Below are positions 1-64,000 of a DNA stretch of 64,000 nt, piece by piece. The stretch lies in assembly GCF_006376685.1 (NCBI RefSeq), contig NZ_VEWL01000013.1:1-64000 (forward strand), read 5' to 3'. The DNA comes from Ochrobactrum teleogrylli (GTDB lineage Bacteria; Pseudomonadota; Alphaproteobacteria; Rhizobiales; Rhizobiaceae). A model generated the notes under the pieces. The model was not told the origin of the DNA and did no database searches. It was given only the letters and a program-made list of their open reading frames with translations. The stretch's first letter is position 1. Each line of letters starts with the position of its first letter. A program made the translations under genes and the position numbers.

Positions 1-81
1 AAAAGCTGGTTCCTTATGAATCACCGAAACTCCGCGGAGGGAAGCCCTAAATAATCAATCTGCCAAAGTAGTGCTAGAGAC

Positions 82-357
82 CATTCGACCGCAGGCAAAC
101 TCAGACTCGGGGTAATCACCCGAGCGGGCGACGAAATGCTGAGGAGCATATTAGTGGTCGGTGCAACTGCCATTCTTCAATATGTCAGAGCCGGCAGAAG
201 TAGACATACGTCCTGATGGTTGATCGAACTTCTGCAGCGGAAGAAACCAAAGTTGGTGGCTGTGGCGCTCGCCAATAAGATCGCCCGCATCGCTTGGAAG
301 CTCATGGTGAGCGGAGAAAGGTACCGGCGAGCAGAAGGGCGGACGCAGGCAACATAG
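82..357 (+). pseudogene. IS110-family transposase remnant (C-terminal part)
   Basis: One reading frame encodes the C-terminal domain of an IS110/Transposase_20-type enzyme. It contains GKLRLGVITRAGDEMLRSIL, then GATAILQYVRAG, an in-frame TGA near 211, and then VAVALANKIARIAW. This 'VALANKxARIAW' run is characteristic of the end of IS110-group transposases. The catalytic N-terminal region is absent to the left, and a stop lies in frame at 52-54. The gene is therefore dead: 5' truncated and interrupted by a nonsense codon. It lies next to an IS3-type fragment. Confidence 0.7.
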
Positions 358-645
358 GAGATTGGCCATCTCGGTGAGCAAGATATGATTGCTGTCGTGT
401 TGAGCTGATGCTGTGAACTTGCAAGAGAAAACAGATGGTGTGATCGATCGATCCAAGACGTGTGACACTCCGCATTGCCCAATGGCCGTCAATGGCCGCA
501 GGTCTGTTAGGAACACGCGTTGCGGAGACCATCTTGGCCAGTGGTCATGTGCGACCACACAAAAAGGCCGCACATATGGAAGCAAGCGATCTGATCAAAA
601 TATCTAAAAAAAACACTTGCAAGGCGGAGCCGTCCACATATGGGC
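358..645. mobile_element. Non-coding 3' segment of the IS110-like element
   Basis: No gene is supported here; the open frames on both strands have no recognisable content. The stretch joins the IS110 remnant to the IS3 remnant. Its last bases (about 612-645, with 'cttgcaaggcggagccgtcc') resemble the right end of IS110-type elements as I remember them. The exact IS end is inferred, not demonstrated. Confidence 0.35.
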
Positions 646-1098
646 GATGGACCTGACCTATGTTCCGATGGCTCGCGGATTTGTCTATCTCTGCGCCGTC
701 GTGGACTGGTTCAGTCGGCGTGTTCTGTCGTGGCGGTTGTCGATTACGATGGAGGTCGACTTCTGCATTGAAGCAGTCGAGGAGGCACTGGCCCGGTAGG
801 GCAAGCCAGACATCTTCAACACCGACCAGGGCCGCAGTTCACGTCCATTGACTTCACTGCCGTGCTGAAGAAAGCTGAAATTGCCATCTCGATGGACGGC
901 AAAGGCGCTTGGCGCGACAATGTCTTCGTTGAGCGGCTATGGCGGTCGATCAAATATGAGCAGGTTTATCTGCATGCTTACGAGACGGTGCCCGAGGCGC
1001 GCGCTGACGCCAATGATGGTGGCGGCATAATCGCGGCGGAAATCCACTTAACGAAACGCCCGAAACTGTTCAAACAAACCGAGCCACCTCTAACGTAA
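640..1098 (+). pseudogene. IS3-family transposase (OrfB, rve core) remnant
   Basis: The encoded pieces match the DDE integrase core of IS3-family OrfB. WAMDLTYVPMARGFVYL carries the first catalytic Asp, VVDWFSRRVLSWRL and FNTDQG carry the second, and DNVFVERLWRSIKYEQVYL carries the Glu. The frame is broken by a TAG at 797-799 after EEALAR. A one-base frameshift follows around 830-835, where the normal 'DQGSQFTS' is garbled and resumes in another frame. The N-terminal HTH and OrfA are missing, apparently cut by the IS110-like element to the left. It is non-functional. Confidence 0.8.
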
Positions 1099-1245
1099 GC
1101 GGAAGTCTGCCTTACCACATATAGAAATATATGAAAGTATAGTCAAGAATAGCGAATGCGAGAACGATTTTTAGTCCGTCCCTGTTGGGAAGGCGGTCTC
1201 TCCGGCGCTTCGGGATATTGAAATGAAGACGAAGACCCTCGGATA

Positions 1246-2036
1246 TCAGTGCCGTGTCGCCCGGCTGACGCGGATAGACGCGCCCTTCGGACCGATCATT
1301 ACATCGGGTCCATTCATATGAACGCGATCTGCAACAGCCAGCGCTGTTGTTATCCCAGACACGATTTGACGCAATGAGCCTTCCGAGCTTTTACCAAGCC
1401 GAAGAACATCACGAGCATTGCCTAACGCAAACAGCCGCTTAGTAAAAGTGTTGATGACCTCTTCGTCGGCATAATTGTTGAATGTCTGGCTCGCAATTGC
1501 AGATACCACACTGAATGTATTCTTGATGCGATGAGCGAGTTCGGCATTTAGAATCTTGGCGTGTTTTTCGGATTCCACCTTTTCGGTAGTTTCGATGACT
1601 GTATCGATCATCCCGCCAACACGTCCTTGCTCGTCAAAGATAGGGCTGTAGCAGAAAGTAAAGTAGCACTGTTCATCATATCCGTGTCGATCGATGACCA
1701 GAGGGAAGTCTTCGATAAACGTCGCTTCGCCAGCATAAGCTTTCTGGACCATCGGCAGCAGTTCATCCCAGACTTCAGACCAAGTATCGCGAAAGGATGC
1801 TCCCATGCAGTTCTCTTTCTCACCGAGAATAGGCCTGAAAGCGTATAAATCGTCGTATATTCCAGACCCCAAATGATTGCTTTGGGAAATTGTGAAGCCA
1901 GCATCATCTGCACCGCAGTGACCAGAGGCGCTGGCCAATTCCCAGGCACTCCGATCGGGTTCCGACTCCAATCCAGCGACCGGATTTCATCGGCCGACTG
2001 ACCTCGTGCATGCAGAAAAAGCACTGCACTATCCAT
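1246..2036 (-). pseudogene. HWE-type sensor histidine kinase, frameshifted and truncated
   Basis: The start (2036) encodes a PAS-like segment with DWSRNPIGVPGNWP and MMLASQFPKAIIWG, typical of HWE-family light/energy sensor kinases. Near 1850 the homology jumps to another frame (FRPILGEKENCMG, then FIEDFPLVIDRHGYDEQ), so one indel has broken the gene. The phospho-acceptor region NAELAHRIKNTFSVVSAIA follows. The frame ends soon after IGPKGAS, before the ATPase lobe, so the C-terminus is lost. The adjacent IS debris suggests an insertion/deletion event removed the end. No activity is expected. Confidence 0.75.
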
Positions 2037-2401
2037 ATTTTATTCCAATTTTTATGAGAAAGTTGCGTCGGCGGCACTCAACGCTTCTATTCGATTCAGC
2101 TAATAAAAGTGAGAGTTAATCGACGTTTCAACACTCCGGCTGGCTCGTTATCCGCCAGGACGATGCAGACCGAACGGGCGGGGGCGTGATCACAACAATA
2201 TCGTCTACAATCCGTGGTCTTTTGACTTCGCGTGCTGCCGTATTGTTTGCCGACGCCGCGCGCAGCCTGCGCATCTGGTGAGGCTTGTCGACAGTAGATG
2301 TGGCGCCTTCTTGCGCAACTCTTCCAGAGTTCTTCGCCGCGTGGTGGGGGTAAATGGATCGGAGTATATCATTAAACACCCGGTTTTATCCGGCGCGTTT
2401 C
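2037..2401. other. Intergenic region, nothing recognised
   Basis: The 365-base gap separates the broken histidine kinase from the ABC ATPase gene. An 83-codon minus-strand frame (2128-2379) exists but shows no domain, no ribosome site and a low-complexity composition. I see no terminator-like hairpin strong enough to report. Confidence 0.4.
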
Positions 2402-3163
2402 TTATCTCAGATAGTGGATATGCGAGCGCCCGCTGAACGGAGAAGTTTCCACGCGCGCTTCAATCGAGAAGACTTGCTTGAGAATAGTCTCGTTGATGAC
2501 CTCTTCCGGTGTTCCCGTAACCACGATCTTTCCAGACAGCATAATGATCAATTCATCGCAAAACATGGCAGCATGATTAAGGTCGTGCAGTGCAATGACA
2601 CTCGTGATTGGTAGCCCTGAAACCAGCTTTAACAAGCTCATCTGGTGCTGAATATCCAGATGATTGGTTGGTTCATCAAGGATGAGTTCTTTCGGCGTCT
2701 GGGCCAAAGCCCTTGCAATATGCGCACGCTGTTTTTCGCCACCTGACAGACTTTGCCACGTTTCGTTTTTCTTGGCCGTCATACCGGTGCGTTCAATTGC
2801 ATCTTGAACGGCTCCTTCATCCGCGCCTGTCCAGCCCGAGAACATCGATCTGTGTGGAAAACGCCCAAGTCTCACGACGTCCAGGACTTTCAAACCCGCG
2901 TTTGTCGTGGCGTGTTGTTCAACAAAAGCCACACGCTGCGCGACGCTACGCCGGGCAACCGTATTGATATCTTTTTCGTCAAGCAGGACATGCCCGGAAT
3001 GGGGGCGTTTTAAGCCCGCGATCAGACGCAGCAGGGATGTTTTTCCAGAACCGTTTGGTCCTAAAAGCCCCAGCATCTTTCCAGGCTTTGCCTCGAAAGA
3101 CACGTCGTCGATTATCGTTTTCTTGCCAATTTTCCAGACAAGATTTTCGGCTCTGATCGTCAT
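2402..3163 (-). CDS. Iron-siderophore-type ABC transporter ATP-binding protein
   Basis: This 253-residue protein is the cytoplasmic ATPase of a FecBCDE-like importer. The Walker A motif GPNGSGKT is at residues 35-42, the signature LSGGEKQ at about 139-145, Walker B with LILDEPTNHLD at about 160-170, and a switch His follows in ALHDLNHAAMF. The size is normal for FecE/FhuC proteins. The start overlaps the stop of the permease gene by four bases (ATGA), so the two are translationally coupled. The substrate is probably a ferric siderophore or a related metal chelate; the sequence does not say which. Confidence 0.85.
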   Translation of the reverse strand: MTIRAENLVWKIGKKTIIDDVSFEAKPGKMLGLLGPNGSGKTSLLRLIAGLKRPHSGHVLLDEKDINTVARRSVAQRVAFVEQHATTNAGLKVLDVVRLGRFPHRSMFSGWTGADEGAVQDAIERTGMTAKKNETWQSLSGGEKQRAHIARALAQTPKELILDEPTNHLDIQHQMSLLKLVSGLPITSVIALHDLNHAAMFCDELIIMLSGKIVVTGTPEEVINETILKQVFSIEARVETSPFSGRSHIHYLR

Positions 3164-4200
3164 GATGGGCGCTGAAAACGGTATAGAATGATCGAAAAGA
3201 AAGGCACGCCGACAAGTGCTGTCACCACACCGATGGGGAGGACCTGTTGCGGTATCAACGCGCGTGAGGCGATATCGGCCAACACCATGAAGATTGCACC
3301 GACGATGGCGCAGGCGGGCAACAACCTTATGTGTAGCGGACCGACGATGAAGCGTGCGGCATGAGGGACAACGAGCCCGACGAAGCCTATCGAACCGACC
3401 ATGCTGACGATAGTGGCTGTCATCATTGCTGTGAGCGCAAAGAGAACAATGCGCGCACGGGCCACATTAACGCCGAGCGATGAGGCGGCTTCATCGCCGA
3501 AAGCGAAAGCATCCAGAACATGGGCATAGAGAAGGCAGGCGATAAGACCGAAGGTGATGACCACCGACACCAGCGTGAATTCTGGCCAGCGAACGCCACC
3601 GAAGCTGCCAAGGAGCCAGAACATCACGTCACGAGCCTGCTGCGCGTTGCCGGATGTGGTGACGATATACGAGGTCGCAGCGTTGAAAAGCTGTGAAGCC
3701 GCAACGCCTGCCAGAATGGTGCGATCCGCACCGCCCCTTGTTCCATTGGAGAGGAGCGCAACAAAGAAGAAGGCCGCAAACGCGCCAACGAATGCGCCTG
3801 CTGATAATGAAACTGCGCCAGCACCGATGCCGAGTATGACAACGGTTACAGCGCCGGTCGATGCTCCAGCCGAAATACCCAGAACATAGGGTTCAGCCAG
3901 CGGATTACGCAAAAGCGATTGCATGATCGCGCCTGAAAGCGCGAGACCCGCACCACAAAATGCCGCCACCAACGCGCGGCTGAGGCGGTAATCCCAGATG
4001 ACCGTTTCATGAATGCGATTGAGCTCGACGGAACTCCATCCAAGACGATTGGTTATCGCTGCAAACGTTGTCGATAAAGGGATCGGCAGATCTCCGATCC
4101 CGACACTGATACCCACCACCAATCCGATTGCAACAAGCGACGCCAACAGCATCATGCTGAAGGCGCCCCAATGCCTTAAAGATGGTCCAGCAGCACTCAC
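3160..4200 (-). CDS. FecCD-family ABC transporter permease (iron-siderophore type)
   Basis: This is the inner-membrane channel of the importer, with FecCD/BtuC-type hydrophobic segments throughout. Conserved stretches include RLSRALVAAFCGAGLALSGA, NPLAEPYVLGISAGAS and GFVGLVVPHAAR. I chose the GTG at 4198-4200 as start because it overlaps the stop of the binding-protein gene in a GTGA junction. That gives 346 residues, usual for the family. A longer frame reaching 4386 would read through the binding-protein gene and its extra residues are nonsense. An ATG at 4155 is an alternative start. Confidence 0.83.
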   Translation of the reverse strand: MSAAGPSLRHWGAFSMMLLASLVAIGLVVGISVGIGDLPIPLSTTFAAITNRLGWSSVELNRIHETVIWDYRLSRALVAAFCGAGLALSGAIMQSLLRNPLAEPYVLGISAGASTGAVTVVILGIGAGAVSLSAGAFVGAFAAFFFVALLSNGTRGGADRTILAGVAASQLFNAATSYIVTTSGNAQQARDVMFWLLGSFGGVRWPEFTLVSVVITFGLIACLLYAHVLDAFAFGDEAASSLGVNVARARIVLFALTAMMTATIVSMVGSIGFVGLVVPHAARFIVGPLHIRLLPACAIVGAIFMVLADIASRALIPQQVLPIGVVTALVGVPFFSIILYRFQRPS

Positions 4201-5210
4201 TTGAGAATACCAAGCGCTTTCAGCTGTTCCGCGACCTGTTCTGCGCCATAAATCGTGCGGATGGTCGGGTTCATCGCCTGACCATCCATGACGGCAATGG
4301 CCTTGTTCTTGACGGCTGGCATCTGGCTGACCGCAGGGTCTGTGTTGAGAAACTGGATCTTGGCTTCTGGCTTGTCGAGTTCCCAACGATTACGGTCGAG
4401 ATTTGCAACAACAATGACGTCAGGGTTGGCGGCGATAATGCTTTCCCAACCAAGCGTCGGCCATTCGGCTTCTGCCTTGATGGCATTCTCGCCGCCCAGA
4501 ACGTCAGCGATGAAGCTCGAGGCGCCGTTTCCACCGCCCAGATAGGCGTCCGCCGATGGCGACGGGCTGGAGAACCAGAAGACATAAGAAAGTTTCTTAC
4601 CGCTCGCGGGAACGCTTGCGCGCAAGGCCGCCTCGCGTGCCTTGAAATCAGCGATCAGCGCCTGACCGCGATCTGAAACATCGAAAATCTGCGAAAGTTC
4701 GTCGATCTCCTTATAAAGAAGATCCATGTTCCACAGCTTGTCGCGGCTGCCATATTCATCCCTGACCTGCTCTGTGCTCAGGCACGTGCTGGGCGAAAGA
4801 TAGGTGGGGACGCCTACCTTGTCGAAATCCTCGCGCTTTGCAACCTTGCTGTTCGGGCCAATGAGGCTTGGAAGAGCTGCCGCTACGAAATCCGGATTTT
4901 CTGCAAGGATCGATTCAAATGTCGGGAACTCAACGGTGAGAAGCTTTACTTTAGAATTGGCGGCGTCAAGCTGTGGCAAAACTTTACTCGGCCAGAACGC
5001 TGTCCCTGCCATTTTGCTCTCAAGCCCCAGAAGCAACATGATTTCAGCGCTGTTCTGTCCAAGGCCGATCGCGCGTTCCGGCGCCTTCTGAAACGTAACT
5101 TTCGTACCGCAGTTTTCGAGCGTCAGCGGATATTGTGTGGCGGCATCTGCTGCATTGTTCTGAAGCGCGAACACAGCAACAAGGCCGGTAGCGGCCAGAA
5201 GAGTTTTCAT
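4197..5210 (-). CDS. Periplasmic iron-siderophore-type ABC substrate-binding protein
   Basis: This 337-residue periplasmic binding protein is first in a three-gene operon. The ATG at 5210 gives a clean signal peptide (MKTLLAATGLVAVFALQ, then cleavage near AADA). A longer frame to 5288 adds an unlikely N-terminus. Helical-backbone (cluster A-II, FecB/FhuD-like) features are present: PERAIGLGQNSAEIMLLLGL, the ESILAENPDFVAA segment and later ANPDVIVVANLD. Ligand is unknown. The 3' end overlaps the permease start, which supports one transcript for binding protein, permease and ATPase. Confidence 0.83.
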   Translation of the reverse strand: MKTLLAATGLVAVFALQNNAADAATQYPLTLENCGTKVTFQKAPERAIGLGQNSAEIMLLLGLESKMAGTAFWPSKVLPQLDAANSKVKLLTVEFPTFESILAENPDFVAAALPSLIGPNSKVAKREDFDKVGVPTYLSPSTCLSTEQVRDEYGSRDKLWNMDLLYKEIDELSQIFDVSDRGQALIADFKAREAALRASVPASGKKLSYVFWFSSPSPSADAYLGGGNGASSFIADVLGGENAIKAEAEWPTLGWESIIAANPDVIVVANLDRNRWELDKPEAKIQFLNTDPAVSQMPAVKNKAIAVMDGQAMNPTIRTIYGAEQVAEQLKALGILK

Positions 5211-5544
5211 TGCAGTCACTGATAAAATCCTGGATTGCGGGGCGCTGTTTTCCGTCGGCCTTGTGGAACTGGCTTTCCTATAATCCAAATGTTGTTTTTA
5301 AAACAAGAGTGCATTCGTCTTATTTTAGGCTAGAGATCGACGCCAAGCTTCAATGGGAGCCAACTCACTGTGCATATTCAGAATTTCAACCTGAAACCCT
5401 TTCGTAAATTGCACTCCCGTTTAAGCTTCGCCGCCTGTTTCGTCGCGGCTTCTTCGGGCAGGTTTACGCTTTAGAAGCACCATTCTGACAAGCAGGATAG
5501 GTTACATCGGCCACTCGTCGGCGCAGCATTGCTTCCACGCGAGA
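5211..5544. other. Intergenic region with promoter of the iron ABC operon
   Basis: The 334-base gap between the binding-protein start and the ProP-like gene contains the palindrome at 5292-5306 and otherwise no supported gene. It should hold the promoter of the leftward ABC operon and the 3' end of the ProP transcript. I saw no convincing terminator. Confidence 0.4.
5292..5306. promoter_or_regulatory. 15-bp perfect palindrome upstream of the iron ABC operon
   Basis: TTGTTTT-T-AAAACAA is a perfect inverted repeat with seven-base arms, 82 bases upstream of the binding-protein start. Its position suits an operator for a dimeric repressor. It does not match Fur, Zur, Irr or RirA consensus sequences that I know, so the regulator is unknown and chance in AT-rich DNA is possible. 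Confidence 0.35.
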
Positions 5545-7083
5545 TCAAGAAAGGTTTGGATGTCGATCCACGAGTGCCTGTCTACGCAGGCGCAAATCCT
5601 CGATCTGTTGTTCGAGCGTGAGAATGTCCTCATCGATTGTCTGAACGCGCTGCTCTATATTGGAATAGGCTTCCTGCAATAACTGTTTGGCTTCGGTCTT
5701 GCTCGATGCGCTCGGTGTATCTCCTCTCAGTGGACGGTTAGCCGTTTCGGGTAGAAAGAACGCCGTGACCAGCCCGATAACTGCAGCGCACATAAGATAA
5801 TAGGCGGGCAAATAGAGGTTCTCGGTGGCCTCGACGAGCCAAGCTGCAACGGTCGGCGTCAGTCCCGCGATGATAATCGAAATATTGAATGCCGCCGCGA
5901 GAGCACTGTATCGAATACGCGCGGGGAAAAGCGCCGGAAGTGTTGACGCCATAATGCCAGTGAGACAATTAAGCAGGACTGCCAGTATCAGCAGCCCGAC
6001 AAATATCGTTGCGATGTTGCCACTGGCGATCAGGTGAAAGGCAACAACAGACAACAACAGCAGGCCAACGCTTCCGATAATCAGAAACGGTCTGCGGCCA
6101 AACCGATCACTGAGAAATCCCACAACTGGCTGAACAAACAGCATGCCGATCATCACCACGATGATGATGAGCACACCGCGGTCCTCAGAATAGCCAAGGC
6201 TTTGCGACAGGTAGGTCGGCATGTAGGTCAGCAGCATGTAATAGGTGATGTTCGTCACCAGTACCATTCCGGTGCACACACTTAACGCACGCCAATATTT
6301 GCTGACAATTTCATTGAATGACACCATCGGGCGGTCTTCGATTGCATCCCGATCTTCTTTTTCCAGTGCTTCAAGTTGCTGCATAAACGCTGGCGTTTCT
6401 TCAGCCGCATGACGCAGATACAGTCCGATCAGCCCGAGAGGCGCAGCAAAATAGAATGGAACCCGCCATCCCCACTCTAGAAAGGCAGTTTCGCCGAGCA
6501 TTGTGCTGAGAAAAACAACGAAACCGGCTCCCAGAACAAAACCGGCAATCGAGCCAAAATCGAGCCAGCTGCCCAGAAAGCCGCGACGTTTATCGGGTGC
6601 ATATTCTGCTACGAAAATAGCAGCCCCCGTATATTCACCACCGACGGAAAAGCCCTGCGCCAGCTTACAGATCAACAGAAGGATTGGGGCCCAGATGCCA
6701 ATGGTGGCGTAAGAGGGGATGAGGCCGATGCAAAAAGTGCTGGCGGCCATGATTATAATGGTAAGGGAAAGGACTTTCTGGCGGCCAAAACGGTCACCCA
6801 TGACGCCAAAAAACAACCCACCAAGGGGACGCACCAGAAATGGTACGGAAAAAGTAGCAAGGGCTGCAATGGTCTGCGTGCCGGGCGAGGCATTTGGAAA
6901 GAACACTTGGCCCAAAGCATAGGCGACGAAGCCATATACGCCAAAATCAAACCACTCCATCGCATTGCCCAAGGCCGCAGCGGTGATCGCCTTTTTGAGC
7001 TTTACGTTATCTATGACCTTGATATCATGAATTTGTAATGGCTCAATCTGGGATGGATTGCTCGACAGATTGCTTTGGGTCAT
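5545..7083 (-). CDS. proP: ProP-like osmoprotectant/metabolite:H+ symporter (MFS, MHS family)
   Basis: This 512-residue, 12-helix major facilitator is of the metabolite:H+ symporter group. The N-terminus has the family pattern GNAMEWFDFGVYGFVAYALG. The loop motif FFGVMGDRFGRQKVL lies between helices 2 and 3, and LAQGFSVGGEYTGAAIF is also typical. After the last helix (ETANRPLRGD) there is a cytoplasmic tail of about 60 residues. Its heptad-like pattern (SNIEQRVQTIDEDILTLEQQ) predicts a coiled coil. In E. coli ProP such a tail takes part in osmosensing, which favours a proline/betaine transporter. The substrate itself is inferred. Confidence 0.75.
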   Translation of the reverse strand: MTQSNLSSNPSQIEPLQIHDIKVIDNVKLKKAITAAALGNAMEWFDFGVYGFVAYALGQVFFPNASPGTQTIAALATFSVPFLVRPLGGLFFGVMGDRFGRQKVLSLTIIIMAASTFCIGLIPSYATIGIWAPILLLICKLAQGFSVGGEYTGAAIFVAEYAPDKRRGFLGSWLDFGSIAGFVLGAGFVVFLSTMLGETAFLEWGWRVPFYFAAPLGLIGLYLRHAAEETPAFMQQLEALEKEDRDAIEDRPMVSFNEIVSKYWRALSVCTGMVLVTNITYYMLLTYMPTYLSQSLGYSEDRGVLIIIVVMIGMLFVQPVVGFLSDRFGRRPFLIIGSVGLLLLSVVAFHLIASGNIATIFVGLLILAVLLNCLTGIMASTLPALFPARIRYSALAAAFNISIIIAGLTPTVAAWLVEATENLYLPAYYLMCAAVIGLVTAFFLPETANRPLRGDTPSASSKTEAKQLLQEAYSNIEQRVQTIDEDILTLEQQIEDLRLRRQALVDRHPNLS

Positions 7084-7348
7084 TCTTTCTGCCTTTGGCT
7101 TTTAACTCCCGCTAAATTACATTTATAGTAGTCAACCGGCAACTTTCAACGTTGATGTGGGAACGACTGGCAAGGTGCTTTGAACACGATAGGTGGGAAA
7201 ATATCGAAACGAATAGAAAGCTTTCGTACAAACTGGGACTGTCAGACCCTTGTTTCTCACCATGTAAGATCAGTGAGCCGGCCTACTCGCAAAAAGTCAG
7301 GCGCCGTTATTCCAAATGCCAGTCGCGGTTCGTTAAACTCCTTAATAG

Positions 7349-7830
7349 CTACGCCTTGTTGGCGCCCGACAGAGCACTCCAGCACATATCGATAATCAAC
7401 TGCCTTTCCTCTGGCTCAAGGGGAAGCGGGTTGGGACGTCTTCGTTTCAGGGTATGACGGGTCGCACCGCGAGCAAAACTTGCAAGGAACTTTGGCGATC
7501 CTGAACGAACCGAACCCGCTTCCTGCGCGGCGAGAATGATCGCATCGGTATATGCGAGGAAATCCCGGAACAAATCAGCGGTTTGTTCCAGCGTCCGGAC
7601 CGGGTTGTTGTTCAAATAATCGAACAAAGCCGCCCGCTCAGCATCTTCCCAAAATAAAATCGACATAGCGCTCCAGATATTGGCGGATGCGCTTTTCATG
7701 TGGAAGGTCCGCCGCCATTTCCGGCGCCAGCTTTGATCGCCACACCGGCAAGAGAATTGAAACGCAGTGCGTCGCCACCCACGCGCTTGCTGAATGAAGA
7801 TTCCGTCGAGCAGGCACTTTTTTAGGTGAA
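7349..7830 (-). pseudogene. TetR-family regulator remnant, frameshifted
   Basis: The C-terminal half reads like a TetR ligand domain: ERAALFDYLNNNPVRTLEQTADLFRDFLAYTDAI, then FARGATRHTLKRRRPNPLPLEPEE. Upstream of about 7650 the meaningful frame is a different one (LAPEMAADLPHEKRIRQYLE, then RYVDFIL), which runs into a TGA. The gene therefore carries a frameshift around 7645-7655. No helix-turn-helix region can be read before it, so the DNA-binding end is also lost. The fragment could once have controlled the neighbouring thioesterase, but that is a guess. Confidence 0.55.
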
Positions 7831-7947
7831 AGGGCCTTTCCGTTCTCTTGCTCAGCCCTGCATACGGTACTGGTGATCTAAGCACCAGCCGACGCCCATC
7901 AGCGATTTCGGCTGTCCGCCAAGCGATCTTTGTGGCACAGATTGCAT

Positions 7948-8466
7948 TTACAACTCCGTGGTGTCGACGATGTCTCGCCCGGTCGCGGCAACCATTTCCA
8001 TCCGCTGTGCGAATTCCCGTCGGAGCGTCCGTCGGAGTTCGGCTGCTTCATGGCGCCTGCGATCCAAAGCGTCGACTGGGATCAAGGCAGGCACTGCAAC
8101 AGGTCGCCCGGTATCATCGACCGCTACCATTGTAAAATAACAGGAATTGGTGTGGCGGCGCTTGCCCGAGCGGATATGCTCCGCTTCCACGCGAATGCCG
8201 ATCTCCATGGACGTCCGGCCCGTATGGTTCACCGAAGCCCGAAATGTCACGAGTTCACCAACGTTGATCGGCTCTTTGAACGTGACCTGATCGACAGAAA
8301 GCGTAACTGCATATTGTTTCGAATAGCGCGACGCACAGGAAAAAGCGACACGGTCCAGCAGGTTCAACAAGGCGCCGCCGTGGACCTTGCCACTGAAATT
8401 TGCCATGTCGGGCGTCATCAAAACCGTCATTTCCAGGCGGTGAGGATCGGGTTCGGTCGGCAGCAT
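7948..8466 (-). CDS. Acyl-CoA thioesterase, hotdog fold (YciA/BFIT-like)
   Basis: This 172-residue cytoplasmic enzyme should hydrolyse acyl-CoA to free acid and CoA. The hotdog-domain hallmarks are MANFSGKVHGGALLNLLDRVAF, with the active-site-region HGG, then VTFKEPINVGELVTFRASVNHTGRTSMEIG and the strand NSCYFTMVAVDDTG. The length suits single-domain YciA/ACOT-type proteins. A ribosome site (aaagga) lies seven bases before the ATG. It stands between a broken TetR gene and the GntR gene. Acyl chain preference cannot be read from the sequence. Confidence 0.82.
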   Translation of the reverse strand: MLPTEPDPHRLEMTVLMTPDMANFSGKVHGGALLNLLDRVAFSCASRYSKQYAVTLSVDQVTFKEPINVGELVTFRASVNHTGRTSMEIGIRVEAEHIRSGKRRHTNSCYFTMVAVDDTGRPVAVPALIPVDALDRRRHEAAELRRTLRREFAQRMEMVAATGRDIVDTTEL

Positions 8467-8638
8467 AAAGGTCCTTTCCGGGTCGTGTCAGCTCCGAACT
8501 GTTATATCGGCACCCGCATTACTAGCGCAATCGACGGCTTTTTGCCGCCAACCCAGTGTCAGCATGTTTCGTGTGCATGCCATTCGATAATTTTCGGCGT
8601 GGCATTGGATTCGCCGCACGTCTGCGCGAACGGCTCGT

Positions 8639-9322
8639 CTACATCGATTCGCGTACGCGCTCCCATGCATTGGTCAAATGGCGGCCCAATACTTCGGACA
8701 ACCGGGTCGCGTTACGGGCTTCCAGAGCCTCGATCATTTCTTCATGCTCCGATACAGCCGCCGCCCATTTCTCGGCGCCTTCATGGCCGACGAAACGGAT
8801 CCGTTTCAATCGTGTCTGCAGCATTTGGTGAACGTCTGCCAGCGTAGGGTTCTTGGCAAGACGAACAATAGCGATATGAATCTGCTGGTTCAGTTTGTAA
8901 TATTGCAGCCGGTCAGCGGTTCGGTAGCGCTTGATCATTTCATCGTGCAGCGAACGAACCTCAGCAACTTCCTTGTCGGTTGCGAGCTCGCAGGCGAGTT
9001 TGCCTGCTAGCTCTTCCAGGGTACGTAGGACGGTGAGCATGTCCTTGACATCAGCTGCGCTGAACCGTTTCACAACTGCGCCGCGGCTTGGAACAAGCTC
9101 GACTAGTCCTTCGCTGGCCAGATATTTGATAGCCTCACGCAGCGGTGTGCGGGACACGCCGAGCTGCTCTCCGAGCTGCCCTTCATGCAGGCGCGTGCCG
9201 GGCTCCAGCTGTCCTTCAATGATCATGTCGCGCAGATGGTTGACAAGCATATCGTGCAAAGCCGTGCGGCGGAACGATTGTGTGCCGTGTTCGGCTTGCT
9301 CGGTTTTCTGATTTTCGTCCAT
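8639..9322 (-). CDS. GntR-family (FCD/FadR subgroup) transcriptional regulator
   Basis: This 227-residue regulator has an N-terminal winged helix (LHDMLVNHLRDMIIEGQLEPGTRL, then EQLGVSRTPLREAIKYLASEGLVEL) at about residues 20-85. An all-helical FCD ligand domain follows, with the metal-site pattern around LNQQIHIAIVRLA and SEHEEMIEALEAR. I chose the ATG at 9322; a longer frame to 9643 runs through the promoter region. It is divergent from the PdxA2-like gene. Two copies of a 12-base motif in the shared upstream region suggest it represses the rightward catabolic operon and is released by a pathway metabolite. Confidence 0.85.
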   Translation of the reverse strand: MDENQKTEQAEHGTQSFRRTALHDMLVNHLRDMIIEGQLEPGTRLHEGQLGEQLGVSRTPLREAIKYLASEGLVELVPSRGAVVKRFSAADVKDMLTVLRTLEELAGKLACELATDKEVAEVRSLHDEMIKRYRTADRLQYYKLNQQIHIAIVRLAKNPTLADVHQMLQTRLKRIRFVGHEGAEKWAAAVSEHEEMIEALEARNATRLSEVLGRHLTNAWERVRESM

Positions 9323-9413
9323 CGGCCTTTTTCTCAAAGGGTGAGCCCGAATCCTTACCTCACCGTTCGAGGTGAAGATGGCTGGCCTGCTCTCAACCGT
9401 CAATATAAAATGC

Positions 9414-9478
9414 TGCATACAGAATACAAAATACTTGCGTCGCGCTGAGACCTGCCATATGCATATTGCATACAGAAT
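9414..9478. promoter_or_regulatory. Candidate GntR operators (repeated TGCATACAGAAT)
   Basis: The 12-mer TGCATACAGAAT occurs at 9414-9425 and 9467-9478, 53 bases apart, in the same orientation. The second copy abuts a perfect palindrome ATATGCATAT at 9457-9466. Both lie between the divergent GntR and PdxA2-like genes. FCD-type GntR proteins commonly bind sites of the form TTGTATACAA, which these resemble. Assignment to this regulator is inference from position. Confidence 0.5.
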
Positions 9479-9497
9479 GCAGACGAGGAGGATACGA

Positions 9498-10529
9498 ATG
9501 ACCGCTAATGGCGCTGAACCGAGCGTGATTGCGCTTGCAATGGGGGATCCAGCCGGTGTCAGTCCCGAGCTGACAGCACGTCTCCTCGCTTTGCCCGATG
9601 TCAGAAAGGAAGCGCATCTCATCGTGTTTGGTGATCGCCGCATTCTGGACGAAGGTGCGCATATTGCGGGTGTTGAGCTTGATCTTCAGGAATCCACTCT
9701 CGAAAATGCACCGAACATGCCGGTCGGCAAGCACGTCTTCATTGACTTGAGGAATCTCGATCCGAAGGATGTTGTGCGCAGTGAAGCCACGCTGGTCGGG
9801 GGAACTTTTGCAACCCAGAACTTTCGTACTGCATTGGAATTTGCCGATGCCGGGCATGCGCAGGCTGTTTGCTTTACGCCGTTCAACAAGCAGGCCATGC
9901 GGTTCGCCTATCCAGGTTATGACGACGAAATCCGCTTTGTTGCCGATGTGCTGGGTTTCAAAGGCAAGGTGCGTGAGTTCAATGTTCTGGAGAAAGTCTG
10001 GAACGCACGCGTGACGTCGCATATTCCACTCAAGGATGTAGCTGCGACCTTGACTGTTGAAGGAATTCTCGCCGAGCTGGAACTGGCCTGGTTTTGCTTG
10101 AAGAAGGCGGGATATGACAATCCGAAGATCGCAGTGGCCGGACTCAATCCGCATGCCGGTGATGGCGGCAGCTTTGGTATGGAAGAAATTGACATCATTG
10201 AGCCTGCAGTCAAGGCGGCGAACGCCAAGGGGTTCGATGTCGATGGTCCATTTCCGGCTGACACAGTATTTCTGCGCGCGCTGAAGGATGGCTTTCAGGC
10301 GGTGCTGACCATGTATCACGATCAGGGGCAGATCGCGATGAAGCTGATGGGCTTCGACAAAGGTGTGACAATGATGGGCGGATTGCCCTTCCCCCTTTGC
10401 ACTCCTGCTCACGGCACTGCCTACGATATTGCCGGGAAGGGCGTCGCCGACGTGGGGGCCACGCGCGAAGCGATCCTGCTCGCGGCACGAATGGCGAAAA
10501 GAGCAGCTGCACTTTCAGACGCGGCCTGA
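9498..10529 (+). CDS. pdxA2: PdxA2-like 4-phospho-hydroxyacid dehydrogenase
   Basis: This 343-residue protein belongs to the PdxA family. It has AMGDPAGVSPE at residues 14-24, NPHAGDGGSFG and MYHDQGQIAMK, which carry metal and phosphate ligands, and AHGTAYDIAGKG near the C-terminus. The last motif is of the PdxA2 catabolic type rather than the 'VDHGTALDLAG' of vitamin B6 PdxA. PdxA2 enzymes oxidise 4-phospho-D-erythronate or threonate, and decarboxylation to DHAP follows. The gene opens an operon with a TTT transporter, an isomerase and a DhaKL kinase, so a sugar-acid catabolic role is likely. The ATG at 9498 follows a good ribosome site (gaggagg). Confidence 0.8.
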   Translation: MTANGAEPSVIALAMGDPAGVSPELTARLLALPDVRKEAHLIVFGDRRILDEGAHIAGVELDLQESTLENAPNMPVGKHVFIDLRNLDPKDVVRSEATLVGGTFATQNFRTALEFADAGHAQAVCFTPFNKQAMRFAYPGYDDEIRFVADVLGFKGKVREFNVLEKVWNARVTSHIPLKDVAATLTVEGILAELELAWFCLKKAGYDNPKIAVAGLNPHAGDGGSFGMEEIDIIEPAVKAANAKGFDVDGPFPADTVFLRALKDGFQAVLTMYHDQGQIAMKLMGFDKGVTMMGGLPFPLCTPAHGTAYDIAGKGVADVGATREAILLAARMAKRAAALSDAA

Positions 10530-10594
10530 TTTTCGACATTTTGACACTATCGGCATGGGGGGAGGCCTGTGCCGCTTAACTGGGAGGATGGACC

Positions 10595-11584
10595 ATGAAG
10601 AAGTCTTTGCATATCGCGTGCCTGGCGGCAGGTGTGGCAATAATCGCATCATCTGCTTTGGCATTCGAGCCGACACGGCCCGTGGAGTTTGTCGTGACCG
10701 CCGGACCGGGCGGCGGCACGGATATTTTTGCGCGTACGATCCAGTCTATCATCGGTAAATATGATCTGATGAGCGCGCCAATCGTTGTCACAAACAAAGG
10801 CAGCGCAGGCGGAGCGGAAGGCTTTGTCTATACTGCTGGCTATAAGGGCGATCCTTACAAGCTCGCATTCGGAACCAACAACGCCTACCTTCTGCCAGTG
10901 CGCGCCAAAGTTCCTTATAAATCGACAGATTTGCTCCCCGTCTCGGCGCTTGCTTCGGATGAATTCATTCTTTGGGTCAATGGAAAGTCCGACTTCAAGA
11001 CAGCCGCAGAGTTTATCGCCAAGGCGAAAGATGATGCGGGCATGAAGATTGGCGGCAGCCAGTCCAAGGACGTTGACCAGATTCTGACATCCATGATCAA
11101 CGATGCCACGGGCTCAAAGCTTGGCTATATCCCGTTCAAAAGCGGTGGCGAAGCCGCCGTTCAGCTTGCGGGCGAGCATATCGCGGCCAATGTCAACAAT
11201 CCGAGTGAGAACCTCGGTCAATGGCAGGCGGGTATGGTGAAGCCACTTTGTGTTTTCAAGGGAGAAAAGCTCAAGGGTGACGGCAAGGTTGCTGGCGACA
11301 TGGGTTGGAGCGACATCCCGACCTGCAAGGAAGCAGGAATTACAATCGAAAATTACTCCATGCCACGCACCGTATGGCTTCCAGCCGGCGTCGATCAGGA
11401 CGTCGTCGATTACTATGCAGGCGTACTCAAGAAGGTTGCAGAGACACCTGAATGGGCGAAGTATCTTGCCGATAGTTCGCAATCTTCCGCCTATATGAGC
11501 GGTGGTGAACTCGCATCCTTTATCAAGAACGATGAAACAGCGGTAACAGCCGTGCTCAAGCGTGAAGGCTGGCTCGCCAACTGA
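10595..11584 (+). CDS. TTT transporter periplasmic binding protein (TctC family)
   Basis: This 329-residue protein starts with a signal peptide (MKKSLHIACLAAGVAIIASS, then ALA|FEP). The Bug/TctC fold follows, with RPVEFVVTAGPGGGTDIFAR, IVVTNKGSAGGAEG and GYIPFKSGGEAAVQLAG. It delivers a small carboxylate to the TctAB membrane pair, powered by an ion gradient. An aggagg-type ribosome site precedes the ATG. The ligand is presumably a sugar acid or related carboxylate used by the PdxA2/DhaKL enzymes, not necessarily citrate. Confidence 0.85.
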   Translation: MKKSLHIACLAAGVAIIASSALAFEPTRPVEFVVTAGPGGGTDIFARTIQSIIGKYDLMSAPIVVTNKGSAGGAEGFVYTAGYKGDPYKLAFGTNNAYLLPVRAKVPYKSTDLLPVSALASDEFILWVNGKSDFKTAAEFIAKAKDDAGMKIGGSQSKDVDQILTSMINDATGSKLGYIPFKSGGEAAVQLAGEHIAANVNNPSENLGQWQAGMVKPLCVFKGEKLKGDGKVAGDMGWSDIPTCKEAGITIENYSMPRTVWLPAGVDQDVVDYYAGVLKKVAETPEWAKYLADSSQSSAYMSGGELASFIKNDETAVTAVLKREGWLAN

Positions 11585-11646
11585 CGTTTTGTGCAGTCAT
11601 GCAGACGCCGATGGCGTCTGCATCATTCATCAAAGGGGTTCATCCC

Positions 11647-12147
11647 ATGAGTGATAAAGGTGAAGGCGGCATTTCCCGCTTCGTCATCGAGACGGGTGTT
11701 GCTCTCCTTACAGGCGCGCTGGGAGCGGCGGTCTGTTTCGGCGCACAACAGGCCGGTACAGGCTGGACGGAAATGGGGCCGGATGCGGGTTATTTTCCGT
11801 TCTACATCGGGCTGCTGATCATGTTCGGAAGTGCGGTCAATCTCGGTGTGGCATTTGTAAAACATCGCGGTAGCGGGGAAGTCTTCGTTGAACTCTCCCG
11901 GCTGAAACCGGTTTTCGGTTTCGCCTTGCCGCTCGTTGCCTTCGCTGCCATATCCTCGGTTCTCGGGTTGTATGTCGGCACGGCACTCTACATCGCTGGA
12001 GCGATGATGTTTCAGGGACGCTACAAGTGGTGGGCTTCCATATCAGCCGGTATCGCCATTTCCCTGTTCTTTTTCGTCATTTTTGAAATCGGCTTCAAGG
12101 TTCCGCTCCTTAAAGGCCCGGTCGAGGCTTTCTTCGGCATTTATTGA
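11647..12147 (+). CDS. TTT transporter small membrane subunit (TctB family)
   Basis: This 166-residue protein has four hydrophobic segments (ETGVALLTGALGAAVCFG, FPFYIGLLIMFGSAVNLG, FGFALPLVAFAAISS and GIAISLFFFVIFEIGF). This is the layout of TctB, the small subunit that pairs with TctA in the inner membrane. The ATG at 11647 follows aaagggg. An earlier ATG at 11599 would add a nonsense leader. It sits between the binding-protein gene and the large permease gene, the standard TTT order C-B-A. Confidence 0.83.
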   Translation: MSDKGEGGISRFVIETGVALLTGALGAAVCFGAQQAGTGWTEMGPDAGYFPFYIGLLIMFGSAVNLGVAFVKHRGSGEVFVELSRLKPVFGFALPLVAFAAISSVLGLYVGTALYIAGAMMFQGRYKWWASISAGIAISLFFFVIFEIGFKVPLLKGPVEAFFGIY

Positions 12148-12180
12148 TACCGGAAAGTCCGATGTCTTTGGAGGAAAGAC

Positions 12181-13710
12181 ATGGAAAACTTCAGTCTCTT
12201 GATGGATGGCTTCGCCCATATACTCAGTTTCAATCATGTTCTGTTGATGATGCTGGGGGTGACACTTGGAATTCTGGTTGGCGTCCTGCCGGGATTGGGC
12301 GCGCCCAATGGCGTTTCCCTGCTTTTGCCGCTGACATTCACGATGGACCCTATTTCCGCGATTATTCTGCTTTCCTGTATGTATTGGGGAGCATTGTTCG
12401 GCGGATCGACAACGTCCATTCTGTTCAATATTCCAGGCGAGCCTTCCTCTGTTGCCACCACGTTCGATGGTTATCCGATGGCGAAGGCCGGACATGCGAG
12501 CCGCGCTTTGACGCTGGCATTCGTTTCCGCTGGTATCGGAGCACTGGCGGGCGTGGTGATGATTACACTGCTCTCCAGCTGGGTTGCCAATTTCGCCCTG
12601 CGGTTTTCATCGCCTGAATATTTCGCTGTTTATTTTCTGGCTTTTGCCAGCTTCATATCCATGGGCGCTCAATCGCCCTTCAAGACGCTCGTTTCCATGA
12701 TGATCGGTTTTGCTTTTGCTTCGGTGGGCATGGATACGATCTCGGGCAATTTGCGCCTGACATTCGAGATACCGGAACTCATCAAGGGTATTTCCTTTCT
12801 GATTGCAGTGATGGGCCTGTTCGGGATCGGCGAATTGTTGCTGACGACGGAAGAGGGGTTACGCTTTGATGGAATCAAGGCGCGGGTGCGTCTCGGTGAG
12901 ATTGGGCGTACGCTGCTGGAAATGCCGCGCTACTGGTTTACGCTTGCACGATCGACGCTGATCGGTATCTGGATGGGCATAACACCCGCCGGGCCAACGG
13001 CCGCATCCTTTATGAGCTATGGCGTGGCCCGTCGTTCCGCCCGTGATAAATCGAAGTTCGGCAAGGGGGACCCTCGCGGTATCGTGGCACCGGAAACCGC
13101 TGACCATTCAGCCGGTACATCTGCGCTTCTCCCGATGCTTGCGCTTGGCGTGCCGGGTTCGGCTACCGCTGCTGTGATGATGGGCGGCCTGATGATCTGG
13201 GGCCTCACTCCCGGCCCGACATTGTTCACGGATCGTCCGGATTTCGTGTGGGGCCTGATTGCGTCCATGTATCTTGGCAATATCGTCGCCGTTATTCTGG
13301 TACTCGCGACCGTGCCGCTCTACGCATCTATTCTGCGCGTGCCGTTCTCGATCATCGGACCGATCATTGTTGCGGTCATTTTCTCCGGTGCCTATCAGGT
13401 CGCCAACTCGATAACCGACGTCTGGCTGGTTATCGCATTCGGGGTGCTGGGTTATATCTTCAAGAAACTAGATTATCCGCTGGCGCCGTTGGTTCTCGCC
13501 ATGGTTCTCGGAGACAAGGCAGAAGATGCATTCCGTCAGTCGATGATGATGTCCGGCGGCGAACTTTCCATATTCTGGTCGAATGGCTTGGTTGCGTCGT
13601 TAATGACGCTCGGCGTCTTCCTGCTTGTTTCTCCCGCCATCTTCTGGGGTATTGCCAAACTGCGCAGCCGAAAAACCGAAATTTCCTCCGGTAACAGCAA
13701 TATGGCGTGA
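12181..13710 (+). CDS. TTT transporter large membrane subunit (TctA family)
   Basis: This 509-residue permease carries the TctA signature near the N-terminus (GVTLGILVGVLPGLGAPNGVS). A second, symmetric copy follows around residues 255-275 (LIGIWMGITPAGPTAASFMSYG), as do PETADHSAGTSALLPMLALG and GSATAAVMMGGLMIWGL. It forms the solute channel with TctB. A ggagg ribosome site precedes the ATG. The 3' end overlaps or abuts the isomerase start (GTGA at 13707-13710), so the operon continues. Confidence 0.87.
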   Translation: MENFSLLMDGFAHILSFNHVLLMMLGVTLGILVGVLPGLGAPNGVSLLLPLTFTMDPISAIILLSCMYWGALFGGSTTSILFNIPGEPSSVATTFDGYPMAKAGHASRALTLAFVSAGIGALAGVVMITLLSSWVANFALRFSSPEYFAVYFLAFASFISMGAQSPFKTLVSMMIGFAFASVGMDTISGNLRLTFEIPELIKGISFLIAVMGLFGIGELLLTTEEGLRFDGIKARVRLGEIGRTLLEMPRYWFTLARSTLIGIWMGITPAGPTAASFMSYGVARRSARDKSKFGKGDPRGIVAPETADHSAGTSALLPMLALGVPGSATAAVMMGGLMIWGLTPGPTLFTDRPDFVWGLIASMYLGNIVAVILVLATVPLYASILRVPFSIIGPIIVAVIFSGAYQVANSITDVWLVIAFGVLGYIFKKLDYPLAPLVLAMVLGDKAEDAFRQSMMMSGGELSIFWSNGLVASLMTLGVFLLVSPAIFWGIAKLRSRKTEISSGNSNMA

Positions 13711-13715
13711 CTTTG

Positions 13716-14684
13716 ATGGATCACACAAAAGAACAGGAACACAAGTTGAAACAGACGACATCCAAATGGACACGTGAAACCTGGCCGATTGCAGCGGCGA
13801 TGATCCAGTATCCCAATATGCTGCCGGATGGCAGTTCGGTGCAGGATCAGTCGCCAGAAGATTGGGCGCGCACTTTGTCTGACGTTGCGGATGCAGGGTT
13901 TACCGAACTCGATCCAACTGACAGCTGGTTGCGGCTGGCGGATTTGTCCCCGGCCCGTCTTAATGAGTTCATGGCGGTCGCCAAATCGCTTGGCTTCACG
14001 ATACCTGCGATTTCCACCTCGCGGCGCAGCGTGATCGATGCACGACACGGCGACGAATATCTGGCCTATGGGCACAAGGTCATCGACACGGCCAAGGAAG
14101 TCGGCGCCAGTTGCGTTTCCTTCGGGCTTTTTGAACCGCTGACGGACGCGCAGAAACAGGCATTGTGGTTCTGGACGGTCGATGGAGCGAAGAATCCTGA
14201 CGATCCGGCTATCTGGAACAAGGCTGTTGAACGCATTCGCGAACTCGGTCGCCACGCAGAGGAGCTTGGTATAGAGCTGTCGCTTGAAATGTACGAGGAT
14301 ACTTATCTCGGCACTGCGGACAGCGCAGTTCGTTTTGTTGAGGACGTGGGTCTCGAAAATGTTGGGATCAATGCCGATCTGGGTAATCTCATTCGTCTGC
14401 ACCGCCCGGTCGAGCATTGGCAGAAGATGATGGAGAAGGTCGCGCCTTACGCAAAGTTCTGGCACGTCAAGAACTACACCCGTACAGAAGATCCAGCGTC
14501 CGGTATCATCGTCACGCATCCTGCTCCTCTTGAAAGCGGGATCATCAATTATCGTGCAGCGATCAGAATGGCGCTGGATCACGGATTTGCCAGTCCGCTA
14601 TTATGTGAACATTATGGTGGCGACGGGCTTTCCGTTGCGGCAACAAATCGTGACTACCTACGCCGCATCCTGCCTCGCGGCTAA
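13716..14684 (+). CDS. TIM-barrel sugar (phosphate) isomerase/epimerase, xylose-isomerase-like
   Basis: This protein of about 322 residues has the AP endonuclease 2/xylose isomerase-like fold. AGFTELDPTDSWLRLAD, ELSLEMYEDTYLG with a metal-binding Glu, GINADLGNLIRL, AKFWHVKNYTR and LLCEHYGGDG are spaced like the metal-ligand strands of this family. It probably isomerises or epimerises the substrate imported by the TTT system. The ATG at 13716 or the GTG at 13707 (four-base overlap with tctA) could be the start. The exact substrate is not recognisable. Confidence 0.75.
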   Translation: MDHTKEQEHKLKQTTSKWTRETWPIAAAMIQYPNMLPDGSSVQDQSPEDWARTLSDVADAGFTELDPTDSWLRLADLSPARLNEFMAVAKSLGFTIPAISTSRRSVIDARHGDEYLAYGHKVIDTAKEVGASCVSFGLFEPLTDAQKQALWFWTVDGAKNPDDPAIWNKAVERIRELGRHAEELGIELSLEMYEDTYLGTADSAVRFVEDVGLENVGINADLGNLIRLHRPVEHWQKMMEKVAPYAKFWHVKNYTRTEDPASGIIVTHPAPLESGIINYRAAIRMALDHGFASPLLCEHYGGDGLSVAATNRDYLRRILPRG

Positions 14685-14708
14685 TGACCCAGATTAAGGA
14701 CTGTTTTA

Positions 14709-16412
14709 ATGACGACCATTTTCGACGCGCCGGAGGAGTTTGCCTCGACCGCTCTTGCCGGTTTTGCCAGTATCTTTAGCCGCTATGTTCGCCACGTGCG
14801 TGGCGGCGTTGTGCGCTCCACAAAGGTGCCTCACGGCAAGGTCGCTGTTGTCGTGGGCGGCGGCTCTGGCCATTACCCTGCATTTGCCGGATATGTGGGG
14901 CCGGGACTCGCGGATGCAGCCGTTGCCGGTGACGTATTTGCGTCACCTTCCACGGCGGCGGTGGCGCGTATCTGCCGGCAGGCGCATAAGGGCGGCGGTA
15001 TTCTATTGGGCTTCGGCAATTACGCCGGGGACGTCCTCAATTTTGGCGTGGCCGCCGAACGTCTGCGTGCCGAGGGTATCGACGTCCGCATCGTGCCCGT
15101 GACCGATGATGTGGCTAGCGCGTCGATGGATATGCACGAGAAGCGGCGCGGCATTGCTGGTGATCTGGTCGTGTTCAAGATTGCCGGTGCCGCTGCTGAG
15201 GCTGGTCTGTCACTGGATGAGGTTGAACGCCTTGCACGTCTCGCGAATGCTAATACTGTGTCTTTCGGTGTTGCCTTCAAAGGCTGTACTTTGCCTGGCG
15301 CTCCGCACCCGCTCTTTACCGTACCGGAAGGCCAGATGGCGCTTGGTCTCGGCATTCATGGCGAACCGGGGATCAAGGAAGAGGCGATCCTGCCTGCCTC
15401 CGGTCTGGCAAACCTGCTGGTTGAGAAACTTCTGGCGGAACGCCCCGAAGGAACGCAAAAAGTTGGCGTTATCCTGAACGGTCTTGGTGCGACCAAATAT
15501 GAAGAACTGTTCGTCTTGTGGACGGCGATTGCGTCGCTGCTGGAAAAAGCTGATCTTCACGTTGTCGCTCCGGAAGCTGGTGAGTTTGTTACCAGTCTCG
15601 ACATGCAAGGCTGCTCGTTGACCCTTCTTTGGCTCGATGACGAACTCGAGCGCTATTGGACGGCAGCTTGCGATACGCCGGTTCTGCGTCGCGGCGAAGC
15701 AATCGCAGTCGAGCCTGCGGATGATGTCATTGCCAACGAGGATGCGGTTTCTGTTTTTGCTCCAGCCGATGAGGCGGGGCAGGCCGGTGGCGTTTGCATT
15801 CAGGGTATTTTGCACGCCGTCGCCGACGTACTGGTCGAGGCCGAAGAAGAACTTGGTCGTATCGATGCTTTTGCAGGCGACGGCGATCATGGGCAAGGCA
15901 TGCGTCGAGGCTCCGCGGCTGCAAAAGATGCAGCGGATCAGGCTGTTAAGGCAGGTGCCGGTGCTGCAAGCGTATTGGCTGTGGCAGGCGACGCCTGGGC
16001 AGACCGGGCCGGAGGAACATCTGGCGCGCTATGGGGTCTTCTGCTGCGCTCTTGGAGCACCGAGCTTTCCGACAATGGCAAGATTGAGGAGGGTGCGGTC
16101 GTTCGCGGCAGCAGACGCGCGCTTGATTCAGTGACAACCCTTGGTGGGGCTAAACCAGGCGACAAGACATTGGTTGATGCGTTTGTTCCTTTCGTGGAAA
16201 CGCTCGAAAGGGCGTTTGCATCTGGCAAGACGTTGGCCGATGCCTGGAACAATGCTGCAGAGACTGCAAAGGCGGCGGCAGACGCGACGGCGCCACTTGT
16301 GCCGAAACTCGGTCGAGCAAGACCCTTGGCTGAGAAGAGCATCGGACATGCGGATGCAGGGGCCATTTCGCTGGCGCTGGTCGCGAAAACCGTCGGCAGG
16401 AAGCTGAGTTAA
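14709..16412 (+). CDS. Fused DhaK-DhaL ATP-dependent ketose kinase (dihydroxyacetone/erythrulose kinase type)
   Basis: This 567-residue protein has an N-terminal DhaK domain (about 1-330) and a C-terminal DhaL domain (about 365-567). DhaK shows GGGSGHYPAFAGYVGPG and GLGIHGEPGI, whose His forms the covalent hemiaminal with the keto sugar. DhaL shows GDGDHGQGM, with Mg-ATP aspartates, and DRAGGTSGALWG. Fused enzymes use ATP rather than the PTS. Related enzymes phosphorylate dihydroxyacetone or D/L-erythrulose. In this operon a C4 ketose made by the TIM-barrel isomerase is a plausible substrate. It is last in the operon. Confidence 0.85.
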   Translation: MTTIFDAPEEFASTALAGFASIFSRYVRHVRGGVVRSTKVPHGKVAVVVGGGSGHYPAFAGYVGPGLADAAVAGDVFASPSTAAVARICRQAHKGGGILLGFGNYAGDVLNFGVAAERLRAEGIDVRIVPVTDDVASASMDMHEKRRGIAGDLVVFKIAGAAAEAGLSLDEVERLARLANANTVSFGVAFKGCTLPGAPHPLFTVPEGQMALGLGIHGEPGIKEEAILPASGLANLLVEKLLAERPEGTQKVGVILNGLGATKYEELFVLWTAIASLLEKADLHVVAPEAGEFVTSLDMQGCSLTLLWLDDELERYWTAACDTPVLRRGEAIAVEPADDVIANEDAVSVFAPADEAGQAGGVCIQGILHAVADVLVEAEEELGRIDAFAGDGDHGQGMRRGSAAAKDAADQAVKAGAGAASVLAVAGDAWADRAGGTSGALWGLLLRSWSTELSDNGKIEEGAVVRGSRRALDSVTTLGGAKPGDKTLVDAFVPFVETLERAFASGKTLADAWNNAAETAKAAADATAPLVPKLGRARPLAEKSIGHADAGAISLALVAKTVGRKLS

Positions 16413-16503
16413 TTTTCTATGCCATGGGGTTCTATGTCGTTTCCAGCTCGGTGCCCGATTCAATGATGATTTGAACATCCAAGCCTTGGCTGATGTATTG
16501 TAA

Positions 16504-16531
16504 GCCTCCCGCTCTTTTACGAGTGGGCGGC
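16504..16531 (+). terminator. Possible terminator hairpin after the DhaKL gene
   Basis: GCCTCCCGCTC and GAGTGGGCGGC can pair over 11 positions with two mismatches around a six-base loop, 92 bases after the kinase stop codon. No T-run follows, so it is a weak candidate. Confidence 0.3.
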
Positions 16532-16827
16532 AGCGTTGAGCGGGGCAACCCGCATCGATGCAAAAACTGAATATCGATCAACCGCCTACTTCGGCCTTGG
16601 GGTGATTGAGCGCGGAAACGCCCGACGTTAACTCCTGGCCCGATTTGTGCAGGCGCGTGGCATACGAGAACGCGCCTGCGAAGCCGTTACGAACTGTCCG
16701 GCAACCGCATCAGATACTGGCACGACACCGGTTGAACCGTCGGTGACAATTTTATCAATCACATTTTTATCACGCCGGGATGATCTTCTATCGTCGCCGA
16801 TGATATAAACCTAAGGTTTTATAAAAT

Positions 16828-16842
16828 CTGTAACGTTTCAGA
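16828..16842. promoter_or_regulatory. LacI-type operator, distal copy
   Basis: CTGTAACGTTTCAGA contains the near-palindrome TGTAAC|GTTTCA with the central CG typical of LacI/GalR sites. The identical 15-mer recurs at 17005-17019. The LacI gene at 23594-24634 is the obvious candidate to bind it. Confidence 0.65.
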
Positions 16843-17004
16843 AAATGATTTGGAAAGTAATGGGCATTCTCTTTATCAAGGAGCTCTGGCACTATCGCGT
16901 GACCAAAAAATTGGGAAGAAATAGGATATTAATCTGTTAATTCAGTGAGTTATGATCATTTCCAAATTAAACTCTTGCAATGCAGATGGTTTTGAATACG
17001 ATAC

Positions 17005-17019
17005 CTGTAACGTTTCAGA
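17005..17019. promoter_or_regulatory. LacI-type operator, proximal copy
   Basis: This second identical CTGTAACGTTTCAGA ends 16 bases before the binding-protein ATG, next to the ribosome site. Centre-to-centre distance to the distal copy is 177 bp, close to 17 helical turns. Repression by looping is therefore possible. Confidence 0.65.
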
Positions 17020-17035
17020 TTTGGGAGGAGATGAA

Positions 17036-18277
17036 ATGTATCGATTGAAGTTCGCGACGTTGGTCGCATCGGTGTGCTGCGTAATGACCGGATCGGCATT
17101 CGCGGCCGATCTTGAAGTGACGCATTGGTGGACTTCGGGCGGCGAAGCGGCTGCGGTCAAGGTTCTGGCTGAAAAATTCAATACGCTCGGTGGGGATAAG
17201 TGGGTCGATGGTGCCATCGCCGGCAGTGGCTCTACGGCGCGTCCCATCATCATCAGCCGTATTTTGGGCGGTAATCCGATGGGCGCCACCCAGCTCAATC
17301 ACGGACGGCAGGCGGAAGAACTGGTTCAGGGCGGTTTGATGACCGATCTCACGGAACTCGCTGAAAAGGAAGGATGGGCCGATTTTATACGCCCGAAGAG
17401 CCTGCTTGAATCCTGTACCTATGAGGGGCGTCTTTATTGTGTGCCATTGAACATTCATTCTTGGGAATGGATGTGGATCAACCCGCAAGCCTTTCGAGAC
17501 GCTGGCGCAGAACCGCCGAAAAACTGGCGCGACCTCGTTGCTGCGGGGCCAAAGCTCAAGGAAAAGAACATCGTGCCGCTGGCTACCGGTGATGGATGGC
17601 AAGTGAACGGCATGTTGACGGTTTTGACGACAGCCATTGGTGGCAAGGACCTCTACCTCAAAGTCAATAAGGACAAGGATGCCGAAGCGGCGCGCGGTCC
17701 TGAAATGAAGAAGGTTTTCGAGGCGCTGGCTGAGGCACGCGGGCTGGCTGATCCCGGTTATGTCGGTCGCTCATGGAACGAAGCCACGAATATGGTGCTG
17801 ACAGGCCGGGCCGGTACGCAGATCATGGGCGACTGGGCGCAGGGCGAATTCGGCACGGCGGGCAAGGTTGCCGGGAAAGACTATGACTGCCTGCCGGGGC
17901 TTGGCGTTCACCAATATCTCGATACGGGTGGTGACGCGATTTATTTCCCCAAAAACAAGGATCCAGAAGTCACCACGGCTCAGCTCAAACTGGCGAGCAT
18001 GCTTGTTTCCAAAGAGACGCAGGTGGCTTTCAATCTCGCAAAAGGATCGCTGCCGATCCGTGGCGACATTGACCTCGACACGGCTTCGAGTTGCATGCGC
18101 GCAGGCATTGATATCCTGAAGAATCCGGACAATATCGTTCCGTCGGTTGAGCAGTTGCGTGCGCCCGATACACAGGGGCAGATCGAAAGCCTTGCGGCGG
18201 AATTCTTTTCTAATCCCGACATGACGGTCGATGATATTCAGGAACGGTTTGCGGAGATCATCGAACAGGCGCATTAG
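17036..18277 (+). CDS. Sugar ABC transporter substrate-binding protein (CUT1)
   Basis: This 413-residue periplasmic protein has a signal peptide (MYRLKFATLVASVCCVMTGSAFA). It continues with the extracellular solute-binding family 1 pattern: DLEVTHWWTSGGEAAAVKVLAEKF, NIHSWEWMWINPQAF, MVLTGRAGTQIMGDWAQGEF. It begins a CUT1 carbohydrate importer operon. The ATG at 17036 follows ggaggag; a longer frame from 16952 overlaps the operator. Its TAG stop lies inside the palindromic element that separates it from the permease genes. The sugar is not identifiable. Confidence 0.88.
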   Translation: MYRLKFATLVASVCCVMTGSAFAADLEVTHWWTSGGEAAAVKVLAEKFNTLGGDKWVDGAIAGSGSTARPIIISRILGGNPMGATQLNHGRQAEELVQGGLMTDLTELAEKEGWADFIRPKSLLESCTYEGRLYCVPLNIHSWEWMWINPQAFRDAGAEPPKNWRDLVAAGPKLKEKNIVPLATGDGWQVNGMLTVLTTAIGGKDLYLKVNKDKDAEAARGPEMKKVFEALAEARGLADPGYVGRSWNEATNMVLTGRAGTQIMGDWAQGEFGTAGKVAGKDYDCLPGLGVHQYLDTGGDAIYFPKNKDPEVTTAQLKLASMLVSKETQVAFNLAKGSLPIRGDIDLDTASSCMRAGIDILKNPDNIVPSVEQLRAPDTQGQIESLAAEFFSNPDMTVDDIQERFAEIIEQAH

Positions 18278-18424
18278 AGCGGTTCCTGTTTTGATGGAAT
18301 CGTCGGAACCGCTCTATCTATTTGTTTTTACGCATTATCCAACGCATCGAAGCGGGATCAGAAATCAGTCCAGTGGACTGATTTCGCCGCGTAGGCGCTT
18401 CGCACTTTTGCTGGAAATGCTCTA
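18275..18424. repeat. Brucellaceae-type palindromic repeat element
   Basis: This 150-bp element is bounded by TAGAGC and GCTCTA. Its first hairpin pairs TAGAGCGGTTCC (18275-18286) with GGAACCGCTCTA (18305-18316), 12 perfect pairs. A second pairs GAAATCAGTCCA (18361-18372) with its complement at 18374-18385 around one base. The motif 'tttttacgcattatccaacgc' and the end 'ttttgctggaaatgctcta' are familiar from dispersed repeats of Brucella, Ochrobactrum and other Rhizobiales. The stop codon of the binding protein is part of it. Confidence 0.75.
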
Positions 18425-18499
18425 GCTCGGTTGCAAGGTCTGGCATTGCTTCGAGGAGGGCAGTGCCGGATTTTCCGGCAAGGGAACAGGGAGGATATC

Positions 18500-19408
18500 A
18501 TGGCCGTTATGGAAGAGGGCAGGCTCAGAAAGCCCTCCGGAATGTTTCGCAATCTGAATGCGAAAATTGCAGCACTTCCAATGATTGCGACTGTTCTCGT
18601 GGTCTTTATCGGTTGTACGCTCTGGACGGTCGCCTATTCCTTCACGTCCTCAAAATCGTTGCCGGTATGGAATTTTGTCGGCTTCGATCAATATGTCAGG
18701 CTCTTCGGCGCTTCCCGCTGGCATGTGTCTGTTCGCAATCTGGCAATCTACGGTGTTCTCTGCATGGGGTTCTCACTGGTGGTTGGCTTTTTGCTGGCGG
18801 CGCTGATGGACCAGAAGATCCGTTTCGAGAATACGTTTCGCACGATCTTTCTTTATCCTTATGCGCTGTCATTCATCGTGACCGGACTCGTCTGGCAATG
18901 GATATTCAACCCTCAACTGGGGTTGGAAAAAGTCATTCGCGATATAGGGTTCGACAGTTTTCAAATGGCGATCCTGTCAAGCCGGACCTATGTCATCTAC
19001 GCAATCGTCATTGCCGGGCTTTGGCAGATGACCGGACTGGTGATGGTCCTGATGCTGGCCGGATTGCGCAATGTGGATGATGAAATCTGGAAGGCCGCGC
19101 GTGTCGACGGCATTCCCAAGTGGAAAGCCTATCTCTTCATCATTTTGCCTATGATGCGCCCGGTGCTGGTGACAACAGTGGTGCTGATCGCGACCGGCAT
19201 TGTGAAACTCTATGATCTGGTTGTCGCCATGACCAATGGCGGTCCGGGGATCGCTTCGGAAGTGCCGGCCAAATATGTCTACGACTTCATGTTCGGCTGG
19301 GCCAATCTCGGACAGGGGCTTGCCGCTTCGACGGTCATGCTCACCACCGTCCTCATCATCCTCGTCCCATGGACCATGCTCGAATACAGCCGGAGGAAAG
19401 CGCGATGA
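18500..19408 (+). CDS. Sugar ABC transporter permease 1 (MalF/UgpA-like)
   Basis: This 302-residue inner-membrane protein has six predicted helices and the EAA loop typical of binding-protein-dependent permeases (DDEIWKAARVDGIPKWKAYLFIILPMM). AALPMIATVLVVFIGCTLWTV and the family motif VGFDQYVRLFG lie in the N-terminal region. The ATG at 18500 follows gggagg. It overlaps the second permease gene by four bases (ATGA). With the partner permease and the ATPase it forms a CUT1 importer. Confidence 0.87.
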   Translation: MAVMEEGRLRKPSGMFRNLNAKIAALPMIATVLVVFIGCTLWTVAYSFTSSKSLPVWNFVGFDQYVRLFGASRWHVSVRNLAIYGVLCMGFSLVVGFLLAALMDQKIRFENTFRTIFLYPYALSFIVTGLVWQWIFNPQLGLEKVIRDIGFDSFQMAILSSRTYVIYAIVIAGLWQMTGLVMVLMLAGLRNVDDEIWKAARVDGIPKWKAYLFIILPMMRPVLVTTVVLIATGIVKLYDLVVAMTNGGPGIASEVPAKYVYDFMFGWANLGQGLAASTVMLTTVLIILVPWTMLEYSRRKAR

Positions 19409-20367
19409 CGGAAGCAGTGCTGAACCGGAAAATGGAAACTGCGCTGGAGCGAACCGAGGTTCCGCTTGGCGTGGCGCAAGGCAGTGCTGCGCGGCCTTGG
19501 GGGCGCAAGCCGAAACGACGCTTTGCACCTGCTACTGTCATGCTCTACAGCATCCTGTTTGTAGCCGCTGTTTACTATCTTTTGCCACTCTATGTGATGG
19601 TTGTGACCTCATTGAAGGGCATGCCGGAAATACGCCTCGGCAATATCTTTGCGCCACCCGTCGAAGTCACGTTCGAACCGTGGGTCAAGGCATGGAGCCA
19701 GGCCTGCACCGGCCTTTATTGCGAAGGCATCCGCGCCGGGTTCTGGAACTCCGTCAAGATCACCGTGCCAAGCGTTATCGTGTCCATCGCCATTGCTTCG
19801 GTCAACGGATATGCGTTGGCGAACTGGAAATTCAAAGGATCGGAAATCTTCTTTTCGGTCCTGTTGTTCGGGGCGTTTATTCCTTATCAGGTCATGCTTT
19901 ACCCGCTTGTCATCATAACGCGGGAACTAGGCATATTCGGCACGCTGGCTGGTGTTGTGTTCGTCCACACGATTTTCGGCATGCCCATACTGACACTGTT
20001 GTTCCGCAATTATTTTGCCGCCCTGCCGCCCGAACTCTTCAAGGCCGCGCGGGTAGACGGTGCGGGATTCTGGCGCATCTTCTTCCAGATCATGCTGCCG
20101 ATGGCGTTCCCCATATTCGTGGTCGCGATCATTCTTCAGGTAACAGGAATCTGGAACGATTTTCTGTTCGGTGTGGTGTTCGCAGGAACGCAGAATTTTC
20201 CGATGACCGTTCAGCTCAACAATATCGTCAACTCCATGCAGGGTGTGAAGGAATATAACATCAATATGGCCGCCACCATTCTGACAGGCGCCGTACCCTT
20301 GTTCGTTTACTTCGTATCAGGCCGTTACTTCGTACGCGGTATCGCTGCGGGCGCAGTGAAAGGATGA
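19405..20367 (+). CDS. Sugar ABC transporter permease 2 (MalG/UgpE-like)
   Basis: This 320-residue partner permease has an EAA loop (PELFKAARVDGAGFWRIFFQ) and the C-terminal helix pattern of MalG-like subunits (GRYFVRGIAAGAVKG). The ATG at 19405 overlaps the preceding stop as ATGA, which fixes the start. An upstream in-frame ATG at 19369 lies inside the first permease gene. The 3' end again overlaps the next gene as ATGA. The run of overlaps implies tight translational coupling of the membrane complex. Confidence 0.87.
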   Translation: MTEAVLNRKMETALERTEVPLGVAQGSAARPWGRKPKRRFAPATVMLYSILFVAAVYYLLPLYVMVVTSLKGMPEIRLGNIFAPPVEVTFEPWVKAWSQACTGLYCEGIRAGFWNSVKITVPSVIVSIAIASVNGYALANWKFKGSEIFFSVLLFGAFIPYQVMLYPLVIITRELGIFGTLAGVVFVHTIFGMPILTLLFRNYFAALPPELFKAARVDGAGFWRIFFQIMLPMAFPIFVVAIILQVTGIWNDFLFGVVFAGTQNFPMTVQLNNIVNSMQGVKEYNINMAATILTGAVPLFVYFVSGRYFVRGIAAGAVKG

Positions 20368-21443
20368 ACCTCATGAATTCCAGTGTTTCCATTCAGGATC
20401 TGTCGCTCGATTTCGGTTCGGTCAACGTTCTGCAAAATCTCAATCTGGAGATCGGCGAGGGCGAGTTTCTCGTGCTTCTGGGACCATCCGGTTGCGGTAA
20501 GTCGACTTTGCTGAACTGTGTTGCAGGTCTGCTCGATATTTCCGAGGGTAGTATCTTCATCAAAGGGCGCAATGTCACATGGCAAGAGCCCAAGGATCGC
20601 GGCATCGGCATGGTGTTTCAGTCTTATGCGCTTTATCCGCAAATGACCGTCGAGAAAAACCTGTCTTTCGGTTTGCGCGTCGCGGGTCTGCCCAAGGCCG
20701 AGATCGACAAGCGCATCAAACGTGCGGCCGAAATCCTCCAGATTGAACCATTGTTGCAACGAAAGCCCTCGGCATTGTCGGGTGGCCAACGCCAGCGTGT
20801 CGCTATCGGGCGAGCGCTTGTGCGCGATGTCGATGTGTTTCTGTTCGACGAGCCGCTCTCCAATCTCGATGCCAAATTGCGTTCGGAACTGCGTGTCGAA
20901 ATCAAACGCCTGCACCAGAAGCTCGGCAATACGATGATCTACGTTACCCATGACCAGATCGAAGCCTTGACGCTGGCCGATCGTATCGCCGTGATGAAAG
21001 GCGGTGTCGTTCAACAGCTTGCCGATCCGCTGACGATCTACAATCGCCCCAGGAACCGCTTTGTTGCCGGGTTTCTGGGTTCGCCTTCCATGAATTTCTT
21101 TTCCGGCGAAATCGCTTCGCGAAGCGGCAAGCCGGTCTTCCACATAGGCGAAGCCGCGGTGCAACTCGACGGTTACGACGGCGCGCTGGAGCAGGGGCGG
21201 AAGGTGACGCTGGGTGTCCGCCCCGAACATATCAGGCTTGATGTCGCAGATGGCTTCGAGGCGACCGTCGATCTGGATGAGCCGATGGGCGCGGATAGTC
21301 TGGTCTGGCTCAAGCTAAACGGACATGCGCTTTCTGCGCGTGTCGAGGCCGGTAAGCGTTATCGGGCAGGCGATAAGGTCAGGATCGGCTTCAAAGCCGA
21401 CGCCCTGTCACTATTCGATTCTCAGTCTGAGGAAAGGCTTTAG
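20364..21443 (+). CDS. Sugar ABC transporter ATP-binding protein (MalK/UgpC-like)
   Basis: This 359-residue ATPase has Walker A GPSGCGKST (about residues 38-46), signature LSGGQRQR, Walker B VFLFDEPLSNLDAKLR and switch YVTHDQIEA. A C-terminal TOBE/MalK regulatory domain follows (VTLGVRPEHIRLDVADGF). This layout and length are those of CUT1 energising subunits. The start overlaps the permease stop in an ATGA junction. Confidence 0.9.
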   Translation: MNLMNSSVSIQDLSLDFGSVNVLQNLNLEIGEGEFLVLLGPSGCGKSTLLNCVAGLLDISEGSIFIKGRNVTWQEPKDRGIGMVFQSYALYPQMTVEKNLSFGLRVAGLPKAEIDKRIKRAAEILQIEPLLQRKPSALSGGQRQRVAIGRALVRDVDVFLFDEPLSNLDAKLRSELRVEIKRLHQKLGNTMIYVTHDQIEALTLADRIAVMKGGVVQQLADPLTIYNRPRNRFVAGFLGSPSMNFFSGEIASRSGKPVFHIGEAAVQLDGYDGALEQGRKVTLGVRPEHIRLDVADGFEATVDLDEPMGADSLVWLKLNGHALSARVEAGKRYRAGDKVRIGFKADALSLFDSQSEERL

Positions 21444-21596
21444 ATGAACAGCTACGCACGAGCGCGATAGCGCTTCCATCATATGTGAAACGACTGACTT
21501 TGAAGAGACGGCACGAAGAATTCGGGCCGTGACGGGAGCGCTTTGTCTCGTCGAAGCCCGGTTAAAATTCAGGATTTGGTTCGAAGGATGAAAGAC

Positions 21597-22343
21597 ATGA
21601 ACGGATATTCCTATCAACTCTATAGTTCCCGCAACTTCCAGCCATTGGAGCGCACTTTGACCATGCTGCGCGATCTCGGCTACAGCCGGGTGGAAGGATA
21701 TGGCGGCATCTATGGTGATCCGGTTCAACTGAAGAAAGATCTCGATGCTCTCGGGCTTTCCATGCCGACGGGGCATTTCGGTCTCGATATGTTGGAAAAC
21801 GAAATCGACCGTGTTCTGGAGATCGCAAAGGTTGCCGATATGAAAGCAATCTTTTGTCCCTATCTCGACGCGGATCGCCGTCCGGATACGGTTGCAGGCT
21901 GGCAGGCGTTCGGCAAACGGCTTGCCGCTGCCGGTGAACCCTATCGCAAGGCAGGCTACGCGTTCGGCTGGCACAATCACGATTTCGAGTTTCGGGTGCT
22001 GCCGGACGGCTCGGTTCCGCAAGAACATATTCTCGATGCGTCGCCGGAACTCGCATGGGAGGCCGATATAGCCTGGATCATCAAGGGCGGGGCCGACCCT
22101 CTTCGATGGATCGAACGCTATGGTGACCGCATCCTCGCTGTGCACGTCAAGGATATTGCGGTTAGCGGTGAAAAGACCAACGAGGACGGTTGGGAAGATG
22201 TGGGCCATGGAACGGTCGATTGGGCTGGATTGTTCGCAGCCCTGCGCAAAACGCCGGTGCGCTATTTCGTGATGGAACACGATAATCCATCGGACGATAC
22301 GCGGTTTGCCAGCCGTTCCATCGAAACCGTAAAGACACTTTGA
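21597..22343 (+). CDS. Sugar phosphate isomerase/epimerase, TIM barrel
   Basis: This protein of about 248 residues is of the xylose isomerase-like AP endonuclease 2 superfamily. LRDLGYSRVEGYGGIYG, YAFGWHNHDFEF, AWEADIAWIIKGG, ILAVHVKDIA and YFVMEHDNPSDD carry the expected acidic and His metal ligands. The ATG at 21597 has the best-spaced ribosome site (gaagga); 21588 and 21543 are alternatives. It is paired with a Gfo/Idh/MocA dehydrogenase. That pairing often marks keto-sugar or cyclitol catabolism, in which a 3-keto or inosose intermediate is processed. Confidence 0.78.
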   Translation: MNGYSYQLYSSRNFQPLERTLTMLRDLGYSRVEGYGGIYGDPVQLKKDLDALGLSMPTGHFGLDMLENEIDRVLEIAKVADMKAIFCPYLDADRRPDTVAGWQAFGKRLAAAGEPYRKAGYAFGWHNHDFEFRVLPDGSVPQEHILDASPELAWEADIAWIIKGGADPLRWIERYGDRILAVHVKDIAVSGEKTNEDGWEDVGHGTVDWAGLFAALRKTPVRYFVMEHDNPSDDTRFASRSIETVKTL

Positions 22344-22356
22344 TCTGGAGAAGAAA

Positions 22357-23523
22357 ATGACGAACATACTTGGTGTCGGCATTATCGGTTGCGGAAATAT
22401 ATCGGCGGCCTATCTGCGGCTTTCGCCGATGTTTCGATCCATCGAAATTCGGGCATGTGCCGATATTAATCCAGCGGCGGCCAAGGCGCGCGCTGAAGAA
22501 TTTGGCATAAAGACTCAGACCATCGATGAATTGCTGCAGAATGACGACATCGATATCGTCGTCAACCTGACTATTCCTGATGCGCATTACGCCGTCACAA
22601 AACAGATACTGGCCGCAGGCAAGCACGCCTATTCGGAAAAGCCGTTGGTTTTGTCCATGGAACAGGGGCTTGAACTGAAGGCGCTCGCCGATGGTCGCGG
22701 CCTCAAAGTGGGCTGCGCTCCCGACACATTTCTTGGTGGAGCGCATCAGCTTGCCCGGCGTGAAGTCGATCGTGGTCATGTCGGACGCATCACATCGGGC
22801 ACTTGCCATGTCATGAGCCATGGCATGGAGCACTGGCACCCGAACCCGGATTTCTTCTTCAAGCGCGGCGGTGGTCCCATCCTCGATCTGGGGCCCTATT
22901 ACATTGCCAATCTGATCAACCTGATCGGTCCGATAAAACGGGTTGCGGCGCTGACCTCAGCCGCGACGCCGACGCGGACTATCCTGTCGGAACCACGCAA
23001 GGGACAAATTATCCCGGTTGAAACTCCGACCACCATCCATGCGCTCCTTGAGTTTGAACAAGGCGCGACAATCACATTGTCTGCAAGCTGGGATGTCTGG
23101 TCGCATCGCCATGCAAATATGGAACTATATGGCACGGAAGGATCGCTCTATCTGCCCGATCCGAACTTCTTTGGCGGCGACGTGCAGGTGGTAAAACCGG
23201 GTCAGCCTGCGACGACTGTTGAAAATTGGAGCCATCCATTTGGTATTGCGAATGAAGAACATTCCAATGGTATGATGGCGAATTATCGTACAGCCGGATT
23301 GGCCGACATGGCGACTTCTATTCTGGAAGGCCGTGACATGCGCTGTTCGCTTGAACGCGCCTTGCATGGTGTCGATGTCATGCTCGCCATTCTCAAATCG
23401 GGCGAGGAGGGGCGTTTCGTTGAGGTGGCGACAACGTGCACCAGACCTGAAGCGCTTGATATTGCCGCCGCCGAGGCTTTACTGCTTCCGGCACAAGCCG
23501 AAGCAAAGCGGGCAATGAGCTAG
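22357..23523 (+). CDS. Gfo/Idh/MocA-family NAD(P)-dependent oxidoreductase
   Basis: This 388-residue enzyme has an N-terminal Rossmann fold (VGIIGCGNISAAYLRLSPMF, residues about 5-25). The family EKP motif is in AYSEKPLVLSMEQG, where the Lys is catalytic. The second-domain strand GGGPILDLGPYYIANLINL carries the D-x3-Y-type active-site residues. It oxidises or reduces a sugar or cyclitol ring hydroxyl with NAD(P). A ribosome site (ggagaag) precedes the ATG, 13 bases after the isomerase gene. It is the last gene of the operon. Confidence 0.85.
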   Translation: MTNILGVGIIGCGNISAAYLRLSPMFRSIEIRACADINPAAAKARAEEFGIKTQTIDELLQNDDIDIVVNLTIPDAHYAVTKQILAAGKHAYSEKPLVLSMEQGLELKALADGRGLKVGCAPDTFLGGAHQLARREVDRGHVGRITSGTCHVMSHGMEHWHPNPDFFFKRGGGPILDLGPYYIANLINLIGPIKRVAALTSAATPTRTILSEPRKGQIIPVETPTTIHALLEFEQGATITLSASWDVWSHRHANMELYGTEGSLYLPDPNFFGGDVQVVKPGQPATTVENWSHPFGIANEEHSNGMMANYRTAGLADMATSILEGRDMRCSLERALHGVDVMLAILKSGEEGRFVEVATTCTRPEALDIAAAEALLLPAQAEAKRAMS

Positions 23524-23545
23524 CTTCTTCTTTTCTCGAATAGCG

Positions 23546-23573
23546 CAAGCCGTTCGATCGTCGGAACGGCTTG
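23546..23573. terminator. Bidirectional terminator hairpin between oxidoreductase and LacI genes
   Basis: CAAGCCGTTC pairs perfectly with GAACGGCTTG over ten bases around an eight-base loop. It lies between two convergent genes, just after the oxidoreductase stop. It has no strong T-run, so it may act as a 3'-end processing or stability structure. Confidence 0.55.
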
Positions 23574-23593
23574 TAGCTCAACTTGTGCTTTCA

Positions 23594-24634
23594 TTATCCT
23601 ATCGTCTGGAGCGATTTTAGATCCGCTCCATTGATGCGCCCCAAAATCGCCTTGCCGAGCTGTTGCCCGGCCAGTTTGAAACTTTCCTCCACCACAATCA
23701 GGCCGGGGCGGAACCAGCGTAGAATTTGAGTGGACTGCTTCGCAGCAACATCAACTTCCTGACCGATATGCAATCCGGCATCTTCAATGCCCGCAACAAC
23801 AGCCAATGCTGCTGCGCTGCCCGAACATATGATGCCATCGGGGCGATCAGGACTTTTCATCAGATCGGCGATATAAACACGAAGATCTTCAAGTGGTGTA
23901 TCGAGATCAACACCTTCCAACGGCGAACCGAAGCAACCAAATTCCCGCAACCCTTCATAAAACCCATTGACCATATGGCGGTAATAGGTCAGCTGCGCTG
24001 GAGGGGTCAACAACACAAGCTTTTTGCGCCCGCAAGCGCTTAGCTCCCCCACCATCCTTCGGGCAAATGCTTGATTATCGAAGTCGTGATATGGATGGTC
24101 AATGCCTGCATCCGTTCGCCCGTGGGTGGCGAATGGAAAATCATGCTCGATCAGATAATGCACACGCTGATCGTCGGGTTCTGTACGTGAAAAAATGATA
24201 CCATCAGCGGAGCCGGTCTCAACGATATAGCGTATCGGCTCAATGGGCGCTCTGGAGTCGAAATAGGGTGTCACGATCAGATGATATTGGGTCTCGGCCA
24301 AAACGTCGGCCACGCCATGAATGACCTGACTGGTAAAGCCCATGATTTCGTCCTGTGTATTGAGGACAAGTGCGATGACGTTCGTCTTGCCTGTGCGCAG
24401 TCGCACTCCCGCCCGGTTGGGGCGATAACCGATTTGGCGCGCAATAAGCTGAACGCGTTTTCGAGTTTCAGGGCCGATTTCAGGAGCATCTTTCAAAGCG
24501 CGCGAAACGGTCGTGACACCGAGCCCAGTCATGAACGCGATCGTCTTCAACGTGGGCCGGTCATTCTCGTGGAATGATGTTGCCGGATTAAGTGGCTTCG
24601 AAGCGCCAGAACCTCGTTTGTCATTCATGCGCAT
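23594..24634 (-). CDS. LacI-family transcriptional regulator
   Basis: This protein of about 346 residues has an N-terminal helix-turn-helix and hinge (TLKTIAFMTGLGVTTVSRALKD, then KRVQLIARQIGYRPNRAGVRL) at about residues 22-70. A periplasmic-binding-protein-like sensor domain follows (VIALVLNTQDEIMGF, DGIIFSRTEPDD, PDGIICSGSAAALAV). I prefer the ATG at 24634 because the longer form begins with TTG at 24649. It is convergent with the sugar operon. The twin operators at 16828 and 17005 are the likely targets, with the imported sugar or a derivative as inducer. Confidence 0.85.
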   Translation of the reverse strand: MRMNDKRGSGASKPLNPATSFHENDRPTLKTIAFMTGLGVTTVSRALKDAPEIGPETRKRVQLIARQIGYRPNRAGVRLRTGKTNVIALVLNTQDEIMGFTSQVIHGVADVLAETQYHLIVTPYFDSRAPIEPIRYIVETGSADGIIFSRTEPDDQRVHYLIEHDFPFATHGRTDAGIDHPYHDFDNQAFARRMVGELSACGRKKLVLLTPPAQLTYYRHMVNGFYEGLREFGCFGSPLEGVDLDTPLEDLRVYIADLMKSPDRPDGIICSGSAAALAVVAGIEDAGLHIGQEVDVAAKQSTQILRWFRPGLIVVEESFKLAGQQLGKAILGRINGADLKSLQTIG

Positions 24635-25259
24635 TCTGTCCAAAAACAAAGGTCAATACAGGAGTTAACACCCAAACCATATTGTGCTGAACAACGAACG
24701 ACAAGAACTAGTTAGAGCGTTAATATCGCAAACTATTTTCAACGACCACAGATGGGATTTTTAGGTTTGCCATACGGTTTGTATCTGACGGTGTTGTGAC
24801 CCGGAAGATCGCGCGATGGACGGCACATGTGCTGAGCATTCATGCACAGGGAGGCTATCAGCCTGCAATACCGTTATACCGCGCCGCTTGTCGAGCCGGC
24901 GCTTCTGGCGATCATGTTTCACCGTATGGCTTTCAGGAGGGTGGCATAGATCCGGTTTAAAGATGTTTCGATAATATTCGCCCAAGCAATCAAGGCGATT
25001 TATGTGATATTTTAGATACATTAAGATATTAGAATTTTGATGGTTGCCTTTCCCCGCCAACGACCGGCGCGTGTATTTTTCAACCGAAGTCGATGTTTTC
25101 TAACGATAAAAGCTGAGTAATTTATGCATGTTTATTTTGTCCGCCTAGAATTCTTCTAAATCATTGTGATTGCGCGATATTTTTCGGACCTCTATGGCGT
25201 GAGACAGCTGCTATTTCGCAAATGCGGCTGTAAACATGTTGTCTGGAGCGCGCGAAGGA
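24635..25259. other. Intergenic region between lacI-like gene and fecI-like gene
   Basis: This AT-rich stretch of about 625 bases carries no convincing gene. A short frame around 24790-24960 (containing IARWTAHVLSIHAQGG) has no start or known domain and could be debris. The only supported element is the Irr-type box at 25144-25160. Divergent promoters for the LacI and sigma-factor genes must lie here. Confidence 0.45.
25144..25160. promoter_or_regulatory. Irr-type iron control element (ICE box) candidate
   Basis: The sequence TAGAA-TTC-TTCTA with a trailing AA (25146-25160) fits the Irr box of Rhizobiales, usually written TTTAGAA-N3-TTCTAAA, except for the first two positions. It lies 100 bases upstream of the sigma-factor start. 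Irr is the haem-responsive iron regulator of this group. Binding here would tie the siderophore uptake system to iron status. Confidence 0.55.
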
Positions 25260-25763
25260 ATGACTTCCCGGTTTTGGGATCTGACTGAACTTTATGAGAG
25301 CGAGCATATTAGTCTGCGGACTTTTGTGCGTCGTATTGTCGGAAACGCCGCCGCAGCCGAAGATGTCGTTCAGCAGGCCTTCCTGAACCTGCTTTCCCAC
25401 TATGACGATGCGGCACAGGTGCCGGGTCCCGCTTATGTGAAGCGCACAGCGCGCAATCTTGCGCTTAATCACTTACGTGACGCCCGTCGCAGGGCGGATG
25501 TGGAGTTGGAAGACGACGCGCCGGAGCGTTACGCCGACGGCACGCCTTCGCCGGAAATGACGGCGCTATTTCGCAGCGAGCTGCGACGTCTTTTGCAGGC
25601 CATCGCGGATTTGCCGCCGCGCCGCCGTCAGGCTTTCGTCCTCAATAGGATCGAAGGCCTCACTTACGATGAAGTGGCCGCGCGTATGGGAATTTCGCGC
25701 AATACGGTTATAACCCAGATTGTAGCGGCTCTGGCCGAACTCGACAAACGGCTCTCCGCATAG
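25260..25763 (+). CDS. fecI: FecI-type ECF sigma factor
   Basis: This 167-residue sigma-70 family protein has region 2 (LRTFVRRIVGNAAAAEDVVQQAFLNLL, plus KRTARNLALNHLRD) and region 4 (LPPRRRQAFVLNRIEGLTYDEVAARMGISRNTV), as in iron-starvation sigma factors. The ATG at 25260 is 12 bases after ggag and gives the usual FecI length; the ATG at 25236 is an alternative. FecR and a TonB receptor with a signalling domain follow at once. It should therefore transcribe this receptor operon when the receptor binds its ligand. Confidence 0.87.
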   Translation: MTSRFWDLTELYESEHISLRTFVRRIVGNAAAAEDVVQQAFLNLLSHYDDAAQVPGPAYVKRTARNLALNHLRDARRRADVELEDDAPERYADGTPSPEMTALFRSELRRLLQAIADLPPRRRQAFVLNRIEGLTYDEVAARMGISRNTVITQIVAALAELDKRLSA

Positions 25764-25790
25764 GAAGAGCCAAGGCAGTTGTGGACAGGC

Positions 25791-26720
25791 ATGAAGGATT
25801 TCGAGACTGACCCGGTTTTCATGAAAGCGCTGGAATGGTTCGTGCTTTTGCAGGACAAAGCCGTTAGCGCCGATGACCGGTGTGCGTTCTCGGTCTGGAT
25901 AGCGTCCGATCCGGCCCACCAGCTTGCTTATGAGCGTGCGCAAGCTCTGTGGCAGCGCTTTGATGCCGTGAAACCCGAATATGATAGATACAAGGGATCG
26001 AACCGTATCAGCAGGCGGGGTGTCGTTCTGGGCGGCTTCGCGGCGCTGGTACTGACGCCCGGTGCCTATATGCTGTCGCACCCCGGCTTGTTTGCGACCT
26101 ACAAGACGGCTGTGGGCGAGCGCCGAAGCTTTACCCTTGCCGATGGCAGCACGGTGGAGCTTGGCAGTTATTCCGCCCTTTCGGTCGATTTTTCGGACAA
26201 GCGCCGCGATCTGGTGCTGCATCAGGGACAGGGCTTCTTTCAGGTTGCCGCCGATGCGACGCGCCCTTTTGTGGTTTCCGCCAAAGGCGGCACCATCACC
26301 GCACTTGGTACGGCATTCGATGTCAAGCTGGACGAAGATGCGGTGATCGTTACCGTGGTTGAACATGCCGTGTCGGTGGCCTTTGGTGATGCTGCGCCAG
26401 TTCGACTTGATGAAGGCTGGCAGCTGACGTTCGGTGGTGGCGCTATCGCCACGCCGCATCGCTCTGACATTCAGATCGTCGAAGCATGGCGCAATGACCG
26501 CGTTATCTTTGAAGATGTACCGCTGCGCCGTGTGCTGACGGAACTCGAACGTTATCGCCGAGGCAGGATTTTCCTGACCGATGCCGAAATAGGCAATATG
26601 CCGGTGACGGCGATCTTCGATACTCGCGATGCGGAAGCGGCGCTTGCCACCATTGCGGAAACCCTTCCCGTCAAGGTTATGAACGCTTCCGGCTGGGTAA
26701 CAGTCGTCACACGGCGTTAA
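25791..26720 (+). CDS. fecR: FecR-type anti-sigma/sigma regulator
   Basis: This 309-residue inner-membrane protein has an N-terminal cytoplasmic DUF4880-type domain (ALEWFVLLQDKAVSADDRCAF), followed by one membrane segment (RGVVLGGFAALVLTPGAYML). The periplasmic FecR domain carries VGERRSFTLADGSTVELGSYSALSV and GTAFDVKLDEDAVIVTVVEHAV. The C-terminal STN-like part has FDTRDAEAALATIAETLPVKV. It relays the receptor signal to the sigma factor. The ATG at 25791 is preferred over an upstream one. It lies 27 bases after the sigma-factor gene. Confidence 0.87.
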   Translation: MKDFETDPVFMKALEWFVLLQDKAVSADDRCAFSVWIASDPAHQLAYERAQALWQRFDAVKPEYDRYKGSNRISRRGVVLGGFAALVLTPGAYMLSHPGLFATYKTAVGERRSFTLADGSTVELGSYSALSVDFSDKRRDLVLHQGQGFFQVAADATRPFVVSAKGGTITALGTAFDVKLDEDAVIVTVVEHAVSVAFGDAAPVRLDEGWQLTFGGGAIATPHRSDIQIVEAWRNDRVIFEDVPLRRVLTELERYRRGRIFLTDAEIGNMPVTAIFDTRDAEAALATIAETLPVKVMNASGWVTVVTRR

Positions 26721-26867
26721 CCTGACAAAAATTATCAAAAATATTTTCCGGACCGCTCATTAGTTCGCGTTTCCGAGGTGTCTAACCATCTGAGGGGCTG
26801 CTTGGCGGCCGCCATGAAACAGAGTTTCCCGCCCGTCGGCGGGGTGTCAGACATTGGGGATTGCAGC

Positions 26868-29327
26868 ATGCGCGTGGATAAGACGAGGGGAATTCAGACA
26901 GGGATTGGCCAGGGACGCGCAGCTCTTCTTCTCAAATTGAAGTTTTCCTTGCATCTTCTGGCAGCAAGCGCACTGGTTGCCGTCGCTTCGTTTGCGACAA
27001 GCCCGGTCTGGGCGCAGGCCGCGGGCGCCGGGCAACAGGTGCAGCGTATGTCTTTCAATATTGCGGCGCAGCCTTTGTCCAAGGCTCTGGTGCAATATTC
27101 CAATAATACCGACGTCCAGCTTTTCTACGATGCCAATATCGTGCGCGGCAAGAATTCCACTGGCGCAAAAGGCACGCTCACCCGCTCGGAAGCGCTGAAC
27201 AGCATTCTGTCCGGCTCGGGCCTGTCCTATCGCATTCGCGGAAACACGGTGACTATTTCAGCCCAACAGGCTGGCGATGCGGGAGCCGTGGCTGCGGACG
27301 GTTCGCTGCTTCTCGACACGATCACTCTGCAAGGCGCAGTCGCAGGCGATACATCGGGCAGCGTTGTAGTCGAAAACTCCAGAGGCGCAACCAAGACCGA
27401 TACGCCCTTGATTGAAGTGCCGCAGTCGGTTTCGGTGGTCAGCCGCAAGCAGATCGAAACCCAGAATGCGCAGAGCGTGACAGAAATCCTGCGCTATGTG
27501 CCGGGCGTGACCATTGAAACCTATGGCCCCGACCCGAAGGGTTATGACTGGATCCTGATGCGTGGCTTCAACGCCCAGTCCACCAGTTCCTACCAAGATG
27601 GACTGCGCCAGCTTTCCAACAGCTACACCTTCTTCCGCACCGATCCCTATGAGCTGGATTCGATTGAAGTGCTGCGCGGCCCGGTGTCATCGCTCTATGG
27701 CCAGAGCGATGCTGGCGGTTTGGTCAACCGCGTCACCAAGAAGCCGCAGGCCGAAGCCTTCCATGAAACCTCGGTGGAATATGGCAGCTATAACCGCAAG
27801 CAGTTCGGCGTCGATCTGACGGGGCCGGTCAATGAGGACAAGACGCTGCTTTATCGTATGATCGGCGTGGTGCGCAAAAGCGATACGCAGTTCGAATATT
27901 CCAATGGAGACGAGGTCAAGGACGACCGCTACATGTTTGCACCGTCGCTCACCTGGGCGCCGGACGCCGATACGTCGCTGACTGTCTCCGGCCAGCTTTT
28001 GCGTGACGACAGCGGCGGCAGCGTTCTGCCCGCCACGATCAGCAATCTCTATCCGAACTCTCCGAATATTCTGGTTGGTGATCCCGACTTCAACAGAAGC
28101 GTGCAGAAGCAGGGCAGTATCGGCTATGAGTTCGAACATCATCTGAACGACATCTGGACGTTGAAGCAGAACCTGCGTTACGGTCAGGTGAGTTTCCTTC
28201 TCGACAACGTGCTGGCGCTCGGTCTCGGACCGACGGGGATTACCCGGCAGGCGCGCCGTTTCGACGAGAATATGAGCGGCTTTGTCGTAGACAATCAGGC
28301 AGTTGCCGAATTTGAAACCGGCAATATCGCGCATGAAGCGTTGCTCGGTCTTGACTATTCCTATTCCAACTCCGATGTCACGCAATATCGTGACCCGGCA
28401 CCGAGCCTCAATCCTTTCAACCCGTCTTACGGTATTCCGATCTCCGTGCCGACGACGCAGACGCAGAGCTATCGTCAAAAATACAATCAGACCGGCGTCT
28501 ATGCGCAGGATCAGGTCAAATTCAACGACAGCTGGATCTTCACACTCGGCGGTCGCTATGACTGGCTGAACCTCGACAATCACAATCGTCTCGACGACAG
28601 CGATACCGACCAGAATATCGGCAAGTTCAGCGGTCGTGCTGGCGTCACCTATGTCACGCCATGGGGGATTGCGCCTTATGTCAGCTATTCGGAATCCTTC
28701 GTTCCAAATCTTGGCACGGACAATAGCGGCAACACCTTCGATCCGTCGGAAGGGCGTCAGTGGGAAGCCGGCGTCAAATACCAGCCGAAGGAATTTGACG
28801 GCCTGTTCACGATGGCGTGGTTCGACATCGTGAAGTCGAATGTCGTTTCCTACAGCTACATCGATGGCCCGCAGGCAACCGGCGAGGTCCATTCACGCGG
28901 TCTGGAACTGGAAGGCAAAGTCAACCTTTCCTATGGCTGGGACTTCATTGGGTCCTATACCTACACCCATACCGAAATCACCGAAGACGCCGCCGCCTAT
29001 ATCGGCAAGCAGTCGACGATGGTGCCTGAACATCAGGCTTCGGCATGGCTGAATTACACATTCAACAGCGGCGCTTTGGAAGGCTTGAGCCTTGGTAGCG
29101 GCGTGCGTTATGTCGGTTCCAGCTATGGTGACAAGGCCAATACCGTCAAGGTTGACGGCCGCACTTTGGTCGACGCTGGTGTGAGCTACAAATACAAGGA
29201 CATGACCTTCCAGCTCAACGCGACGAACCTTTTCGACAAGAAGTATTTCACCACCTGTGAAGATACCGTCAGCTGCTATGAAGGCGACCGCCGCTCGGTT
29301 ATTGGCCGGGTGAAGGTCAGCTTCTAG
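26868..29327 (+). CDS. TonB-dependent siderophore receptor with N-terminal signalling (STN) domain
   Basis: This 819-residue outer-membrane receptor, from the ATG at 26868, has a signal peptide ending near SPVWAQA. The STN/secretin signalling domain follows (FNIAAQPLSKALVQYSNNTDVQLFYD, about residues 60-130). Next come the plug (LIEVPQSVSVVSRKQIETQ, VLRGPVSSLYGQSDAGGLVN) and a 22-strand barrel that ends in Phe (GRVKVSF). Features are closest to FhuA/FoxA-type ferric hydroxamate receptors. With FecI and FecR it forms a cell-surface signalling relay; with the next two genes it forms the uptake path. Confidence 0.9.
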   Translation: MRVDKTRGIQTGIGQGRAALLLKLKFSLHLLAASALVAVASFATSPVWAQAAGAGQQVQRMSFNIAAQPLSKALVQYSNNTDVQLFYDANIVRGKNSTGAKGTLTRSEALNSILSGSGLSYRIRGNTVTISAQQAGDAGAVAADGSLLLDTITLQGAVAGDTSGSVVVENSRGATKTDTPLIEVPQSVSVVSRKQIETQNAQSVTEILRYVPGVTIETYGPDPKGYDWILMRGFNAQSTSSYQDGLRQLSNSYTFFRTDPYELDSIEVLRGPVSSLYGQSDAGGLVNRVTKKPQAEAFHETSVEYGSYNRKQFGVDLTGPVNEDKTLLYRMIGVVRKSDTQFEYSNGDEVKDDRYMFAPSLTWAPDADTSLTVSGQLLRDDSGGSVLPATISNLYPNSPNILVGDPDFNRSVQKQGSIGYEFEHHLNDIWTLKQNLRYGQVSFLLDNVLALGLGPTGITRQARRFDENMSGFVVDNQAVAEFETGNIAHEALLGLDYSYSNSDVTQYRDPAPSLNPFNPSYGIPISVPTTQTQSYRQKYNQTGVYAQDQVKFNDSWIFTLGGRYDWLNLDNHNRLDDSDTDQNIGKFSGRAGVTYVTPWGIAPYVSYSESFVPNLGTDNSGNTFDPSEGRQWEAGVKYQPKEFDGLFTMAWFDIVKSNVVSYSYIDGPQATGEVHSRGLELEGKVNLSYGWDFIGSYTYTHTEITEDAAAYIGKQSTMVPEHQASAWLNYTFNSGALEGLSLGSGVRYVGSSYGDKANTVKVDGRTLVDAGVSYKYKDMTFQLNATNLFDKKYFTTCEDTVSCYEGDRRSVIGRVKVSF

Positions 29328-29337
29328 GGCAGATGCT

Positions 29338-30231
29338 TTGCTGACACGTCGCCAGATATTATTGGGTTCGGGCCTCGCGCTTTGCGCGGGGCTTTCAGGC
29401 TTTGGTTCTACGGTTGCCGCCGCATCTGCTCCGCGTGTCGTGGCGATCGATTGGGCTGCGGCGGAAGCCATGCTCTCGTTCGGAATTGTACCCGTGGGGC
29501 TTTCCGATACAAGTTTCTACCGTCAGCGTATGGCGGCGCCGGTTTTACCGGAAACGGTCGTTGATGTCGGGCCTTTCTGGGAGATCAATCTTGAAGCGCT
29601 TGCAGCGCTGAAGCCCGATTTTGTGATCGCGACGGATTATAATCTGGTGATGACCCCGCGCATCGCCGATGTTGCGCGTGTCGCGCTGGTGCCGAGCATC
29701 ACGACGCCCAATGTCGAACGATACCAGCTGGCGATCGAGATATTGAACCGCGTCGCGAATTTGTGTGGTGTTTCGCCTTCCGTGCCATCTTCCGTGGTGG
29801 AGGATGCGGAAACGCGCTTTGCAAAGGCGCGTGAAACGGTCTCAATACATAAGTATGCGGTGGGTGTCATGCTGCCTGATATTGGCGGCCGTGAAATGAC
29901 CATGTATGGCGAAGGCACGCTTCCCGATGCCGTGTTGCGAAAACTCGCACTTTCGAATGTCTGGTCTGGCCCGGTGAATGGAACCGGCATGGCTCGTGTC
30001 GGGCTTGATCAGCTGGTGGAAAGCGCTGACGCGGCATTTCTCGTCGTGGACATTCCCTCGCAACGGATTCAGACCGAACGCTCCTTACAGCAAAACACCA
30101 TGTGGAAACTGCTCCGACCGGTGCGCGATGGACGCGTCGCATGGCTGAACCAGTTTCATCCCTTTGGCGGCGTGCCTTCCGCGGCCCATCTGGCAGATCT
30201 CATCGCCTCGGCATTGGAGAACATGGCGTGA
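29338..30231 (+). CDS. fhuD: FhuD-like periplasmic siderophore-binding protein (Tat signal)
   Basis: This 297-residue protein begins with TTG at 29338, ten bases after the receptor stop. The N-terminus TRRQILLGSGLALCAGLSG is a twin-arginine signal peptide of the type common in FhuD. The body has RVVAIDWAAAEAMLSFGIVPVG, GPFWEINLEALAALKPDFVI and a C-terminal NQFHPFGGVPSA segment, as in hydroxamate-binding proteins. The TTG start is unusual but no in-frame ATG exists nearby. The 3' end overlaps the permease start as GTGA. Confidence 0.83.
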   Translation: MLTRRQILLGSGLALCAGLSGFGSTVAAASAPRVVAIDWAAAEAMLSFGIVPVGLSDTSFYRQRMAAPVLPETVVDVGPFWEINLEALAALKPDFVIATDYNLVMTPRIADVARVALVPSITTPNVERYQLAIEILNRVANLCGVSPSVPSSVVEDAETRFAKARETVSIHKYAVGVMLPDIGGREMTMYGEGTLPDAVLRKLALSNVWSGPVNGTGMARVGLDQLVESADAAFLVVDIPSQRIQTERSLQQNTMWKLLRPVRDGRVAWLNQFHPFGGVPSAAHLADLIASALENMA

Positions 30232-32228
30232 GCGGCCTTGAAACAACCTGCGCCCGCCCGCGAAAATCCTCCCTGCGCTGGATAATGCTGGCCTTCTCGG
30301 TGGCATGTGTAGCGCTGTTGATTGTCCAGGGCTTTCTTAGCATCGCTAAGCCCGCAGAATGGCTGCATATTATAACAGCTCCCAATCCCGACGATCCGCG
30401 CCATGTGATCGGTTATTACAGCTTTCTGCCGCGTCTTGCGGTCGGCCTGCTCGTGGGCGGTGCGCTCGGGCTTGGCGGCGCGGTGTTTCAAACCGTTCTG
30501 CGCAATCCGCTGGCTGAACCCGGACTTTTGGGCGTCGCCTCCGGCGCGCAGATCGCACTGGCTTTCACCCTGGTTTTCGCACCCGGCCTGTGGATCGCGA
30601 GCAATGAAGCTATAGCAATCATCGGTGCGGGAATGGCACTCAGCCTTTCGCTGTTCATCGCCTCTCGCGGACAGTTTTCTTCGACGACTGTCGTATTGGC
30701 CGGTTTGATGGTTGGACTTTATTGCAATGCAATCTTCAGCCTGCTTGTACTCTTCAATCATGATTACCTCATCAACCTGCTGACCTGGCAGGCAGGTTCC
30801 CTGCAGCAGGGTGGGTGGGAAGTCTGTCTCTATCTGCTTCCGCGCCTCCTGCCGCTTGCAGTACTCATCTTCATTCTGCAACGTCCGCTCAATCTTCTAT
30901 CGCTCGGTGATAACCAGGCAAAGGGCCTTGGTATTTCACCAGCAATGATGCGGCTGGTTCTGCTTGCTGCCGCTGCCGCGACTGCTGCGGTCATTACCAG
31001 CAGTCTTGGGCTGATTGGTATGATCGGACTTGCCGCGCCCAACCTTGCGCGCGCCTTTGCCCCCGGGCAGGACGGGCGCAGGCTCGTGTGGTCGGCTTTG
31101 CTCGGCGCGTTGCTGCTTGTCGGTATCGATCAGCTGTTGCGGGCCATTGCGCCTTTCGTCGGCAATATTCCCGCGGGCGCCGCTACGGGCCTCTTCACAG
31201 GACCAATTCTCGTCATTCTGGCAAGCCGCGTTCGTCTGCCCGGTGTTTCGTCAGCACAAGAAGGTACCTCGACTGGAAAGAGACTCCAGAAGCCGTTGCG
31301 CCTCCTCTTTGCCCTTTCATGCGCTCTTGCCTTTTGCATGATCCTTTCAGTGCTGGTGTCGAATACGCCTGACGGCTGGAGTTTTGCCGCGCCAGAGGCC
31401 GTAACAGGGTGGCGCGGGCCAAGAATTTTTGCTGCGGCGGGCGCCGGCATATGTCTCGCAGTTGCGGGCCTTGTTCTGCAGGGTACGCTGCGAAATACGA
31501 TGGCCAGTCCTGATTTGCTCGGCATCGGCTATGGTGCGGGTTTTGGGCTTGCAATCGCGGTGCTCTTCATGGGCGATGCGAGCGGCTTTTCCAAGCTTGC
31601 CGTCGCCACCTTCGGCGCATTGGTCGTGCTGAGTGTCATTGCCGGGATCGGCTGGCGTACTGCTTTTCAGCCCGAACGCGTTCTTCTCATCGGCGTTGGC
31701 TTGGGGAGCATGTTCCATGCTCTGATGATCCTGCTTCTCGCCAGTGGCAATCCGCGGGTGGCTGGCCTCCTGAACTGGTTTTCAGGGTCGATGGGTAACA
31801 TCGGCTGGAATGATGCGGCTTTGGGTTGCATCTGCGCGACTATCGTTCTGCTTGCAGCCCTTCTGTTCAGGCGACCGCTGGATATCTTTCCATTGGGCGA
31901 TGTAACGGTGCGCTCTGTTGGCCTTAAAGTTTCGTCAAGCCGGGCGATCCTTCTTGCCATTGCAGGACTTGGAACAACGGCGGCGACGATCACTGTCGGG
32001 CCCGTCAGCTTCATTGGTCTTATGGTGCCGCATTTTGCAGCAATGCTCGGGTTCCGAGGGGTGACGATGCGACTTCTGGCCAGCGCTCTGCTCGGCGCCT
32101 TGCTGCTCGTATTTGCAGATTGGCTTGGGCGCAATCTCGCCTATCCGTGGCCCATGTCGGCGGGCCTGCTTGCCTCTCTTATTGGCGGGGGATTTTTCCT
32201 TCGCTTATTGTCAAAATCGGTCCGATGA
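30228..32228 (+). CDS. fhuB: FhuB-like fused double permease
   Basis: This 666-residue inner-membrane protein is made of two FecCD-type halves in tandem. Half one has RLAVGLLVGGALGLGGAVFQTVLRNPLAEPG and half two has GPRIFAAAGAGICLAVAGLVLQGTLRNTMASPDLLG. Each ends with the GLIGMIGLAAPNLAR / SFIGLMVPHFA coupling-helix region. Fusion of both permease copies is the hallmark of FhuB for ferric hydroxamates. The GTG at 30228 overlaps the fhuD stop. No ATPase gene follows: the next gene is convergent. Confidence 0.88.
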   Translation: MSGLETTCARPRKSSLRWIMLAFSVACVALLIVQGFLSIAKPAEWLHIITAPNPDDPRHVIGYYSFLPRLAVGLLVGGALGLGGAVFQTVLRNPLAEPGLLGVASGAQIALAFTLVFAPGLWIASNEAIAIIGAGMALSLSLFIASRGQFSSTTVVLAGLMVGLYCNAIFSLLVLFNHDYLINLLTWQAGSLQQGGWEVCLYLLPRLLPLAVLIFILQRPLNLLSLGDNQAKGLGISPAMMRLVLLAAAAATAAVITSSLGLIGMIGLAAPNLARAFAPGQDGRRLVWSALLGALLLVGIDQLLRAIAPFVGNIPAGAATGLFTGPILVILASRVRLPGVSSAQEGTSTGKRLQKPLRLLFALSCALAFCMILSVLVSNTPDGWSFAAPEAVTGWRGPRIFAAAGAGICLAVAGLVLQGTLRNTMASPDLLGIGYGAGFGLAIAVLFMGDASGFSKLAVATFGALVVLSVIAGIGWRTAFQPERVLLIGVGLGSMFHALMILLLASGNPRVAGLLNWFSGSMGNIGWNDAALGCICATIVLLAALLFRRPLDIFPLGDVTVRSVGLKVSSSRAILLAIAGLGTTAATITVGPVSFIGLMVPHFAAMLGFRGVTMRLLASALLGALLLVFADWLGRNLAYPWPMSAGLLASLIGGGFFLRLLSKSVR

Positions 32229-32316
32229 TTGGTGATATGATTACTGCTGAGAGGTAATAGGCCGGGCGGAAAGTGACGGCCTGATATCTTCCGCAATTTA
32301 TCTGAATATCCCGCAA

Positions 32317-34659
32317 CTATGCTTTTAGCATGATCGTGTGCTTGGCTGCGGCTTGTATCGCCTTTGGCGAATAGACGAGCGGACAATGAATTCCCTCGTG
32401 CCAATTCTCAAGAAGGTCCTGATAATGTGATGTTTCTGGAATGCCCGACTGTCCGGGATTATTGACAAACAGGCTGTTATCCCAAGCCCCAACATCGATC
32501 ACCATGCGGACAGACGGCCCGGCCAGAACAGAAAAATCCTCAAGACGATAATTGGCATAGTTGAGTGTCGAACTGCTTCCGCCGAGACCGATGGGTGGCA
32601 GAGACCAGTTTTCTTCGGTAAGCGCTTGCAGCGGGTGCTGCAAATACAGCTTGTGGATTTGTCCCCATGACCAGCAATCAGGATCAGTACCCATCAGGGT
32701 TTCGCACTCTGCCCAGCCGTCATTGAGGCTTTGGATGATGCGCTCAACCACCTGCTCATCGGCCCGTGCGCCTTCCAGCCAGGTCACGATGCTCGGTGCA
32801 TCAAATGGCATGAGCAACGGGATAATCTGCGGCGTCGCGCCCTCCGATCGAGCGGCAAGCGGACCGAGATGCTTGCTGAACCAAACCTCAAAAAACGCAG
32901 CGCTCGCAGATCCGGCTGCGAGATCGCCATCCCAGTCTCGAAGCAGCGGCCAGACCCGTGATGCAGTCACCGCTGGCATGGCTGATAAACAGGCGCACAC
33001 GCGCGCGGCAATCGGTGAAAAAGTTGAGCATTGCAGGCGCGCGCAATCGGCTATCGAAATTGGATCCATTCGGGATAGTTCGATATGAAGCGTATTATGC
33101 CTGCTGCTGTCGAGCCACTCATAGCCGATGGCCGGATTCGAACGCGACCAATCGTCGGGCACATTCATCGCATTAGCCGTCGCCACGAAACCGCGAGCGG
33201 CGTTCACCTCTAGAGGACCGGCTTGCGGCGGTAAATATCCGTCCCATTCATAACGCCCATCGCCCGGCACAGGGAGAAGCCCGTCCCAATTTTTGCGAAC
33301 GGGCGTCGCTCCGGAGGGCTTCCACGCGATCGTGTTGCTCGTATCGGCATAGATATGATTGACGGATGGACACCCCCAGCCCGCCAGTGCATCCGCATAG
33401 TCCGCATAACTGGTTGCACGCATGACCGAAAGACTGGCCATATAGGGCGCCATACCCGGGTCCATCCAGACGGTGCGCAATGCAAAGGCACGATTGCTTT
33501 CAGCATCCTGATAGAGAAGAGGGCCGTGGCGGGTGAATTTCAGCGCAACCGTTTGATCTGGATATCCCTTGACGGAAATCGGTTCTTCTATCGTCTTGAC
33601 GGCTTCCCAGTCCTCGCCATAGGCATAAAGATCGGGGTCGCTTTCCTTTGTTCGATAGACATAAATATCTTCCTGGTCCGCACCGAAAATGGTCAGCCCG
33701 AAAGCGGCGGTGCCGTTGTGGCCCATCGATATGCCGGGCACCATCGGCTCACCAGCACCGATCACGTCCAGCCCCGGCATGGACAGGTGCACGACATAGC
33801 GGATCGACGGTAAAACATGTGTGCGATGCGGGTCGAGAGCCAGAATTGGACGACCTGTGCTGGTTTTCTCCGCTGATATCGCCCAGTTGTTCGACCCTTC
33901 TTCGAAAGCAGCCCTGACGATTTCACCAGACGGGGTAATCGTGGTCCAGAGGCTGGCCTCCTCAAGCGTGGCTGCAAGCCGGTCCATGGAGAAGGTCGCC
34001 GGGCTGACGGCGAGATTGAAATCGCGCAGAACCCGATCCGTCATGATCACCGGATCGAACCCGTCAACCGGTTGCGGGAAGACACCGTGCGACAATTCTT
34101 TCCGTAACTGATCGAGCTTCGCGCCAAGTTCGATCCCGGCTGCTGCCATCACTTTCGACCGCAGAAGTTCGGACGATGCATTGCGCGTGAGCGAGTGAGT
34201 CCGCACACGCACGACATCCTCTGGCTTCCAGCGATCCGGTCGATTGCCCAGTAGCAGAAATTCAGGAGGAAGCGCTATCACCCCCGCATCGCAGGCATCG
34301 ACATAGGCATTGATGCCACATACAAAAGCGGTGCAGATTTCTTCCGAATCCGGTCCGTAGGCGTTCCATTCGGAAGCCATATCGCCGCGATAGAGCAGCA
34401 GCCGTGCAGCCTTGTCCTGTTCAAGGTAACCGGGGCCGAAGTCGCGCGCCAGAAGGCCGAGGCCGCGCTTGCGCGCCACATCGATCTGCCAGAGGCGGTC
34501 TCGTGCGGCGTTCCAACCCTGTGCAAAGAAAAGATCATGAAGGTTGTTGGCTCGAATATGAGCAACACCCCATTGATCGACCGTGATGGTGACGTTCTCT
34601 TTCAGGCCCGTGATCTGATGGGCATCAAATTTCATCTCATCCGACTTTGCATTGAACAT
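32317..34659 (-). CDS. Penicillin-acylase-type Ntn hydrolase (S45 family)
   Basis: This protein of about 780 residues is of the penicillin amidase family. It is made as one chain that is expected to self-cleave before the Ser of GSNNWAI (near residue 260), the N-terminal nucleophile of the beta subunit. The alpha-subunit has the usual VTITVDQWGVAHIRANNLHDLFFAQGW start. Later NGT-type (GHNGTAAFGLT) and ADTSNTIAW motifs fit the family. There is no signal peptide, so a cytoplasmic amide/N-acyl hydrolase is likely, unlike periplasmic penicillin acylases. The ATG at 34659 is preferred; GTG at 34674 and ATG at 34635 are possible. It is last in the peptide-utilisation operon. Confidence 0.8.
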   Translation of the reverse strand: MFNAKSDEMKFDAHQITGLKENVTITVDQWGVAHIRANNLHDLFFAQGWNAARDRLWQIDVARKRGLGLLARDFGPGYLEQDKAARLLLYRGDMASEWNAYGPDSEEICTAFVCGINAYVDACDAGVIALPPEFLLLGNRPDRWKPEDVVRVRTHSLTRNASSELLRSKVMAAAGIELGAKLDQLRKELSHGVFPQPVDGFDPVIMTDRVLRDFNLAVSPATFSMDRLAATLEEASLWTTITPSGEIVRAAFEEGSNNWAISAEKTSTGRPILALDPHRTHVLPSIRYVVHLSMPGLDVIGAGEPMVPGISMGHNGTAAFGLTIFGADQEDIYVYRTKESDPDLYAYGEDWEAVKTIEEPISVKGYPDQTVALKFTRHGPLLYQDAESNRAFALRTVWMDPGMAPYMASLSVMRATSYADYADALAGWGCPSVNHIYADTSNTIAWKPSGATPVRKNWDGLLPVPGDGRYEWDGYLPPQAGPLEVNAARGFVATANAMNVPDDWSRSNPAIGYEWLDSSRHNTLHIELSRMDPISIADCARLQCSTFSPIAARVCACLSAMPAVTASRVWPLLRDWDGDLAAGSASAAFFEVWFSKHLGPLAARSEGATPQIIPLLMPFDAPSIVTWLEGARADEQVVERIIQSLNDGWAECETLMGTDPDCWSWGQIHKLYLQHPLQALTEENWSLPPIGLGGSSSTLNYANYRLEDFSVLAGPSVRMVIDVGAWDNSLFVNNPGQSGIPETSHYQDLLENWHEGIHCPLVYSPKAIQAAAKHTIMLKA

Positions 34660-34677
34660 CGCCGCACCTGCCACACT

Positions 34678-35811
34678 TTATTCAAGCTCGAGGAAAAGGC
34701 CCGCATGAAGGCGTGCGCGTTCGATCAGACTGTCCTCAAAGATATGCTCGTCCAATGTATGCAGCCCTTCGCCCCGCACGCCGATGGAATCGAGCGTTGG
34801 GATGCCAAGCGCGCCGGTGAAATTACCATCCGAGCCGCCGCCAGAACTCTGTGCCGTCATGGTAAAGCCGATCTTCTGGGCGATATCATTGGCGAAGTTG
34901 AAAAGCTTCATATCCTGCGGCTGCGCATTTTCCCAAACCGGGCGTGTCACACCGCGCGTCACGATAAACTCGACATCGTCTTTCACACCGGCAAGCGCCA
35001 TGATCCGCGCAACACCGTCTTCGAGATCTTTCTGGGTCTTGGCCATGCTAAGCGCTTCGGCCTTGCAGTTTGAGGAAACGCAATTGACCCATTGCCCCGC
35101 CTGAATAACCCCGACGGAGAAGGTGCAGTCATCCGTAGTGAGCGCTTCGATATCGATGATCTTTTCCGCCATGCGGCGGATGGCGGAACGGCCTTCCGCC
35201 AAAAGCCAGCCGGCATGGCTGGGGCGTCCGACCGTCTCGAGATTATAGCGGGCAATTGCATAGCGCCCCACCACAGCGCCGCCATCGCGCCGCGCCGGTT
35301 CGGGCACCAGCACATATTTGTTCTTGAGCGCCTCCTGTTCGATCAGGTCGCGCGTCGAAGGTGTGCCGACTTCTTCATCGGGTGTCAGCAGGAACGTAAC
35401 AGGCAGTTTTGTCGTCAGCCCCGAGCGAACGATCTGGCGCATCGCTTCCAGAGCGACGAAATTGCCGCCCTTCATGTCCTGAATGCCGGGACCATAAATC
35501 TTGCCGCCTTCGCGGCGATAGGGGTTCACATCGATGACGCCGAGTGGATGCACAGTATCAAGATGGCCTGACACCAGAACGCCCGGTTTGCCCTGATCCG
35601 CATGCGGAAAGCGTGCGCGCAATGAGCCACCATAGCCCATGCGTCCAGGAATGAATTCGATGCTCGCACCGGCGGCTGCAAAATCATAAGCCGCAGCATC
35701 CACCATGCGGTTTACGGCCGCCGCATCGAAGGTCGGGCTTTCCGTCTCGATCCATGGGCGCAGGCGCGCAATCATATCGTCGAGATCAAACGGCAGTTCA
35801 TGCGCACTCAT
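34678..35811 (-). CDS. M20-family metallopeptidase (glutamate carboxypeptidase/ArgE-like)
   Basis: This 377-residue dinuclear zinc hydrolase has its first metal His and catalytic Asp in VSGHLDTVHPLG and the bridging Asp in GPGIQDMKGG. The catalytic base and metal Glu are in TPDEEVGTPSTR, and the last metal His in GEGLHTLDEH. It is cytoplasmic, with no signal peptide, and closest in pattern to CPG2-type carboxypeptidases that remove acidic residues from N-acylated substrates. Its start overlaps the next gene's stop as ATGA. It should act on amides or peptides imported by the adjacent Dpp-type system. Confidence 0.85.
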   Translation of the reverse strand: MSAHELPFDLDDMIARLRPWIETESPTFDAAAVNRMVDAAAYDFAAAGASIEFIPGRMGYGGSLRARFPHADQGKPGVLVSGHLDTVHPLGVIDVNPYRREGGKIYGPGIQDMKGGNFVALEAMRQIVRSGLTTKLPVTFLLTPDEEVGTPSTRDLIEQEALKNKYVLVPEPARRDGGAVVGRYAIARYNLETVGRPSHAGWLLAEGRSAIRRMAEKIIDIEALTTDDCTFSVGVIQAGQWVNCVSSNCKAEALSMAKTQKDLEDGVARIMALAGVKDDVEFIVTRGVTRPVWENAQPQDMKLFNFANDIAQKIGFTMTAQSSGGGSDGNFTGALGIPTLDSIGVRGEGLHTLDEHIFEDSLIERARLHAGLFLELE

Positions 35812-36989
35812 GCGGCTAATTCCTTATTCACTGGCAGGCGAGTTTCCACGATCCGGGCATAGATGGACGACCCGATGGGCAACGTTGCGGGATCGAGCGT
35901 AAAGGCGGGATTGTGAAGGGCTGCCTTGCCGCCATGCAGCACATTGATGTAAGCGCCAGGTACGCGGGCGAGCATATCGGCAAAATCCTCACTGCCCATG
36001 AAAGCCGGGCAATCGTCGGTCACATTTTCTTCGCCCAGCACATCGCGTGCAGCCGCGACATAGGCGTCGGCCAGTTCATGATCGTTGCGCAGCACATCGA
36101 ACACATTGCGAATATCGACATCAACCGTGATGCCATAACCCGCAGCCACACCGGCGCAGATCTCGCGCAAGCGGCTTTCAGCAAGATCGCAGACGCGCTT
36201 TTCGAAATAGCGGATTGTCCCGGTGATCGTCGCGACTTCCGGCACGATGTTATAGGCGCTGCCGGTGTGGAACTGCGTGCAGGAAACGACACAGGCTTCA
36301 GTCGCTGGAATGTTGCGGGAAACGATGGTCTGCAACTGACCGACCAGATCGGCACCGATCACCAGTACATCGCGCGCATTATGCGGCTGGGCGGCATGGC
36401 TGCCTTTGCCAGTCAGCTTGATGTCGAAGAAGCTGGCACCGGCCATGGCTGCGCCCTTGCGGATGACGGCTTTGCCAAGCGTGCCCAGAGGCTGGTTGTG
36501 CATGCCGTAAATTTCATCGCACGGGAAGCGCTCGAACAGGCCTTCCGCGATCATCCCGCGCGCACCGCCGAGCCCCTCTTCGGCGGGCTGGAAAACGAAA
36601 ACGGCGCTGCCTTCGAAATTGCGGGTTGCGGCCAGATATTGCGCGGCGCCGAGCAACATCGTCGTGTGTCCGTCATGGCCGCAGGCATGCATGCGACCGG
36701 GGTTTTGCGAGCTATAGGGAACGCCGGAAATTTCGTCGATGGGCAGCGCATCCATATCCGCGCGCAGGCCGACCCGACGATTGCCAGCATTGCGCCCGTT
36801 CAGGATGCCGACGACGCCTGTCTTGGCAATGCCGGTATGAACTTCATCGAAGCCCCATTTTTCCAGAAGATCGGCGACAACACCCGCAGCGTGTTTCTCC
36901 TCAAAGCCGATCTCGGGATGACGATGCAGATCCTCGAAAACCGCGCGCATCTCGCCGGCTTTCTCCTCAATAAACGGTATGATGGGCAT
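35808..36989 (-). CDS. M20D-family amidohydrolase (hippurate/N-acyl amino acid hydrolase, AbgB/HipO-like)
   Basis: This 393-residue enzyme has LHRHPEIGFEE near the N-terminus, GLRADMDALPI, MHACGHDGHTTMLLGAA with the metal-site Cys-x-His, FQPAEEGLGGARGMI and a C-terminal MGSEDFADML. These are the motifs of amidohydrolases that deacylate N-acyl or aromatic-acyl amino acids. The ATG at 36989 follows an aggaa site; a longer frame to 37073 overlaps the ATPase gene. The operon context, between the penicillin-acylase/M20 pair and a peptide importer, supports degradation of acylated amino acids or short peptides. Confidence 0.87.
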   Translation of the reverse strand: MPIIPFIEEKAGEMRAVFEDLHRHPEIGFEEKHAAGVVADLLEKWGFDEVHTGIAKTGVVGILNGRNAGNRRVGLRADMDALPIDEISGVPYSSQNPGRMHACGHDGHTTMLLGAAQYLAATRNFEGSAVFVFQPAEEGLGGARGMIAEGLFERFPCDEIYGMHNQPLGTLGKAVIRKGAAMAGASFFDIKLTGKGSHAAQPHNARDVLVIGADLVGQLQTIVSRNIPATEACVVSCTQFHTGSAYNIVPEVATITGTIRYFEKRVCDLAESRLREICAGVAAGYGITVDVDIRNVFDVLRNDHELADAYVAAARDVLGEENVTDDCPAFMGSEDFADMLARVPGAYINVLHGGKAALHNPAFTLDPATLPIGSSIYARIVETRLPVNKELAA

Positions 36990-37047
36990 GATTTCATTCC
37001 TGTTCAAAATCACTCGGAAAATCGGGGCCGCTCCCTGCGGCCCCCAA

Positions 37048-38694
37048 TTAGGCGACGGGCTGACCCGCTGCAAAATCCCAGAAGCGACCGGGAGCCGCTT
37101 CGATCAGTGCGCGCGTATAGTCGTGTGACGGGCTTCCCAGAACGTTGGCCGCCTCTCCCTGCTCGACCACCTCGCCACGCTTCATCACCAGCACTTCATC
37201 ACAAATTTGCGCTGCGACGCGCAGATCGTGCGTGATGAAGATGATGGCGATACCGGTGTTCTTCTGCAGTTCTGCCAGAAGATCGAGAACCTGCGCCTGC
37301 ACCGACACATCAAGCGCCGACACTGCCTCGTCTGCAACCAGAATATCCGGGCGCAGCGCAACCGCGCGGGCGATAGCGATGCGCTGGCGCTGCCCGCCCG
37401 AGAACTGGTGGGGATAACGCTTCAAAGCATCTTCCGGCAACGATACGATCTTCAGGAGCCGCTTGGCTTCCGCCACGGCCTCCTCATAAGGGACACCATA
37501 ATTCACCGGGCCTTCGGTCAGGCTCTGCTCGATTGTCCAGCGCGGATTGAGCGAGCGGAACGGGTCCTGAAAAACGACCTGAAGTTTTTTACGAAACGGC
37601 TTCATATCGCGCTTGCCGAGATGGGCGATATCGCGACCGTCGACAACGATTTCACCTTCGGTCGGCTCGATCAGGCGCATGATAGATCTCGCTACCGTCG
37701 TCTTGCCAGAACCGGATTCACCGACGATACCGAGCGTGCGACCCGGCTGCAGATCGAAGGTCACTTCGCGCGATGCATTGACACCGGGCTTTCTGCTGAA
37801 GATGCCGCCGCTCTGATAGGTCATGCCAAGATTTCGGACGCGGATAACAGGATCATGTCCCAGCGGTTCGCGCGCCGCACGTGGAACGAGACTTGGCACC
37901 GAACCGAGCAGGTCTTTGGTATATTGCTGCTGCGGCTGGGTCAGTACCTGCCGGATGGTGCCACGCTCCACAATCTCGCCGCTGCGCATCACGCAGACAC
38001 GATCCGCGATTTCGGCAACCACACCCATATCATGCGTGATGAACAGCACGGCGGTTCCATGCTTTTCCTGCAATTCCGCAATCAGCGACAGAATCTGCTT
38101 TTGCGTCGTCACATCAAGCGCCGTGGTCGGTTCATCGGCAATCAACAGCATCGGCTCCAGAATGAGCGCCATGGCGATCATGATGCGCTGGCGCTGACCA
38201 CCGGAAAGCTGATGCGGATAGCTCTGATAGATGCGCTCCACATCCGGCAGGTGCACTTGTTCCATGATGTTGATGACTTTGGCGCGTTTGGCTTCCGCCG
38301 ACAGTGCTGTGTGAATGTCGAGGACCTCGGTGATCTGTTCGCCAACCCGCATGACAGGATTGAGCGCCGTCATCGGTTCCTGAAAGATCATGGAAATGCG
38401 CGTGGCCCGCATTTTCTTCATATCGGCAAGCGACAGTTTGAGAAGGTCGTTGCCATCCAGCCGGATTGCGCCGCCTTTCACCTTGAGGGCATCCTTGGGC
38501 AACAGTCCCATCGCCGTCAGGGAGGTCACGGATTTGCCTGATCCGGATTCACCGACGAGGCACACCGTTTCACCTTTGCGGATATCAAAGCTGACATCAC
38601 GCAGGACGGGCGTGCCACCCGGCAGGGCAACGATGAGGTTCTCCACCTCAAGCACAACAGGCTCTTGCGAGAAATCACGATTGCGCAGTTCCAT
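37048..38694 (-). CDS. Fused peptide ABC transporter ATP-binding protein (DppD-DppF/GsiA-like)
   Basis: This 548-residue protein contains two complete ATPase halves, each with Walker A GESGSGK, a signature (LSGGQRQR, FSGGQRQR), a Walker B (LLIADEPTTALD, ILVADEAVSALD) and a switch His. The second half has DEA in place of the usual DEP. Fusion of the D and F subunits is common in alphaproteobacterial GsiA/Dpp-type importers. The ATG at 38694 lies after ggaggg. It energises the permease pair encoded just upstream and serves peptide-like substrates. Confidence 0.88.
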   Translation of the reverse strand: MELRNRDFSQEPVVLEVENLIVALPGGTPVLRDVSFDIRKGETVCLVGESGSGKSVTSLTAMGLLPKDALKVKGGAIRLDGNDLLKLSLADMKKMRATRISMIFQEPMTALNPVMRVGEQITEVLDIHTALSAEAKRAKVINIMEQVHLPDVERIYQSYPHQLSGGQRQRIMIAMALILEPMLLIADEPTTALDVTTQKQILSLIAELQEKHGTAVLFITHDMGVVAEIADRVCVMRSGEIVERGTIRQVLTQPQQQYTKDLLGSVPSLVPRAAREPLGHDPVIRVRNLGMTYQSGGIFSRKPGVNASREVTFDLQPGRTLGIVGESGSGKTTVARSIMRLIEPTEGEIVVDGRDIAHLGKRDMKPFRKKLQVVFQDPFRSLNPRWTIEQSLTEGPVNYGVPYEEAVAEAKRLLKIVSLPEDALKRYPHQFSGGQRQRIAIARAVALRPDILVADEAVSALDVSVQAQVLDLLAELQKNTGIAIIFITHDLRVAAQICDEVLVMKRGEVVEQGEAANVLGSPSHDYTRALIEAAPGRFWDFAAGQPVA

Positions 38695-38695
38695 A

Positions 38696-39577
38696 TCAGC
38701 CCTCCCGCTTCTTGAGACGTGGATCGAGACTATCGCGCGCGGCATCGCCCAGAAGATTGATCGACAGCACGCACAATGTCAGCAACAAGCCGGGCCAGAG
38801 CACAATCGACGGTTTGATGCGGAAGAACTGGCGGCCTTCCGCCATGATGTTCCCCCAGGTCGGGATTTCGGTGCTGATACCGGCACCGAGGAAAGAAAGG
38901 ATCGCTTCGGTCAGGATCGCCGATGCGACGATGTAGGTACCCTGCACGATCAAGGGCGCCATCGTATTCGGCAGAAGGTGCCGGAAGAGAATTTTCGGTG
39001 TGCTGGACCCGAGGGCCATTGCCGCTTCAACATAGGGCTCCTCTCTGGCGCTCAGAATAACCGAACGGACCAGACGCACCACGCGTGGGATTTCGGGAAT
39101 GGTGATCGCAGCGATCACCGAACCGATGGACGGCCCATTGAGCGCAACGAGTGCGATGGCAATCAGGATCGAAGGCATCGCCATCAGGGCATCCATCATG
39201 CGCATGATGATGGTATCGGCAGTACGGAAGAAACCAGCGATGAGACCGATGAACACACCGGCTGCAATCGATGCCGCCGCTGCGAGAAGCCCGATCAGGA
39301 GCGAGATACGCCCGCCAAGGATCATGCGCGAGAAGAGGTCGCGACCAAAATTGTCCGTGCCAAGCAGATATTCATCCGAGGGCGGTTTCAGACGCATCAA
39401 CGGGTTCATAGCAAGAGGATCGTGCGGTGCGATCCAGGGTGAGATGAGGGTAAGCAGAACGATTGCGGCGAGAAGAGCGCCCGCAACCAGTGGCCCGATA
39501 CCGACGCGAGCGACGCGCGGCAACGAGAACAGGCGAAGTATCCAGTGCATGCCCGCCGATGTCGATTCAGAGCGCAT
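38696..39577 (-). CDS. Peptide ABC transporter permease (DppC-like)
   Basis: This 293-residue permease has the long first periplasmic part of DppC proteins (WIAPHDPLAMNPLMRLKPPSDEYLLGTDNFGRDLFSRM). Its EAA loop (EEPYVEAAMALGSSTPKILFRHLLPN) is followed by ILTEAILSFLGAGIS. The ATG at 39577 shares one base with the dppB stop (TGATG), so re-initiation is likely; a TTG one codon earlier is also open. It forms the inner-membrane channel with DppB. Confidence 0.88.
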   Translation of the reverse strand: MRSESTSAGMHWILRLFSLPRVARVGIGPLVAGALLAAIVLLTLISPWIAPHDPLAMNPLMRLKPPSDEYLLGTDNFGRDLFSRMILGGRISLLIGLLAAAASIAAGVFIGLIAGFFRTADTIIMRMMDALMAMPSILIAIALVALNGPSIGSVIAAITIPEIPRVVRLVRSVILSAREEPYVEAAMALGSSTPKILFRHLLPNTMAPLIVQGTYIVASAILTEAILSFLGAGISTEIPTWGNIMAEGRQFFRIKPSIVLWPGLLLTLCVLSINLLGDAARDSLDPRLKKREG

Positions 39578-40518
39578 CAATAACGAATCCTTGGGTCGAA
39601 CAGGGTGTAGGAAAGGTCGATCAGCAAGTTGACGAACACATAAAGCGCGCTCGTCAAAAGGATCATGGCCTGAATGACGGGATAGTCGCGCGCGAGCACG
39701 GCATCCACGGTCAGGCGACCGATGCCCGGAATATTGAAGATGCTCTCGGTGACGACGACACCGGAGATCAGCAAGGCAAAGCCCGTACCCACAATCGTCA
39801 CGACCGGCACGGCAGCGTTCTTGAGCGCGTGCACGAAAAGAAGGCGGCGGTCGCTCACACCCTTGGCACGCGCGGTACGAATATAGTCCTCACCCAACAC
39901 ATCAAGCATCGCCGCACGGGTCATGCGGGCAATGAGTGCGATATAGATGGAAGCCAATGTCAGCGCCGGGAGGATCGCGCGTTCCATGAAACCACCAAGA
40001 CCGGATGAAAGCGGCTTGAAACCTTGCACGGGCAGCCATCCGAGATTGACCGAGAAAATCAACAACAGCACATAACCGACCAGAAACACGGGCACCGAAA
40101 AGCCGAGAACCGAAAAGCTCATGACCAGATAGTCGATCCAGGAACGATGCCGCCAGGCTGCGACGACGCCCATGGGTATCGCAACCAAAACCGCAATGAT
40201 GATGGTCAGAACGGCAATCGAAATGGTCGGGCCGATGCGTTGCGAAACCATGTCCAGCACAGGCACGCCGGAAATGAGTGACACGCCGAGATCGCCCTGC
40301 AATATCTTGCCCATCCAGGTGAAATATTGCGTCAGGATCGGCTCGTTGAGGCCCATAGCCTCACGAATACGCTCCAGTTGCTCGGTCGTCGCGGCATCGC
40401 CTGCGAGGATTGCCGCCGGATCGCCGGGCGTAAGACGTAAAAGGAGGAAGACGAAGATCGATACCAGTAACAAAACCGGCACGAGCGCAAAAATGCGTTT
40501 TATCAGATAGACAGCCAT
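39577..40518 (-). CDS. Peptide ABC transporter permease (DppB-like)
   Basis: This 313-residue permease starts with the DppB N-terminus (YLIKRIFALVPVLLLVSIFVFLLLRLTPGDP). It carries the EAA loop (GEDYIRTARAKGVSDRRLLFVHALKN) and ends in FDPRIRY, all typical. The ATG at 40518 is used; a GTG two codons upstream is possible. It lies about 100 bases downstream of the binding-protein gene, in one leftward operon. Confidence 0.88.
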   Translation of the reverse strand: MAVYLIKRIFALVPVLLLVSIFVFLLLRLTPGDPAAILAGDAATTEQLERIREAMGLNEPILTQYFTWMGKILQGDLGVSLISGVPVLDMVSQRIGPTISIAVLTIIIAVLVAIPMGVVAAWRHRSWIDYLVMSFSVLGFSVPVFLVGYVLLLIFSVNLGWLPVQGFKPLSSGLGGFMERAILPALTLASIYIALIARMTRAAMLDVLGEDYIRTARAKGVSDRRLLFVHALKNAAVPVVTIVGTGFALLISGVVVTESIFNIPGIGRLTVDAVLARDYPVIQAMILLTSALYVFVNLLIDLSYTLFDPRIRY

Positions 40519-40621
40519 ATACACGTCCCGTGTGAGGCAGAACCGGAGGGAGGAGCCGGTTCCGCGTTGGACAGGGAGTTATCGCGCCAGAGAGATTTGC
40601 AGCGCGATAGCCGGGGCAGGA

Positions 40622-42241
40622 TTATTCCTCTGTCTTTTTCACATTCCAGAAGACCGGCACGGGCGAGCCGAGCATATCGACGATATTGGCGCGGCGGCCC
40701 TGTGGCGGGTTGTACTCACCGAGCGGGATATAGAGCACATTTTCAAGCGTATGCGCCTGTATCTTCTCTACCACGGCCTTGCGGTCTTCCGGCGATTGCG
40801 CGGCGATATAATCCTTCTTCAGGGCTTCGATCTGGTCGTCCTTCGGCCAGCCGAACCAGCCCTGATCGCCACGACCATTGAGCATCACCGAATTGAGCGG
40901 CGTTGCAATTTCGGGAATCTGCCAGTTGGTGAAGAAAATGTTCCAGCCGCCCTTTGAAGGCTCATCCTTGGAGGCGCGGCGACCAACCAGCGTCTGCCAG
41001 TCCATCGGCTGCATATCGACCGTGAAACCGGCCGCACGCAATTGCTGCGCGGCGACAACCGGCTGGGGCGACAGGCTGGTCACATCGGTCGGCTGCATCA
41101 TCACGACCGGCGTGCCGTCATAACCAGCCTTTTTCAGGAGCGCCTTGGCTTCCTCGATATTGCCCTTCGCCGTTAGGCTTTCGGCGCCGATATCAGTGGC
41201 ATTCGGTGTGCCACAACCGAAAATCGCGCCACAAACCTTGTAATAGCTCGGGTCCGCCATCAGCGCTGCCAGCACCGGTTCCTGCGACATTGCTAGAAAG
41301 GCAGCGCGCCGGATATCCGCGTTGTCGAAAGGCGGATGCTTGAAATTCAGACGCCCCATGGTCTGGTAGCCGAGCGGATCGCGCTTTTCCAGAATGACGG
41401 AATCGTCCCCTTCGAACAGCGGGACCAGATCGACCGGCACCTGCTCCATATAGTCGACTTCGCCGCTCATCAGCGCGTTGACCGCAGTCTGCGCGTCGGT
41501 CATCGTGACCCAGCGCACCTTGTCCACATTCACGATCTTGCCCCCGGCCATCCAGCTCGCAGGCTCTTTGCGCGGGATGTAATCCTCGTTCTTGACGTAG
41601 CTGACGCCGACGCCTGGCTGGAATTCCGCAGGCACGAATTTGAACGGGCCCGAACCGATATGTTCGGTAATCGCCGTATCGGCGGGGGTCGCAGCGATGC
41701 GGGCGGGCATGATGAAAGGCGGCAGCGCAGACTGTTTGGACAGCGTATCGAGGAATGGCGCGAAAGGTTCCTTCAGCGTCCATACCAGCGTCTTGTCGTC
41801 GGTGGTCTTGAGCGACTCCGTGACATCCATGATGAGCTGTCCGCCCGCGTCGCGCTTGGCCCAGCGTTCCAGCGATGCCACGGCGTCGGCTGCGGTGACA
41901 GGCGCGCCATCGTGGAACTTGAGACCGTCACGCAGCGTAAAAGTGTAGACTTTCTGGTCGTCTGAAATCGTCCAGTCTGCCATTTGTGGCTGCGGTTTGA
42001 AATTCTCGTCCACGGCGATCAGCACATCATAGATCATATAGGCATGATCGCGTGTGATATGCGCCGTCGTGATAACTGGATCAAGGATACGCAGATCCGA
42101 ATGCATGACGGCTGTCAGGGTTGTTTCAGCCCATGCGTTGCTTGATAAACTGCCAGCACCGAGTGCGATCAGAGAAGCGGCTATTCCGTATTTCAACCGG
42201 CGAAGAATGGGACCGGAGGTGGGGGATTTGAAAAACAGCAT
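40622..42241 (-). CDS. Peptide ABC transporter periplasmic binding protein (DppA/OppA-like)
   Basis: This 539-residue protein has a signal peptide (YGIAASLIALGAGSLSSNAWA) after a short basic leader. The family 5 extracellular solute-binding fold follows, with SDLRILDPVITTAHITRDHAYMIYD, FTLRDGLKFHDGAPVTAADAV and GYDGTPVVMMQPTD. It captures the peptide-like substrate in the periplasm. An agga site is well spaced before the ATG at 42241. The ligand is unknown but should be a substrate of the operon's amide hydrolases. Confidence 0.88.
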   Translation of the reverse strand: MLFFKSPTSGPILRRLKYGIAASLIALGAGSLSSNAWAETTLTAVMHSDLRILDPVITTAHITRDHAYMIYDVLIAVDENFKPQPQMADWTISDDQKVYTFTLRDGLKFHDGAPVTAADAVASLERWAKRDAGGQLIMDVTESLKTTDDKTLVWTLKEPFAPFLDTLSKQSALPPFIMPARIAATPADTAITEHIGSGPFKFVPAEFQPGVGVSYVKNEDYIPRKEPASWMAGGKIVNVDKVRWVTMTDAQTAVNALMSGEVDYMEQVPVDLVPLFEGDDSVILEKRDPLGYQTMGRLNFKHPPFDNADIRRAAFLAMSQEPVLAALMADPSYYKVCGAIFGCGTPNATDIGAESLTAKGNIEEAKALLKKAGYDGTPVVMMQPTDVTSLSPQPVVAAQQLRAAGFTVDMQPMDWQTLVGRRASKDEPSKGGWNIFFTNWQIPEIATPLNSVMLNGRGDQGWFGWPKDDQIEALKKDYIAAQSPEDRKAVVEKIQAHTLENVLYIPLGEYNPPQGRRANIVDMLGSPVPVFWNVKKTEE

Positions 42242-42273
42242 TTATGTGGTTCCTCTGAAGGTTTTTTCTTTAT

Positions 42274-43788
42274 TTATGGATTGAATTCTTTCCCTAGCGG
42301 CTCGAGCCGGATGCCCGAGCGAAGATGTTTCCATGATAGTTGGGCCGGGCTCAGCGGCATGGCTCCGGGAGCCGTGCAGACCAAAAGTTTCTCGGCAATC
42401 GGCGCGAAATCTGCGCGAAAATGGACAGAGCTTTTATTGACAAGAATGGCTTCCTGTTCCGGCTCTATACCCACCATGCGATACAGGGCGCGGTCGGCCA
42501 TCTGCGCCAGATTGGTCGTCACGACCACGCGCGTGCCGCCAAGCCGCAGACATGCTGATGGTCCCATGTTGAGCCACGTGCCGCCATAATAGGGCCCGGT
42601 TGCATGGGCTTTCCCGTCAGACAGTTTCTCGACCTGAAACCGGGCTGTGAACGGCTCGTCGCCGGCTATCCCGGATTTGCCGCCCAGCGAAATTTCAATT
42701 TCTGCTCCCTCGCCAGCGCGATGGGCGAGTGCCGCCGCCTCCGGATCGTGCATGCAGCCGATGGATGCCCTATTGGCACCGCAGGCCACAAGTGCCCGGA
42801 GCATTCCTGTCGTGTCGGAACTGCCTCCGGCACCGGGATTGTCCTGCGTATCGGCAATTACTATGGGTCGCTTTGCATCGCGGGAGAGTTCAATCGCCTT
42901 TTCGACCCCTTCCTCGGGTTGATAGGCAATGCCTGCAAACGACCCTTCCGCCGCGGCCAGCGCATTGGCGATGGCGTCCGCGCAACGCTCAACCGCGGCG
43001 TGGTCCCAGCCATAGGCGAAGACAGAAGGGCCGCATTCAGCAAAATCAGCGGCGGGAAACCCCATGAAAAGCGAGGCTGTCAGCACATTTTCCGGCAGGT
43101 CAACCGTCATGCCATAAAGGGCCTTGGCGGGTTGCTCGTCCGTGCATTGCCAGGCAATCGGAATGAGATAGTCGCCCTGACGCATGGTCTTGTGCCAGCC
43201 ATGCGGCCAGACATCCGATTTATCCATCAGGGCTTGCAACGCCTTGGCCGAACGATAACCGGTTTCAGCCATATCGACATGCGGATAAGTGCGGAAACCG
43301 ACCATCACATCGGAAAGTTCGAACATGTGCTTTGTAATGTTGCCGTGCAGGTCGAGCGCGACTGCAATCGGCTCTTCCGGGCGGACGACGCGAATCCGCT
43401 CAAGCAATTCACCTTCACCGTCATCGACATGCGCAGCAACCATTGCACCGTGCAGGTCGATGAAAATCCCGTCGAGCGGACCACAATCCTTCAGCCCGGC
43501 AACGATTTCCGAGACGATGGTTTCATAAGCATCTTCTGTGACCGGTGCAGACGGTATGGCCCCTGCCCACAGGATCGGCACAATTTCCCATCCCGCTTCA
43601 TGGGCAAATTTCAGTGCACCGGCAATGCCCAGATTGACATCTTGCGCGTGATCGACAATCGCGTCACCGCGCGACAGCGGAATATAACCGCCACCTTGAA
43701 CGAACGCCGCCATATCGGCTGGAGCCGCAGCAAACGTGTTTGTTTCATGCAAAAAGCCAGCGACAGCCACGCGTTTTGACACGAGCAT
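42274..43788 (-). CDS. M81-family metallopeptidase (MlrC/microcystinase C-like)
   Basis: This 504-residue cytoplasmic protein has the N-terminal motif AGFLHETNTFA, then DLHGAMVAAHVDDGEGELL and LDLHGNITKHM, which hold putative zinc ligands. The MlrC C-domain motif DTQDNPGAGGSSDTTG follows. MlrC completes breakdown of linearised microcystin in sphingomonads; homologues near Dpp importers are common in Rhizobiales and their substrates are mostly unknown. The ATG at 43788 sits one base after ggag, so the GTG at 43782 has better spacing. It is first in the leftward peptide operon and divergent from the IclR gene. Confidence 0.83.
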   Translation of the reverse strand: MLVSKRVAVAGFLHETNTFAAAPADMAAFVQGGGYIPLSRGDAIVDHAQDVNLGIAGALKFAHEAGWEIVPILWAGAIPSAPVTEDAYETIVSEIVAGLKDCGPLDGIFIDLHGAMVAAHVDDGEGELLERIRVVRPEEPIAVALDLHGNITKHMFELSDVMVGFRTYPHVDMAETGYRSAKALQALMDKSDVWPHGWHKTMRQGDYLIPIAWQCTDEQPAKALYGMTVDLPENVLTASLFMGFPAADFAECGPSVFAYGWDHAAVERCADAIANALAAAEGSFAGIAYQPEEGVEKAIELSRDAKRPIVIADTQDNPGAGGSSDTTGMLRALVACGANRASIGCMHDPEAAALAHRAGEGAEIEISLGGKSGIAGDEPFTARFQVEKLSDGKAHATGPYYGGTWLNMGPSACLRLGGTRVVVTTNLAQMADRALYRMVGIEPEQEAILVNKSSVHFRADFAPIAEKLLVCTAPGAMPLSPAQLSWKHLRSGIRLEPLGKEFNP

Positions 43789-43826
43789 ACTCCCATTTCA
43801 TCGATTTGCCCCCTCGGGCAGGAACG

Positions 43827-43845
43827 TGTATCTGTCAGCGATACA
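43827..43845. promoter_or_regulatory. Inverted repeat between M81 and IclR genes (operator candidate)
   Basis: TGTATC-(7)-GATACA is a perfect six-base inverted repeat in the 131-base divergent region. A second small repeat, ACCAA-TT-TTGGT, lies at 43870-43881. Either could be the binding site of the adjacent IclR protein. This is inferred from position only. Confidence 0.4.
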
Positions 43846-43919
43846 TCTATATCTATTTTTATCTTAGGGACCAATTTTGGTACTTGTCAATCCTTGAACG
43901 GCGACTAAAGATTTTTCCC

Positions 43920-44741
43920 ATGAACACATTTCGAGACCTGGGCGGCATCTCCACTTTTGACCCCGATGAGGGGGAAGCCTATAATGAAGATCCATTGTTC
44001 CTGCGCTCTGTTGCGCGGACCGTGGCTGTCATGATGGCGTTTCAGAAGGCACGGCATCCGCTGTCGCTGAGCCAGATAGCGACTGCAGCTGGGATCGATC
44101 GAAGCGCAGCCCAGCGCATCGTCCATTCACTGCAAAAACTTGATGTGATCGCCCGCGATCCCGCAGATCGCGGTTACCTGCCGGGCTTGCGCATCCTCGA
44201 TATGACTCATGATCTGTTGCGGCTCAATCCGATGCTACAACGCGCCAACCCGATCATGTTGGAGCTCCGTCGCCGCGTGCGTGAACGCGTCGATCTTTCG
44301 CTTTTCGACGATGTCCGGGTTGTCTACGCCGTGCGCATGCCATCAAAGCACGAAATCTTCAGCGCGACGCTCGTCGGCCATGCCGTGCCGACCTATTGCA
44401 CGGCGGGTGGCGTTGCCATTCTTTCACGACTGCCCGACGAAAAAATCGCGGATATCGTCAGCCGTTCCGACCTGACGCCTTTCACGCCCCATACGGTGCG
44501 GACTCTGGAAGAGGTGATGGGGCAGGTGAATGCCACGCGGGAACGCGGGCATTCTGTCTTGTGTCGCCAGCTTCTGCATAACGAAGTTGCTATTGGCGCG
44601 GCCATTCTTGATGCGGGCGGAAATCCGGTCGGCGCAATTCATGTGGCTGGCAGCCTGCAGGAATGGTCGGCGGAAGGCTTCAGCGACAGTTTCGGACCAC
44701 TCGTCGAAAATGCCGCACGCACCGTTTCAGAACGCCGGTGA
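43920..44741 (+). CDS. IclR-family transcriptional regulator
   Basis: This 273-residue protein has an N-terminal winged helix (RTVAVMMAFQKARHPLSLSQIATAAGIDRSAAQRIVHSLQKLDVI, about residues 30-75). A GAF-like effector domain follows, with VDLSLFDDVRVVYAVRMPSKHE, VPTYCTAGGVAILSRLPDEKI and ERGHSVLCRQLLHNEVAIGAAIL. The ATG at 43920 removes an upstream extension across the divergent promoter. It probably controls the peptide-utilisation operon that starts 131 bases away on the other strand. Confidence 0.87.
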   Translation: MNTFRDLGGISTFDPDEGEAYNEDPLFLRSVARTVAVMMAFQKARHPLSLSQIATAAGIDRSAAQRIVHSLQKLDVIARDPADRGYLPGLRILDMTHDLLRLNPMLQRANPIMLELRRRVRERVDLSLFDDVRVVYAVRMPSKHEIFSATLVGHAVPTYCTAGGVAILSRLPDEKIADIVSRSDLTPFTPHTVRTLEEVMGQVNATRERGHSVLCRQLLHNEVAIGAAILDAGGNPVGAIHVAGSLQEWSAEGFSDSFGPLVENAARTVSERR

Positions 44742-44809
44742 CCGTTTGGGTAAGCTAATGCCAATGGATCGGAAAGAGAGCTTTACGTTCTTAAAATAGA
44801 GCCTTCCTA

Positions 44810-44842
44810 AAAGAATGCCGGGCCAAAGGCCCGGCATTCTTT
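44810..44842. terminator. Strong bidirectional terminator between iclR-like and kgtP-like genes
   Basis: AAAGAATGCCGGGCC (44810-44824) pairs perfectly with 44828-44842 around an AAA loop: 15 base pairs, GC-rich core, with A/T tails on both sides. It lies between two convergent genes and fits a two-way intrinsic terminator. Confidence 0.85.
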
Positions 44843-44862
44843 GCGCTTGGGAGGCAATATGA

Positions 44863-46170
44863 TCAGTCTTCCTTGATCATGCTGTCCTTGCTCGTATCCC
44901 GCATACGGAGATAGACGATCAAGGAAATGCCGATCATGACGGTGACGTACCAGTAAAAGCCACGTTCCCAGCCGCCATTCTTGAAGCTCAGCGCGACATA
45001 CTCCGCCGTGCCGCCAAACAGTGTATTGGCGAGAGCATAGGGCAGCGCCACGCCAAGCGCACGGATATGAGCCGGAAAAAGTTCTGCTTTTACTACTGCG
45101 TTGATTGAGGTGTAACCGGTCACAATGATCAGTGCCGCCATAACGAGAATCCCGGCAGTCCATGCATCGCGGGTCTGTTCCAGCGTGGTGAAAATCGGGT
45201 AGGTGAACAGCACGCCAGCCGCACCGAAGGCGATCATCAGGGGCTTGCGACCGATCTTGTCCGAAAGCGCACCGGCTATCGGCTGCAGGCACATGAAGAC
45301 AAACAGTGTCACGGCATTAATCTGGCTTGCCACTTCACGGCTGAAGCCCGACGTGTTGACCAGAAATTTCTGCATATAGATCGAGTAGGCATAGAAGGCG
45401 AGCGTACCACCAGCGGTCAGAAGCATGACCAGCGCAGTTTCCTTCGGATGGTACTTGATCAGGGTCCAGAAGCCCGATTTTGGCGCATCCTTCGCTTTCG
45501 CGTTCTTGAAGCTTTCGGTTTCCGCAAGGCCGCGACGCAGCCAGAAGACGACAACGGCAAGCAGAGCGCCAATGAAGAACGGAATACGCCACCCCCAGGC
45601 TTCCAGCGCCGAGGTTTCCATGGTCGATTGCAGAACGATCAGGAGAAGAATGGCCAAGAGCTGGCCGGAGATCAGCGTCACATATTGGAACGATGAGAAA
45701 AAGCCGCGACGGTCTTTCCCCGCCATCTCAGAAAGATAGGTGGCGCTCGCACCATATTCGCCGCCGACCGACAGCCCCTGCATCAGTCGTGCGAGGACCA
45801 GAAGGGCTGGCGCGACAATTCCAATGGTCTCATATCCAGGGGTGAGCGCGATGATCAGCGAACCAGCACACATCAGTGTCACGGAGAGTGCCAGACCAGC
45901 CTTACGGCCCTTGCGGTCAGCATATATGCCCATGATCCACGCACCAATCGGACGCATCACGAAGCCGACGGCAAAGACGGCTGCGGCGCTTAAAAGCTGC
46001 GCGGTCTGGCTGTCGGAGGGGAAGAAATGCGGTGCGAAATAGAGCGTGAAAGCAGCATAGACATACCAGTCGAACCATTCGACCAAATTGCCGGTAGAAC
46101 CACCGATGATCGATTTAAGCCGACTGTTGGTGCTCGGCGCATCACTCCGTTCGGATGTTATTGAGGCCAT
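44863..46170 (-). CDS. kgtP: KgtP-like dicarboxylate/alpha-ketoglutarate:H+ symporter (MFS, MHS family)
   Basis: This 435-residue, 12-helix transporter has GGSTGNLVEWFDWYVYAAFTLYFAPHFFP at the N-terminus, very like KgtP, then MGIYADRKGRKAGLALSV and LARLMQGLSVGGEYGASATYLSEMAG. The length fits KgtP (about 430), with no C-terminal coiled coil, unlike the ProP-like gene at 5545. It is divergent from a DctB/MifS-like kinase and an NtrC-type regulator, an arrangement known for alpha-ketoglutarate uptake control in pseudomonads (MifSR). The substrate is inferred. Confidence 0.78.
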   Translation of the reverse strand: MASITSERSDAPSTNSRLKSIIGGSTGNLVEWFDWYVYAAFTLYFAPHFFPSDSQTAQLLSAAAVFAVGFVMRPIGAWIMGIYADRKGRKAGLALSVTLMCAGSLIIALTPGYETIGIVAPALLVLARLMQGLSVGGEYGASATYLSEMAGKDRRGFFSSFQYVTLISGQLLAILLLIVLQSTMETSALEAWGWRIPFFIGALLAVVVFWLRRGLAETESFKNAKAKDAPKSGFWTLIKYHPKETALVMLLTAGGTLAFYAYSIYMQKFLVNTSGFSREVASQINAVTLFVFMCLQPIAGALSDKIGRKPLMIAFGAAGVLFTYPIFTTLEQTRDAWTAGILVMAALIIVTGYTSINAVVKAELFPAHIRALGVALPYALANTLFGGTAEYVALSFKNGGWERGFYWYVTVMIGISLIVYLRMRDTSKDSMIKED

Positions 46171-46634
46171 TATTGTTCCTTCACATGTCTCGATATCTGA
46201 GGATCAACCCGTTGCAGAAGCGCAGCTTCGTTGCGCTGCCAGTCGGGTTCTGTTGTGTTGAGGGTTTTAAAAGGCTGTGGTGCCGGACGGCTTGAAAACC
46301 GAAGCCGGATTGTCTGAAATTGTGAAAGGAGGGTTCAGCTATGAACCGCGCTCCGCCACAAAAGCGCCATTGGCGTTGAGGAAATTGAAGTCCCCGTCCG
46401 GCTAACTTTAGGCGGGCATTGATATCGCTGCATAGGTGAACCCCTCCTGACGAAACTCCCATTTTCGTGGTGGCGATAAGATGCGGTACGCGGATTTCAA
46501 TCGCCATAGAGCGGCGTTAAAAAGTTTAATTCTTTGAAATTATTTGAAAAAGACGGTCCGCGGCTGCGTAAGTCCGCATAATTTGTGCAAAAATCTGCGT
46601 GACTTTACGTTGGATATTGCATAATTCTGCACAA
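46171..46634. other. Divergent regulatory region between kgtP-like and sensor-kinase genes
   Basis: The 464-base gap contains three tandem UAS-like half-palindromes at 46564-46631. A weak sigma-54-like pair on the minus strand (GG/GC around 46355-46369) is discussed under rejected items. A 108-codon minus-strand frame here has no domain and is not called. Confidence 0.45.
46564..46631. promoter_or_regulatory. Three tandem UAS-like sites for an NtrC-type regulator
   Basis: Three sites share the pattern TGCR-N5-C-YGCR: TGCG-taagtc-CGCA at 46564-46577, TGCA-aaaatc-TGCG at 46586-46599 and TGCA-taattc-TGCA at 46618-46631. Their starts are 22 and 32 bases apart, about two and three helical turns. 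DctD-type activators bind similar paired palindromes. The third site ends four bases before the kinase ATG, so autoregulation is possible. Confidence 0.55.
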
Positions 46635-48413
46635 ATGAAGATGTCCCGAAACGCGGTGAAACTCCTGCTTCTTGCTTTTGCTATTATATTGGCGGCGGGT
46701 TTCTGGACGGCTGCAAAACTATGGACGGAGCAGGGCGCGACCGAACGGTTGCGTCAGAACGCAACACTTGTTGCGCGTCAGCAAACACGTCTGATCGACA
46801 GTGAGCTGGCCAAGTTTCGTCTCCTTCCTGTCGCGTTGAAGGAATATAGCGATCTGCGGGATGTGCTGGCAGGCGGGGCGCAGGACGCCGTCGCGCGCTT
46901 GAATGCCAATCTCGGTTTTCTGGCCCGTGAGATCGGCTCGCCTATCATCTATGTCATCGCCCGTGACGGTGTCGTTATTGCCTCATCGAATGCAGGCACG
47001 CCGGAAAGCTTTGTTGGGCGCAACTATAGCTATCGCCCCTATTTTCAGGGCGCCATGGCTGCCGGTGACGCCGAATATTACGCCATCGGCGATCTGAGCG
47101 GACGTTTTGGTCTTTTCCTTTCCAGGCGCATCGGTGATCAGACCAATCCGGTCGGCGTGGTGGTGGTGAAATTTGAGTTTCACCGGTTGGTCACTACATG
47201 GACGAACGATCCGGGTCAGACCTTTGTGATTGATCCACGCGGAATCATTCTGGCGTCGACCGATATGCCGGAAGCGCTGCGGTCTTTCCAGCCGATTACC
47301 ACCGCCGAACGGACGAAAATTCTCCAAAGCGGGCAGTTCCATGCCGCCGATCTCCAGCCGAGCCGTTATGCTTTTGAGTCTGGAGGGGTGATGCGCGGAC
47401 CTTCCGGCGATCCGTTCGTCGTCGTTGAAGAACCCATTGCCGGGACCGCGCTGAAACTGGTCCATATCGAGCCGACCGCACCGTCCATGCAGGCGGCCCA
47501 TGATCTGGCGCGACTAATCACCGTTGCGGCGATGCTGGTGGTGTTTTTGCTTGCCGCTGCCGTCTACTGGCGCATGACGCGCGCTGCGCGTGCAACTGCT
47601 GATCGCGCTGCGCTGGAAAAGGCTGTCGCCGAACGCACGGCGGAACTAAGTGCCGAGATGATCGAGCGCGAGCGCGCCGACAAGCGCTTTCGTGATGCCC
47701 GTGAGGAGTTGGCGCAAGCAAACAGGCTGGCCTCGCTTGGCTCGATAACTGCGGGCCTTGTGCATGAAATCAATCAGCCGGTCGCGACCATCCGTACGCT
47801 GACCGAGAATGCGCAGCACTATCTGTCCAAGGGCAAGCTCGACAAGGTTGCCGCAAATCTGACGACCTCCGTCGATCTAACGGCGCGCATCGGCTCCATT
47901 ACGCAGGAGATGCGCCGCTTTGCCCGTCGACGCGGCAGCGTTGCGCGTCCGATACCACTGAACGAACTGGTCGATGGCACGATGGTGTTGATGGGCGACC
48001 GTTTTCGCAATGCCAATGTACCGCTGGATATGCCGGAGCAATCAGAATTGATGGTGTTCGCCTGCCGTATCCGCTCGGAACAGGTGCTCGTCAATTTGCT
48101 GCAAAACGCGCTCGATGCGGTGACGGCGCAGCCCGATCCACATGTCGCAATCATCATCGAGCAAGACGATGAGCAAGTGTCGTTGATCGTTGCAGATAAC
48201 GGTCCGGGTATTGATCCGGAACTGGATGATGAGATTTTCAGCCCCTTTGTCACCGGCAAACCGGACGGGCTTGGTCTTGGGCTCGGTATCGCGCGCGATC
48301 TGATGACGGAACTGGAGGGAACGTTGCGGGTCGTTCCTTCACCACTGGGTGGTGCGGCTTTTGCTGCGACGTGGAAGCGGGTGCATAAGGACGGTGAGCA
48401 TGACGGAAAGTGA
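46635..48413 (+). CDS. DctB/MifS-like sensor histidine kinase
   Basis: This 592-residue inner-membrane kinase has a first membrane helix at the N-terminus (AVKLLLLAFAIILAAGFWTA). A periplasmic double-PAS/Cache region of about 260 residues follows (YVIARDGVVIASSNAGTPESFVGRNYSYRPYFQ), then a second helix (LITVAAMLVVFLLAAAVYW). The phospho-acceptor box is GLVHEINQPVATIRTL, and the ATPase has N, G1 and G2 boxes (LLQNALDAV, DNGPGI, GLGLGLGI). This is the DctB layout for C4-dicarboxylate or ketoglutarate sensing. The ATG at 46635 or 46641 may be the start. Confidence 0.85.
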   Translation: MKMSRNAVKLLLLAFAIILAAGFWTAAKLWTEQGATERLRQNATLVARQQTRLIDSELAKFRLLPVALKEYSDLRDVLAGGAQDAVARLNANLGFLAREIGSPIIYVIARDGVVIASSNAGTPESFVGRNYSYRPYFQGAMAAGDAEYYAIGDLSGRFGLFLSRRIGDQTNPVGVVVVKFEFHRLVTTWTNDPGQTFVIDPRGIILASTDMPEALRSFQPITTAERTKILQSGQFHAADLQPSRYAFESGGVMRGPSGDPFVVVEEPIAGTALKLVHIEPTAPSMQAAHDLARLITVAAMLVVFLLAAAVYWRMTRAARATADRAALEKAVAERTAELSAEMIERERADKRFRDAREELAQANRLASLGSITAGLVHEINQPVATIRTLTENAQHYLSKGKLDKVAANLTTSVDLTARIGSITQEMRRFARRRGSVARPIPLNELVDGTMVLMGDRFRNANVPLDMPEQSELMVFACRIRSEQVLVNLLQNALDAVTAQPDPHVAIIIEQDDEQVSLIVADNGPGIDPELDDEIFSPFVTGKPDGLGLGLGIARDLMTELEGTLRVVPSPLGGAAFAATWKRVHKDGEHDGK

Positions 48414-49710
48414 ACCCTTGCGCGTGATGCTGGTCGATGACGATGCGCCGTTTCGCACGGCCCTTGCGGATTCCTTCGAGATTGCCGGGATCGATATTGA
48501 AACCCACGGCGATGGCCAGTCGGCGCTAGCCAATCTGACCGCCGATTTTCCCGGCGTTGTCGTCACCGATATTCGGATGCCGCGTATCGATGGCCATGCC
48601 GTTATGGAAGCGCTGCTGGCGCGTGACCCCGAATTGCCGGTCATTCTGATGACAGGCCATGGCGATATCGGCATGGCCGTCACGGCGCTCAAGAAGGGCG
48701 CCTTCGATTTTATTGCCAAACCCTTTGCAGCCGATCACCTGATTTCCAGTGTGCGCCGTGCGCTGGAAATGCGCCGTCTGGTGCTGGAAAACCGGCGTCT
48801 GCGCCGTGCTGCGGCGGAAGCCGAGCAGGATTATCCATTGCTGGGCGAAACGCCGGTCATGGTGCGGCTGCGCGACACGATTCGCCAATTGGCGAGCGTC
48901 GATGTTGATGTACTGATCGAAGGCGAGACTGGTACGGGCAAGGAACTTGTCGCCCGACTGTTGCATCGCTGGAGTGCGCGCCATGCTCGCGGCTTCGTTG
49001 CGATTGATTGCGCTGCGCTCCCCGATGCGGTTGCAGATGACGTCCTGTTTGGCAATCGTATTCAGCGCGGCAGGATTGCCGATGCTGATCGGGGTACGCT
49101 CTTTCTTGACGAGATCGACAGCATGTCGGTCAACCTGCAAGGCAAGTTGCTGCGGGTTGTGGAGGAGCGCGAGTTGCCTTCGCTGACCGGAGAGCCTCGT
49201 GCTGTCAATCTGCGGGTGATTGCGGCCGCCAAAGGCGATCTGGACGGTGCCGTTGCAGCGGGGCGTTTTCGCTCTGATCTTTTCTATAGGCTAGAAACGG
49301 TGCGGTTGCGCATTCCGCCCTTGCGTGAACGCCGCAAGGATATAGGTCTCCTTTTTGCCTATTTTCTCGACGAGGCCGCCAGCCAGTTTGGGCAGCCGCG
49401 CCCCGCAATCGATGCAGCCATCGAGTCACGGCTCCATTCCGACGACTGGCCGGGCAATGTGCGCGAGCTGCGCAATTATGCCAAACAGGTGGTGCTTGGC
49501 TTGCGGCATGACCCTGAACATGAACCGAGCACATTGCCGTTATCCGAACAGATGGATCGGTTCGAGGAAGGGGTCATCCGCGCCACGCTCAAACGATGCA
49601 ATGGCGATGTTGGCTTTGCTGCTGAAGTGCTGCAACTGCCGCGCCGCAGTCTCTATGCAAGGCTGCAAAGGCACGACATCGATGCCTCGTCGTTTCGTCG
49701 TCGCGATTGA
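48400..49710 (+). CDS. NtrC/DctD-family response regulator lacking the GAFTGA motif
   Basis: This 436-residue regulator has a receiver domain with phospho-Asp near residue 57 (VVTDIRMPRIDG) and Lys 107. Its AAA+ domain has Walker A EGETGTGKE at about 174-182 and Walker B GTLFLDEID at about 232-240, with a C-terminal Fis-type HTH (GDVGFAAEVLQLPRRSLYARL). Between ALPDAVADDVLFG and RGRIADADRG, where family members carry ELFGH..GAFTGA, about nine residues including the whole GAFTGA loop are missing. Such proteins (compare TyrR and HupR) do not activate sigma-54. It overlaps the kinase gene by 14 bases and should be its partner. Confidence 0.87.
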   Translation: MTESEPLRVMLVDDDAPFRTALADSFEIAGIDIETHGDGQSALANLTADFPGVVVTDIRMPRIDGHAVMEALLARDPELPVILMTGHGDIGMAVTALKKGAFDFIAKPFAADHLISSVRRALEMRRLVLENRRLRRAAAEAEQDYPLLGETPVMVRLRDTIRQLASVDVDVLIEGETGTGKELVARLLHRWSARHARGFVAIDCAALPDAVADDVLFGNRIQRGRIADADRGTLFLDEIDSMSVNLQGKLLRVVEERELPSLTGEPRAVNLRVIAAAKGDLDGAVAAGRFRSDLFYRLETVRLRIPPLRERRKDIGLLFAYFLDEAASQFGQPRPAIDAAIESRLHSDDWPGNVRELRNYAKQVVLGLRHDPEHEPSTLPLSEQMDRFEEGVIRATLKRCNGDVGFAAEVLQLPRRSLYARLQRHDIDASSFRRRD

Positions 49711-49740
49711 CGTATTCGCCTAACCGACGCGCGTTTTCCG

Positions 49741-49787
49741 CAACTATCTATTGACCGATTTTTAACTTCGACTACTATATATAGTGT
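49741..49787 (+). promoter_or_regulatory. Two NrdR-type boxes over the nrd promoter
   Basis: ACTATATATAGTGT at 49774-49787 closely fits the NrdR box (ACAC-A/T-ATATAT-A/T-GT type). A weaker copy, AACTATCTATTG, starts at 49742, and the cores are 31 bases apart, the usual NrdR spacing. A -35-like TTGACC (49751-49756) and a -10-like TACTAT (49773-49778) overlap the boxes. Repression by NrdR-ATP/dATP is therefore expected. Confidence 0.65.
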
Positions 49788-49975
49788 TCTAGGTTCTTTC
49801 GATTCGATGGGTCGAAAGCTAAGAGGGAATTCGGTGAGTCGCCGCCATGAAGGTTGAGACGAAGCCGAAGCTGCCCCCGCAACTGTAAACGGTGAGTTCT
49901 TGTTGATCATGTCACTGGCGTAAGCTGGGAAGACCGACAAGGGCGCTGACCCGTGAGCCAGGAGACCTGCCTTGA
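49786..49975 (+). ncRNA. Cobalamin (AdoCbl) riboswitch
   Basis: The leader carries the B12-box core GCTGCCCCCGCAACTGTAA (49870-49888). It is preceded by AGGGAATTCGGTGAGTC and followed by GGGAAGACCGACAAGGG and GTGAGCCAGGAGACCTGCC, all in the order of the cobalamin riboswitch family. It lies upstream of nrdHIEF. In bacteria that also hold a B12-dependent RNR, this riboswitch turns off class I enzymes when cobalamin is plentiful, so such control is expected here. Boundaries are approximate. Confidence 0.93.
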
Positions 49976-50050
49976 GCAATGAACGTCCACGGGCGGGGTG
50001 TCCGGTTGGTGTGCAGTCATTGAGGCGAGTTGTGCTTCTTGCCGATTGCT

Positions 50051-50081
50051 ACCCCGAATACCCGCTCACAAGCTTCGGGGT
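50051..50081 (+). promoter_or_regulatory. Hairpin in the nrd leader (expression platform or terminator candidate)
   Basis: ACCCCGAA (50051-50058) pairs with TTCGGGGT (50074-50081) around a 15-base loop. It lies between the riboswitch and nrdH. It could be part of the expression platform, but no T-run follows. The remaining leader up to 50307 shows no gene. Confidence 0.4.
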
Positions 50082-50307
50082 GAAGTCCATGTCTGACACA
50101 TTGTCCAGTTTGTATTGTCCTTTCAGTTCAGGACCACCTTTCCAGAGGTGATTTTGCGCGGTCCAGTGGTGCTCATGCATCGCTGACTTTCCCCATTTTG
50201 TCCGTCTTCACGCGCATGTCCCGTGCGCGAACGATTTTTTATGCGCATCTGTCCCCCATACGGCGGACGGGTCCCAGTCAGCTTGCGCCCAATCCAGTGA
50301 GGAAGAA

Positions 50308-50529
50308 ATGAACGTTACCGTCTATAGCAAACCCGCTTGCGTCCAGTGCACCGCAACAACCCGCGCCCTCGACCGCCAGGGGATCGATTATCAGGTCATC
50401 GACATTTCTGCAGATATGGAGGCTTTCGATCTCGTGACGGGGCTGGGTTACCGGCAGGTGCCGGTCGTCGTGGCCGGTGAAACCCACTGGGCCGGTTTTC
50501 GCCCGGATATGATCAACGGCCTTTCGTGA
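50308..50529 (+). CDS. nrdH: NrdH glutaredoxin-like redoxin
   Basis: This 73-residue thioredoxin-fold protein has the active-site motif CVQC at residues 11-14 (MNVTVYSKPACVQCTATTRAL). The conserved GYRQVPVVV and HWAGFRPDMI are typical of NrdH. It passes electrons from thioredoxin reductase to the class Ib ribonucleotide reductase. It is first in the nrdHIEF operon behind the B12 riboswitch, with an aggaag-type ribosome site. Confidence 0.92.
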   Translation: MNVTVYSKPACVQCTATTRALDRQGIDYQVIDISADMEAFDLVTGLGYRQVPVVVAGETHWAGFRPDMINGLS

Positions 50530-50541
50530 CCGTGGCTTTGC

Positions 50542-50976
50542 ATGAGTTCTGCAATGGGTCTCCTTGTCTATTTTTCCAGTAGCTCCGAGAACACGCACCG
50601 TTTCGTAGAGCGGCTTGGAATGCGCGCGAGGCGCATTCCCATCCTGCAAAGGGGTGAGGATGACACGAGCCCGTTGCAGATAGACGAGCCATTCGTGCTC
50701 ATGACGCCAAGCTATGGCGGCGGTGGAAACATGGGGGCGGTGCCAAAGCCCGTCATCCGGTTTCTCAACAATGCGGGCAATCGCTCGCTGATCCGCGGCG
50801 TGATCGCCGCGGGCAACAGCAATTTCGGCGAAGCTTTTGGCATAGCCGGCAAAATAATCTCCGCCAAATGTCAGGTTCCCTATCTTTATCGCTTCGAGCT
50901 TTTGGGAACCGATGAAGACATTGGCAATGTCAGGAACGGGATGGAACGATTTTGGACACGGCAGACACAACCCTGA
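50542..50976 (+). CDS. nrdI: NrdI flavodoxin-like RNR assembly protein
   Basis: This 144-residue (or 140 from the ATG at 50554) flavodoxin-like protein has the FMN-binding loops [18 protein letters not shown] and TPSYGGGG, plus [18 protein letters not shown]. It supplies the oxidant that builds the Mn(III)2-tyrosyl radical cofactor in NrdF. It follows nrdH by 12 bases and its end overlaps the nrdE start. Confidence 0.92.
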
Positions 50977-53171
50977 TCCGCGAGCGCGGTGCAGAGCCGA
51001 TTGCGGAGGACGCGCCACTAGCGGCAGCGTCGAACAGCCCCAAGCCCGTCAAATCTACGGACGGGCTGGACTATCATGCGCTGAACGCAATGCTCAATCT
51101 CTATGACGATGAAGGCAACATCCAGCTGGACCGTGACCGGCAAGCTGCGCGGCAATATTTTCTTCAGCACGTCAACCAGAATACGGTCTTCTTCCATAAT
51201 CTGCGGGAGAAGCTGGATTATCTGGTGGCCGAAAACTATTACGAACAAGCCGTGCTCGACCAGTATTCCTTCAATTTCGTGCGCGATCTTTTCGATGAGG
51301 CCTATGCGAGAAAGTTCCGTTTCCCGACATTTCTGGGCGCCTTCAAATATTACACCAGCTACACGCTGAAAACCTTCGACGGGAAGCGCTATCTGGAGCG
51401 CTATGAAGACCGCGTCTGCATGGTGGCGCTGGTATTGGCGCGCGGCAGCGAGCAACTGGCGCGTGACCTTGTCGATGAGATCATTTCCGGTCGCTATCAG
51501 CCTGCAACGCCGACATTCCTCAATGCGGGCAAGAAGCAGCGCGGCGAACTCGTGTCCTGTTTCCTGTTGAGGGTGGAGGACAATATGGAGTCCATTGGAC
51601 GTTCCATCAATTCCGCATTGCAGCTTTCCAAGCGCGGTGGCGGCGTGGCCTTGAGCCTGACGAATATTCGCGAATCCGGCGCGCCGATCAAGCAGATCCA
51701 GAACCAGTCTTCGGGCATTATTCCCGTGATGAAGCTTCTGGAGGATTCATTCTCCTACGCCAACCAGCTTGGCGCACGACAGGGAGCCGGCGCGGTTTAT
51801 CTGCATGCCCATCATCCCGATATCATGCGCTTCCTCGACACCAAGCGCGAGAATGCCGATGAGAAAATCCGTATCAAGACCTTGTCGCTCGGTGTGGTGA
51901 TCCCGGATATCACCTTTGAACTCGCCCGCAACAATGAGGATATGTATCTCTTTTCGCCTTATGACGTGGAGCGGGTCTATGGTCAGCCGCTGACTGAGAT
52001 TTCGGTCACGGAAAAATATCGTGAAATGGTCGATGATGCGCGCATCCGCAAGCGGAAGATCAACGCGCGCGAATTCTTCCAGGTTCTGGCGGAAATCCAG
52101 TTTGAGTCCGGCTATCCCTATATCATGTTCGAGGACACGGTGAACCGCGCCAATCCGATCGACGGGCGCATCACCATGAGCAATCTCTGCTCGGAAATTC
52201 TGCAGGTGAGCGAAGCCAGCAGCTTTGATGAAGACCTTTCCTATGCACATCTCGGCAAGGATATTTCGTGTAATCTGGGGTCGCTCAACATTGCAGCCGC
52301 GATGGATTCCGCGGATTTTGGAAAGACCATCGAGACCTCCATTCGGGCGCTGACGGCGGTTTCTGATATGAGCCATATCAGCTCGGTGCCGTCTGTCGCG
52401 CGCGGTAATGATGAAAGTCACGCCATCGGCCTTGGTCAGATGAACCTGCATGGCTATCTGGCCCGTGAGCGGATTTTCTACGGTTCGGAAGAAGGGGTGG
52501 ATTTCACGAATATCTATTTCTACACCGTGACTTACCACGCTCTGCGTGCTTCCAACCGCATTGCCGTCGAAGCGGGCAAATCGTTCAGCGGTTTTAAAAA
52601 ATCCAAATATGCGTCAGGTGAATATTTCCACAAATATACGGATCAGTGTTGGCAGCCCGCGACCGAAAAGGTACGTGAGATTTTCGAAAAGGCAGGCATC
52701 GCGATCCCCACGCAGGATGACTGGCGCGATTTGAAAAAGGCGGTGATGGAGGGTGGCCTCTACAACCAAAACCTACAGGCCGTGCCGCCGACCGGGTCTA
52801 TCTCCTATATCAATCACTCCACCTCTTCGATCCATCCGATTGTGTCCAAGATCGAGATCCGCAAGGAAGGCAAGATCGGTCGCGTCTATTATCCGGCTGC
52901 ATTCATGACCAATGATAATCTCGATTACTATCAGGACGCCTATGAGATCGGGCCGGAAAAGATCATAGACACCTATGCGGCTGCGACCCAGCATGTCGAT
53001 CAGGGTCTGTCGCTGACCTTGTTCTTCCGCGACACGGCCACGACCCGCGACATCAACCGGGCTCAAATCTATGCCTGGAAGAAAGGCATCAAGACGATCT
53101 ACTACATCCGGCTGCGCCAGATGGCGCTTGAGGGGACACAGGTGCAAGGCTGCGTTTCCTGCGCTTTGTAA
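50952..53171 (+). CDS. nrdE: Class Ib ribonucleoside-diphosphate reductase alpha subunit
   Basis: This 739-residue catalytic subunit reduces ribonucleoside diphosphates. It has [10 protein letters not shown] and ELVSCFLL, with the first redox Cys, NLCSEILQ with the thiyl-radical Cys and its Asn and Glu partners, ISCNLGSLN with the second redox Cys, the PPTGS phosphate loop, and the C-terminal shuttle pair CVSC. It lacks the long N-terminal ATP cone of NrdA, as expected for NrdE. The frame begins with TTG at 50952, overlapping nrdI by 25 bases; no nearby in-frame ATG is available. Confidence 0.93.
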
Positions 53172-54188
<1,017 letters not shown>

Positions 54189-54237
54189 GTCCGCTACGCG
54201 AATGCTGGCCAGCTTTCCAGATCGGCCTCAACTTTGC

Positions 54238-54266
54238 GAAACTGACCATCGAGGATGGTCAGTTTC
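54238..54266. terminator. Hairpin after nrdF (bidirectional terminator)
   Basis: GAAACTGACCATC pairs perfectly with GATGGTCAGTTTC over 13 bases around a GAG loop. It lies between the convergent nrdF and PepSY-protein genes. There is no long T-run, but the position fits transcript ends of both. Confidence 0.7.
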
Positions 54267-54293
54267 GTGCTCTAAGAAATAGCAAAGTGGATG

Positions 54294-55670
54294 CTAGGCT
54301 TGTGCTTTTCGATTGGCTCTCGCTCGGTCTCGCCAGCGCGTGTAAATCCAGTCAAGGACGAGCATCACGAGCAGGGACGCTCCCACGAGTGGGAACACAA
54401 TTCCGCCAATCACGAGAATAAGCAACAGTCCCCTGAATACCCGTCTGTCACCCGGCATCGGCGGAACGCCAAGAGAGCCTTCGGGACGCCGCTTCCACCA
54501 CATAACCCCGGCTGAAACCGCCAAGAGCACGATGCCAATACAGGCAAGCGCCAGGATAATCTGGTTGGCGAGACCGAACTGCTGGCCCATATGGGTATTA
54601 ATGCCCCATTCCAGCGCTTTTCCAAACGGCCCATAGTCTGCATAGCTCATATCGATCAAAACATTTCCTGAATATTGATCGAGGTGGACAACCCGTTGTT
54701 GCGACAGATCATCGGGGTAGACCGATCCGGTAAATACACCCGTCGGAGTTGTTGGAATATTGACAGCGTAACCGTGATGAAGCCCAAGATCGTCAAATTT
54801 TGCCACGGCTTTATCAAGGCCGATGGAACTCATTTGGTCATGGTCGCCCGACGACATGGGAACCTGCGCCTGTTCAAGCGACCAGCTTGTTTTGGCAATA
54901 TGATCCAGGTGTTCATCGGACATTGGAACGGCAACACGGACGCCAGCAGGATATCCGAAATTGTTGCCATTCGCCCATTCGTTTACCTTCCCACCCCACA
55001 CGCCAGACCATGGCATTCCTGTAACGGCAAGGAAAACGATAAAGAAACCAACAACGATACCGGTTACCGCATGCGTATCTCTCCAGAACACACGTTTTGA
55101 TGGGGTGCCCCGCACGCTCACAACACCGCCGGACTGCTTTCGTGGCCACCAGAGATAAATTCCGGTTTCCACCAGAAGTATCGCCCATCCCGCGGCAATC
55201 TCAATCGCCATTCTGGCGTAGGACCCAAAATATTTCAGACTGTGCAGATATCGGACTGTCCACATCACTGTGCCACGATCAGGCAACGATCCAAGCACAC
55301 TTCCCGAATAAGGGTTTACGTAGACAGCGACCTTCCCATTGTCCGGCGTGCTTACTATTATCTCGGCAGAGCTGTTCGGGCTTGCCGGATCGGTAAATTT
55401 GATCGCGGTTCCCGGTACGGCTGCGAGAGATGCTTCCACCATTGCCGATGGAGAAACTTTTGAAGTTTCCTGAACTTGGACGCGCTTGAGGTCGGCGTGA
55501 ATGATCCCGTCGAGTTCGTTCTGAAACAGGTACAGAGCACCTGTTATTGCCAATGTGATCATAAAGGGAAGGACAAGCAGACCGGCATAGAAATGCCAGC
55601 GCCAAACGGCACGATAGAGATCGGATGGGGCGGACGCAAAATGCGCCGTGCCTTGAGTGTCTTCAGACAT
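54294..55670 (-). CDS. PepSY-associated transmembrane protein (iron-regulated/flavoreductase-like)
   Basis: This 458-residue inner-membrane protein is of the PepSY_TM/PiuB type. The start has VWRWHFYAGLLVLPFMITLAITGALYLF, followed by a periplasmic PepSY-like region (VNPYSGSVLGSLPDRGTVMWTVRYLHS). Further helices carry conserved His residues (FWRDTHAVTGIVVGFFIVFLAVTG, WGINTHMGQQFGL). Members are often near TonB receptors and are thought to act in reductive iron or siderophore handling. The ATG at 55670 follows aggagaa. The DUF2946-like gene lies 47 bases upstream in the same operon. Confidence 0.78.
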   Translation of the reverse strand: MSEDTQGTAHFASAPSDLYRAVWRWHFYAGLLVLPFMITLAITGALYLFQNELDGIIHADLKRVQVQETSKVSPSAMVEASLAAVPGTAIKFTDPASPNSSAEIIVSTPDNGKVAVYVNPYSGSVLGSLPDRGTVMWTVRYLHSLKYFGSYARMAIEIAAGWAILLVETGIYLWWPRKQSGGVVSVRGTPSKRVFWRDTHAVTGIVVGFFIVFLAVTGMPWSGVWGGKVNEWANGNNFGYPAGVRVAVPMSDEHLDHIAKTSWSLEQAQVPMSSGDHDQMSSIGLDKAVAKFDDLGLHHGYAVNIPTTPTGVFTGSVYPDDLSQQRVVHLDQYSGNVLIDMSYADYGPFGKALEWGINTHMGQQFGLANQIILALACIGIVLLAVSAGVMWWKRRPEGSLGVPPMPGDRRVFRGLLLILVIGGIVFPLVGASLLVMLVLDWIYTRWRDRARANRKAQA

Positions 55671-55717
55671 TGCAATTCTCCTGAATTTCATGTGGCGGGT
55701 TGCGCCAGGTGAACTGT

Positions 55718-56128
55718 TCAGGAGATTGGCGGCGGAGCTCTGGCTTCAGAATAGAAACTTAATTGGGGACTGGAGGCTGCAGAGATTACTGAATATCGGA
55801 CCAGACCGGTGCTGCGAATGGGCTCCTGAAAAGACGCCTGGGTGGGTGTCAGCGCAACTTGCAGGGCACTCGATGCCAGTCGGCAAAGAGAGGCACACGG
55901 GCAATCACCAGATTTGGACGGCGTTTTGTGGTCATCTTCATTGGCCTGCAGATGACCTGCTCCGGCGGTCGAGCAGATTACTCCGAATACATTCTCGTAT
56001 TCACTTCCAGCCATGGCGCTGCGTGTGAAGCCCGACAGCATTCCCTGAAGCATCAAAAACGCGCAGATAAACGCCACAAAGGTGGTCGCAATCTGATTAT
56101 CACGTAATGATGCTCTGAGTGCTTTCAT
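55718..56128 (-). CDS. DUF2946-like membrane-anchored Cys-rich protein
   Basis: This 136-residue protein has one hydrophobic segment near the N-terminus (IATTFVAFICAFLMLQGML) and the pattern ICSTAG...CPCASLC, typical of DUF2946. Proteins of this group are often encoded beside TonB-dependent receptors and copper or iron uptake genes. Their function is not established. The ATG at 56128 has a strong aaggagg site; a longer frame to 56266 crosses the parD start. It is likely first in an operon with the PepSY protein. Confidence 0.65.
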   Translation of the reverse strand: MKALRASLRDNQIATTFVAFICAFLMLQGMLSGFTRSAMAGSEYENVFGVICSTAGAGHLQANEDDHKTPSKSGDCPCASLCRLASSALQVALTPTQASFQEPIRSTGLVRYSVISAASSPQLSFYSEARAPPPIS

Positions 56129-56187
56129 CCTCCTTCGTTGCCACAACTTCGGCACATAGTCACTGCGGCAGAGTCGTTGAAATTGAA

Positions 56188-56216
56188 TTGACAAACTTTG
56201 CCAATGCACAATGTAA
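56188..56216 (+). promoter_or_regulatory. Possible parD promoter
   Basis: TTGACA at 56188-56193 is followed after 17 bases by ATGTAA (56211-56216), 20 bases before the parD ATG. The -35 is perfect and the -10 is weak. An agaaggg-type ribosome site follows. Confidence 0.4.
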
Positions 56217-56236
56217 GCCAAAGAAGGGAGACTTAA

Positions 56237-56491
56237 ATGGCAACCATGAACGTATCGCTCCCTCATCCGATGAAAGAATGGGTTGAGGCGCAGGCAAAGA
56301 CAGGACGCTATTCAAACGCGAGCGACTATGTGCGCGATTTGATCCGTAAAGATCAGATGCGCAGCGATAAAATTGCCGCTATGCAGCACTTCGTTGACGA
56401 GGGCTTGCAAAGTGGGGTCGGGACCCGATCCCGAGACGAACTCTTCGCCGCAGCAGTTGCGAACGCTGAAAATTTTTCTGATCGCAAATAA
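56237..56491 (+). CDS. parD: ParD-type (CopG/ribbon-helix-helix) antitoxin
   Basis: This 84-residue protein has a ribbon-helix-helix start (TMNVSLPHPMKEWVEAQAKTGRYSNASDYVRDLIRKD), as in ParD antitoxins, with a C-terminal toxin-binding tail. Such proteins neutralise ParE gyrase toxins and repress their own operon. The stop overlaps the start of a truncated parE (TAATG). The antitoxin is intact but its toxin is not, so this is an orphan module. Confidence 0.85.
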   Translation: MATMNVSLPHPMKEWVEAQAKTGRYSNASDYVRDLIRKDQMRSDKIAAMQHFVDEGLQSGVGTRSRDELFAAAVANAENFSDRK

Positions 56492-56562
56492 TGCAACTCA
56501 AGCTCTCTGTTCACGCAGAAGTAAAAATGGCGCTTCCTGGAGTGCCAAGCTTTTATCTATGA
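56491..56562 (+). pseudogene. Truncated ParE toxin remnant
   Basis: The ATG overlapping the parD stop opens a frame of only 23 codons (MQLKLSVHAEVKMALPGVPS, then FYL and stop). The first ten residues fit the beginning of ParE/RelE proteins (typically 'L.LS..A..DL'). The remaining 80 or so residues are absent, and the adjacent convergent response-regulator gene begins its 3' end at 56553. A deletion appears to have removed the toxin. Confidence 0.6.
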
Positions 56563-57467
56563 AGAACGATGGTAGCCTTCACAGCTGCTGCCGCACGGTT
56601 CTCGACCCCAAGTTTAATATAGATTTGCTCCAGATGTTTGTTCACAGTGCGAGCGCTCAGGTCGAGAATAGTGCCGATGTCACGATTTGTTTTTCCATGG
56701 GCTACCCAAAGTAAAACATCGCTTTCTCGCGCCGTCAGGCCAAAGTGACGGCGTAGCATGTCCTGTTCGCCGTTTTCGCTGATCGCAGTCAGCCGGAACA
56801 AAAACTCATTGGGACCGGTCGAACCGAGATGCGCCAGTTGCAGGGATATCTGCCCGTTGGTCGTGACGAATTCCGGGCTATCATTGGAGATTCCTTGTCG
56901 GTCCCGTGCCCGTAGCAACTCGGCGCATTTTTGCTGCAAAAGCAGCTGGCCGTTCCCATTCTCACTGGCACTATCCATCAGGCGCATCGCCTGCGGCGTG
57001 GACCAGAGAATGGCGCCGTCACGGTCCACCGCAAACAGATGTCTGCCACTGGCGTCGAGCGCGACGCGGGCACTCTGCACGGAGCGGGCATTGGTGAGAT
57101 GCACCCTTATGCGCGCCCGCAGCTCATCAATATTGATGGGCTTGGTCAAATAGTCGACACCGCCCGCTTCCAGCGCATGGACGATATGTTCAGTTTCTGT
57201 CAGGCCGGTCATGAATACGATGGGCACCTGCGAGATGGCTGGATTTGCCTTGAGCCGGCGGCAGGTCTCGAACCCGTCCATTCCGGGCATAATTGCATCC
57301 ATCAGGATCATGTCCGGTGTGATACGTTCAGCAATGCCAAGCGCAGCGCTGCCGGATGTTGCGATCAGCACGGAGTAGCCAGCCTGTTCCAGCGCTTCGG
57401 TCAGGAAGCCGAGCGTCTGCGGAGAATCGTCAACGATAAGAACCGTGTCGCGGGGAAGAACGCTCAT
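56553..57467 (-). CDS. LuxR/NarL-type response regulator
   Basis: This 304-residue protein has an N-terminal receiver (VLIVDDSPQTLGFLTEALEQAG, phospho-Asp in MILMDAIMPGMDG, Lys in YLTKPINI). A middle PAS-like segment follows (RHLFAVDRDGAILWSTPQAMRLM), and the C-terminal HTH is of LuxR type (FGLTARESDVLLWVAHGKTNRDIGTILDLSARTVNKHLEQIYIKLGV). Its start overlaps the stop of the transporter-kinase gene as ATGA, so it is the cognate partner. It probably controls the divergent urt operon or related nitrogen genes, which is inferred from position. Confidence 0.87.
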   Translation of the reverse strand: MSVLPRDTVLIVDDSPQTLGFLTEALEQAGYSVLIATSGSAALGIAERITPDMILMDAIMPGMDGFETCRRLKANPAISQVPIVFMTGLTETEHIVHALEAGGVDYLTKPINIDELRARIRVHLTNARSVQSARVALDASGRHLFAVDRDGAILWSTPQAMRLMDSASENGNGQLLLQQKCAELLRARDRQGISNDSPEFVTTNGQISLQLAHLGSTGPNEFLFRLTAISENGEQDMLRRHFGLTARESDVLLWVAHGKTNRDIGTILDLSARTVNKHLEQIYIKLGVENRAAAAVKATIVLHR

Positions 57468-60400
57468 GGCCGGTTATCCATTTTCTGTTCCAGATTGCGC
57501 AAGAACATATCGTAGCCCGACATGTTGAAGGCGCGTATATATTCGCGCGCGTTGTCGACGAAGGGTTGAAGGTGTTCATCCTGCGCCAGAAGGGCGAGCT
57601 TGGCTTCGATGCCGCGAACATAGCCGATCTCCCCCAAACGGATCAGTTCCTGCAAATCGGCAATCGCGGGGCTGTTGATGCTTGTAGCGCGCGACTGCGG
57701 TTTTTTTTCCTGGTTCTCTTCGTAAACCCAGTCGATACCCAGATGCACCGCCAGTTTGGCGTGAATCTGCCGGATATCGAATGGTTTCGTCAGCGTGTCG
57801 TTATGCGCATTGTCCGGCAGGCTGTCGGGCCGGGTGCCGTCGCCGATATTGGCCGAGAGCATGATGATCGGCGCACTCTCGCCTTTCTCGCGCAGGCGGG
57901 TCACCAGTTCCCAGCCATTCATCTGCGGCATTCGGATGTCGATAAAATAGAGGTCGGGACGAATACCTTCGATCAGTGTCAGGCATTCCGTTCCGCTTTT
58001 GGCAGTCAGTACGATGAAATCAAGCGGCGTCAGGATTTCACGCATCAGCGCGCAATGATCGTCATTGTCGTCCACCACAATGAGGGTGCGCCGCGGGCCG
58101 GTATAGTTCTGGATTTTTCGCGTCGGTGCGGCCAGATTGATCGGGCGGTCGATGGCGCCCAGCATCAATCGAACCTGAAATGTGGACCCCTTGCCATAGG
58201 CGCTGGTGACGGAAAGCTCACCGCCAAGCGTATTGGTCAGGAGTTTGGTGATGGTCAGGCCGAGACCGAGGCCCGGCAGATGGCGGGTATGTTCGGCCTC
58301 GCCGCGCTGGAAGGGTTCGAAAACGCGCTCAAGGTCCTTGTCCGCAATGCCGCGTCCGGTATCCATGATCCTGAAGGTGGCGACCTGATTGCGATAGGCA
58401 ATCTCCAACGCGACTTCCCCTTTCTCGGTGAACTTGATCGCATTGGTGAGCAGATTGACTAGAATCTGACGCAGGCGCTTTTCGTCAGTGCGCACATATT
58501 GCGGCAGCGCTTCGGCCTTGCGGTAGTGGAAATTTATGCCCTTGGCTTCGGCCTGCGGCTTCAACATGTCGATGATCTGGTCGAGAAAATCATGCAGATT
58601 GATTTCGTTGGAATAGACCTGCAAATGGCCGGTTTCGATTTTGGATATATCGAGAAGCCCGTCGATAAGGCCCGAAAGGTGATCGGCGCTGCGGCGGATC
58701 AGCTTGATCGAAGGCTGCCGGGCTGGGGGAATCGTTTCATCGCGCTCCAATATCTGCGCGTAACCCAGCACCGCGTTGAGCGGTGTCCGCAATTCGTGGC
58801 TGAGGCCAACGACATAGCGGCTTTTGGCGCGATTGGCGGCTTCCGCATTGTCCTTGGCCTGTTGCAGCGCCGCGTCGGTTCTTTTGTGTGCGGAGATTTC
58901 CTTTAAAAGAAGTGCGGTCTGTCGCGAGGATTCCTCTTCCGCAACGATGCGGCTGTCATGCGCCAACACATAGAACCAGCAGACTATGACGGCGATCAGC
59001 GCCAGAACAAAAAAAACGATCAGGATCGTGCGATTGACGACCTGCGCAGTTTCCGGCGATGCCGCGCCCGCATGATAGGCGACGAGCGCAAGGATGGTAG
59101 CGAGAAATGCCATGGAAACCGCAACCGTCACGGCATAGCGCCCGAGCCGCGTCGAAAGCTTTTCGATGACGGCGGCGGGCAGCAGCGCATTGGCTACTTT
59201 GGCGCTTTGGGCGCGCAGATGCGCTTTCGGTTTGCAAAGATCGTGGCAGCGGCTGTCGAGCGAACAGCACAGCGAGCAGATCGGGGCCGCATAGGCCGGA
59301 CACCAGGCCATGTCCTCCGGCTCGAAATCATGCTCGCAGACCGAACAGGTGATAGCGAGCTTGCTTTGCCAGCTTTGGCGGGGCTTGCGGGCGAGGTAAT
59401 ATTTGCCGCCTGTTTTCCACGCGATCAGCGGTGAAACGATGAAGGCCACCAGAAGCGCGATGAAAGGCGCAAGCGCTGCGGCCATGGTGCCAAACGCCCC
59501 GAAATGGGCGGCCAATGCCGCGAATGATGCAATGGCCATGGTGCCGGTGCCAACCGGGTTGATGTCATAGAGATGAGCGCGTTTGAATTCGATACCGGGC
59601 GGCGACAGGCCAAGACGTTTGTTGATGAAGAGATCGGCGGAAATCGTGGAAAGCCAGGCCATGGCAACGATGGAGAAGACGCCGAGCGTCTGTTCCAGCA
59701 CCTTGTAAATGCCAAGCTGCATCAGAAGAAGGCCGATACACACATTGAACACTAGCCAGACGACGCGCCCGGGATGACTGTGCGTCAGGCGGGAAAAGAA
59801 GTTAGACCACGCCAGCGATCCGGCATAGGCGTTCATGACGTTGATCTTTAGTTGCGAGACCACGACGAAGGCGACGGTCAACAGCAAGGCCGCCGTATGG
59901 GACGGGATCATATAGCCGAAAGCCGTCAGATACATATGCGCCGGATCAGCTGCGACATCGGCGGGAACACCGGCGCTCAGTGTCAGTACGACCAGAAACG
60001 ATCCGGCCAGCAGTTTGGGCGCGCCGAGCACGACCCAGCCGGGACCGGCGAGAAAGACCGCGATCTTGTGCCGCCATTTGCGTTGGCCTTCAGGGGGAAG
60101 AAAGCGCAGGAAATCGACCTGTTCGCCGATCTGCGCCATCAGTGCCAGAATGACTGCCGAAGCGGCGCCGAACTGCGCCAGCACGAAGGGCGCGCTGTCG
60201 CCGCCGGTAAATCCAGCCTGAACGCCGGAGAAGGTCAGCCAGAGGTCGAACTTTCCCCAGTCTGCCAGTGCGATGAAGATGAAGGGCAGAATATTGAGCG
60301 CGATCCAGAAGGGCTGGGTTGCAATCTGAAAGCGGCTGATCATACGCACGCCATAGGTGACGAGCGGTATCACCACGACGGCGCTGATGACATAGCCGAT

Positions 60401-60850
60401 CCACATCGGGATGCCGAAGGCCAGTTCCAGAGCGCCCGACATGATGGAAGCTTCGATGGCGAAGAGCAGGAAGGTGAAGGTCGCGTAGATGAGCGAGGTG
60501 ACGGTCGATCCGATATAGCCAAAACTCGCGCCGCGTGTCAGAAGGTCGATGTCGACGCCGTGGCGTATGGCATAGCGGCTGATCGGCAGGCCGACCGCCA
60601 GCATGACGAGGCTTGCGACAATGATGGCGGCTATGGCGTTGCTGGTGCCGTAGGATAGCGTGATCGCGCCGCCGATGGCTTCGAGCGCGAGGAAGGAAAT
60701 CGCGCCGATGGCGGTATGGGCAATGCGATTGGACGAAAAGCGGCGCGCGCTTTTCGCGGTGAAGCGCAGCGCGTAATCTTCCAGCGTTTCATCCGCGACC
60801 CAGCGGTTATATTCCCGTCGGACCGGGATGATGCGTTGCCGCGCTGCCAT
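57464..60850 (-). CDS. NCS1 transporter-like sensor fused to hybrid histidine kinase and receiver
   Basis: This 1128-residue protein opens with an NCS1 nucleobase/allantoin-type transporter (about 1-490: FSSNRIAHTAIGAISFLALEA, FNVCIGLLLMQLG). A cytoplasmic cluster of eight Cys (502-539, CSVC...CSLCC...CHDLC) and two more membrane helices (about 570-640) come next. A coiled coil then leads to HisKA (HELRTPLNAVLGYAQIL, His 685) and an ATPase (LLTNAIKF, DTGRGI, GLGLGLTI). The receiver follows (Asp 971 in FIDIRMPQMNG), and an alpha-helical tail ends the protein. I start at the ATG at 60850 after ggagc, since upstream frame is antisense to urtA. It likely senses urea, purine or a related nitrogen source. 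The closest known design is CbrA, whose transporter part is SLC5-like. Confidence 0.85.
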   Translation of the reverse strand: MAARQRIIPVRREYNRWVADETLEDYALRFTAKSARRFSSNRIAHTAIGAISFLALEAIGGAITLSYGTSNAIAAIIVASLVMLAVGLPISRYAIRHGVDIDLLTRGASFGYIGSTVTSLIYATFTFLLFAIEASIMSGALELAFGIPMWIGYVISAVVVIPLVTYGVRMISRFQIATQPFWIALNILPFIFIALADWGKFDLWLTFSGVQAGFTGGDSAPFVLAQFGAASAVILALMAQIGEQVDFLRFLPPEGQRKWRHKIAVFLAGPGWVVLGAPKLLAGSFLVVLTLSAGVPADVAADPAHMYLTAFGYMIPSHTAALLLTVAFVVVSQLKINVMNAYAGSLAWSNFFSRLTHSHPGRVVWLVFNVCIGLLLMQLGIYKVLEQTLGVFSIVAMAWLSTISADLFINKRLGLSPPGIEFKRAHLYDINPVGTGTMAIASFAALAAHFGAFGTMAAALAPFIALLVAFIVSPLIAWKTGGKYYLARKPRQSWQSKLAITCSVCEHDFEPEDMAWCPAYAAPICSLCCSLDSRCHDLCKPKAHLRAQSAKVANALLPAAVIEKLSTRLGRYAVTVAVSMAFLATILALVAYHAGAASPETAQVVNRTILIVFFVLALIAVIVCWFYVLAHDSRIVAEEESSRQTALLLKEISAHKRTDAALQQAKDNAEAANRAKSRYVVGLSHELRTPLNAVLGYAQILERDETIPPARQPSIKLIRRSADHLSGLIDGLLDISKIETGHLQVYSNEINLHDFLDQIIDMLKPQAEAKGINFHYRKAEALPQYVRTDEKRLRQILVNLLTNAIKFTEKGEVALEIAYRNQVATFRIMDTGRGIADKDLERVFEPFQRGEAEHTRHLPGLGLGLTITKLLTNTLGGELSVTSAYGKGSTFQVRLMLGAIDRPINLAAPTRKIQNYTGPRRTLIVVDDNDDHCALMREILTPLDFIVLTAKSGTECLTLIEGIRPDLYFIDIRMPQMNGWELVTRLREKGESAPIIMLSANIGDGTRPDSLPDNAHNDTLTKPFDIRQIHAKLAVHLGIDWVYEENQEKKPQSRATSINSPAIADLQELIRLGEIGYVRGIEAKLALLAQDEHLQPFVDNAREYIRAFNMSGYDMFLRNLEQKMDNRP

Positions 60851-60916
60851 GCTGCTCCATTTCCCCTCCGGCTCCTTGCTGTGCCGTTTCAAAGAGAGAT
60901 AGCAGGTAAATTCTCT

Positions 60917-60968
60917 CATGCATCGTGCTAATGCATGTTTCACCCCGGTAACTACGTCATTTAACGTA
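60917..60968. promoter_or_regulatory. Inverted repeats in the kinase-urtA divergent region
   Basis: CATGCAT-(7)-ATGCATG at 60917-60937 is a perfect inverted repeat. TACGT-(6)-ACGTA at 60953-60968 is a second. They sit between the divergent transporter-kinase gene (start 60850) and urtA (start 61046). The TAC-rich second repeat is in the style of NarL/LuxR-type sites. They are candidate targets of the encoded response regulator. Confidence 0.45.
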
Positions 60969-61045
60969 TAAGGAAACGGCTCCCTCTCCCCAATAGTTGG
61001 CAGTAACCCGAAAAATCGGGACCAACCAACAGAGAGGGACACGCA

Positions 61046-62341
61046 ATGACATTCCGGTCGCAGATGCTTGCCGCACTTTTTGCAAGCGCGCTCACCATCC
61101 CTAGCCTTTCTGGCGCACTCGCCGAAGAAGACACGATCAAGGTCGGTATTCTCCATTCGCTGTCGGGCACGATGGCGATCTCGGAAACGACGCTCAAGGA
61201 CGCCATGCTGATGCTCATAGAAGAGCAGAACAAGAAGGGCGGCCTTCTGGGCAAGAAGCTCGAGGCTGTCGTCGTCGATCCGGCTTCGGACTGGCCGCTT
61301 TTCGCGGAAAAGGCCCGCCAGCTCATTTCCCAGGACAAGGTCGCGGCCGTGTTCGGCTGCTGGACCTCGGTGTCGCGCAAATCGGTCCTGCCGGTCTTCA
61401 AGGAACTGAACAATATCCTGTTCTATCCGGTGCAATATGAAGGCGAGGAATCCGAGCGCAACGTGTTCTATACCGGTGCGGCGCCCAACCAGCAGGCCAT
61501 ACCCGCTGTCGATTACCTGATGGAAAACGAAGGCGTCGAACGCTGGGTTCTGGAAGGCACCGACTATGTCTATCCGCGCACGACCAACAAGATTCTGGAA
61601 GCCTATCTGCTGTCCAAGGGCGTGAAGCCGGAGGACATCCGCGTCAACTACACGCCGTTCGGTTTCTCCGACTGGCAGACGGAAGTGGCGGCGATCAAGG
61701 GTTTTGGCGGTGCAGGCAAGAAGACCGCCGTGGTTTCGACCGTCAATGGCGATGCCAATGTGCCGTTCTATAAGGAACTCGCCAATCAGGGCGTGAAGGC
61801 GGAAGATATCCCGGTCGTGGCCTTCTCGGTCGGTGAGGAAGAACTGGCCGGTATCGACACCGCGCCGCTGGTCGGCCATCTCGCAGCCTGGAACTATTTC
61901 CAATCCGTCGATAATCCGACCAACGCCAAGTTCATTGAAACCTGGCGCGCTTATACCAAGGACGACAAGCGCGTCACCAACGATCCGATGGAAGCATCGT
62001 TCATCGGTTTCAACATGTGGCTGAAGGCCGTCGAAAAGGCCGGAACCACGGATCAGGATGCGGTGATCGACGCGCTGGTCGGCGTTTCCGTACCTAATCT
62101 TTCGGGTGGCTATTCGACCATGATGCCGAACCATCACATCACCAAGCCGGTGCTGATCGGCGAAATCCAGTCCAACGGTCAGTTTGAAATCGTCAGCCAG
62201 ACGCCGGGCCTGATCGTCGGTGACGAATGGTCCGATTATCTGCCGGATTCCAAGAACCTGATCTCCGATTGGCGCAAGCCGATGTCCTGCGGCAACTTTA
62301 ACGTCGAAACGGGCAAGTGCGGCGGTCAGGGCGGCTCCTGA
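61046..62341 (+). CDS. urtA: Urea ABC transporter substrate-binding protein
   Basis: This 431-residue periplasmic protein has a signal peptide (LAALFASALTIPSLSGALA). The UrtA pattern follows: IKVGILHSLSGTMAISETTLKDA, FGCWTSVSRKSVLPVFKELNNILFYPVQYEG, LEGTDYVYPRTTNKILEAYL and MEASFIGFNMW. This is the leucine-binding fold adapted to urea or short amides, and these motifs separate it from amino-acid receptors. An agagaggga site precedes the ATG. It heads the urt operon. Confidence 0.95.
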   Translation: MTFRSQMLAALFASALTIPSLSGALAEEDTIKVGILHSLSGTMAISETTLKDAMLMLIEEQNKKGGLLGKKLEAVVVDPASDWPLFAEKARQLISQDKVAAVFGCWTSVSRKSVLPVFKELNNILFYPVQYEGEESERNVFYTGAAPNQQAIPAVDYLMENEGVERWVLEGTDYVYPRTTNKILEAYLLSKGVKPEDIRVNYTPFGFSDWQTEVAAIKGFGGAGKKTAVVSTVNGDANVPFYKELANQGVKAEDIPVVAFSVGEEELAGIDTAPLVGHLAAWNYFQSVDNPTNAKFIETWRAYTKDDKRVTNDPMEASFIGFNMWLKAVEKAGTTDQDAVIDALVGVSVPNLSGGYSTMMPNHHITKPVLIGEIQSNGQFEIVSQTPGLIVGDEWSDYLPDSKNLISDWRKPMSCGNFNVETGKCGGQGGS

Positions 62342-62357
62342 TAACGGGGGATGCAGA

Positions 62358-62380
62358 GGGCGGGCAGAACGGGCCCGCCC
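62358..62380 (+). terminator. GC-rich hairpin after urtA (attenuator candidate)
   Basis: GGGCGGGC (62358-62365) pairs with GCCCGCCC (62373-62380) around a seven-base loop, 17 bases after the urtA stop. It could cause partial termination or protect the urtA message before urtB. Confidence 0.55.
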
Positions 62381-62389
62381 CTTGCAATC

Positions 62390-62534
62390 AAGTGTCCGAT
62401 CCAAAAAACGCCATGCCGGTCTGCAAATGGCAATTTCTGCGCTTCCGGTGCTCACGTACCCAAATGTACGCTGCGCTCCGGTTCTCGAAATCACCATTTT
62501 CGCCACGGCCTGACTCTTTTTGATTCAGACACTT
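62390..62534. repeat. Large imperfect palindromic repeat between urtA and urtB
   Basis: The 145-bp element begins AAGTGTC and ends GACACTT. The whole length folds back on itself imperfectly, with the centre CGTAC-CCAAAT-GTACG at 62455-62470. It contains no gene. Similar palindromes are dispersed in Brucella and Ochrobactrum genomes as I recall them. It sits between the binding-protein gene and the permease gene of the urea importer. Confidence 0.7.
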
Positions 62535-62587
62535 AGGCCCCAATGGAGCGAAAATCGAAACTGCAGTTATAGTGAAGGAAATCAGCC

Positions 62588-64000
62588 ATGGAGCGCCGGA
62601 TACGGGCCGTCTTGCTCGTCCTGTCCGTCCTGTTTGCCGTGCTGGCGACGACAGCCCGGGCGGATGAATTTCAGGGGCTTGTCGATGCGTTGGGCAAGGC
62701 GAATTTTGCCCAGATGCAGGAACGAATTTCCGCGCTTGCGGGTACCGGCGACACGCGCGTCGTGCCTGTGCTGAACGCGCTTGGCGATGGCGATCTTTAT
62801 GCACGCAAGTCGGATGGTCGCGTCTTCATCACGAAAGCATCCGGCGCTAATTTCCAGCTTACCGATCCTGTCAGCGGAGAGGCGACGGGTGAAGCGCCCA
62901 AAGCCGCGATGGACAAGGTCAAGGTCAACAATTCCGTCCGCCGCGCGGTTCGCACGGCCTTGGGCGGTCTCACGCTGATGAGCCCCAACCGGGCCGAACG
63001 GCTGAAGGCTGCGGAGATCGTTGCCGCAAGCGCCGATGCGGATGCGCTTGAGCCGATCGAGGCGGCACTGGCCAAGGAACAGGACGACGCGATCCGCGCC
63101 CTTCTGGAAAAGGCGCAGGCTGCGGCGCTGCTGGCATCGGACCGTCCGGTTGCCAACAAGCTCAAGGCGACGCAGTTTCTTCAGAACAATGGCGATCGTT
63201 CCACTTTGTCGGTTTTGAATGCCGCCCGCGCCAATGCGCAGCCAGAGCTTGCCGCCGCGCTCGATACAGCCATCGTTCATATCGAACAAAGGCAGGCTTT
63301 CTGGGACGCCGGGCAGAATGTCTGGTACGGGCTGTCGCTCGGCTCCGTCCTGCTGCTTGCGGCCATCGGCCTTGCCATTACCTTCGGCGTCATGGGCATC
63401 ATCAACATGGCGCATGGCGAAATGGTCATGCTGGGCGCCTATGTCACTTTCATGGTGCAGGAGGTCATCCGCACCAGCTATCCCGGCCTGTTCGACTGGT
63501 CGCTGGCCATCGCCCTGCCTTTGGCGTTCCTGTTTACCGCGCTGGTCGGTCTGGTGATCGAGCGCGGCGTCATCCGCTTTCTCTATGGTCGTCCGCTGGA
63601 AACATTGCTGGCGACATGGGGCATTTCGCTCATCCTGCAACAGGCTGTGCGCTCGGTGTTCGGGCCGACCAACCGTGAAGTCGGCAATCCCTCCTGGATG
63701 TCGGGTGCTTTCGAACTCGGCGGCATGACCGTGACCTGGAACCGCCTGTGGATTATCGTGTTTTCGCTGGCCGTGTTTTTCACGCTGCTGGCCGTCTTGA
63801 AGCGGTCGAACTTCGGCCTGCAAATGCGCGCCGTCACGCAGAACCGCCGCATGGCGTCGTCAATGGGCATTCGCACGCCTTATGTCGATGCTTTCACCTT
63901 TGCGCTCGGTTCCGGTATTGCCGGCATGGCGGGCGTGGCCCTGTCGCAGATCGATAATGTGTCGCCCAATCTCGGGCAGGGTTATATCATCGACAGCTTC
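62588..64000 (+). CDS. urtB: Urea ABC transporter permease UrtB (3' end outside window)
   Basis: The frame starts at the ATG at 62588 and stays open for 471 codons to the window edge, so it is partial. A signal-like N-terminus (LLVLSVLFAVLATTARA) leads to an extracytoplasmic domain of about 200 residues, characteristic of UrtB. The LivH-like permease follows from about residue 245 (GLSLGSVLLLAAIGLAITFGVMGIINMAHGEMVMLGAY), with ERGVIRFLYGRPLETLLATWGISLILQQ and NRRMASSMGI. It forms the urea channel with UrtC. Confidence 0.93.
   Translation, partial: MERRIRAVLLVLSVLFAVLATTARADEFQGLVDALGKANFAQMQERISALAGTGDTRVVPVLNALGDGDLYARKSDGRVFITKASGANFQLTDPVSGEATGEAPKAAMDKVKVNNSVRRAVRTALGGLTLMSPNRAERLKAAEIVAASADADALEPIEAALAKEQDDAIRALLEKAQAAALLASDRPVANKLKATQFLQNNGDRSTLSVLNAARANAQPELAAALDTAIVHIEQRQAFWDAGQNVWYGLSLGSVLLLAAIGLAITFGVMGIINMAHGEMVMLGAYVTFMVQEVIRTSYPGLFDWSLAIALPLAFLFTALVGLVIERGVIRFLYGRPLETLLATWGISLILQQAVRSVFGPTNREVGNPSWMSGAFELGGMTVTWNRLWIIVFSLAVFFTLLAVLKRSNFGLQMRAVTQNRRMASSMGIRTPYVDAFTFALGSGIAGMAGVALSQIDNVSPNLGQGYIIDSF

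What the first reader, a model, noticed from the sequence alone, without database searches (positions are those of the whole stretch)
56553..60850. Transporter-shaped sensor: NCS1 permease fused to a hybrid histidine kinase
A full NCS1-type nucleobase/allantoin permease is joined to HisKA, ATPase and receiver domains in one 1128-residue protein. It is encoded with a LuxR-type response regulator and is divergent from the urea importer. Transporter-fused kinases such as CbrA use SLC5-like modules; an NCS1 version next to urt genes suggests direct sensing of urea, purines or allantoin, perhaps during transport. The domain content is seen in the sequence; the ligand and target are inferred.
Basis: partly seen in the sequence, partly recalled or inferred. 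Interest (0 to 1): 0.75.

Follow-up and report, generated by a model that had tools for sequence, protein, structure and literature searches.

The report
Urea-sensing kinase built from a permease
A bacterial signalling protein has taken over a whole nutrient permease as its antenna; judging by the genes it lives beside, it most likely detects urea or small amides such as formamide and switches on the genes that import and break them down.

Summary
In detail: 57464-60850(-) encodes an 1128-aa permease–Cys box–HisKA–HATPase–receiver fusion. It overlaps a LuxR-type regulator by 4 bases and is divergent from urtABCDE.

Pfam, NCBIfam and PDB sequence searches do not report the permease half. A fold model (best matches Mhp1, CodB) and profile comparison (NCS1 yes, SLC5 no) place it beside NCS1.

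The ligand guess needs narrowing. Of 103 related loci examined, 97 carry UrtA-like, formamidase or urease genes. UrtA-like proteins under 60% identity go with formamidase (29 of 30 unnamed-genome loci); closer UrtAs never do (0 of 10). Free-standing permeases 40-41% identical, annotated "cytosine" or "allantoin" permease, sit in urease operons (Klebsiella, Acinetobacter) or beside formamidase (Moraxella). So urea or short amides, not purines.

Likely operator: TACGT-N6-ACGTA at 60953-60968. It is the genome's only perfect copy, is perfect in 48 of 80 homologous upstream regions, and stays with urtA where other genes separate the pair.

Sensor-only marks: a TM1 Glu (102/102; Phe in free permeases) and four extra cysteines.

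It works like CbrA or Ks-Amt5 with another permease and linker. Ligand, transport and phosphotransfer are inferred, not shown. New variant of a known kind.

The parts
57464..60850 (-). hybrid sensor histidine kinase with an NCS1-like permease as input, 1128 aa
59381..60787 (-). permease-like domain, residues about 22-490
   Evidence: AlphaFold model and Foldseek, hhalign
59234..59347 (-). Cys box, residues 502-539: 8 cysteines, all kept in 102 of 102 fused sequences
   Evidence: separate model and Foldseek gave only weak RING/PHD/FYVE-like matches, best E 0.28
58880..59149 (-). two long helices, residues 568-657, read here as a membrane pair and signalling helix leading to HisKA
   Evidence: secondary structure of the model; membrane placement inferred
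58628..58825 (-). HisKA, phospho-acceptor His685
   Evidence: His685 in 102 of 102
58163..58489 (-). HATPase_c
   Evidence: N799, N803, D830, G832, G834, G860, G862, G864 in 102 of 102
57752..58081 (-). receiver domain, Asp971
   Evidence: D in 100 of 102; the two receiver-less variants are among the 102
56553..57467 (-). LuxR-type response regulator, 304 aa, Asp57
   Evidence: D57 in 54 of 54 aligned rows
60953..60968 (.). putative operator dyad TACGTCATTTAACGTA
61046..62341 (+). urtA, predicted target gene
62588..64000 (+). urtB by position, first part; the operon continues beyond the window
   Evidence: ORF

Best explanation
It is a transceptor-type two-component system for urea and short-chain amides. 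An NCS1-related permease domain binds the nutrient in the membrane (inferred). The change passes through a Cys-rich, probably metal-binding box and a helical pair to the kinase (inferred), which autophosphorylates at His685 and passes phosphate, directly or by way of its own receiver, to the LuxR-type regulator made from the next gene (inferred from conserved residues and gene order). The regulator binds the dyad TACGT-N6-ACGTA between the divergent genes and activates urtABCDE, and possibly its own operon (binding inferred from conservation). In this strain the ligand is most likely urea; relatives whose dyad controls a Urt-like ABC plus formamidase probably see formamide or acetamide. Activation rather than repression is a guess from the gene layout.
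For: Anatomy. Conservation: 8 Cys, Glu57, Glu133, Gln240, Glu243, Gln244, Asp246, Arg249, Lys335, Asn337, Asn340, Tyr342 and kinase His685 in 102 of 102 fused sequences. Context: of 51 named-genome loci 48 have a UrtA-like gene in the held stretch, 48 of 48 divergent, and 51 of 51 have the regulator. Of 52 unnamed-genome loci, 49 have at least one of UrtA-like, FmdA, AmiE or urease, and 52 of 52 have a regulator-like match, though in L163 and L164 it is only about 115-120 aa at 34%. UrtA-like under 60% identity goes with FmdA in 29 of 30; at 60% or more FmdA is 0 of 10 and urease 6 of 10. Cargo of the nearest free permeases: 40-41% identical proteins directly after ureG in a Klebsiella pneumoniae urease cluster, at the head of Acinetobacter urease clusters (3 records), divergent from fmdA in Moraxella. 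Operator: perfect in 48 of 80 upstream regions, at most one mismatch in 57 of 80, against 0.0 and 0.3 in Markov-shuffled copies; one perfect copy in the own 4.76-Mb genome; in 23 kinase genomes 22 of 33 perfect sites lie within 12.5 kb of a kinase, while 11 genomes without a kinase hold 2 sites in all; where urtA lies 2-3 kb from the kinase the dyad stays about 90-100 bp from urtA; the same 16 bases occur in a Klebsiella plasmid whose kinase permease is about 53% identical.
Against: No binding, transport, phosphorylation or expression data. 40 of the 48 perfect dyads come from the named, largely rhizobial loci (plus the window's own); only 7 of 30 unnamed-genome upstream regions are perfect, several others having TACGC/GCGTA-like variants. 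No dyad at 0-1 mismatch was found in 8 of the 9 urease-linked loci with little or no urt in the stretch: L172, L181, L184, L185, L190, L191, L193, L194, so the urease-linked kinases may use another site. In the own genome neither of two urease gene sets has the dyad. In 6 of 103 loci no urea or amide gene was found: L006 and L046 are short contigs, L043 and L151-L153 are not. One free permease (Streptomyces) had no urease, FmdA or AmiE match within its 13.6 kb.
Confidence: 0.75

Rival explanations
1. The permease half senses purines, allantoin or hydantoin, as its NCS1 kinship suggests, and urt is only one target of a wider purine-nitrogen response.
For: Best fold matches are a hydantoin and a cytosine transporter; database names of the free relatives are 'allantoin permease' and 'cytosine permease'.
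Against: Those free relatives sit with urease or formamidase genes; Mhp1's stacking Trp117 is not kept; no purine-use gene was seen in the neighbour clusters scanned.
Confidence: 0.06
2. The domain still transports, and the kinase reads flux or transporter turnover (as discussed for CbrA) rather than ligand binding alone.
For: NCS1-like fold intact in the model; free relatives are presumably transporters; CbrA transports histidine (abstracts and passages of PMC7096432 listing and PMC13022988).
Against: Glu57 in TM1 replaces the Phe of all five free relatives in 102 of 102 sensors, and an invariant Lys335 falls on the Mhp1 sodium-site position (alignment only): both could mark loss or change of transport, as Amt5 lost transport (passages of PMC5764959).
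Confidence: 0.25
3. The Cys box is the real sensor (zinc, redox or nitric oxide), and the permease only anchors or modulates it.
For: Eight cysteines kept in 102 of 102 fused sequences; urease and some amidases depend on metals.
Against: The target genes follow urea/amide use, not metal or redox genes; half of the box is also present in the free permeases; the permease pocket is as invariant as the box.
Confidence: 0.1

Closest known systems
CbrA, CrbS/MxtR, RpuS (SLC5/STAC sensor kinases)
   Same: Whole LeuT-fold transporter joined to a histidine kinase; CrbS and RpuS are hybrid kinases paired with LuxR-type regulators (passages of PMC9100948; PMC7918813).
   Different: Different permease family (hhalign to an SLC5 set 0.3%); Cys box and helix pair where those have STAC and PAS; nitrogen compounds instead of acetate, pyruvate or histidine.
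Ks-Amt5 (ammonium transporter fused to a histidine kinase)
   Same: Uptake protein for a small nitrogen compound reused as sensor (passages of PMC5764959).
   Different: Amt fold; no receiver is described for Amt5 in the passages seen; its regulator is unknown.
Mhp1 and CodB (NCS1 transporters)
   Same: Best fold matches; profile similarity to the NCS1 set.
   Different: No Pfam NCS1 hit; Trp117 and Gln121 of Mhp1 and its sodium-site residues not kept by alignment.
Free-standing 'cytosine/allantoin permeases' of urease and formamidase loci
   Same: 40-43% identity; same Gln240, Glu243, Gln244, Asp246, Lys335, Asn337, Asn340 and four of the eight cysteines.
   Different: No kinase; Phe instead of Glu57; Cys529, 535 and 539 missing, Cys517 only in Streptomyces.

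Membership tests
NCS1 transporters (PF02133, TC 2.A.39) | Score above the Pfam cut-off | tested here: not met
   No PF02133 among families listed for the window protein or 21 relatives, nor for the Moraxella free permease. A more distant free relative, L167, does pass it (35.9 bits, cut-off 23.5).
NCS1 transporters (PF02133, TC 2.A.39) | NCS1 fold and profile similarity | tested here: met
   L167, itself over the PF02133 cut-off, matches the fused family at 99.9%, E 1.1e-32.
NCS1 transporters (PF02133, TC 2.A.39) | Mhp1-type substrate residues Trp117, Gln121, Asn318 | tested here: not met
   Alignment puts L/F, Glu and Ala (with Asn one place away) there; not checked on a structure superposition.
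SLC5/STAC sensor kinases | SLC5 (SSF) domain | tested here: not met
   No SSF hit; hhalign 0.3%; PF00474 finds no match in the own genome.
SLC5/STAC sensor kinases | STAC domain | tested here: inconclusive
   No STAC hit, but I did not check that Pfam holds a STAC model.
Hybrid histidine kinases | HisKA, HATPase_c and receiver with catalytic residues | tested here: met
LuxR/NarL-type response regulators | Receiver plus GerE | tested here: met
Urea/amide sensors | Binding of urea or amide | not testable with these tools
   Inferred from gene neighbourhood and operator.

The most novel reading that the evidence does not exclude
The sensor exposes an unrecognised branch of NCS1-like permeases for urea and formamide. 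Its free members are the misnamed 'cytosine' and 'allantoin' permeases of urease and formamidase loci. One branch became a sensor when it gained a kinase, a Glu in place of a Phe in TM1 and a second set of four metal ligands, giving a urea/amide transceptor with its own operator code shared across alpha-, beta- and gamma-proteobacteria.
Probability: 0.5. Interest if true: 0.85.

Novelty: new variant of a known kind. Interest (0 to 1): 0.77.

Why it matters
Urea is a major nitrogen source, yet I know of no membrane sensor for it in bacteria (recall; my ten paper searches, listed none, in an open-access library only). If right, hundreds of proteins annotated as 'ATP-binding protein', 'ArcB', 'cytosine permease' or 'allantoin permease' get a function. 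A natural pair of 40-46% identical sensor and transporter, told apart by few residues, would make the question how a transporter becomes a receptor directly testable, and the operator gives a ready reporter.

Tried and rejected
Rejected: chance or assembly fusion (102 fused sequences); SLC5 origin; purine/allantoin ligand as first choice (contexts). Led nowhere: sequence search of the PDB with the kinase's permease half or the L167 permease (two chance hits) or a 56-residue piece of an NCS1 protein; Foldseek of the Cys box (no hit at E<=0.001); the E. coli search with the Klebsiella permease (4 of 5426 genomes, each only a 60-base piece inside a hybrid kinase). The weak Pfam hit DUF6526 at 578-655 (20.3 bits, cut-off 23.7) is below cut-off and not used. 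The phylum search also rang on unrelated transporters: by eye, the G365 match (24.5 bits) looks like an alanine:sodium-type carrier (recall), so I do not count it as family. A perfect dyad in G570 at 4639971 falls inside a called ORF and was not assigned to a gene.

Sampling limits: genome contexts are from 51 of 51 named loci with the permease half (two of them short contigs), and from 52 of 72 fused non-own places, chosen by hand for spread; 20 places, mostly close relatives, were not fetched with long flanks or not used (G628 was fetched later and has urtA divergent beyond a LysR and a carrier gene with a one-mismatch dyad before urtA). The upstream set has 80 regions out of 105 tried (104 loci and the window); regions without the start motif or with too little sequence fell out. 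Gene calls in unnamed loci come from a crude ORF script; FmdA, AmiE and urease were recounted by tblastn. The E57 contrast rests on 5 free sequences, two identical, plus L167.

Full report
What is there. The kinase gene (57464-60850, minus strand) and the regulator gene (56553-57467, minus strand) overlap by four bases; urtA starts at 61046 on the other strand. Pfam sees HisKA, HATPase_c and a receiver in the kinase and receiver plus GerE in the regulator. The first 570 residues or so are reported by no Pfam, NCBIfam or PDB sequence search. The nearest named relatives are Brucella/Ochrobactrum records at 92-94% identity, so the window is probably from that genus.

What the front half is. An AlphaFold model of residues 1-670 (mean pLDDT 74.9, pTM 0.72, from 21 sequences) has Mhp1 and CodB as its five best PDB matches (2jln E 1.2e-8; 7qoa_A TM-score 0.76 over the target). 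SGLT2 follows at 3.2e-6, so the fold alone does not exclude other LeuT families. Profile comparison does: the fused family against five NCS1 proteins gives 97.1% (E 6e-11), against a distant free permease (L167) 99.9% (E 1e-32), against eight SLC5 proteins 0.3%. L167 passes the Pfam NCS1 cut-off. I call it NCS1-related rather than a member, because the Pfam criterion is not met.

The pocket. Mhp1 holds hydantoin by stacking on Trp117 and hydrogen bonds from Asn318 and Gln121 (passages of PMC4195764). By alignment Trp117 falls on residue 129 (Leu 54, Phe 48 of 102), Gln121 on Glu133 (102 of 102), and the sodium-site Ser312/Thr313 (residue names recalled) on Lys335/Ile336 (102 and 101 of 102). 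In the CbrA cryo-EM preprint a lysine side chain fills the sodium site of a proton-driven sensor (passages of PMC13022988); the parallel is suggestive only. The aromatic clamp for a ring is not kept, and an invariant polar set is (Gln240, Glu243, Gln244, Asp246, Arg249, Asn337, Asn340, Tyr342, all 102 of 102).

The Cys box. Between permease and kinase lies C-x2-C-x11-C-x7-C-x2-C-C-x5-C-x3-C (502-539), 102 of 102 for all eight. A small model (pLDDT 78.7) gave only weak RING, PHD and FYVE-like matches (best E 0.28). Two metal sites are plausible, not shown.

The company it keeps. Named genomes: 48 of 51 loci have a UrtA-like gene in the held stretch, 48 of 48 divergent, 39 within 400 bp, 47 at 60% identity or more; the three without are L006 and L046 (short contigs) and L043. 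FmdA, FmdB, aliphatic amidase, urease subunits and accessory proteins and allophanate hydrolase were identified on representatives by NCBIfam and Pfam. The tree of the permease half needs 11 changes among five context labels (shuffled mean 26.2). So context is clustered but has switched between urt, Fmd-ABC and urease several times, as expected if one chemistry (urea and close amides) is sensed throughout. That the Fmd-linked ABC moves formamide or acetamide was argued in 2010 for Bradyrhizobium (passages of PMC3098086). A 2026 genome paper describes a second urtABCDE operon with a LuxR-family regulator, and its figure legend lists a hybrid kinase 'HK' and an 'rcsC' regulator; fmdA has a neighbouring locus number (ACMHYQ_02750 beside 02755-02785). 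The passages I saw do not mention a permease domain (PMC13296017).

The free relatives. The permease half alone, searched against plasmids, gave 537 records, 342 of them Klebsiella (many near copies, counts reflect sampling), and one free-standing protein in Moraxella named 'allantoin permease', divergent from fmdA with fmdB next. Searching with that protein found further free ones: 'allantoin permease' or 'hypothetical protein' heading urease clusters in three Acinetobacter plasmids, and 'cytosine permease' following ureG in a Klebsiella record whose flanking genes (tsaD, rpsU, dnaG, rpoD) look chromosomal. A Streptomyces one had no annotation and no match to seven urease/amidase queries in 13.6 kb. 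So five of six fetched free loci sit with urease or formamidase. They are 40-43% identical to the window protein and form one branch apart from the 23 fused rows in the tree (100/100), with a long-branch warning for the root.

What tells sensor from transporter. Glu57 in TM1 is in 102 of 102 fused sequences and is Phe in the five free ones and L167. Of the eight cysteines the free ones keep 502, 505, 525 and 528; 529, 535 and 539 are absent and 517 is there only in Streptomyces. One set of four therefore goes with the permease and one with the sensor.

The operator. Scanning upstream regions for inverted repeats put TACGT-N6-ACGTA first, in 48 of 80. Shuffled copies gave a mean of 0.0 perfect and 0.3 with one mismatch, against 48 and 57 observed. 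The set is dominated by relatives: 40 named, 7 unnamed and the window make up the 48. Independent support: it is the only perfect copy in the own genome, where the reversed control pattern has 3; in 23 genomes with the kinase 22 of 33 perfect sites lie within 12.5 kb of a kinase and 17 within 600 bp, though 6 of the 23 had none nearby and the control pattern is often as frequent genome-wide; 11 genomes without the kinase had 2 sites. In L017, L021, L027, L038, L031 and L093, where urtA is 2-3 kb away, the dyad is about 90-100 bp before urtA, not at the kinase. Second perfect copies lie about 100 bp before or at the called start of FmdA in L165, L170, L173, L174 and L175, and one lies before a porin-like gene in L155 and L156. 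The window's exact 16 bases recur between urtA and kinase on a Klebsiella plasmid. Against: the urease-linked loci L172, L181, L184, L185, L190, L191, L193 and L194 show no such site at up to one mismatch, and the own genome's two urease gene sets have none.

Mechanism, with what is shown. Shown: domain order, conservation, gene order, dyad and its distribution. Inferred: ligand binding by the permease half, signal passage through the Cys box, phosphotransfer to the LuxR-type regulator, binding at the dyad, activation of urt. I put 0.75 on the whole reading (urea/amide sensor for its divergent operon), and about 0.7 on urea itself as the ligand in this strain.

Variants. One genome (G610) has a 623-aa kinase with a degenerate Cys box and no permease remains within the frames read.

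Distribution. 12 of 60 relatives (half-length query), 20 of 289 class genomes and 57 of 398 phylum genomes have a match, the own genome included; at least five of the 57 are fragments or weak (G365, G406, G520, G561, G610). Outside Pseudomonadota I saw only the free Streptomyces permease; other phyla were not searched.

Literature. Ten searches listed no paper on an NCS1-kinase fusion or on a urea sensor kinase; the library is open-access only. Papers were seen as listings, or as passages for those named here.

Noticed in passing
L294:5989-7596 (Klebsiella pneumoniae NZ_CP129771.1), L293/L296/L297:4959-6566 (Acinetobacter): 'Cytosine/allantoin permease' genes in urease clusters, 41% identical to the window sensor's permease half: candidate unrecognised urea permeases.
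   Followed up: partly
L163, L164: Receiver-less sensor variant next to a separate receiver-kinase protein, FmdA, an AmiS/UreI channel and FmdB.
   Followed up: partly
L195 (G610), about 8842-10713: 623-aa kinase of this family with degenerate Cys box and no permease half found.
   Followed up: partly
plasmid collection: 342 Klebsiella plasmid records match the sensor's permease half, in the record read beside urtABCDE and formamidase (L261); annotated 'ATP-binding protein' or 'ArcB'.
   Followed up: partly
L167:7784-9442: Distant free NCS1 permease beside a two-domain nitrilase, an AmiC-like binding protein and an AmiR-like ANTAR protein: another amide-linked permease.
   Followed up: no
window 57464-57660, kinase residues about 1061-1117: Conserved helical tail after the receiver (Gly1076 in 100 of 102, Leu1069 in 100 of 102) that matches no family reported; not an obvious HPt.
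   Followed up: no
window, regulator residues about 137-234: Middle region of the regulator with only a weak PAS_4 hit (E 0.15).
   Followed up: no
L155, L156: Dyad before a porin-like gene; a one-mismatch dyad lies between the regulator and an allophanate hydrolase gene: possible wider urea regulon.
   Followed up: partly
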